NCBI GenBank assembly: GCA_902984215.1
Contig: CADWAF010000224.1
Location: 1-37,330, forward strand
Reading direction: 5' to 3'
DNA: 37,330 nt
DNA from: Willaertia magna
Taxonomy: Eukaryota > Heterolobosea > Eutetramitea > Acrasida > Naegleriidae
Part shown: positions 1 through 37,330 of the stretch, in pieces
Layout of the letters: every line of letters starts with the position of its first letter
How positions within the stretch are numbered: the first letter of the stretch is position 1
Translations under genes and position numbers: made by a program
Notes under the pieces: model-generated
What the model was told of the DNA's origin: nothing
Seen by the model: the letters and a program-made list of their open reading frames with translations, nothing else
Databases searched by the model: none

Positions 1-207
1 GTTTGATATTGTGGATTTTCCTTGAGTATTGATTGATTTAGTTCTTTTAATTGTTCTTCAAGTTTTTGTTGATGTAATTTACGTTGTACATAACCCAAAT
101 ATGCGGCAACACATGATAATGCAGTTGCGGTAAAAGAAAGTAAATTTTTATTATTCTCAAATAATAATTTATACTTTTCAAATAAATTAACAACTCTCCC
201 TCTCATT
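1..207 (-). CDS. Small single-span membrane protein, 5' part only
   Basis: An open frame on the minus strand starts at the ATG at 207 and runs off the left edge with 69 complete codons and no stop. The product begins MRGRVVNLFEKYK. It has one hydrophobic segment at about residues 25-42 (LLSFTATALSCVAAYLGYV), followed by a charged Gln/Lys/Glu-rich stretch that looks like the start of a coiled coil. The basic N-terminus with a single span would suit a mitochondrial or ER membrane protein, but that is inference. I do not recognise a family. The C-terminus is outside the window, so a larger protein is possible. Confidence 0.6.
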
Positions 208-1004
208 GTTGTAATTAAAATTATAAATTGGTAATTATTTACAAAATTTCCTAGTTGAAATAATAAATACTGGTTACTCTAAGATTGAATAAATTAATAA
301 ACTTTTAATAAATCTTCCCGAAAATTAATTCCAATTCAAACAAAATAGTACTCCAATCAAAACCGGTTTCAATCAAAATTTTTTCACATAACAAATTTAA
401 AAATCCCGAACTTGGGCTGGCATCTTATAAAAAATTTACTGCCTCGTGACTCGAACTAGCAGCCTTCAAATTGTTGTTGAGGAATTGTTATTAAATTTAA
501 AAAATATTACTAATAATTCCAGATATTTTTAGTTAAAATAACTTAAATAATTTTAATAATTTATTTAAAATAAAAAATAAATAATTAAAGTGAAAAATAT
601 AAAATAATTAAATATTAAACAATTATTTTATATTAAATTTATTTAAGTAAAATCTTTATAAAATATTAATAAAAAATAATTTTAATGAATATTTTAAAAT
701 CTTAAAAGATTATAATAATATTAAAAAATTATATTTAAAAAATTTAATTATAAAATTTATACATTCTATTAAAACTATTATTATAGTTATTTTAATTATT
801 ATTTTAATTTCTTTTTTTTCTTATTTTTTATAAATTATAATTATTTTTTTATTGTTTTATAAAATTTTTAGATTTATTTAATAATTTTTTTATTTATCTT
901 TTATATTTTTTACTTTTTTTTAATAATAAATCAAACATTTAAATTTTAAGGATTATTATTAATAAATTAAATAAAAACAACCACATAGAAAAATTAAAAT
1001 TTTA
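208..1004. other. AT-rich intergenic stretch without a recognisable gene
   Basis: This is about 800 bases of almost pure A/T with no long frame. The only non-random element I noticed is a tRNA B-box-like string at 447-457 (minus strand), which does not fold into a tRNA. Its left end is the upstream region of the minus-strand gene at 1-207, and its right end holds the T-run that should terminate the tRNA transcript. Confidence 0.6.
989..1001 (-). terminator. RNA polymerase III terminator of the tRNA-Ile gene
   Basis: On the minus strand, just past the tRNA 3' end, the sequence reads ATAAAATTTTAATTTTTC. This gives a run of four Ts and then five Ts within 20 bases, the usual poly-T stop for RNA polymerase III. 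Confidence 0.6.
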
Positions 1005-1086
1005 TGCTCCAGGCAGGACTCGAACCTGCAGCCTCCAGCTATCATAATCTCATAAGACTAGCACTCTACCATTGAGTTACTGGAGC
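1005..1086 (-). tRNA. tRNA-Ile(UAU): tRNA-Ile, anticodon UAU, with a 10-nt intron
   Basis: The minus strand folds as a complete tRNA. The acceptor pairs GCTCCAG with CTGGAGC and has discriminator A. The D stem is ACTC/GAGT around loop AATGGTA. The T arm is GCAGG-TTCGAGT-CCTGC and the variable loop is AGGCT. The anticodon stem CTAGT pairs with GCTGG (two G-T wobbles) only if a 10-base intron is removed after position 37. That leaves the 7-base loop CTTATG|A with anticodon TAT. The GCTCCAG acceptor and the presence of an intron agree with eukaryotic tRNA-Ile(UAU). Without the intron the RNA is 72 nt, with CCA not encoded. The A10-U25 pair is slightly unusual. Confidence 0.92.
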
Positions 1087-1216
1087 TACGGTTTGCTTGA
1101 AAAATGTTTTCAATATAAATAGCCGTTCCTTCAAACTTTGAGTCTTCCTTTTTTGTTTATTTGAAACGGTAATGTTTACAAAGGAACAGTGGTAATTCAA
1201 ATTCTAACAAAAAAAA

Positions 1217-2617
1217 ATGAACCAAAACGATACACATCCCCACGGCGATATGGGTTTATTTCCGTGTTTAAGTGATCACACTTGTAATTACGAAACGGAA
1301 ACACCAGCCACCATACTTTCAATAATAATGGTCTTTCTCTATTTAGTATACATTTTAATCACATTATTCTTAATAATAAAAAATAACTTTCAAAAAACTT
1401 TATTTATCTCAAAAATATTATTTGTAATTTTAATATTATTTTACTTAATTGGAAGATTATGTTATTTTACAATTTATGTATTTTTTAAATTTATTGGAGG
1501 AGTACAACAAAAACAAAATAATGGAATAACTAACTGGAATATAGGTATATTTCTAAGTACTCATATCTCATTCTATTGGGCTAGTACTTTCTTTTACACT
1601 GCTTTTTTAGTTTTATGCGTAAATTATACGGAGAATTTTTTTCACGCAAAAGGTTTTAGTACAGATTTTTCAAAAAGGAAAACTTTACATTTAAAGATTG
1701 GAATATTTATTGTTAGTTTAAGTTCACATTTTATTGAATTATCATTTTTTATTTGTTGTATTATTTTTATGATTTTAGACAAGTTATTTTTTACAAAAAT
1801 AATTATAATTTGTCAATTATCTTTTCATATGAGTTTAAGTTTTTTAATTATATTTTTTTTTATTATTTGGATTTTTATTAGTAGAAAAGTTGTATGGTCA
1901 GATGTTTTATATCCAAATACGGAATATAATAATGTTACTGAAAGAATGTTTATTGGAGCATGTTCTTTTGCTTTTCTTTTATTGTTAAAAGGTTTTGCTG
2001 ATGCTATTTTAGGAATTTATGTTACGAATTGTAATTTAATTTGTCCAAATGTACAAATTTTATTAAATTCTTGTTTATCTATTGCTGGTGATTTATTACC
2101 TTTAACTTTAGTTTATTATGTTTTTTGGACTGGAAGGAAAGTGAGAGGAAGTGCTAATAATAATAATAATAGAATTGTAAATAATAATACATTATTACAA
2201 CGTGCTGGAAGTAAAGAAAATTTATTACAACAACAACAATATTTAAATAATAGTAAAGAAGAACAAAATAATCACCAAATGATTGGAGCGAATAATAATA
2301 ATTTAATAGAAAACAGTAATGCCAATAACAGTAATAATAATAATCAAAGTTTTGGAAGTAAAAATATTTTAATGAAAAGTTATAGTAATAATTTTTTACA
2401 TAATAATTACAATGAACAGCAGCATTATAGAGATAGAACAGCAAGTGATTTTAGTATAGAAGATGCAAATATTTTAACATTACAACCAAGTAAACCTGTT
2501 ATTGATTTTATAGTTCCACCATCACCAATTGTAGAACAACAACATCTTCATTATAATGTTGGTAATGTTTTTGAAGAAGTATCTGAAGATGATACTTTAA
2601 CAGAAATTTCAAATTAA
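1217..2617 (+). CDS. Seven-transmembrane protein, THH1/TOM1/TOM3-like
   Basis: The 466-aa protein has seven clear hydrophobic segments at about residues 33-54, 62-90, 110-136, 159-187, 193-221, 245-268 and 280-304, with the N-terminus probably extracellular. The end of TM7 (GDLLPLTLVYYVF) and the general layout resemble the THH1/TOM1/TOM3 family of GPCR-like membrane proteins, known from plants and amoebae; a more distant GPCR is the alternative. Residues 310-466 form a hydrophilic cytoplasmic tail very rich in Asn and Gln, with a likely phospho-rich stretch near the end. The start has an A-run immediately upstream. A short uORF (1172-1195, seven codons) lies in the leader. No intron is seen. 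Ligand and function are unknown. Confidence 0.7.
   Translation: MNQNDTHPHGDMGLFPCLSDHTCNYETETPATILSIIMVFLYLVYILITLFLIIKNNFQKTLFISKILFVILILFYLIGRLCYFTIYVFFKFIGGVQQKQNNGITNWNIGIFLSTHISFYWASTFFYTAFLVLCVNYTENFFHAKGFSTDFSKRKTLHLKIGIFIVSLSSHFIELSFFICCIIFMILDKLFFTKIIIICQLSFHMSLSFLIIFFFIIWIFISRKVVWSDVLYPNTEYNNVTERMFIGACSFAFLLLLKGFADAILGIYVTNCNLICPNVQILLNSCLSIAGDLLPLTLVYYVFWTGRKVRGSANNNNNRIVNNNTLLQRAGSKENLLQQQQYLNNSKEEQNNHQMIGANNNNLIENSNANNSNNNNQSFGSKNILMKSYSNNFLHNNYNEQQHYRDRTASDFSIEDANILTLQPSKPVIDFIVPPSPIVEQQHLHYNVGNVFEEVSEDDTLTEISN
2154..2179 (+). repeat. AAT-type trinucleotide run in the 7TM tail
   Basis: Runs of AAT/AAC codons encode poly-Asn in the cytoplasmic tail of the 7TM protein. Similar runs recur to about 2345. 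They are ordinary coding microsatellites in this genome and prone to length change. Confidence 0.6.
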
Positions 2618-2781
2618 GTTTTATAAAAGGTTGACTAATATTGTGAACGAATGGATGACTAATTTGTGTGAATAATACTCTAGGTCTGTATTTAAAATAG
2701 ATTAAAACTATTTTCTTTACATTTATATTCTAAATTAAATATTTATTTTTTCCTTATTTGCAAAAATGTTTATAATACGCT

Positions 2782-4413
2782 TTAAAACTTTAATTTTTTC
2801 ATAGCTATACCATTGACCTTAATTGAATTACTGCTATTATTAGGTATTTCATTACCGTTATTATTATTATTATTATTGTTGTTGTTTGCATTGCCTAAAG
2901 AAGGAAGAGATACCTTGGGTTTAGGCATAAAGTTTTGTTGTTGTTGCTGTTGTTGAGATTGTAATAAAGCTGGATGGATTTTAGGGGCCTCTCTTGGGGA
3001 GTTTATATCAATATCATCGTCATCATCATATTCTTCTTCATCACTTTCTTCACTGAAATTTTCCTCTTCATCTGAAGAAGTAAAATTTCCTTTTCTTTCC
3101 CCTAATTTCTCTAAATTATTTTGTTCATCAAATAGAAATACAGTTGCATTAGGAGAAATTGTTTTTAAAGCTACATTAGTGTTTGGTGTTATTTGTAAAT
3201 CTAAAGCATTGTTATTATTATTACCATTATTCTTTTGGAAATGATGATCATCCTCATAATCATCATCTCCAGAGGTTTCACTATCATTTGATTTCGGAGC
3301 GTTATTGTTTTGTATTGTTGTAGGGCTTATACCCATCGAAAGTTTAGGAATCATTATTTGCGATTTTACTTCTGTCTTAATTGTAGCGTTCTTGTTGCTT
3401 ATATTCTGTTCATTGTTTGTATTGTTATTATTTGTTGGAATATTCATCTTTCCAACAGGTAAAGATAATTTAAAGCCTGAAGGAACTATCTTTCCACTGT
3501 TTGTATTGTTATTACTTGAGTTGTTATCTAAATTATTAGAGGAATTATTCGTTATTGTTGTACTATTGTTATTATTAGATAAATCTTTCAATTTAAAGGC
3601 TTCAGGTTTGATAGTTAATTTAGTTCCCACTCCATTTCCTACTCCAACCCCTTCAACTGAAACGGGTGAATTATTACTTGGTGAAGAAGTATTTGAAGGA
3701 GAAGATAAACTATTATTTGCACTGTTATTACTTTCTTTCAATAATGTTGGTGTTAGATACTTTTCTCTAGTAAAACCAAAAGAACTCATCATGTTTAAAA
3801 ATCCCGTAATGAAAGAAACTGCAAAATCATGAATTACTTGAATTGGAATAACATCATCTAAATCTTCATCATCTAATGACATTAAACCTTTTTCTTCACC
3901 TACACTTTGCATTAAACCTATTAATTGCTGACAATCTATACCATATAACTCTTTAATTGATAATAATTCATGTATTGTACTAACAGTATCAACACTAACC
4001 CAATGAATGTTAGGGTACTTTGGAACTTTTAATATATGTCCCACCGAAAATAGTCTTACAAACCAATCTCCAAATATCTCTTTACCATTTCTTGCAGTAT
4101 TTATCTGTTTCCACATATGTAATGTACATTGAGCTTGTAGTTCACTTTTAAAGCTTTGTTGATCAGCCTTTATATGACCAGTTACTGAACCACACCATTC
4201 CGCAAATTTCATTAAATCTTCGGAACTAAATTTACCATTCTTATCTACATCTAACATAAATAAAACTGCAAGTTTCTTAAAGTCTATTGGATATTCATCT
4301 AAAGATGTTAATTTTTTAGCTTCGTCTATAACTAAATAATCTTTTTTCGATTTTTTTACTAGATTAAATTGTCTTTGAACATGTCCTCGTATGGTTTCAT
4401 TTATATTTCCCAT
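2782..4413 (-). CDS. EF-hand protein with Asn-rich tail
   Basis: The 543-aa intronless protein lies convergent to the 7TM gene. Residues 55-66 (DVDKNGKFSSED) form a good EF-hand calcium loop, with acidic or amide ligands at positions 1, 3 and 5, Gly at 6 and Asp at 12. An alpha-helical conserved region follows to about residue 220 (FGDWFVRLFSVGH, VIHDFAVSFITGFLNMM). The rest is low-complexity Asn/Ser/Pro sequence with two acidic patches, a Gln run and a basic C-terminus (AMKKLKF). The N-terminal MGNINET has Gly2 but lacks Ser/Thr at position 6, so myristoylation is doubtful. It is probably a soluble calcium sensor; partners are unknown. The start was chosen because the frame opens at 4413 and the conserved helix begins soon after. 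Confidence 0.7.
   Translation of the reverse strand: MGNINETIRGHVQRQFNLVKKSKKDYLVIDEAKKLTSLDEYPIDFKKLAVLFMLDVDKNGKFSSEDLMKFAEWCGSVTGHIKADQQSFKSELQAQCTLHMWKQINTARNGKEIFGDWFVRLFSVGHILKVPKYPNIHWVSVDTVSTIHELLSIKELYGIDCQQLIGLMQSVGEEKGLMSLDDEDLDDVIPIQVIHDFAVSFITGFLNMMSSFGFTREKYLTPTLLKESNNSANNSLSSPSNTSSPSNNSPVSVEGVGVGNGVGTKLTIKPEAFKLKDLSNNNNSTTITNNSSNNLDNNSSNNNTNSGKIVPSGFKLSLPVGKMNIPTNNNNTNNEQNISNKNATIKTEVKSQIMIPKLSMGISPTTIQNNNAPKSNDSETSGDDDYEDDHHFQKNNGNNNNNALDLQITPNTNVALKTISPNATVFLFDEQNNLEKLGERKGNFTSSDEEENFSEESDEEEYDDDDDIDINSPREAPKIHPALLQSQQQQQQQNFMPKPKVSLPSLGNANNNNNNNNNNGNEIPNNSSNSIKVNGIAMKKLKF
2858..2888 (-). repeat. TTA/TTG trinucleotide run coding poly-Asn
   Basis: A run of TTA then TTG triplets on the plus strand reads as AAT/AAC codons on the minus strand. 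It encodes the poly-Asn stretch near the C-terminus of the EF-hand protein. Confidence 0.7.
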
Positions 4414-5045
4414 TGTTATTGTTATTAAATTATTATTTGATCAAAATTGTTTATTTTAATTATCGGAAATTATTTGTTTTTAAATGAAATTTGAATGCAT
4501 ACTCCTGTATGTTTTTTTTCAGTTATTTTTTTGTTTGAAAAATTATGACAGTTGAGGTTTTGAAAAAATTCAACAATTTTCAGTGGTGTTAAAAAAGACA
4601 ACGGATAGCAATCTGTTCTTTTATTCTTGCTAAACAATTAACTACAATGAAAGAGGATGAAGTTCTTATCTTTCCATCAATTAAAGTGTTAACACACCTT
4701 ATGAACCACAAGAAGAAAAAATGTCAAAAGGTTGAAAAAGAAATCTTTGGTTTAATTTTGTGGAAATTGATTCATTAATTTACAAAATTCGTTCGGGTTC
4801 TTTAATTGAATTTTAATAATATGAAAGGAGTTCTTGATATAATATGTTAGCTCTTAATATAACTCTTTCCTTTCATTATCCTTTCTATTTGTTAACTTTT
4901 CATATTAAGATGAAATATGATGAGGACATTCAATAAAGTAAAAATAGTTGTTTGTTCTAATTGAATTAATTCGTACTATAGTATTGCAAAACAGCTATTC
5001 GGAAGGAAAACAAACAACAACATTTAATTACAAATTTAAAAAAGA
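4414..5045. promoter_or_regulatory. Divergent intergenic region between the EF-hand and RhoGEF genes
   Basis: These 632 bases separate two genes transcribed away from each other, so they must hold both promoters. I see no TATA-like element that stands out from the AT background. It contains an open frame of 43 codons (4647-4778, +) without recognisable features, and an imperfect inverted repeat at 4821-4877 (ATGAAAGGAGTT against AACTCTTTCCTTTCAT). No RNA gene is apparent. Confidence 0.4.
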
Positions 5046-8000
5046 ATGTCTAGCCAATACATTAGAAATAATAGTCTATTGAATGTCCAACAAGATAATA
5101 ATCTAGACACTGAAGTAATGGAGATTACAATAGACAAACCAATTGAACAACAAGAAGAAACAATAAACAGTTATAAAGGAGGATCAATAATTGACAAAAT
5201 AAAACAACAAGAAAAGAATTATGCAATTGACAGAATTCAACAAAAACTTAATAATAACACTACTGAATTAGACAATAATAGTAATCGAATTAATCATAAT
5301 TATTTTGATGACGTAGTAGATGGAATAGTAGATGACACAGATGAAGAACTGACAACCTTAACTTCAGAAACAAGTGAGGGTTTAGATTCAGATGACGAAA
5401 AAAAAAGTTCAAATAGTAATAACAGTAGAAAGCCTTTAAATAAACAAAGAAAAAAAGATAATACTAATGTTGTTCAACATAAACATACTCACCATAATGA
5501 GAAACAAGTACAAAAGGCTACAGTTTGTTATGATTTTAAGGGAGAAGGCAACCAAGAATTATCAGTTCGAAAGGGAGAGATTGTAGATGTCTTAAAGAAG
5601 TATGATGATGGTTGGACTTGGTGCGTAAAGAAAGAGGAACAGAATTTTGGTTTAGTGCCCACGGCTTACTTAAGGTTTTTAGATCAAAAATCTATAATAA
5701 GGAATACGGTATTGGAGGATGAGAGGAATAGACATTTGAAAAAAGGATATATTTCTTCATCCACTTCTTCAAATTCATTGTCACAAGAGGATGAAGATAG
5801 TAAGACAACGAATGAAGAGGAAGAAGGAAAAAGAGAATGGACTCTTGTACCTAGCAATAGCTCATCAACAAGAAGTTCAGTACAACCTTTAAAACACACT
5901 ACTTCCTTAATGATACCTAATAGCAAAACGATAGAGGAGAGAAGGAATGCAATAAGCAAACTACCAAAAGATAGAAAGATAGAAGTAAAACAATTACCCA
6001 AAGAACCAATAGTCGAGGATTCAAAGAAAAAAGAACCATTACTTAAAAGATTGGGAAGTTTATTTTCTAAAAAGAAGAAAGAAGTTAAAGTTGCAGAGGT
6101 AGAAAAAAGAGCATCATCACCTATTATTGCTCAATTACCTAATGAATCTCACGAAATTGGGGAAAGAGAATTATTGGTCAACTCGGTGCAATTAAAACCT
6201 CATGCTTCAGTAATGATTCCAAATCAACGTTATTCAACAAAAGAATATTTCCAACATGTTGAGAAGTATAAACTAAGACCTATATTTCCGAGAAACGTAA
6301 TGCATGATGTCAAAAAGAAAATTGTTGGTGAGAAGTCTGACAAGAAAAGTGAAAAAAAAGATAAGAAAAAGAAGATTGAAACTATAGAGCAAACTGAAGA
6401 AGCAAACGCTTTGGTTAGAAAGATTCTTGCGTTCAAAAGAAGAAGGGCTTTTAGATTAGCTCTTAAAGATGAAAAATATAAAAAACAAAGGAAAAGAAAG
6501 GAACTTATTAAGGAAACAATCGAAACGGAAAGGACTTATGTTGACAGCTTAAAGGTACTTATAGAATTATTTTACTACCCTTTAGTTAATGATACTGGTC
6601 ATGGTAAGGGTGTTATGGAAAGAGAACATATTCACGCTATATTCTCAAATATTGAACAAATTTATCAAATTAATTCAACCCTTTTATCAGACCTTGATAA
6701 GGCATTTGAGAAATATCCCTTTGTAGAAATTGCTCCTGCCTTATCACAAATTACGCCTTTCTTTAAAACTTATACTACTTATGTGAATAACTTTGAGAAC
6801 TCACAATCAACATTAGAAAGATTAAAAAGAGAAGATAGAAGGGTAAAAGAATTTTTAATGTTATGTCATAAACAAAAGAAAACAAAAGGCAACCAGATAG
6901 GATCTTATCTAATTTTACCTATTCAACGTATACCTAGATATAGAATGTTATTGACAGAAATATTAAATAATACATCTTCAAATCATGTAGAATATGAATG
7001 CCTTAAAAAGTGCGTAAAAGAAATTGAAACCGTTGCTAATTACGTTAACGATGAAAAACGAAAGGTAGAACAAAATCAAATAGTATTTGAAGTTCAAAGT
7101 TTAATTCACAAACAATATCCATCCTTCGTTCAACCAAATAGAAAATTTATCAGAAGAGGAACAATGAATGTACAATATATTATTTATCAAACACAATTTG
7201 AAAATGACGTTGCATATCCCTTTCCAACTCACTTAACCAAACCAGATCAATATCTTTTTGATGTTTATTTGTTTAATGACATTATTGTCTTAATTGAACA
7301 AGAAAAAGTCACAACTTCAAACAATTCCCTTAATAATAAGGAAGATAGACAAATACATTTTATCTTTCTACAGTTTGTTTACAACAATGACTTTACAATT
7401 TTAGATAAAAAGAAAAAGAAATCATTTATTGATTCACCAATCCAATTAGTTTCAAACCATAATAAAAAACGTGGTAGTCTCAGAGTAAATAGTATGGATT
7501 TAGAAAATCTTAATATTACAGTTGAAGATGAAGAAGATTATACCTTTACAATTGAAGTATTATTTAAAGGAGTAAAACAAGAATACATATTTCATACATC
7601 AAATCTTAATGAAAAACAAAGTTGGATGCAGAGCATTGGTGCTAGTTTAATGCAAATTAATAAGAATAACATTTCAAAAGGAATAGAAAATGATTTTTAT
7701 TTAATGGGTAAAGAAAGAGCAAATTTACATCGTATTGCTAAAGAGAAGTTAGAAGAACATCAAAAGTTAGAAAAAGCTAACTTAATGAAAATGTCTTACG
7801 TTAGTCAACTTGACACTCATTTACAAAAGAAGAAACAACTTTTAATGAAATTACAAAAAGAAATTAGTATTTTAGAAATGGACAAGAGTCAAGTAGTTCA
7901 TGAAATGGAATCTTTACAAAATAAGAAATCTAAAATTAGAGAAGATTTAAAGTTTTATTCAACTTCTATACAAGAAAGAGACATGTACTTGATGAAATTA

Positions 8001-8372
8001 TTAAATCAAGAAACTGATGCCTTTAAATTAATATTTGACGATGCCCCATCTGTTGGAACGGAGACAATCTATGCAAAACCAAATACTTTAAACAAACATC
8101 ATTCAGCATTTCCAATTTCATTATCATCCTCTTCTGTAAATACCTCAGATGGTTATTTAAGTGGATTGACAAGACAAAATAGCGATATGTTTTCTATTAG
8201 TAATAATAGTAGTACACAACAACATGAATCACTTAAATCTGACCTTTCTAATGAGAGTAATAACAGCAACAATAATAGTCTTAGTGTAGTTCAAACAAAA
8301 AATAGATCCTTCGTAATTAAACACAACAGAGGTTCTACAAACAACATTACACAACCTCTGCAACAACAATAA
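5046..8372 (+). CDS. SH3-RhoGEF(DH)-PH guanine nucleotide exchange factor
   Basis: The 1108-aa protein has an SH3 domain at about residues 157-212 (ATVCYDFKGEGNQELSV, DDGWTWC, GLVPTAYL). A DH (Dbl homology) domain spans about 484-672, with the start motif KETIETERTYVDSL and the CR3 helix LILPIQRIPRYRMLLTEIL at 622-640. A PH domain spans about 676-871 with a loop insertion, ending in the typical Trp helix (KQSWMQSIGAS). A coiled coil covers about 885-985, and a Ser/Asn-rich tail follows. DH-PH modules catalyse GDP release on Rho-family GTPases, and the PH domain helps with membrane and GTPase contact; which Rac/Rho is the substrate cannot be read from sequence. The middle region (320-480) is strongly basic and could bind acidic lipids. 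No intron is seen. Confidence 0.93.
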   Translation: MSSQYIRNNSLLNVQQDNNLDTEVMEITIDKPIEQQEETINSYKGGSIIDKIKQQEKNYAIDRIQQKLNNNTTELDNNSNRINHNYFDDVVDGIVDDTDEELTTLTSETSEGLDSDDEKKSSNSNNSRKPLNKQRKKDNTNVVQHKHTHHNEKQVQKATVCYDFKGEGNQELSVRKGEIVDVLKKYDDGWTWCVKKEEQNFGLVPTAYLRFLDQKSIIRNTVLEDERNRHLKKGYISSSTSSNSLSQEDEDSKTTNEEEEGKREWTLVPSNSSSTRSSVQPLKHTTSLMIPNSKTIEERRNAISKLPKDRKIEVKQLPKEPIVEDSKKKEPLLKRLGSLFSKKKKEVKVAEVEKRASSPIIAQLPNESHEIGERELLVNSVQLKPHASVMIPNQRYSTKEYFQHVEKYKLRPIFPRNVMHDVKKKIVGEKSDKKSEKKDKKKKIETIEQTEEANALVRKILAFKRRRAFRLALKDEKYKKQRKRKELIKETIETERTYVDSLKVLIELFYYPLVNDTGHGKGVMEREHIHAIFSNIEQIYQINSTLLSDLDKAFEKYPFVEIAPALSQITPFFKTYTTYVNNFENSQSTLERLKREDRRVKEFLMLCHKQKKTKGNQIGSYLILPIQRIPRYRMLLTEILNNTSSNHVEYECLKKCVKEIETVANYVNDEKRKVEQNQIVFEVQSLIHKQYPSFVQPNRKFIRRGTMNVQYIIYQTQFENDVAYPFPTHLTKPDQYLFDVYLFNDIIVLIEQEKVTTSNNSLNNKEDRQIHFIFLQFVYNNDFTILDKKKKKSFIDSPIQLVSNHNKKRGSLRVNSMDLENLNITVEDEEDYTFTIEVLFKGVKQEYIFHTSNLNEKQSWMQSIGASLMQINKNNISKGIENDFYLMGKERANLHRIAKEKLEEHQKLEKANLMKMSYVSQLDTHLQKKKQLLMKLQKEISILEMDKSQVVHEMESLQNKKSKIREDLKFYSTSIQERDMYLMKLLNQETDAFKLIFDDAPSVGTETIYAKPNTLNKHHSAFPISLSSSSVNTSDGYLSGLTRQNSDMFSISNNSSTQQHESLKSDLSNESNNSNNNSLSVVQTKNRSFVIKHNRGSTNNITQPLQQQ

Positions 8373-8584
8373 AGTAAATAGCCTGCCACTGTCAAATAAA
8401 TAAGCTTTCCTCCATCTCTATATATATTATTAATATTATCTCACAAGAATATTTTGGGAAGTACTTACCAAAGGGAGTCTCCATACTAATTCAATTCAAA
8501 TAATCTTTGCCATTATTTAAGAAACCACCTAGAAAAAAACAATTCAAAATCAACAAAAACTAATTAACTATTAATAATAACCAC

Positions 8585-9973
8585 ATGTCCAGAAAGCAAG
8601 ATTCAATTTTTCGCAACTGGCTCTTTGATTTTGATAAATGCATGCACAACGAAGAGATTTGTAATTTATTTAAACATTACATTAGCAAAGAAAATGAAGG
8701 AAGATTTGCTAGTTTATTAGGTGTTTACAAACACATGCTAAATAATCCATCTTATTATGAAGATTCCTTACACAACGAAAAGAAAAAGGAAATTGAATGT
8801 AGATTAAAACAAGACGCTTTCCCTAGATTTTTGAGGGATGACGTTTTTAAGACATTTATTTTAAAGCAAGAGAAAGTTGTTTCCAAACAAAAGTCACACG
8901 ATATTGCTGTTGATTCGAACAGTAGTTCAGCTTCATTAGATGATAGCACAAGTTCAAGCTCTTCTGAAACAAGGTCAGATACCAGTTTAGATGAAAGTAG
9001 AGATTCCTCAAATTCAGGTTCTTTTTACGAAGACTTAACCCAATATGACCCTCAGTTCTTACATTATCTAGAAACGTTAGGTTGTTCTTGTAAGAAATCA
9101 CCACACTTGTCAACTTTGTTTTTCCCATATCGTTTAGAGGATTTTAAATCACAAACCTTAACCATCGAAGATTTACGTTATTTAGAAAAACTTCAAAAAG
9201 ACAGTCCTCATTGGCCAGTTGTTGCCTACTTGCCAGCTGATAAAGAAACTATTAAATCAACGAAAGGTAATTCTAATTATCATTCACAATTTATTCAAAA
9301 CGGAGGTGGTGATATTATAGTTTATTCTACACATTCAAAACATTTAAGAGAGAACTCTCCAACTGATTTACCATTAGAAAAGGTTATCCGTTTTAAAACC
9401 GTTTATTATGTACCTTATTCACATCATGATGTTTTTAACACTTTAGAAACCTTTCATGTTCATAATCAATTTGATCCCCAAAATCAATATAAATCAATTG
9501 GTACAACACATTTTACTCCTCTTGCAGGTGAAAGAGATTTTCATTGTTATGATTGTAAATTAATTGTGCCTGGATTAAAATTAAGTAAGAATAGATTATT
9601 AAATTTATTGTGTACAAATTTTTATGATGAAAAGAATCAACGTTATATTGTGATTTTAAAGTCACAAGGTTATGATGAAGATAGTGGGGATGATGTTTCT
9701 TATGGTTTGAAATATCTTTCTTTTACAAAGATAACTAATAACTTAACAAGAATAGAGGAAGTAGGTCATATGTATATGTCAGGGTTTTTATCTAAGGAAG
9801 TGTTCTTGAAAATGTTATTTAAATCAAGAATTACAGAAATAGCTCAACAAGTTTTAAAAGTTTTTGAGGAATATGGAAAGAAAAAGAATTTTCCAAAGTT
9901 AAATGAAAAAGATGATGGATGTAGATTACTTTGTTTAAAGGCTAACGAAAAGTTAGTTGAACAGTATTTTTAA
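8585..9973 (+). CDS. RGS-like plus START-like domain protein
   Basis: The 462-aa intronless protein starts 212 bases after the RhoGEF stop on the same strand. Residues about 10-97 look like a short RGS-type helical bundle; the best matching part is the last helices, EIECRLKQDAFPRFLRDDVF. The middle of a normal RGS box seems shortened, so this is tentative. Residues 110-145 are Ser/Asp-rich linker. Residues about 265-432 read like a START-type lipid-binding fold: a start strand with VYYVPYSHHDVFNTL, then ERDFHCYDCKLIV, then RIEEVGHMYMSG, and a long amphipathic C-terminal helix. RGS domains accelerate GTP hydrolysis on G-alpha and START domains carry or sense lipids, so a lipid-sensing G-protein regulator is a reasonable hypothesis. 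Neither assignment is certain. Confidence 0.55.
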   Translation: MSRKQDSIFRNWLFDFDKCMHNEEICNLFKHYISKENEGRFASLLGVYKHMLNNPSYYEDSLHNEKKKEIECRLKQDAFPRFLRDDVFKTFILKQEKVVSKQKSHDIAVDSNSSSASLDDSTSSSSSETRSDTSLDESRDSSNSGSFYEDLTQYDPQFLHYLETLGCSCKKSPHLSTLFFPYRLEDFKSQTLTIEDLRYLEKLQKDSPHWPVVAYLPADKETIKSTKGNSNYHSQFIQNGGGDIIVYSTHSKHLRENSPTDLPLEKVIRFKTVYYVPYSHHDVFNTLETFHVHNQFDPQNQYKSIGTTHFTPLAGERDFHCYDCKLIVPGLKLSKNRLLNLLCTNFYDEKNQRYIVILKSQGYDEDSGDDVSYGLKYLSFTKITNNLTRIEEVGHMYMSGFLSKEVFLKMLFKSRITEIAQQVLKVFEEYGKKKNFPKLNEKDDGCRLLCLKANEKLVEQYF

Positions 9974-10345
9974 ATCCATTATTGTTGGAATGCAGTGAGT
10001 TTTATTATACCTTCAATAAAATTATTATAAAGGTTTACAATTTTTTTAATCATATCTTTTTAAAATCGCTCCTATTAATTTAATTATCTTTTTAATAAAA
10101 ATATTTAATTAAATATTTTTATTATTTTTATTTAGCTATCTTTTTTAATAAAAAATATTATAAATAAAATTTTAATAATTAAAATTTATCTGTTAATTTA
10201 ATTACAAATATTTATATTAACAATATTCTAATATAATTTTATAAAATATTATTGTTTTAGAATATTAATTTTTTTTTATTTTTAAAATTTATTTTAGTGA
10301 TAAAATTTAATTAAGTAATTTAGAATTTTATCGTATTTAAAAAAA
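9974..10345. other. Very AT-rich intergenic region
   Basis: These 372 bases are nearly all A and T between two same-strand genes. Apart from the presumed 3' end of the first gene and the promoter of the F-box gene, nothing can be distinguished. Confidence 0.5.
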
Positions 10346-11545
10346 ATGAAAAGAAAACAATTTAATGAAAATGGGTTGACAGAATTACTGACAAAAGAAA
10401 GAAAAATTTCTCCACCACATTCACTATGCCAAGAGTTTATTGAACATATATTTAAATATTTACCACCAACAGATTTATACTACACAATTCCATTTGTTTG
10501 TTCCTTTTGGAGAAATTTATCACATAATATAAAACTCTTTTTATGGAAAAAATTTATTCCTTTAAATTTATTACAATGTTTTAAAGAAGATAAATACACA
10601 AATTATAAAAAACTTTATTTAAGTTTAAACAATGGTAATCTGTACTTTAAAGAACTATTTTTATTTAAATTACAAAAATTATCTGAAAAATTACCTGATA
10701 ACAATGACGACAGTAAACAATGTTTTAATATTTTAAGTAAAATAGAAAATTTAATTAAAACTGAAAAATTTATTTTTGCAGAAAAAAAGTATTTACAAAA
10801 AGTTCCAAAGAAAAACTTACAAAAAACTACATTTTTGGAAATTATTGACGTTCTTAATGATAAAGAATTGACGGAAAAGGAAAAACAATTAAAGTTTTTA
10901 CAATCAACTATAATTGTTAATCCATCTACACCAGAAATTACAAAAAAAGAAGATGACGATTATAGATATCCAGGAAGATTTTTTATTGATGTAAATTTTT
11001 GTAATGAAATTACAATAATTGGATTAAATGGCAACTGCTCGAATAAATTTATTTATGAAGGAAATGGTAACGCTGAAAGATATCATGGTTATGAAATACA
11101 TGATGTTACTGTCACTTTAAGTTATGAGTTAAATAATTTACAAAATAATTGTCAATCAACTAACAAAATGACAAAAGACGAAACAACTGACGACGAAATA
11201 AAAATAATCGAAGAAGAAGAAGAAGAAGAGGAGGAAGAAGAAAAAAAAGAAAGTAAAGCTAAATTAACAGAAGAATTATTTTCATGTTATATGTCAGATC
11301 ATAAATATTTTGATAAAACAGTTAATTGTAAAAGAATGAAAGAAATTCTTGAAAAATTTAGAGAGGAATTGGCTTTTACAGAATTATCAAATTTAGATTT
11401 TTTAAATGTATTAGATGAAAAATTACATAATTATTACATTGTTAACAAAGAGAAATATGTAAATGATTGTTTCTTTGAAACTGATGTTTTATTATCTATT
11501 ACTGATTTTGAAGAAGAAAATAAAGAGAAGAACGAAACAGAATAA
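10346..11545 (+). CDS. F-box protein
   Basis: The 399-aa protein carries an F-box at about residues 24-68 (PHSLCQEFIEHIFKYLPPTDLY, then VCSFWRNLSHN), the segment that binds Skp1 and recruits the protein to an SCF ubiquitin ligase. Downstream is a Lys-rich helical part, a conserved-looking block (YRYPGRFFIDVNF, NGNAERYHGYEIH) and an uninterrupted Glu run near residues 288-298. I do not recognise the substrate-binding part; it is not an obvious LRR, WD40 or kelch array. The gene and its flanks are more AT-rich than the neighbours. The start lies behind a run of A residues. No intron is seen. Confidence 0.75.
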   Translation: MKRKQFNENGLTELLTKERKISPPHSLCQEFIEHIFKYLPPTDLYYTIPFVCSFWRNLSHNIKLFLWKKFIPLNLLQCFKEDKYTNYKKLYLSLNNGNLYFKELFLFKLQKLSEKLPDNNDDSKQCFNILSKIENLIKTEKFIFAEKKYLQKVPKKNLQKTTFLEIIDVLNDKELTEKEKQLKFLQSTIIVNPSTPEITKKEDDDYRYPGRFFIDVNFCNEITIIGLNGNCSNKFIYEGNGNAERYHGYEIHDVTVTLSYELNNLQNNCQSTNKMTKDETTDDEIKIIEEEEEEEEEEEKKESKAKLTEELFSCYMSDHKYFDKTVNCKRMKEILEKFREELAFTELSNLDFLNVLDEKLHNYYIVNKEKYVNDCFFETDVLLSITDFEEENKEKNETE

Positions 11546-11627
11546 AATTAAAAAGCAGAAAATTACAGAATCAGCCAATTAAGTCAAAAATGAATTAAAT
11601 TTATTTTTAAATACAATTTTAATAACA

Positions 11628-14600
11628 TTAGATAAACTTTAACAAATCATTGGTGTCAATTAAGGTATTTAAATCATCTGTTGCCTTTTCACCACTAAAC
11701 TCAACTCTTAAAGCAGTTCTTTGTGGTCCATTAATTTGATATTTGTCAACATCTTGTTTTGAAACAGACTCTTCTAGAGTGATTTCTGTTTCTCCAGATT
11801 CAACTTTCTCTAAGGTTCTTGAACGTAAAGTAGGGAAGAATCCAATACCAGACTTATCATTTGCAATGTATTGCTCAATGCCAGTATATTCGTCATTTGG
11901 TTTTTCTGTTAAATAAATTAAAAAGTAAACGTAATTCCACATGTAATGTTCTTCCTTAATATGTTTTTCAAATGTAATTCCTTGATTAGCGTGGATGTCA
12001 AAACGAGTTTTTTCATTATTACAAATAAAACATTTTTCTTTGATTTCCTTTTCTTTTTTATTACTCTCTTCTCTACGAGCACTGAAAGAATCCAAAACTA
12101 AACCAAAGAGAACATCTAATAAAATAATAACAGCAATAAACCAAGCAATCATATCAAATATAAATCTAGGCACATCAAAAGGCTAAAACAAGTTAATAAA
12201 TTTGTTAAAAGTAATAATACTTACTGTAGGATTATCTATAGCATCTTCTAGAAAACCTTCGCCTCTTACAAAGTAATTTATCATAGAGGCAAAGCAAAGT
12301 ATTGTACTTCTACAAATTTGAACTTTCTCACCATCGATACTTTCAATAACAAATTGATCCCATTTTACTGAGAAAATAACAAAAGCGTGGGCAGTTAAAG
12401 TAAATGTTAATAAGGCAGCAAATACTAATAGTTTTGAGTAGTTACTACTAATTGAGACAATAATATCTCTTGTGGCTTCAAATCTACCAATAACTTCAAA
12501 CAATTGCAAGCAATAACACAGTGGTGACACTATTAAGCCGAGTAATGATACCATAAAGAATACAATAAGCCATAATAAATAATAATCAAAAATAAAGTTC
12601 TTCAAAACTGAAAATAAGAATGTAAATTCCTCAGGTATTTGGTTCATAAAAATTACTTCCTTAATATTAGATAATATCACTTTAAGTTCCAATTTTTCTT
12701 TGTATTGTTTGATTTTATCATCCCAAGTTTCATCTCTACTAAAACCCATTTTCTTTTTAATATTAAGCATGCTAAAGAAAGATATGTGAATTGCAAATAA
12801 TATTATTGTAGAGGCAATTTGGAATAGACCTAAAACTGCTACAAATGTACCCAACCAGGAGTATTTAAATCCTTGGTTATATGAAAGATTTTGATCTTTT
12901 AAATCCATTCCTGGGACGGGGATTGGAGAACCAATTCCTGCATCATATCTGTGATGGTAACTACAAAGCACAACAATATTAATAATAATTGAGAAGAAAA
13001 ATGATAAATTCTTAATAATATCCCAAACTAAAATATCATAAATAGTATATCTGAGAACACTCCATATTTTAGAACGAATGGTATTTGGATTATCTTTGTA
13101 TTGTTGTAAGTGTTTCATTTCAGGTCTAAATACTTGGTATGTCTCATCTAACAAACATTTTACTTTAGTTTGTGCACTTTCCATATCGATTTTATCTTTG
13201 AACTCCTTTTTGGTACTATATAAATTTGGTAATTATAAAGTAATAATAAAAATACATACCTTTCTAATAAATTAGAGCAGATAGGAGGCTTTATAAAATG
13301 CACAACTTCAATTTGATTTTCTCTATTGATGACTTCTATAGATCCTGTCAATCCCAAAAAGTATTTGTACTCAAATCCTGTATTTTCTTCAATTTCTTTT
13401 GGATATAAATATTTTAAAAGTATAAAAATAGAAGCTCCCAAATCAGAAAAATCTTTTCTGATATCATCCATTTCTCCCCATTCTTCTTCTTCTATCTCTC
13501 CTTTTTTCTTTTCTTCAACATCATCTTGTTGCTTTTGCATTCTTTTTATGATTATGTCCTCATATTTATCTTGCTTATATTTAATTTTTTGCCAAGCAGA
13601 CTTTTCTACATAGCCAATGGGGACTACAAATCTGCCGAACCTTAATAATTGTTTTTCTAATGATTTCATATTAAGTTGTCTACGCAATAAATTACCACTG
13701 ACTTTGTTATCCCCTTCCAACATACTTGTCAACAAAACTATAGTTTCTTTTAGTAATTCAAACTGCTTCTCGAGCTCAATGTCGTCTCGATTAATTTTTT
13801 TTGGGTCCTGGAATATGTTAATTTCAATAATGTCATTTAGTACTGTAAATAATCTTGAAGACGAAGAAATAATATTTGAGTTTTCTATGCAAGGCCCTTG
13901 TATAAATTCATTTAGAGTTTTAATTGCTTGGGTGACAGTCTCCACATTTGATTTGTTGACATACTTATATAAATGAACAGTGTATTCACAAACATCAGAA
14001 ACAAGGTTAACTGAAACCTTATTGAATGGTTGTTCACTTAACATTTTTTGACTTTCAATATTGTGGCCCTCACAAAGCAACTGAAGAAATCTCAAAACAT
14101 TTTTAGCACTAGATGTTTGTTGAGAAACATAATCTTTTTCTCGTTTTCTCATTTCCTTTTCTTCTAGAATTGATAATCTAATCATGTTCTTAAGGGATGT
14201 AAAGAAATTCTCAAACTCTCCATTTTCAAAGGCCCCCTTTTTTGTTAGTAGTTCACGAATTTTGGTTTGATTCCTTTCTCTATTGCTTTCCATATCTAAA
14301 ATAGTGATACCCAATTGCAATCCTTTTATAATAAAATCATCATTCTTGGAGCAAATTAATTGTAATACCAGTTTACAAATACTTTTTAAAATACTTTTTA
14401 CCGTCTTTTTATCCATAGTAACAATTTTGATAACAGCACGGTCAACTTCACCTACTGAAAGTAAAAAGGTATCAAGAATATCTCTTGGAAGAACGCTCTT
14501 TTCAGTATTAGAACCTACCCTTATAATATTTTGCAAACACATGACAAAATTTTTTAAATGTTGTTGGAATCTTTCTTCTTTGCTCAAACTATATTCACCA

Positions 14601-17600
14601 AAATTTAATTTCTTAATATCTTCTATATACTTTTTCAACATTTCACCTTCAACATCTCTATCCTTTAGATTTACCTTTATTTCTTTATTAGAGACCTTTG
14701 AAATTGTGATAAGATTGTTTTCAGAATAGTTATCTAAATCTGTACTAAAGTTATCTTCAACAATACCTTGTCGAGCTCCAATTCTTTTAACTACAGAATA
14801 ACAAGATATAATTTCTTCTCTATGCCATGCATTTTGTATGTATAACTTTGATAAATTATCAAGTAAGTCAGATACTATTTTTTTAATTGCCCCCTTAGAT
14901 TCAACTTTGTGTATAAAAACTTTAGAATAATTTTCTGGATTGAAAACCTTATCAAAAAAGTTTTTAATAAGAGGCAGAACTATTTTATAGATGTAGGAAT
15001 CATTAACGTAAATTGGTCTTCTTATAAGAGGCGATTCTTCCAATAATATGGTGTCTTCTGTGACAGGAGTATTATCCCCAGAAGGTAACTCAGATGATGG
15101 GATTTCATATTTGAAATTCAATTTAAATTCATCTAGATAATTATTTTTCCCTTGATTTAGAATAAATTCTTGAAATTCTGTGTTAATTTTTTCTAGTAAT
15201 GCCCATATTTTAGGATTTGTTAAATCTTGGTCTGTTACTTCTTCAGTAAAGAAATAAAGCTCTAATAAAATTAAGAAACTAAAAATCCAGAATATACTTA
15301 CCATTTAGCAACAATAGCATTGGATCTCTTAGAGGAGGAATAATTGATTCTTCAGTGAGGTGGGATAAAAGATCGTCGTATGAAAGCAGTGATTGAGCAC
15401 CCATTTCTGCTAATTTTACCTTATCTCTAGTACAATCCTTTAACAAGTGCAAAAGGTTGATGTGATAAGATAATTCAGAATAAGGTTTAAGATAATCCTT
15501 TTTGGCTATCATTCTGGCCCTTTCCTTCATTCCTTCCTCCCCATTGTACAAAATAACTAAAGAACGATAATCTTCCTTCAATTCTGAAATAATAGCGTTT
15601 TGATTACTTTGGTTACTAAAACTTTCTTGACTACCAGCAGTAACTATTTTAGATTTTGAATTAATGGTTAAAGCCCGTAAGAAGTTTAAGTGGTAAGCTT
15701 TGTAACCACAAGAAATAACTTTGTCTAGATATAGTCTAATTATCATGGGTTCTACTTTTGCTAAATTATCATCATTTCCACGAACAACCTCAGTTAAAAG
15801 TTCGGAAACATCAATCTCTGGACCCATAAGACTAATAAATAACTTCAATTCTTTAAATAATTCCTTTTGATTTTGCTCGTTTCCCTTAACAAACTCTGTT
15901 AGTAATTCAATACAAAGTTTGTGTATCTCTGACTTTATGTGAGAAGGATAATTTACCACTAAGGTTTTCAATATTAAGTTATGAAGCTCCCAATTTCTCA
16001 TTGCTGTCTTCACTCTTGGCTCTTTCAAGGACTCGGTAAGACTTTTCATTAGATCACATAAGTACATAAAATCTTTGGATGTTTCCCCTCCAACAAAACT
16101 AGAAATGCTCAATAAAGTGTTTAATTGAGTAAATTCATTGAAAATCTTTTCAAATTTTAGGCATTCAGCGTTTGATGTGAGTAAAGAAACTTTGAGCAAA
16201 TTCTTGTGTAATTCACTCTTGATGTTGGAAGCTTTTAAAAGAATTTTCAAACATTGTTGTGCAGTCTCTTGGTAAGTGTTAATATTTGAAAGTAAGTCAT
16301 TAACAATTGACACTAAAAGTGGAACGCCTCCTATTTCAATCAGATTATCATTAATAATCATGCTTGATAAATTTCCAAATTTCTGCTCGTCCTTATCTCT
16401 TAAATATGTGCTATAAACAGATAATATTAAAGACATTTTGAAATCAATAATAACGTCCAAAATGTATAATACAATATCACACATTAATTGCTTGATTTTC
16501 AAAACATCTCCAGTTTCGTCCTTAAACTTCACTTCCTTGCAAATAGCAACCACCAATGATTTCAATAATTTCCCAACACTGCCCCAAAAAGCTTTGTCAA
16601 TTTCCAACTTTCCATTATTTTCTTTTACATCAATGTCAACAGAATCCAACCTATCACCATAAGGATTGTACACCCTGTAAGTAAAACATTTCTTCAGAAT
16701 TTTCAATAATGAATAAAAAACTTTAAGGTTATGAACATTTATGGTATCAGTTCCTAAGCATGTTGTTAGACCTTCAAATTCTCTATCTAAGAAGCATGTT
16801 AGATCTTTAAATTTTCTGCGATATTCTGATATATTATTTTGAGCTCCTGATTTGTCATCTTTTTTTAATGGTCTTGCTAAAGATATAGCTGGAAGCTCAG
16901 CGTGTTTTGCATTGTCCAAAAAGCAATATTCTAATATCTCAGCAAAAGAAGATCTAATTAAAGGATCCATTTCACTATCTATAACACTCAATATGGAATC
17001 AGTAGAAAGCTTTGTTTTTGTTATAACAAAATCAATACCATCTTTGTTTTTCCCCACGCACAAAGCAACCAATAAACTCATTGCTCTTAAAAATAATTGT
17101 TTTTCATGTTGATTATGAGATATATTTTCTAATTTCTTTTCATTACCATCAATATTTACTGTTATTTCTGTACTATTTTCTTTTAGGTATGGAAAAGGAA
17201 ATAGAGGAGTGAGTAAACCCTCATTCTTCTTAATTAAAGTAATTAAATTATTTTGATTTTTTAGCACTGGTCTTTCATCACAACGACAAATGTTACTCTT
17301 TAATTTAATTAACAATTAACTGAAATATTAATTGGTTACTTACCAAAAATAAAATAAATATTTCTTTCTTCTTAGTTGACATTAGGATAGAGATAAAATT
17401 TTCAATATCTTCCACAGTTATTTTTTCTAAAATTTCCATATTATCTCTAATAATCTGAACTAAGGCATCTGTAGCATATTCACCTCCTATTCCTTCTTTT
17501 AAATGCTCTTGTAATTCACTAAAATACTCTTTTTCCAAAATATAAGCACAAGTGGCTATATTTCCTCTTGACAAAGCTGAAATGCAAGAGTAACAATTAT

Positions 17601-19449
17601 CGAATAATTTACTCCAAATAATTTCTTCATGTTTCGATTTTCCAACTCTAATCATTTCAAAAATAGAATCAATCATTCCAATATCTCTAAAATAGTTTTG
17701 TCTATCAATAGTTGTACAAAAGTCTTTAATTGATGAAAGTGCATCAAATAATATATTCATTTCATATTCAGAAATATCTGTAATTGAGGATATTATTAAT
17801 TTTATAAAATTTTGAATAATAGGTAACAAGAGAAATATAGTATTCTGTTCATTTGTCTCTTCTGTTCTCAAAATATCAAAACTAAACACGTCTCTTTCTC
17901 TAAAATCACCAAACCATAAATCTACTTTTGCATCTTCAATTGCAAGGATATCTTTCTCATTTACGTCACCGGTTCTTAGCCATTTTCTTGTTTTAAAGTG
18001 TTTAATTCTAAAAAGGCTATCAAATTTAATAGGCTCATCTAATGATGAATTAAATGCTTCATTATCTTCTGCAGATGAAAAAGTAAATAAACAATCGTCG
18101 TCATTAGGATCATCAGAAAGCATTAACTTATATTTGAGCTTGTTAATAGTGTTTTTAAGTCTTAACCAATTGGATGTAGAGGAATTTTGATTTTTGCTTT
18201 TAGTTTGTTCCAAAACTTCCTTTGCCATTAAATAACAACCACTTGCCAAATGCTTAAGACGAAGAGGCATACCAAAATAAGTAATACCACCTCTAGTTGT
18301 ATCAAATGCTTCAACCTGAAAGACAGAAAGAATAGATTTAGAGCTTGTTCCTCTATTTAATTTTAAGGCAACATGTTCACAAACTTTTCTTTGTCTATGA
18401 TCAAAATAAATTCCTCCAGAAATATCTTTATGTAAAAGTCTAATTAAATCTCCACCCTTTAAAAAACTTCCTTCATTTGGAAGACAATATCTATATAATC
18501 TAATTTTCCAAACAACATCATCTCTATACATTATAGATGATTGTAGAGTATTTTCTATATGACTTGAAGCATTTACTTCTAAACGATTATCATTAAAAAC
18601 TAATGGTTTTAAATACGAATAACGTGAAACATGAATAACATGTTTAGTCTTTTCCGAATATAAAATTACTTTATCAGAAAATCTAACAGGCTCCCCTTCC
18701 TTAAAAACATTTTTTAATAAACTAAAAATGTAATTTCAGTAAATATTTACTTACCACTCTAAAGGTAAAGCGAGGCTTGAAAGTCCAATGCGATCTTTTA
18801 TCTCCACTGCTTAAAGAGATCTTTACAGTTTTTAATGAATTAGTTTCAAATTGCTTTAAAGTACTAATTTACTTACCTTTAAACATTCTTTTTCTAGTAA
18901 AGAACTTGTTCTTATAACAGTTAGGTATTTTCCTGTTTTAATATGTTTTAATTCAATTTTTTCTCCATATAAAACTGGCTTTCCGAAAGCTTTCTTTTCT
19001 TCAGTTTCATTTTCCTCTTCCTCTAATTCCTTTTTCTTTTTTTGAGCATCTATAATTGCTTTATTATCAGACGTTTTATTTCCTTTAATTCTTTTATATT
19101 TCTTCTTCTCTGTATAAACATTTCCTTTGCAAATTAAAAACAAGGCTTCATCAAAGTTTGATAACAAACTTGGATCTGTAGAAAATCCACATCTCATATA
19201 CTTATATTTATCTTCACCTTTGACTGCGAAACCCTTTACGGAAAGGAAACCAAAATTTCCTTTATTTTCTTCTTCATCATTGTCATTGTTTTGATCCGAT
19301 ACTTCAAGAGAAGATTTTAAATCATTACCACTTTTATTAATATTTAATTCTGATGGTACACTTGAAAGTGTCTTTTGTGGTGTAAAATACATTGACAAAC
19401 TGATGGTAGCCCCATAGTGTAAAATATTTGGGTCAATAAAGCCAGACAT
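11628..19449 (-). CDS. ITPR: IP3-receptor-type intracellular calcium release channel
   Basis: Seven exons, read on the minus strand: 19449-18877, 18820-18755, 18699-17344, 17297-15302, 15261-13260, 13215-12225, 12182-11628. They sum to 7539 nt, or 2512 aa, close to the usual ~2700. Order: N-terminal beta-trefoil (KTGKYLTV, LLEKECLK), MIR region (LRLKHLASGCYLMAKE), RIH/armadillo repeats through exons 3-5, then six membrane helices in exons 6-7 with a pore loop (residues 2316-2322) before S6. After S6 comes the IP3R/RyR zinc knuckle C2379-C2382-H2402-H2407 (CFICNNE, FEKHIKEEHYMW). Joins match the family: FILFL|SNIC corresponds to YLSDLC. These channels release Ca2+ from the ER. Here most known IP3-coordinating residues are replaced and the selectivity filter differs. 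Start 19449 was preferred over the in-frame ATG at 19485 because of its A-rich context. Introns are 56, 55, 46, 40, 44 and 42 nt. Confidence 0.95.
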
Positions 19450-19853
19450 TTGTTTTTTGATGTTGACGAAACCTATGAACCACAAATTTCACTGGTTGGG
19501 ACGGTGCATCAAAAGTTATCTTGGTATTTACGGATATTTATTACAAGTGTTCTACAAATTACAAAATATTTTGATTATAAATTTATTTCAGTGGGGTGCA
19601 CTGAGATGTTGCTTGATTTATCACCCAAACATTATATGATTAAACATTTAATGACGTAGAAAACGTTAATAAAACGTTAATATTATTAATTTTAGAGTAA
19701 CAAGAATTTTGTTGTGAGAGATTTTGAATGGGTACACTCTAAAAATTTAGAAACAAATAATTTTATGATCCCAATAAAGATGAAAAGCTCCGTCTTTGCT
19801 TTATTAGCTAAAAAGTTAGTCCACTCCAAAATATTACACTACAATTACATTAT
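19450..19853. promoter_or_regulatory. Intergenic region, presumed IP3R promoter
   Basis: These 404 bases lie upstream of the minus-strand IP3R start and downstream of the minus-strand 94-aa gene. Two short plus-strand frames (about 60-70 codons) overlap here in different frames, but neither looks like protein. I see no RNA gene or distinctive motif. Confidence 0.4.
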
Positions 19854-20199
19854 TTAGTTAACATCTTCTCTGAATGAATTCCAATCAACCTTATATTCTT
19901 GAACAACACCTGGTTGATAGTTTGTCTCATATGGTGGTTTAAGACCTCTATGTCTTGTTTCTTGGAAACCAGCATATTTATGAACATTCCAGTTATAGTT
20001 GAAGTGATATGCTTCATATCCTCCCCATAATAATAAAGCTTGACAAGTAACACCAAGCATAACTTTATTAATCAAAAACAAAATTTAATTCAATGATGAC
20101 AACAATAATGAGCATATACTTACTTGGGATTTTCCATTTCTTTAACAAATCCTTTGACATTCCGTGAAAATGCATCTTTGCACCGTGTCCTCCTGCCAT
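19854..20199 (-). CDS. 94-aa single-span protein, probably mitochondrial
   Basis: Two exons, 20199-20124 and 20062-19854, are separated by a 61-nt intron (CAA|GTAAGT to AAAG). The sum is 285 nt, or 94 aa. The N-terminus is MAGGHGAKMHFHGMSKDLL, rich in His and Gly. One hydrophobic segment lies at about residues 25-45 (IPIMLGVTCQALLLWGG), and the hydrophilic C-terminus is rich in Tyr, His and Asn. Size, a single span near a His-rich N-terminus, and an aromatic-rich tail are typical of supernumerary subunits of respiratory complexes (complex I B-type or cytochrome oxidase VIa-type), but I cannot name one. Both exons stay open and the phase matches (1), which supports a real gene. Confidence 0.7.
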
Positions 20200-20469
20200 T
20201 TTGTTGTCTATTATAAGTTGTTAAACTTTGTGTTGTTTTTTTTTAAAAGAACCAATTGGTTACTTTTTGATTGTAAAACTCTCGGTATACCCCCTTTTAA
20301 TTTGTTTAACTTCCTTTAAAGAATCCCCGCTGTATTATCTACAGTTATTGTCCTGAGGATCGCTAAGCACCATTAAGAAAAAACTAATCAAGCAAAAATT
20401 ATACCCATTGTGACATAACAAAAGCAAATCTAAGAAGATGGCTTATGCTATGTAATATTAATATACTCA
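20200..20469. other. Short intergenic region with a tight hairpin
   Basis: This lies between two minus-strand genes. It holds a 5-bp perfect hairpin at 20330-20344 (CTGTA-TTATC-TACAG), with a second inverted element TCCTGAGGA about 8 bases further on (20352-20360). No frame crosses them. They could be an unrecognised small RNA or leader structure of the 94-aa gene; nothing identifies a family. Confidence 0.3.
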
Positions 20470-21925
20470 CTATCTGTAAGAGTACAACATCTGTCTGTAA
20501 TAAACCATTGCAACACTTAAACCAGCAACAAGTAAACTACCACCAACGTAAAATAGTCTTGCCTTCCAACCTGCAGCATTTGCCTCTCTTCTTCTCCTTT
20601 CTTCCTCTTCATCTCTCCAAAATTCAACTGGTACAACAGTTGTAGATATCGTTTCTTTTGGGAAAACTTCAATTGATTTCATATATTCAAATGGGAACTT
20701 TTCTACATAAACTTCATCTTTTTCCTCTAATAAAACTCTATAGTCATTTGCTCTCCATAATCTTAAAGCTCTTTCTATTACTCTTTCTAACCATTCTTCT
20801 GTTATATTCTTTGGAAATCTATTTAATAAACCAAATACAATTGTGAAATCTAATAAGTTATCATCATCTAGGTAAGCAAATTCATCTCCGTCAACACTGT
20901 TTCGTTTTCCATTCTTTAAATCAATTAATTCTTCTCTTCTTTCTATAACAACACTAGCTGACAGATAAACTGAAAATAAAGGATTAGACACAGCAATAAA
21001 TAAATCAAAAAGTCTTGAAACCAAATTTATGTCATCAATGACATGTGAAAACCAAGTTAATATCCAACTTAAAGCATAGTGACCTTGAGTCATACCTGAA
21101 GTGACTAGAATTTCTGCAATTTCCGGATCGGCTTTTTCGATAACATAATGAATATATGAACAATTCTTTAACATTACATCTAGATTTAATGAATTCATTG
21201 CATCATAGAAATGATTCATTGCAATTCTATAACTGCATCTAAAAGCGGATTCCTACATTTATTAGTTAACTAATTAGATGAAAGAGTTGTTTACTTACCA
21301 AATCATCCTCGAAGGCTAGTAAGAATACAGAACAAATTTCATGATAACCTTGAAAGTAATATAGACCTACATCATTTATATCTTTCTTTAATAATAAAAC
21401 ACTATTAACAATTTCACTTAATTCTTTCCTTTTAATAGTTAATAACTCATTTGAAGGTTCCGATGTTTCTTCCAAAAATTTATACATTGATCTATCAACA
21501 TCTTTCTCTACTTGATCATATTGACTATGATTAATATCTACATTCTGTAAACAATAGAATTTGTTATCCATTAAATATTCATGAAGTAAAATAGTCCAAC
21601 ATTCTTTTCTGATCTTTTTATTTAAACAACCTTTATCGGAAATACATAATCTACGTAATTTATTTAATAATTTACTGTATTGGGTTTTTTGTTTTGTAAT
21701 TTCAATATCGTTTAATAAATCTTCAACAAAATCATCTAAAATTTTTTGTTTCTTTATCAATTGATGTTTATTTAAATAATTTGGAATATAAAGAGATTTT
21801 AAATGTTCATGATAAGGATGATTTTTAATAGTGTAAATTAATGATTCGAATTCTTCCTCTTTACTGAAAACAACTTCACCATTTAATTCTTCCATTGTAT
21901 TGCTGTTGTTGTTGATTTCTCTCAT
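20470..21925 (-). CDS. TBC1D20: TBC1D20-type Rab GTPase-activating protein, ER tail-anchored
   Basis: Two exons, 21925-21299 and 21252-20470, with a 46-nt phase-0 intron (TTG|GTAAGT to GTAG); 469 aa. The TBC domain carries both catalytic fingers: Arg145 in QVEKDVDRSMYKF (IxxDxxR motif) and Gln192 in YYFQGYHE (YxQG motif). Further blocks typical of TBC1D20 follow (ALSWILTWFSHV, RLFDLFIA, PLFSVYLSASVV). A single hydrophobic segment sits at the extreme C-terminus (LFYVGGSLLVAGLSVAMVYY), as in TBC1D20, an ER-anchored GAP for Rab1 and Rab2 in ER-Golgi traffic. Start 21925 is preferred over 21943 because it follows an A-run; 21895 is a further option. The stop codon overlaps a donor-like string (TAGTGAGT), so an unseen extra exon cannot be fully excluded. 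Confidence 0.9.
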
Positions 21926-22038
21926 TTTTTTGTGACAAATCAATTAACTGATGGAATTCTTTTGGTCTCTTTAGGATTTGAAGAAAATATTGATTGGAGC
22001 AAAGGAAGAAAGGTTTTTAAAAATTAAAAAATGAAATA
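21926..22038. promoter_or_regulatory. Short shared divergent promoter
   Basis: Only 113 bases separate the start codons of the TBC1D20-type gene (-) and GspF (+). Both genes must start transcription within this space, which suggests a bidirectional promoter. No distinct element is visible beyond poly-A/T tracts. Confidence 0.5.
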
Positions 22039-22039
22039 A
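22031..22039 (+). promoter_or_regulatory. Two-codon upstream ORF overlapping the GspF start
   Basis: The leader reads ATGAAATAATGG. ATG AAA TAA is a complete two-codon frame whose last base is the first base of the GspF ATG at 22039. Ribosomes that translate it would stop exactly on the main start, which could dampen or couple initiation. It matters only if the transcript begins upstream of 22031. Confidence 0.55.
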
Positions 22040-23532
22040 TGGAAAATAAACAAAAGACTAGATTGGAAAGGCTTTTAGCTCATATTTATCCATCTTCTTT
22101 GTCTACTAATAAGAAGAAACAAGAACAACAAAAGGGATTACCGAAATTTGAAACTGAAAACCATAAAGTTAATGAGAATAAATCTACTAAAAAGAGAATT
22201 AGTAATTTATTACTTTCCAACATTACATCTATTCTGCCTCTTCTTATCAAGCTTCTTTTACCTTCTCTTTCCGATAATAATAATACTAAACATTTAGGAT
22301 ATTCAAAAGTAGTTACCCAATCTTCACAAACCAATAACAATCCAAAACAATCCGAGAAACAACAAACAACCAAAAAACCTAAACAAAAAGTAAATTATGA
22401 TCCAACTTCTCATCCAAATCCAATAGATAAAATAATTAGAAGTTTTCAAGGAAGTGGAGCATTATCTACGGATTCAATTCAAGCCTTTAATAATATTTTA
22501 TTCTTAGTTAATTCTATACCACCTTCAATGAATAGTTTAAGTATCTTTGATATTATGTTAAGAAGTTCAAAAAGAGATTCAGATTTATTACCTTTCTTAG
22601 CTCAAGTTAAAATACCCAAAAGTGCATTAGGAGGTACAGATTATAAAACATTCATTACGACTTTATCAAAAGTTAAAGTTTATTTGCCTAATTGGTATTA
22701 TAATGCATTAGTTTTAGCTAAAGCCTTGAATAATTTTGATTCAATTTTACTATTTTGTGCACAACGATTTTCCAGAGAAATTAAAATTCAAAAAGCCATT
22801 ACTGGTGCATTAATTTATCCTGCAATTATGTCAGTAATTGGTTTTATAGGTATTATTTTATTATTAACTAAAATTTTACCTCAAAATATTAGTATTTTCG
22901 AAAGTATGGGTTTAACAGTCCCTTCTTTCTTACAATATACAAATTATTTAGTTCGTTGCGTACAATATCATTGGTTAGCTTTATTTTATATTATTCCATC
23001 TACAATCTCTATGGAGTATTTACCTTTTAGAACCTTTTTAAAATATCAATACATGAAAATGCATACACCTTTAGGGAATTTACAATTTTTACAAGATAAA
23101 TCAACTTTATTGCATATGTTATCCTTATTAGATAAAGAACAAATTACCTCTAAGTTGTTATTGGTTTGTTCAAATATTAGTACTAATCCTGTACTTCAAC
23201 ATATGGTTGAGGGGATGGCAAGCTTAACGAAGTATGGAGCTAGCGCAGATGAGGTGTTTGCTTATATGTTAAAACAAAAACATATATTTTCACCTTATGA
23301 AATTGCTTATTTACAAGCTTGCTTTATGAGTGGTAAACATTCAATTATACAAGATGGTTTGAAATATGTTTCACAAATGGTATTGAAACAATACATGCAA
23401 CAATTATCTACCTTATTAAAGATTCTTAATCCTGCCACTATTGCAATTATTGGAGTGTTGGTTATTATCATTGCTATACTTGGTATATATCCAATGATAG
23501 CCCTAACCAGTGCTGTCAGTGCCAATAAATAA
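22039..23532 (+). CDS. gspF: GspF/PilC-type secretion platform protein, mitochondrial T2SS-like
   Basis: The 497-aa intronless protein has the two-domain GspF layout. The first T2SSF domain (about 160-285) ends in ALIYPAIMSVIGFIGIIL, with TM1 at 260-279 and the family's post-TM block (IFESMGLTVPSF). TM2 is at about 311-329. The second domain spans about 355-480, with TM3 at 466-488 (ILNPATIAIIGVLVII). In bacteria GspF is the inner-membrane platform that couples the GspE ATPase to pseudopilus assembly. In eukaryotes, heteroloboseans and jakobids are known to carry a mitochondrial version (GspD/E/F/G). Residues 1-155 are an added Lys/Asn/Gln-rich extension absent from bacteria; its first 20 residues are basic and partly amphipathic, compatible with a mitochondrial presequence. 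The acidic Gly-Glu motifs before the domain ends are lost (ALVLAKALNNFD). Base composition matches its neighbours, so this is not recent contamination. Confidence 0.88.
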   Translation: MENKQKTRLERLLAHIYPSSLSTNKKKQEQQKGLPKFETENHKVNENKSTKKRISNLLLSNITSILPLLIKLLLPSLSDNNNTKHLGYSKVVTQSSQTNNNPKQSEKQQTTKKPKQKVNYDPTSHPNPIDKIIRSFQGSGALSTDSIQAFNNILFLVNSIPPSMNSLSIFDIMLRSSKRDSDLLPFLAQVKIPKSALGGTDYKTFITTLSKVKVYLPNWYYNALVLAKALNNFDSILLFCAQRFSREIKIQKAITGALIYPAIMSVIGFIGIILLLTKILPQNISIFESMGLTVPSFLQYTNYLVRCVQYHWLALFYIIPSTISMEYLPFRTFLKYQYMKMHTPLGNLQFLQDKSTLLHMLSLLDKEQITSKLLLVCSNISTNPVLQHMVEGMASLTKYGASADEVFAYMLKQKHIFSPYEIAYLQACFMSGKHSIIQDGLKYVSQMVLKQYMQQLSTLLKILNPATIAIIGVLVIIIAILGIYPMIALTSAVSANK

Positions 23533-23549
23533 TAATTTAAACATTGCCA

Positions 23550-23610
23550 GTTAGTAACACTCCATAACAATTGGTGTTTAGTGTTTTCAATGGTTAGTAA
23601 CACTCCATAA
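23550..23610 (+). repeat. 18-bp direct repeat pair upstream of the propeller gene
   Basis: GTTAGTAACACTCCATAA occurs exactly at 23550-23567 and again at 23593-23610, a 43-base period. It lies in the 112-base gap between GspF and the next gene, 35 bases before that gene's ATG. It may be a promoter element or a small local duplication. Confidence 0.8.
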
Positions 23611-23644
23611 ACAGCCACAAGCGAAATTTCAAAAATCAAAAAAA

Positions 23645-24900
23645 ATGGCACACAAATTGTCTGATTTGGTGGTTGCTGGAAGAGCAATCAGCTTCAAAGG
23701 ATTGAACAGTGCAGTTCTAGATGAAGATGCTCAAGAATTTAATTTTGTTCCTGTTACTATCCCATTTGAAGTTAACAAAATTATTTCTGGTGGTGCATAT
23801 GAGTATGAATATAATTGTTTTTGGACTAAAGACAACAAAATTTATCTCTCACTACCACTGCCTGTAACAAATTACATTACAATTTTTGATGACAAGGAGC
23901 ACCATTTTAAAGCTTATGAAATTGATTACAAAAAATACATTACAGATTTAAATAAGAAAGAAAAGAATTTAAATTTAGAAATTAAGGAAATCATTGGAAA
24001 TGCTAATGGTTTACTTTTCTGGATGAAGAATGGTCATTTATATAATTTTGTATTTAATAGAGGTTGTAAACAAATTAAGGTAGAAAAGAAGTTTAAAGTT
24101 ATTTCTGCCATTGGTACAGGGACATTGACAGAGCGTTTTTATTTTGTTGAGGAAGGTAAGTGGAATAGTTACTAATTAAGTTTAAATGATTATTTGTTTT
24201 AGAAACATCAAATTGTTATGTGAATGAAGGATTTGGTGAAGAATCTACAGTAGTATTTGATGCGTTTTCAATGACTTCAACTCCTTCATTAATGGGTTGT
24301 TGTTTCAGTGGCTCTTTAGATGTTATCATTACAAAAGATAACAATCTTTATTATAAAGTTGCTAATGAACAGTTCACTCACAAACCAACTAAATTTACTT
24401 CAAGTGTGAAACAATTGAAATGTGGTTATAAACATGCCGCTTTATTACTTTCCAATAATGAAGTATTCTATTTCGATACCTCTTTTATTAAGCATAAAGG
24501 AAATTTGAAATCCCCAGAATTTATTAAAGAACTTTTTAAGGTGGATATCACCACACTTATTAAGGTGGATATCACCACACTTAGTTCACCTGTCATCACT
24601 GAAATATATTGTGGTTCTTTAAAAACTGCTATTGTAACCAAAGAGGAGCTTGTTCTTTTAGAAGAACCACATTTACAGAGAAACACAAGATTAGAAAGAA
24701 AAAAGTTTAAGGAATTTGTGAAATTATCTTTACCTAATTGTTGTGGAATAGATTTATTGATTGATTATCATGTTGCTGTTGGGCCTTGGCATCAAATTAT
24801 TTATGCAAAACGATCTACTTCTAAGACTTTAGAATATTTATCAACTAATCTAATAGAATCCATTCTTTACAATGTATTTAGTGATATTGACTTTTTATAA
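23645..24900 (+). CDS. RCC1-like beta-propeller protein (stand-alone paralog)
   Basis: Two exons, 23645-24155 and 24203-24900, with a 47-nt phase-1 intron (AAG|GTAAGT to TTTTAG); 402 aa. The chain shows about seven loosely repeated units of the RCC1 kind, a turn with Gly or Cys before a strand then an acidic/Asn turn (ISGGAYEYEYNCFWT, KEIIGNANGLLFWMK, KQLKCGYKHAALLLSNN, TEIYCGSLKTAIVTKE, GIDLLIDYHVAVGPWH). A seven-bladed propeller is therefore likely but highly diverged. It is a tandem paralog of the N-terminal half of the next gene, sharing the intron position (FYFVEE|). It stops right where homology to that gene ends, after LSTNL. A 24-nt internal duplication near the end is not in the paralog. 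RCC1-type propellers act as GTPase regulators or binding scaffolds; the function here is unknown. Confidence 0.7.
24538..24585 (+). repeat. 24-nt in-frame tandem duplication
   Basis: AAGGTGGATATCACCACACT and the four bases after it are repeated head to tail (24538-24561 and 24562-24585) with one mismatch. The repeat encodes KVDITTLI then KVDITTLS. The paralogous gene has a single, shorter segment here, so the duplication is specific to this copy. Confidence 0.9.
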
Positions 24901-25012
24901 ACCATTTAACAATAAAAATAGTAAGGATAAATTATATTTAAATAAATTATTTGACCCATTCAAAAGAAACAAGCGAACTATTTGGTTTACAAAAACAAAG
25001 ACTACAAAAAAA

Positions 25013-28000
25013 ATGTCTTTGACTAAATTTACTGACATTGTTATTGCTGGTAGATCATTTAGTCTTGAAGGTTTGAATGATAAAGAAATACTTTCAACAG
25101 GTTTAGAACAAATTGATTATGTTTCAACAAGTATTCCATTTGCAGTTAATAAAATTATTGCTGGAGGAGCTTTTAAATACGAATATAACTGTATCTGGAC
25201 AAAAGAAGATAAAATATATCTTTTAACTTCTCAACCAATATCAATTAGAGATTACGTGTCGTATTTTAGAGATGTGAAGAATGAATTTAATGCTTATGAA
25301 ATTGATTTCAAAAAAGCCATTGCAGAGGTAAATAATAATGAAGAAAATTTAAACCTAGAAATTAAGGAAATTATTGGAAATGCTAATAGTCTCTTTTTAT
25401 GGATGAAAAATGATCATTTATATAATTTTCAATTCGGTGGTGGTCCATTCATTAGTGGTTGTAAACAAACTAAGGCTGACAAGAAGGTTATTTCGATTGT
25501 TGGAACAGGCCCAATGTCAGAACGTTTTTATTTTGTTGAGGAAGGTAAGTGGTTTTGTTAACATTGTTAAATTGTTACTTTTATTATAGAAACTTCAAAT
25601 TGTTATTTAAATGAAGGTTGCGACGAATCAACCTTAGTAAATGATGTTTTTTCATCTGATATCTCATTGATTGGCTGTTGTAAAAGCGAATACTTATCCA
25701 ACAAATTTACTCTAGATGTCTTAGTTACAAAAGATAACAATCTTTATTGTAAATTTGGTGGCGACAAGTTTATCCATAAACCATTTAACTTTACCTCAAA
25801 AGTGACACAATTAAAATGTGGAAATTCACATGTTGCTCTGTTACTTGCCAACAATGATTTATACTATTTTGATACTACAATTGTTGAACAGCAGCAACGT
25901 AAAGGGAATTTGAATCCCCCAAAATTTGTTAAGGAACTTTTAAAATTAAATGTCAACTGTTCGCCAGTTATTGATATGCTTTGCAGTTCCTTGCATACTG
26001 AAATTGTAACTAAGGAAGAGTTAATTCTTGTAAGAAAACCTGATTTCGATGAGGAACCCGAGGTGAAAAGAAAAAAGTTTAAGGATACTGTTAAATTACG
26101 TAAATGCAGTGGTATTGATGTGTTAATTGACTATCATATTGCTGTTGGGCCTTGGCATAGAATTTTATATACAAAACAATCTATTTCAAAGGGACTAGAG
26201 TTGCTATCAACAAATTTAATGAAATTAACACCAACTAATTCTATCCATACAAATGATTCTTCATTAGGATTATCAACAAATAATGAAATTACTTCTATTG
26301 GAGAAATATATCAACAACAACCACTACAAGAGGATCATTTCAAATCATCTCCTAATACTATTACCGGTTTTAATAATAATACCAATTACTATAATAATAA
26401 CAGTAATAAAAATAGTTTAGAAATACAACGTCAACAATATCATGACTATAATGATGTAGGAAGTACAATAGATTGTGGAAGTGTCACATTACAAATACCA
26501 CATGATGATCATAAAGTAGAAACTGAAATATTTGATGATGAAAGTGAAGAAGATGAAGAATTAGAAGATTCAATTGAAACAACTAAAAAAGAAAATACCT
26601 TAAACATTGATCCAAGTATCCAAGAACAACAACAAAACAAATCAGATAATAATGATAAATCATTATATCTTTGTTTCAGTGGTGGAGGTATAAGGAGTGC
26701 CTCTTTCCAATTAGGTGTTCTTGAAGTGATTGAGGGGAAGAAAGCCTTAAATAAGATTCATACAATAAGTAGCGTTTCAGGTGGTGGATACACAGCAAGT
26801 AGTTTAATATCACATTGGTATTGGAATTCCAGTGAAAAGGGTATTGTAAAGAAGTTAAAAAGACAAATGAGGGAAAATGTAAATTTTTTGATGGGAACTC
26901 CTTTAAAAGTATTACAAGTAGTTTCTTCTGTAATTATAGGGGTATTACATAACATTATATTTGGATTAGCTCTTTCTTTATTGTTAGCTAGTTTTATTTA
27001 TAGTGGTTTTGTGACGAAAGGTTTTCCTGTTCCTCCAAATACAACTTTAAATCAAACGAGTAGAGAGGAGGTAGATGTGTATAATGAATATAGTAGGAAG
27101 ATGTCAGATTATGAAGGGATTAATTATATTCCTTATTTATTATGTTTTTATAGGTTAGATACTGATATAAGGAATGGTACATATGTCAGTAGTATTGTAC
27201 AACAAGAATATGGTTTTGTTTTAGTGATTGTAGTTATATCTGTAATTGTATTGACAGCGTTTGGTGTTGTATTATTTAATTATATAAGAAAATGTTTTAA
27301 AACGACAAAACGATATTATAAATTATTAAGGATTGATAGAGAACCAAATATTTATTCTTCACCACAAAATGTTAATAATGGTGGAACGAGTGTGTTTGAT
27401 AATCATTCTTCTGACAGTGACGGTGAAGAGAATTATCCAGAAGAAGGTAGTATAGAATATAAAGTACAAACGATAGCTTTTAAATTAATTAATATATTTT
27501 CAAGAATATTTTTAATAGTAATTATAATTATTTTATTATTAGAGATTTTAAAGTTATTAATTTTTGGAATTGGAAATTTAATTGTAATTACGGGTTTTAA
27601 TAACTTTTTTGTGATTATCATTGTATGTTGGGTTTTATTATATCTGGTAGGATTGTTTTTTGCAATACTTATGAAATTTTCACCATTATGGTCACCAGCT
27701 ATGGTTTTCTTTTTCTTATTGAATCCATTAATTTTTTTAATATTTACAGGTAAGTATTAATAATTGACTGCTGTCACATTTTAATCTTTTTAAATTTAGC
27801 TGGATTTTCACTTTGGTATATGTATGATGTACCAATCTTTCCATTTTCTTCAACTACTGGAAATTCAAGAATGATTTCTATATTAGAATGTGTTTCTTGG
27901 TGCTTTTTCATTGTAGAACTTTCTTTCTCTGACATTTTAGATAGTGCAATAGCTAATATTTATAAAACAGCATTACAAACAAGTTTCTATTATAAAGGTA

Positions 28001-29292
28001 GAAATATTAAGATGAAATCTTTAGCTAAGGAACAAGGTCTTCCAAAATTAGTTATAAATTGTACAGTAAATAATTTTAGATCATTTAGAAATTTTGATTT
28101 GTCAATTGGTGATAATTTTCAACCTTTTTATTTTGAACAAGGTAATGCCAGTGGTCCATTGTTTTTAAAGAGGAAAACGGCGTGGAATCAAGAAGGTTTA
28201 GCAGATGCTATGGCATTATCAGGGGCTGCATTTAGTATAAGGTAAGTGATTTTAAGCATAATTCGAAATTAATTTAAATTTATTTTAAAATTATTAACTA
28301 ATATATTAGAATGGGATTTTATGAAAAACAAATTGGCATTGGAGTGTTAGCAAGATTATTTTTAAATACAATAAGTTTAAATATTGGTCAATGGACTAGA
28401 TTTTTTACATCTGATTATGAAAAAGTGATGGCTTATACAATGAAAATTATTTTATATACTTTACACGTAATTTTCCCAATATCTGGATTATTTAAGGCAA
28501 TTAATGATATCAGTAAATTTAGTGATTTTCCAATAGCAATTATCACATGGACATCTTTTCTAGCTATTTGGATTGTATTAGATGGATTCTTACTAACTTT
28601 AAGCTATTTTACTCCAATTCCAAATTTCTTACTTGAAATTCCATTGTTGAGATCATTACATTTAATTTTAGGAATAAGACAAACAGAGAAGGATAATTAT
28701 TTCTTTTTAAGTGATGGCGGTCATTTTGAAAATTTAGGTAAAGTAATATTTATAATTAACAATTACAAATAATAATATAAAAATTATAATCAATTTAGGG
28801 GCTTTTGAATGTTTTAGAAGAAATAATGAGGAAGCTGATCAATCAAAGGTTAAAACAATTATTGCTTTTGATGCTGAGGCAGATTCACAATTAAAGATGA
28901 ATGCTTTATATCATTTACTTAATATTAGTAGAGAATGTGGTATAATTAAGAAAGCTTCTTTTATAGATGATGATGCTAAATCAATTGATAATTTAATTGA
29001 AAGTAAAATTAAATCATCTCCATTAGAAAGATCAAAAAATAATTTTGTAAGAATCAAAGTGACATATTGTAAACATAAAACAACTGGAATAATATGGTAT
29101 GGTAAAGCAACAGTACTTGGTAATGAAAATGGAATGATTAAACTATACCAAGTTGGTGACAATGAATTCCCACATACCTCCACATTAAACCAATTTTTCA
29201 GTAAGGATGTAATGGATGCCTATAGAAGATTGGGTAAAAAAGTTGCCAGTGATATTTTTAATGATATGAAACAATTTGGTGTTACAGTGTAA
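25013..29292 (+). CDS. RCC1-like propeller fused to a membrane patatin-type lipase
   Basis: Five exons: 25013-25544, 25590-27749, 27800-28241, 28310-28737, 28799-29292; 4056 nt, 1351 aa. Introns are 45, 50, 68 and 61 nt. Residues 1-385 match the preceding paralog, an RCC1-like propeller. Residues 390-535 are a Gln/Asn/acidic linker. A patatin-like domain follows: oxyanion motif GGGIR at 542-546, nucleophile Ser574 in SSVSGGGYTASS, and catalytic Asp1180 in FLSDGGHFENLG. About seven membrane spans lie between Ser and Asp, so the dyad is about 600 residues apart; large bacterial membrane patatins share the DGGHFENLG motif. Expected activity is acyl hydrolysis of phospholipid or lysophospholipid at a membrane. 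Between the propeller's NLMK and the patatin motifs there is no other Met, which argues for a true fusion. Start 25013 has a strong A-rich context; an upstream in-frame ATG at 24872 lies inside the previous gene. Confidence 0.88.
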
Positions 29293-29534
29293 TATATACG
29301 TATTTATTATAAATTCTAACTTTTTTAAAGAAAATAATTAACATTATTTCCCCTTATAAATGCCTTAGCCGCTTAATATTGTAAAACGTAAAAACGCAAA
29401 CATTTCCCAAATACGTGTTTTAAAGTTCAACCAAAAAAATTGTTTGAACCTTCTGCTGACCCTATAAGTCAAACAACAAAAAATATTATCAATCGGAATT
29501 GTTGTACTATACATTATATTATAATAAATAAAAG

Positions 29535-31934
29535 ATGATACCCAACAAGCCTAAAAATCATTCTACAATAACAATATTAATAATAACAATAATAATACTA
29601 TTCTTTATTATCATAAACAATAACATTGAATGTAAAAAAGAAATCAACTTGGGCTTTAATTTTGCAGCTGAAGAGGCTGGAGCAAAAATTTTAACAGCCA
29701 ACCCAGAAGCCAAAAAAGTTTCACGTATTCTTAATGAAGATACAGATAAATATTGTTTAATACCAAGAAATGCACCTTCTAAGTTTATAATTATAGAATT
29801 AAGCGAAGAAATTGCAATGACAAGTTTAGCTTTAGCAAATTTTGAATATTATAGTTGTTCTTTTAAACATTTTAAAGTGTTTGGTTCTGTAACATATCCT
29901 TGTAAAAAAGGTGATGATAAATGTTGGGATTTATTAGGTACATTTCAAGCACAAAATACGAGAAAAGTACAAAATTTTAATTTAAAAAAACCTTCTATTT
30001 CAAGATACATAAAATTAGAGTTTTTATCACATTATGGTGAAAATGAATATTATTGTACATTAAGTTTAATTAGAGTTTATGGAAGTACTTTATTGGAGGA
30101 TTTAAAGAAGTCTTTACAAAAATCTACAACTCATAGCAAATCAAATAGTAATAAAAATAATGAAAATGTAATTAATAATAATCATAACAATAATGCAGAC
30201 AATTTGGAAGATAAAATTAATAACAACAACAGTAACAATTATAATAACAATAATATAAAACTAGAAAATAATGTAAATACGCAAAATAATTTGGAAAAAA
30301 TTGAAATGAAAGAATCTTTAAGAAAAACGAATTTAATGAATGAAGAATTGGATAAAACTTTTGGTAAATTATTGGAAGATGATCTTTCTAGATTGTTAAA
30401 AAAAGAATTGGAACCAGAAGTTTTTAATAACGTTACCAAAAAAGTTTATTTTTTTAGGAAAAATAATATTTGTGAAATGAAAGAAAAACCTAATATTATT
30501 TTACAAAGATGGTCTAGATCTGTAATTTCAGATACATGTCCTATAGATGTAAATTTTAATAGATTTAATTACACAACATTTGTAAATTCATTACAATCTT
30601 TGTATAACAATCAAAATAATACTACAAGTAATAACTCTACAAATAATAACAATACTGCAACAATAGGAAGCAAGAAAGGAATATCATCGCCCAATACTAC
30701 CACAACCGCAAAGAGTGAAGTAGTTGTTGAGGCAACCAAGGCAAATGATACTTTAGTAGGATTTTGTCCATTTACTTTTAACAATATGACTAAGGCAACA
30801 AAACTCTTTCAAATGAAGAATGAAACAATTTGTAAAATACATGAAAAAAATATATTTGTAGAGACGGATAACAACTTGACAACTAATGATGAGGAAGAAG
30901 AAATAGAGGAAGAGGAAGAAGAAAGTAATTCTCAAGAAGATAATAATAATAAGAGTATATTAGATTTAATGAATGAAAGAGAAAATATCTTAAAATCGTT
31001 ATTTCATGCGGTTAAGACATGTGGAGAAAATGAAGCAATATTAAGAAGTCAATTAAAATCAATGGACACAAAATATCATAAAACATTTCAATATGTACAA
31101 CAAATATTAGAAAAGAATGGTGAAGATCACAAAATATTAGCCAATACATTTATGAAATTAAATCAAAAGAATAAAGAAAATATAATAAATGAATTAAGGT
31201 TAGATATGGAAAATAAATTGAAACAGAAATTAGATATATTAGAAAATAATTATGAACAAAGGTTTATTAAAATGAAAGAAGAATACAGTAACTTATATGT
31301 TGGGTTTAGGTATAGTATTGTGATAACGACTGCTATAGTTTTTGCTATTTGTATTTTGATACAAATTGCATCTTGTGGATTTTTATATATTTATTACTTT
31401 AATAACCAAGATGAAAGAGTGCCATCATTGTCATTGTCGAAACAACGTAGGAATTCAAACATATCCAATAATGGTAGCATTACAAACAACAACAATAATG
31501 AACTTGATAAGGGTGGACAACAATTGGTGACTACAGATAAATTAGTTCCAATGATGCCTCAACATCAACCACAGATAATTCACAAAAAGGAAGAAAAAGA
31601 ATTTAATGATATTGTTTATAGTACACCAAGAAGAAAATCTAATGCCAGTAACAACAGTAGTATTGGAAACTTTTTAGTTAATGCTGTTTATTCTTCTGTA
31701 TTTTCAGACATTCGTGAGGCCTCCCCAAGAAAAACAAAGAACTTCACAGATAATTCATCATCCAACAATTTAGACATTCCAAAGTTAGAACTATCTAATG
31801 GTAATAACAAGGAATATTTGTCTTTCCGTAATAATGATTTTCATGATGGTTACAAGTTTTTACCTTCCTCTGATGGTCAATTGAATGCCAAAGTTGACTT
31901 AAAAAAGAAACATAAAAAGCATAGGAAACATTAA
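29535..31934 (+). CDS. SUCO: SUN-domain protein of the SUCO/SLP1 type
   Basis: The 799-aa intronless protein has an N-terminal signal-anchor (residues 11-30), then a mid-type SUN domain at about 38-190. Signature blocks are NFAAEEAGAKIL, NPEAKKVSRILNEDTDKY, IIELSEEIAMTSLALANFE, FKHFKVFGS and CTLSLIRVYGSTLLED. Several Asn-rich stretches follow, then an acidic patch, a coiled coil at about 470-590, and a membrane span at 593-622. The C-terminal tail is very basic (KKKHKKHRKH). This is the order found in SUCO/SLP1 proteins (SUN - coiled coil - TM), ER membrane proteins that in yeast pair with Emp65 and protect soluble clients, unlike nuclear-envelope SUN proteins whose SUN domain is at the C-terminus. 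The basic tail could help ER retention. The low-complexity insertions make it hard to align outside the SUN domain. Confidence 0.9.
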   Translation: MIPNKPKNHSTITILIITIIILFFIIINNNIECKKEINLGFNFAAEEAGAKILTANPEAKKVSRILNEDTDKYCLIPRNAPSKFIIIELSEEIAMTSLALANFEYYSCSFKHFKVFGSVTYPCKKGDDKCWDLLGTFQAQNTRKVQNFNLKKPSISRYIKLEFLSHYGENEYYCTLSLIRVYGSTLLEDLKKSLQKSTTHSKSNSNKNNENVINNNHNNNADNLEDKINNNNSNNYNNNNIKLENNVNTQNNLEKIEMKESLRKTNLMNEELDKTFGKLLEDDLSRLLKKELEPEVFNNVTKKVYFFRKNNICEMKEKPNIILQRWSRSVISDTCPIDVNFNRFNYTTFVNSLQSLYNNQNNTTSNNSTNNNNTATIGSKKGISSPNTTTTAKSEVVVEATKANDTLVGFCPFTFNNMTKATKLFQMKNETICKIHEKNIFVETDNNLTTNDEEEEIEEEEEESNSQEDNNNKSILDLMNERENILKSLFHAVKTCGENEAILRSQLKSMDTKYHKTFQYVQQILEKNGEDHKILANTFMKLNQKNKENIINELRLDMENKLKQKLDILENNYEQRFIKMKEEYSNLYVGFRYSIVITTAIVFAICILIQIASCGFLYIYYFNNQDERVPSLSLSKQRRNSNISNNGSITNNNNNELDKGGQQLVTTDKLVPMMPQHQPQIIHKKEEKEFNDIVYSTPRRKSNASNNSSIGNFLVNAVYSSVFSDIREASPRKTKNFTDNSSSNNLDIPKLELSNGNNKEYLSFRNNDFHDGYKFLPSSDGQLNAKVDLKKKHKKHRKH

Positions 31935-32215
31935 AATTTTGAATATAATACATTATACTATCCAAATAATTAATTTTCTTAATTAACCTGATGAAGTAAT
32001 CATGTATATTGCAATCTTGCGTTTAAATAAGTTACTATGAATTTATTTATACAACAGCTGTTCTAGATTTAATCATAATTGACCATTTTATCATACGCGT
32101 ATCACAAACAATATAACTTTAGCATTCTAAAAATTAATATTTCTTTCTAGTATGCACACAGAAATTATTTTCTCAATAATCAATTAGAATCGCTTTAAGG
32201 TGAAAAAAAAGGGAA

Positions 32216-33925
32216 ATGCAAACTGTGGAGAGTAACAATAATAATTTTAGCACGAAAAGTGCTAATATAATTGATAACAATAAACAACAAACAGAAGATG
32301 AAGTACAAAAGATTAAAGAAGAAGATGAAGTACATCTAATAGAAAATGAAATTAAACAGGAATCAAAAAAAAGATGGCACATTTATATTACAATGTGGGG
32401 ATTATCATTCTTTGTACATTTTATCATGTCAACCAATCAAGTATTTTCTCGTTATTTAATGCACGATAGAAAGAAAGAAACTAACCAAGCAATACCTATC
32501 CTTTCCCTTCTTTTCATAAGTAATTTTATTCCCTTTGTACTCTATACACCACGTATACTATTTAAATATCGTAACAATCTTAAGAAAGTTGTAAAATATA
32601 CAACTTGTTGGCAAGATTTTAAATCTGTACTTCGTACTCATAAGAAATTAATTTTCTATTTAACCCTCTATCAATTGTCATTGGTTGTTGGAAATACTTT
32701 AAGAGAAGTTGCAACTAAGGAAACAAGTGCTACTTACGTTCAATTAATTATGTTAACGAGTCCCTTTTTAATTTACTTTTTTGGAATTGTATTCTTCCAC
32801 ACTGAAACGTTTTCCTGGATTTCTCTCTACTCTGCTTTATTTGCTGCTGTTGGTGCTACTTTAATTATTTTATCATCAAGTACTAGACAAACTGGTGGCG
32901 ATTTTCATTGGCGTTGGATCCCTGATTTTACAAAAATTGGTCACGATTTTATATGGCCTGAAGATTTTATTGGATTACTAATGGCTTTTATTTCAAGTAT
33001 TCTCTTTTCTTTAAAGATGATTTCTGTAAATAAGTTATCACCACCTAAAAACGCTGTTGAGGAAGAGAATAAGGAGATTGAAGATATTATGGAAGGTTTA
33101 GATAAAAAGGAAGGGAGACAGCACCACGATAATAATATAGAAACTACAGATTTAGAAATGAAGGAGATTAATGAAAATAAGGAAATGAAAGATTGGTCAC
33201 AACAACAAGATGATTATGGTGAGAAAGGAATAGTAGATAATGAAAGTAGTAATATTAAGGATGATAAGGGAAGTAGATATGTTGGGGATGAACCATTAAC
33301 AATCGAGGAAGAGAAACCTAATAATCATGAAGATAATTTACCTTTTATTTCTCATTCAAATTATAATCCTAACATTGACAATAATAATGGTACATCTTCA
33401 AAACATGGTAGTTTAGAAAATAATGAAGAAAAAGAAGAAGAAGAAGAAGAAACAAAGAAAGATAGAGAAGATAAATTTGAAGTACCTCCTGAAGATTTAT
33501 TTTATATACAAAAGATTTTATTATTTGCGTGGCCATTAATTCCATCTTTGATTGTTGACGATTGGAGCGTTTATGGACGTTTAAGTGCTGGAAAATGGAT
33601 TGTTTTAATTGCTTATTGTTTATTAAATAAGATGTTGGCAAGTGTTATTGAAATTATTGTTGTAAAAGAATTAGGAGGAGGTAATTATGCCACAATATAT
33701 CCTTTAAGGATTGTTATTGGTTTAACTTTAGCTGGGGTAATGTTAGGAGAATGGATTGATAATATTATTTCAATTCTGGGTTGTATTATAGTTGTATTAA
33801 GCATTGCTGTGTTTTCGTTTAAAAAACAAAGAGAAAGAAAACGTAAGGAGAATGAAGAATTTAAAGAAATAGTTCAAAAGGTGATACACATGAGAAGAAA
33901 TCAATCAGTTATATCCCTTGCTTAA
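32216..33925 (+). CDS. Drug/metabolite transporter (EamA-like) family protein
   Basis: The 569-aa intronless protein has about ten hydrophobic segments in two halves. The first half covers residues 55-275 (LYQLSLVVGNTLREVATKE, TYVQLIMLTSPFLIYFFG, AAVGATLIILSS). The second runs from about 430 and includes KELGGGNYATIYPLRIVIG, GVMLGEWID and ILGCIIVVLSIAV. These are the hallmarks of the drug/metabolite transporter superfamily, with the typical strand of small residues before the last helices. A soluble, strongly charged insertion of about 150 residues (277-425, with a Glu run) separates the halves. Substrate is unknown; eukaryotic members include nucleotide-sugar and triose-phosphate transporters as well as orphans. 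N- and C-termini are hydrophilic and probably cytosolic. Confidence 0.8.
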   Translation: MQTVESNNNNFSTKSANIIDNNKQQTEDEVQKIKEEDEVHLIENEIKQESKKRWHIYITMWGLSFFVHFIMSTNQVFSRYLMHDRKKETNQAIPILSLLFISNFIPFVLYTPRILFKYRNNLKKVVKYTTCWQDFKSVLRTHKKLIFYLTLYQLSLVVGNTLREVATKETSATYVQLIMLTSPFLIYFFGIVFFHTETFSWISLYSALFAAVGATLIILSSSTRQTGGDFHWRWIPDFTKIGHDFIWPEDFIGLLMAFISSILFSLKMISVNKLSPPKNAVEEENKEIEDIMEGLDKKEGRQHHDNNIETTDLEMKEINENKEMKDWSQQQDDYGEKGIVDNESSNIKDDKGSRYVGDEPLTIEEEKPNNHEDNLPFISHSNYNPNIDNNNGTSSKHGSLENNEEKEEEEEETKKDREDKFEVPPEDLFYIQKILLFAWPLIPSLIVDDWSVYGRLSAGKWIVLIAYCLLNKMLASVIEIIVVKELGGGNYATIYPLRIVIGLTLAGVMLGEWIDNIISILGCIIVVLSIAVFSFKKQRERKRKENEEFKEIVQKVIHMRRNQSVISLA

Positions 33926-33968
33926 TTAAAATATTTTTTTATTTATTTTAAAAAACAATTACAAAAAA

Positions 33969-34616
33969 ATGAGATGTTTATTGATTCTGGTGGTTATTTG
34001 TATTGTTTGTAAATTAACTTTGGGATTGCACCGGGTGGGTGATTCAGTTCCGATGATGAAACGAATTCAATATAACGATCAAAGGACACAATTTTCAGAA
34101 GTACCATATAGTGATACACCAAGATTTGGATTACCTAAGCTTATTAAAATAACTGGAGTACAATCCATTATAGAAGCATTTCATTCTATAAATCCTTCTG
34201 AAGAACAACAAAATGATGAAGAATATTATGAAAAATTATTAGAAGATTCAAAAGGAGATATGAAAATATCTTTTGCTTTCCATCATCCTCATTTCGTAAC
34301 ACCTTGGATTACTATATTTTCTAAAAGTAATGATAAAACTGCTAAATTCAACTTCTTGAAACAAATTGATTTCATATTTTATTATAGTGGTGATACAATT
34401 CGTGACATTAAACATAATTTACAATATTATGATCAAGATGATCCTGTTTCACAAAAGGCTTCAACCATTGCTTCTGATATTATTGTTAATTATCATTGGC
34501 ATGAAGTAGTTGAAAAAGATACTTCTTTAGGATTAAGTGTTTTATATTTTGTCTCTTTTGTATCAGGCGCAGTAGTATTGTTATTTACTCTTTTGGACAT
34601 TGCAGCTTTCAAATAA
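33969..34616 (+). CDS. Type I membrane protein with signal peptide, unknown family
   Basis: The 215-aa protein starts 43 bases after the transporter stop and ends 7 bases before the convergent EF-repeat gene. Residues 1-19 form a classical signal peptide (CLLILVVICIVCKLTLG). A lumenal domain follows with motifs HRVGDSVPMMKRIQYN, FAFHHPHFVTPW and DFIFYYSGDTI, and a single span near the C-terminus (LYFVSFVSGAVVLLFTLL) leaves a very short cytosolic tail. The motif set (HxxGDxVP near the mature N-terminus, TPW, YSGD) seems similar to an uncharacterised type I ER/Golgi membrane family in plants and protists, but I cannot name it and it should be treated as unassigned. Topology is well supported. 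Confidence 0.65.
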   Translation: MRCLLILVVICIVCKLTLGLHRVGDSVPMMKRIQYNDQRTQFSEVPYSDTPRFGLPKLIKITGVQSIIEAFHSINPSEEQQNDEEYYEKLLEDSKGDMKISFAFHHPHFVTPWITIFSKSNDKTAKFNFLKQIDFIFYYSGDTIRDIKHNLQYYDQDDPVSQKASTIASDIIVNYHWHEVVEKDTSLGLSVLYFVSFVSGAVVLLFTLLDIAAFK

Positions 34617-34623
34617 ATATAAT

Positions 34624-37330
34624 TTATATTTTCTTCATTCTATTCTCTAATTCTCCACAGAAAGTTATGTAATCCACATCATTTCTTTCATCCTCAAATC
34701 TCTTTTTTAACAAATCCATTTCTTGAAAAGTTAAATTAAATTTAAGGAAATCCAAAACTGCTGTAAATTGTGTTTTAGTAACCCTTTCTTTTCTCAACGG
34801 ATCATAATCTTGAAACCAAACCTTTAAGATATGTCCCTTAATCTTAGCCATTATTGCTAATCTATGCATTAGTTTTTCTAATTGTTCTTCATCTACGTTG
34901 TTCTTCAATTCAGGCAAATTAGCTTTCAATGCATAAGAATGTCTTGGTTGGAAAGGTTGCACAACCTTTGTTGGGAGTTTTTCAAGATGCTTTTCCGTTA
35001 CAACCCTTTCTAATTCATCACAGAAAGATGTATAACTCACCATTTCATGTGTATCATATCCAGTGCTATCTATTTTATAGAACTTTTCTAGCATATCCAA
35101 CTCTTTATCAGATAGATCTATTTTAGTCATGCTTAAAGCAGTTCTAAACTTTTGCTTAGTCACATAACCTTTTCTTAGTTTATCAAAATCAACAAAGAAT
35201 TGTCTAACACCTATTCTATTTTTCACTGTCTCTGAAATAATTTTGTGAAGAACATCTGAAATATCTCTATTGACACTCTTTGAAGTCTTAGAACTATCAG
35301 TAAATGACTTGGACATCTCTAAATCTAATTCTTTTTCGTAGAGAGTTTTTTCCCCTCCAGCCCTTTCACTCCTATCTAAATCCTCAATTAATTGAAGATA
35401 ATTTACATATCCAGAACTTTCTTCATAATAGGAATCTATTAGAAGTTCATAATCTTTATGTGTTAAGAATGAAAAAAGCTTATCCAAACACTGAATGAAG
35501 TGGGTCTTGTTAATCTTGCCTCTATTGTAATAGTCAAAATCTTGAAAATTGTTTTTCAAAATTATTCTGTGGGTTAGTACTTGCGATTGCATTCTTTGTA
35601 AAAGCTTATCCACTTCTTCTTTTTCGTATTTTACCTTAGGTCCCTTGATTGTTTTAGTTGTTTGCAAAAAATCGTGCTTTGAAATTAACTCTTTGGAAGG
35701 TGTCTTTTCCATTTGCTTTTCAGTAAATACTTTATCAATTGTATCACAAAAATCTCTATATTTAATGAAACCTAACCTTCTACTGCTTTTAAACTGTTCT
35801 TTTATCCCATTGAATTCATTATTGGTGAGGTTAATTGATGCCATACTCAATGCTGATCTAAATTGTGTATCTGTAATCTCATTAGATCTTAAGGGATCAT
35901 AATCCACCATAAATTCCTGAAGTCTTATTCTATCCACAAGAGATTGTAATGTAATGTCCTGTAATATTTCATCAACACTTCTATCAACAGGTGTTTTCTT
36001 TTCATTTACAAATGCCTTAACAGTATTTTCGTGGATTCCTCTTATTATTAAATCCTCTTCCTCTATTCCATTCTCTATATCCTCAATAAACATTTTGTAG
36101 TTGACATCACCATTATTTAAATCATTATACTTTTCAGCTAATATATCATACTCTTCCCTTGTCAGAGTTAGACCCAGCATATGAAGAGCTCTCTCAAATC
36201 TAGTTTTGGTAACATGATCTGTAGAATAAGTAGATTTCTTAGTTTTATCAAAATCATCGAAGAAAGGCATTAACATAATTCTATGAGTATACACTTTTCT
36301 TCTTAAATGCTTCATAATTTCATTATATTTGATTTCCTTATTATTATCTAAGGATTTTCTATCCTTTCGAACCAAATAGTTTTGAGGATGAAATTGTTTA
36401 GTTGGAAATTTTTCAAGGCCGGTATCATTAAATACGTTATACATATTGTTAATAAAATCCATATATACTACTCTAGTTTGAGAATCTCTATCCTCAATTC
36501 TATATTTCTCTGCAAGTAATTCTAATTGACTATCCTTTAAGGTCATCTTTGGAAACTTAATAGCTCCTAATACACTTTTGAACTGTTCCTTAGTTACGTA
36601 TCCAGTCCTGAGTCTATCAAAATCTCTAAAGTTTTCATCAATTTTAATTCTGTATTTAAGAAGTGCTTTCTTAATTTCCCTTTCAGTATCTTCCACTTCT
36701 TTATATTCCTCTTCAGTATTATATCTATGTGTTTCTTGATATACTGTATCAACTTGTTCATTTTTATAAATTTCTTTATGAAATTGTAAATAATTCACAT
36801 CTCCTTTGTCATTAGTAAATCTAGAGAGAATTAACATTAGTTCATTTTGATTTAATTCTTTAAAGGGAATTGTTTGTAAAAATTGAGGCTTAGTGACTGT
36901 ACCATGATTTAAGGGATCAAAGTCCTTAAAGTAATCCTTAACTATATAACCTTTTGTAGTACATTCTCTCCTTAATTTATCATATAACACTTCCAATTTT
37001 TCCATTTCATTTTCTCGAAGAGGTTTAGGTTGCTTTAATGTTTCAATAAGTGGTGATACGCTAAATGTACCACTGGTTGGTTGTTTTTCCATATTTCTTG
37101 TTGTGAAAACTGTAAAATATTACAATAAATATTAATTCTGAGGTATTGAAACTTACCTTTATCAATAGTATTAGAAAATACCAAATAATTCATCTTATTA
37201 ATGTTTGGATCTAAATACTCCTTTACTAGAAAATCAAAATTGCTATCGGATAGCTCAATCCCACACATACTTAAACATCTTCTAAATTGTTGTACCGAAA
37301 CATAACCTGATCTAAGTTTATCAAAATCAT
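34624..37330 (-). CDS. Degenerate EF-hand repeat protein, 5' end missing
   Basis: Two visible exons, from the window edge to 37157, then 37109-34624, with a 47-nt phase-1 intron (AAAG|GTAAGT to TTTACAG). About 885 aa are visible and the frame is still open at the right edge. The visible part has eight EF-hand-derived units, each starting DFD or DYD plus a loop such as DKLRKGYVTKQKF or DPLRKERVTKTQF, then a helix, a turn and a strand-like V-Y-x-x-F. Odd units (1, 3, 5, 7) end in V.TE..LEK.PT and even ones do not, so the real repeat is a pair of about 200 aa. In all eight loops, compared with D-x-D-x-D-G-x-I-xxx-E, positions 3, 5 and 12 are mostly non-acidic, so most units should not bind calcium. 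A structural or ciliary-type protein is possible; Naegleria-type amoebae do make flagella. The spliced join reads IDKVFTTRNMEKQP, matching the odd-repeat pattern. Confidence 0.85.

What the first reader, a model, noticed from the sequence alone, without database searches (positions are those of the whole stretch)
17344..18699. IP3 receptor lacking most of the known IP3-coordinating residues
The channel is convincingly an IP3R by MIR, RIH, pore and zinc-knuckle alignment. In mammalian IP3R1, IP3 is held by R265/T267/G268/R269, R504/K508/R511 and Y567/R568/K569. By hand alignment the first group corresponds here to K326-L-N-R-G330 (no TGR). R504 and K508 correspond to I544 and N548, while R511 is kept as R551. 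The YRK triad becomes N593-I-A595. So only one or two of ten contacts remain. Either it is gated by something else (Ca2+, another inositol phosphate, a protein) or it binds IP3 differently.
Basis: partly seen in the sequence, partly recalled or inferred. Interest (0 to 1): 0.75.

Follow-up and report, generated by a model that had tools for sequence, protein, structure and literature searches.

The report
Amoeba IP3-receptor relative lacking IP3 site
A calcium-release channel of an amoeba belongs to the same family as our IP3 receptors but lacks nearly all the amino acids ours use to grip IP3, as do its sister genes, so it is probably opened mainly by calcium or binds its signal differently; similar losses were already reported for trypanosome-type parasites and oomycetes.

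Summary
The gene (minus strand, 19449..11628, 7 exons) encodes 2512 aa, identical to Willaertia magna ABK040_011745. Exon 3 (18699..17344) is the IP3-binding-core equivalent. One of ten contacts is identical; one or two of seven basic charges remain, no better than background. The predicted fold still matches IP3-bound IP3Rs. The loss is not special to this gene: 12 of 12 named Willaertia/Naegleria rows (window included) keep 0-3 of 10; five animal-type controls keep 9. The held, possibly incomplete, Willaertia assembly has six such genes, none canonical, yet encodes PI-PLCs with EF, X, Y and C2 domains. Ca2+-activation glutamates and zinc knuckle are kept; the filter GGGxGD is not (0 of 16 rows). 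Precedents are published, and trypanosome channels poorly conserved at this site are reported to be IP3-activated, so residue loss does not prove loss of IP3 gating. Best reading: an IP3R-family, Ca2+-activated channel without the mammalian-type IP3 site. New variant of a known kind; moderate interest.

The parts
18877..19449 (-). exon 1 of the IP3R-family gene (residues 1-191; most of the N-terminal Ins145_P3_rec domain)
18755..18820 (-). exon 2 (residues 192-213)
17344..18699 (-). exon 3 (residues 214-665): MIR beta-trefoil and first RIH/ARM domain, the equivalent of the IP3-binding core
18349..18363 (-). codons of K326-L-N-R-G330, counterpart of R265-T-T-G-R269 of IP3R1
   Evidence: HMM-HMM; phmmer, with a gap at 268-269; gap in MAFFT; loop of low confidence in the model
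17686..17709 (-). codons of I544-D-R-Q-N548-Y-F-R551, counterpart of R504..K508..R511
   Evidence: for all; for N548 and R551 (MAFFT gaps I544)
17554..17562 (-). codons of N593-I594-A595, counterpart of Y567-R568-K569
15302..17297 (-). exon 4 (from residue 666): ARM repeats, further RIH-like match (19 bits, below cut-off)
13260..15261 (-). exon 5: RIH-associated domain with E1782 and E1846, counterparts of the Ca2+-coordinating E1978/E2042
   Evidence: RIH_assoc 3e-27 at 1711-1808
12225..13215 (-). exon 6 (to residue 2328): transmembrane region; residues 2317-2322 read EGFLED in register with GGGxGD
11628..12182 (-). exon 7 (residues 2329-2512): pore-lining helix, zinc knuckle C2379/C2382/H2402/H2407, T2428, stop

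Best explanation
The gene encodes an intracellular Ca2+-release channel of the IP3R/RyR superfamily in the heterolobosean amoeba Willaertia magna. It keeps the fold of the IP3-binding clamshell, the glutamates that bind activating Ca2+ in IP3Rs and the zinc knuckle, but not the mammalian-type IP3 coordination site. Most likely it is opened mainly by cytosolic Ca2+ (Ca2+-induced Ca2+ release, as in RyRs), with the clamshell acting as a structural hub or binding something other than IP3 in the mammalian geometry. Shown here: gene model, family, predicted fold, site loss in the heterolobosean rows examined, retained Ca2+ and zinc residues, altered filter. Inferred: Ca2+ as main gate, store location, IP3 insensitivity.
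Confidence: 0.5

Rival explanations
1. It is still IP3-gated: IP3 binds in the same clamshell through a rearranged set of basic residues (K326, R329, R546, R551, R591 or others), perhaps with lower affinity.
For: Fold of the clamshell kept; K326 conservative at R265, R551 at R511, Arg R591 two residues before the Y567 position; PI-PLC genes with EF, X, Y and C2 domains; trypanosome precedent (passages).
Against: R504, K508, Y567, R568 and K569 are I544, N548, N593, I594 and A595 in the window; none of the 16 heterolobosean rows keeps the YRK triad, though mg_20 keeps R568; pocket basics kept only at background rate.
Confidence: 0.27
2. The clamshell binds a different small molecule or protein (another inositol phosphate, a nucleotide, an internal peptide) that primes the channel.
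For: Replacement is patterned: Glu at R568 in 8 of 8 rows of the sister clade and an aliphatic residue in 4 of 4 of the window's clade; Lys/Arg conserved at the 245 position in 12 of 12 and the 317 position in 11 of 12 rows of the two clades, where the six animal-type rows have none. Six paralogues, in two well-supported clades plus two further genes, suggest specialised inputs.
Against: No candidate ligand identified; conserved residues may be structural.
Confidence: 0.18
3. Artefact: wrong gene model, pseudogene or misalignment hides the site.
For: Identity to IP3R1 over the core is only about 20%; MAFFT gaps the beta-trefoil loop and R504.
Against: The model equals a public annotation letter for letter; open 2512-aa gene with an N. 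gruberi relative 46% identical over the kept columns; the partners of K508, R511 and the YRK triad agree in two MAFFT modes and HMM-HMM.
Confidence: 0.03

Closest known systems
Inositol 1,4,5-trisphosphate receptor (IP3R1/2/3)
   Same: Domain order, about 2500 aa, predicted fold of the N-terminal clamshell, Ca2+-site glutamates, zinc knuckle
   Different: 1 of 10 IP3 contacts identical; filter EGFLED instead of GGGxGD
Ryanodine receptor
   Same: No YRK triad; the element reads SRGNIATCA here and IRGNRTNCA in RyR1; same Ca2+-site residues in RyRs according to the papers (passages)
   Different: Half the length; no SPRY or RyR domain matched in P0001; lower profile score. RyR1 and the IP3R1 core tie in the fold comparison
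Kinetoplastid IP3R homologues (TbIP3R, TcIP3R)
   Same: [quoted passage not shown] Discoba like Heterolobosea (recalled)
   Different: Reported to conserve the GGGXGD filter, to be IP3-activated, and single per species. Their sequences were not obtained here
Oomycete IP3R homologues
   Same: Poor conservation of IP3-contact residues, same two alternatives discussed (PMC9694693, passages)
   Different: Other supergroup (recalled); no residue-level comparison made here
Naegleria gruberi P0021, named 'inositol 1,4,5-triphosphate receptor' by its source
   Same: Nearest relative of the window protein in the tree, 46% identity over 1800 columns, 100* support; also lacks the site
   Different: Filter region RAEAFLEN

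Membership tests
IP3R/RyR superfamily | Ins145_P3_rec, MIR, RIH and RIH_assoc domains in order | tested here: met
   all four over Pfam cut-off in P0001
IP3R/RyR superfamily | N-terminal beta-trefoil/ARM clamshell fold | tested here: met
   [not shown]
IP3R/RyR superfamily | C-terminal zinc knuckle CxxC..HxxxxH | tested here: met
   C2379, C2382, H2402, H2407
IP3R/RyR superfamily | Pfam ion-channel domain PF00520 matched | tested here: inconclusive
   no match in P0001, though the six-row profile aligns to the IP3R1 pore region and several relatives carry the domain in the precomputed lists
IP3R/RyR superfamily | GGGxGD selectivity filter | tested here: not met
   EGFLED in register; 0 of 16 heterolobosean rows have GGGxGD
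IP3-gated receptor of mammalian type | IP3 contacts R265, T267, G268, R269, R504, K508, R511, Y567, R568, K569 | tested here: not met
   1 of 10 identical
IP3-gated receptor of mammalian type | IP3 binding and IP3-evoked Ca2+ release | not testable with these tools
   needs a binding or flux assay
Ca2+-activated Ca2+-release channel | Ca2+-site glutamates (E1978, E2042 of IP3R1) | tested here: met
   E1782 and E1846; role of the residues from passages of PMC9663519 and PMC8930994
Ryanodine receptor | SPRY and RyR repeat domains, about 5000 aa | tested here: not met
   2512 aa; none matched in P0001. The genome search for PF02026 rang nowhere, controls included, so it shows nothing

The most novel reading that the evidence does not exclude
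Heterolobosea carry a radiation of IP3R-family channels (six genes in the held Willaertia assembly) that do not use IP3 at all: Ca2+-gated channels whose clamshell has been put to another use (Glu fixed at the R568 position in one clade, aliphatic in the other) and whose pore has a new filter, with Glu at the Gly before the final acid of GGGxGD (15 of 16 rows) and Trp at the x (11 of 16). PI-PLC-made IP3 in these cells would then act on something else.
Probability: 0.35. Interest if true: 0.6.

Novelty: new variant of a known kind. Interest (0 to 1): 0.4.

Why it matters
Whether the first IP3R-family channels were IP3-gated or Ca2+-gated is, to my knowledge, open. Heterolobosea give a free-living, multi-gene case in which none of the members seen has the animal IP3 site, while PI-PLC is present and the Ca2+ site is intact; this makes the question directly testable in one organism. 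It also warns that the name 'IP3 receptor' given to the N. gruberi relative of this gene is not backed by the ligand site.

Tried and rejected
Pseudogene or gene-model error: rejected because the spliced model equals a public annotation. Shifted alignment hiding the site: rejected for K508, R511 and the YRK triad (two MAFFT modes and HMM-HMM); open for the beta-trefoil loop, and R504 rests on HMM-HMM and hand alignment only. A hidden canonical paralogue in the held genome: three markers each give the same six contigs (PF08709, PF08454, Trichoplax protein; PF02815 adds two other contigs with short open frames), and a degenerate DNA pattern for YRKNQE(Y/H)I gave 46 hits with 2-3 mismatches against 39 in its reversed control, none with 0-1; the assembly is 19.24 Mb and may be incomplete, so absence is not proven. 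IP3-kinase family PF03770 had no match there (of its 14 control genomes one, an archaeon, rang). Pocket geometry: no model coordinates were in the data folder, so no pocket was inspected; the fold search gives ranges, not residue pairs. The A1 protein search returned only nine proteins, probably because Asn-rich words filled its candidate list. Rows left out of the 27-row core alignment: P0006-P0009, P0022 and P0031-P0036, chosen by hand for being short or for their Pfam lists (25 of 36 P proteins used, plus C825 and rat IP3R1). In one search the label Wm_C825 stood on P0018, which is C586; corrected.

No paper on a heterolobosean IP3R site was found in the listings of 'IP3R Naegleria' (3 listed), 'trisphosphate receptor Naegleria calcium' (8 listed) and 'Willaertia calcium' (7 listed) of an open-licence library; of these only passages of PMC7935092 were read. 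Two searches with Capsaspora found nothing, and the Capsaspora study PMC4540961 is not held. PMC5302059, PMC8301844 and PMC10613215 were searched for passages and gave nothing used.

Full report
What it is. The window is contig C60 of an assembly held as G000 (19.24 Mb, 894 contigs). Its IP3R-like gene lies on the minus strand from 19449 to 11628. Six GT..AG introns of 40-56 bases divide it into seven exons; the spliced product has 2512 residues and one terminal stop. It is identical, letter for letter, to ABK040_011745 of Willaertia magna, a heterolobosean amoeba (recalled). The finding's interval 17344-18699 is exactly exon 3, residues 214-665, which holds the MIR beta-trefoil and the first RIH domain.

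The IP3 contacts. HMM-HMM alignment pairs K326-L-N-R-G330 with R265-T-T-G-R269, S332 with S274, I544/N548/R551 with R504/K508/R511, and N593/I594/A595 with Y567/R568/K569. Two MAFFT modes agree for K508, R511 and the YRK triad but gap R504 and 265-269; phmmer gaps 268-269; the loop is below pLDDT 50 in the model. So K326 and R329 could lie nearer to or further from the pocket than drawn.

How much does it mean? In a 27-row alignment (rat IP3R1 and 26 others; 11 of 36 P proteins left out) the 12 named Willaertia and Naegleria rows keep 0-3 of 10, the four unplaced rows that fall beside them 1-3, five other protist-like rows 1-2, and four animals plus one unplaced row that groups with them 9 of 10. 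Pocket basics are kept 27 of 84 in the 12 heteroloboseans against 190 of 552 for other core Lys/Arg (p 0.71); in the five controls 35 of 35 against 173 of 230 (p 0.0002). The window's four-row clade keeps 4 of 28 (p 0.049), the six named rows of the sister clade 20 of 42 (p 0.08) (MAFFT E-INS-i counts; rows are related, so the p values are rough). The plain statement is that the IP3 contacts are conserved no better than their surroundings in these rows. Some replacements are themselves fixed: Glu at R568 in 8 of 8 sister-clade rows, I/I/V/L in the window's clade, Asn at Y567 in 13 of 16 heterolobosean rows.

Paralogues. Three markers give the same six contigs in the held assembly. The tree pairs the window with N. 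gruberi P0021 (100*), next to N. lovaniensis P0002 with Willaertia C404 (100*), apart from a second clade with C439 and C210 and two further genes C586 and C825 (quick method, SH-aLRT only, root for drawing; letter make-up of several rows, the window's included, is unusual). The source names P0021 an inositol 1,4,5-triphosphate receptor, although it too lacks the site.

What is kept and what else is changed. E1782 and E1846, counterparts of the Ca2+-coordinating E1978 and E2042 (passages), are both kept in 15 of 16 heterolobosean rows, and the zinc knuckle in 15 of 15 rows with data. The pore filter is different. In register with the GGGxGD of animals the window reads EGFLED; none of 16 heterolobosean rows has GGGxGD; Glu stands at the Gly before the final acid in 15 and Trp at the x in 11 of 16. 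Three of five animal-type rows have GGGxGD exactly and two with one change; the EF-hand-bearing unnamed row P0005 has it too. Prole and Taylor report GGGXGD as conserved in parasite homologues (passages). The genome encodes at least two PI-PLCs with EF-hand, X, Y and C2 domains.

Mechanism. I think it most likely that this is a store Ca2+ channel opened by cytosolic Ca2+, with a clamshell that no longer grips IP3 in the mammalian way. Shown: family, predicted fold, residues. Inferred: Ca2+ gating, location, IP3 insensitivity. The main counter-evidence is published: trypanosome IP3Rs are described as poorly conserved in the same site and yet IP3-activated, also in a cell line devoid of its own IP3Rs (PMC9694693 and PMC6027440, passages), so absence of these residues cannot by itself exclude IP3.

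Novelty. The loss of IP3-contact residues in protist IP3R homologues is in print for parasite homologues (PMC3194816, 2011) and oomycetes (PMC9694693, 2022). What I did not find in print, within the searches in an open-licence library, is the heterolobosean family, its lack of the site and its altered filter. I rate it a new variant of a known kind.

Noticed in passing
window 12225-13215 (residues 2314-2323); relatives: The filter region is VRGEGFLEDA, EGFLED in register with GGGxGD; 0 of 16 heterolobosean rows keep GGGxGD, 15 of 16 have Glu at the Gly before the final acid. Ion selectivity may differ.
   Followed up: partly
window 22039-23529 (+): 497-aa ORF matching Pfam T2SSF (type II secretion protein F, E 2.1e-12) in a eukaryote; a mitochondrial type II secretion system in Naegleria is recalled from the literature, not checked.
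   Followed up: no
window 5046-8369 (+), 25667-27757 (+), 29535-31931 (+), 34627-37092 (-): Neighbouring ORFs match RhoGEF with SH3, patatin, Sad1/UNC and EF-hand families; no evident link to the channel.
   Followed up: no
window 1005-1086 (-): One tRNA gene (Rfam 61.4 bits).
   Followed up: no
G000 contig C210 / P0003: Paralogue C210 has Ser for the first Ca2+-site glutamate and Ser for the Thr, with filter region RSDSAFEN: possibly a regulatory or degenerate subunit.
   Followed up: no
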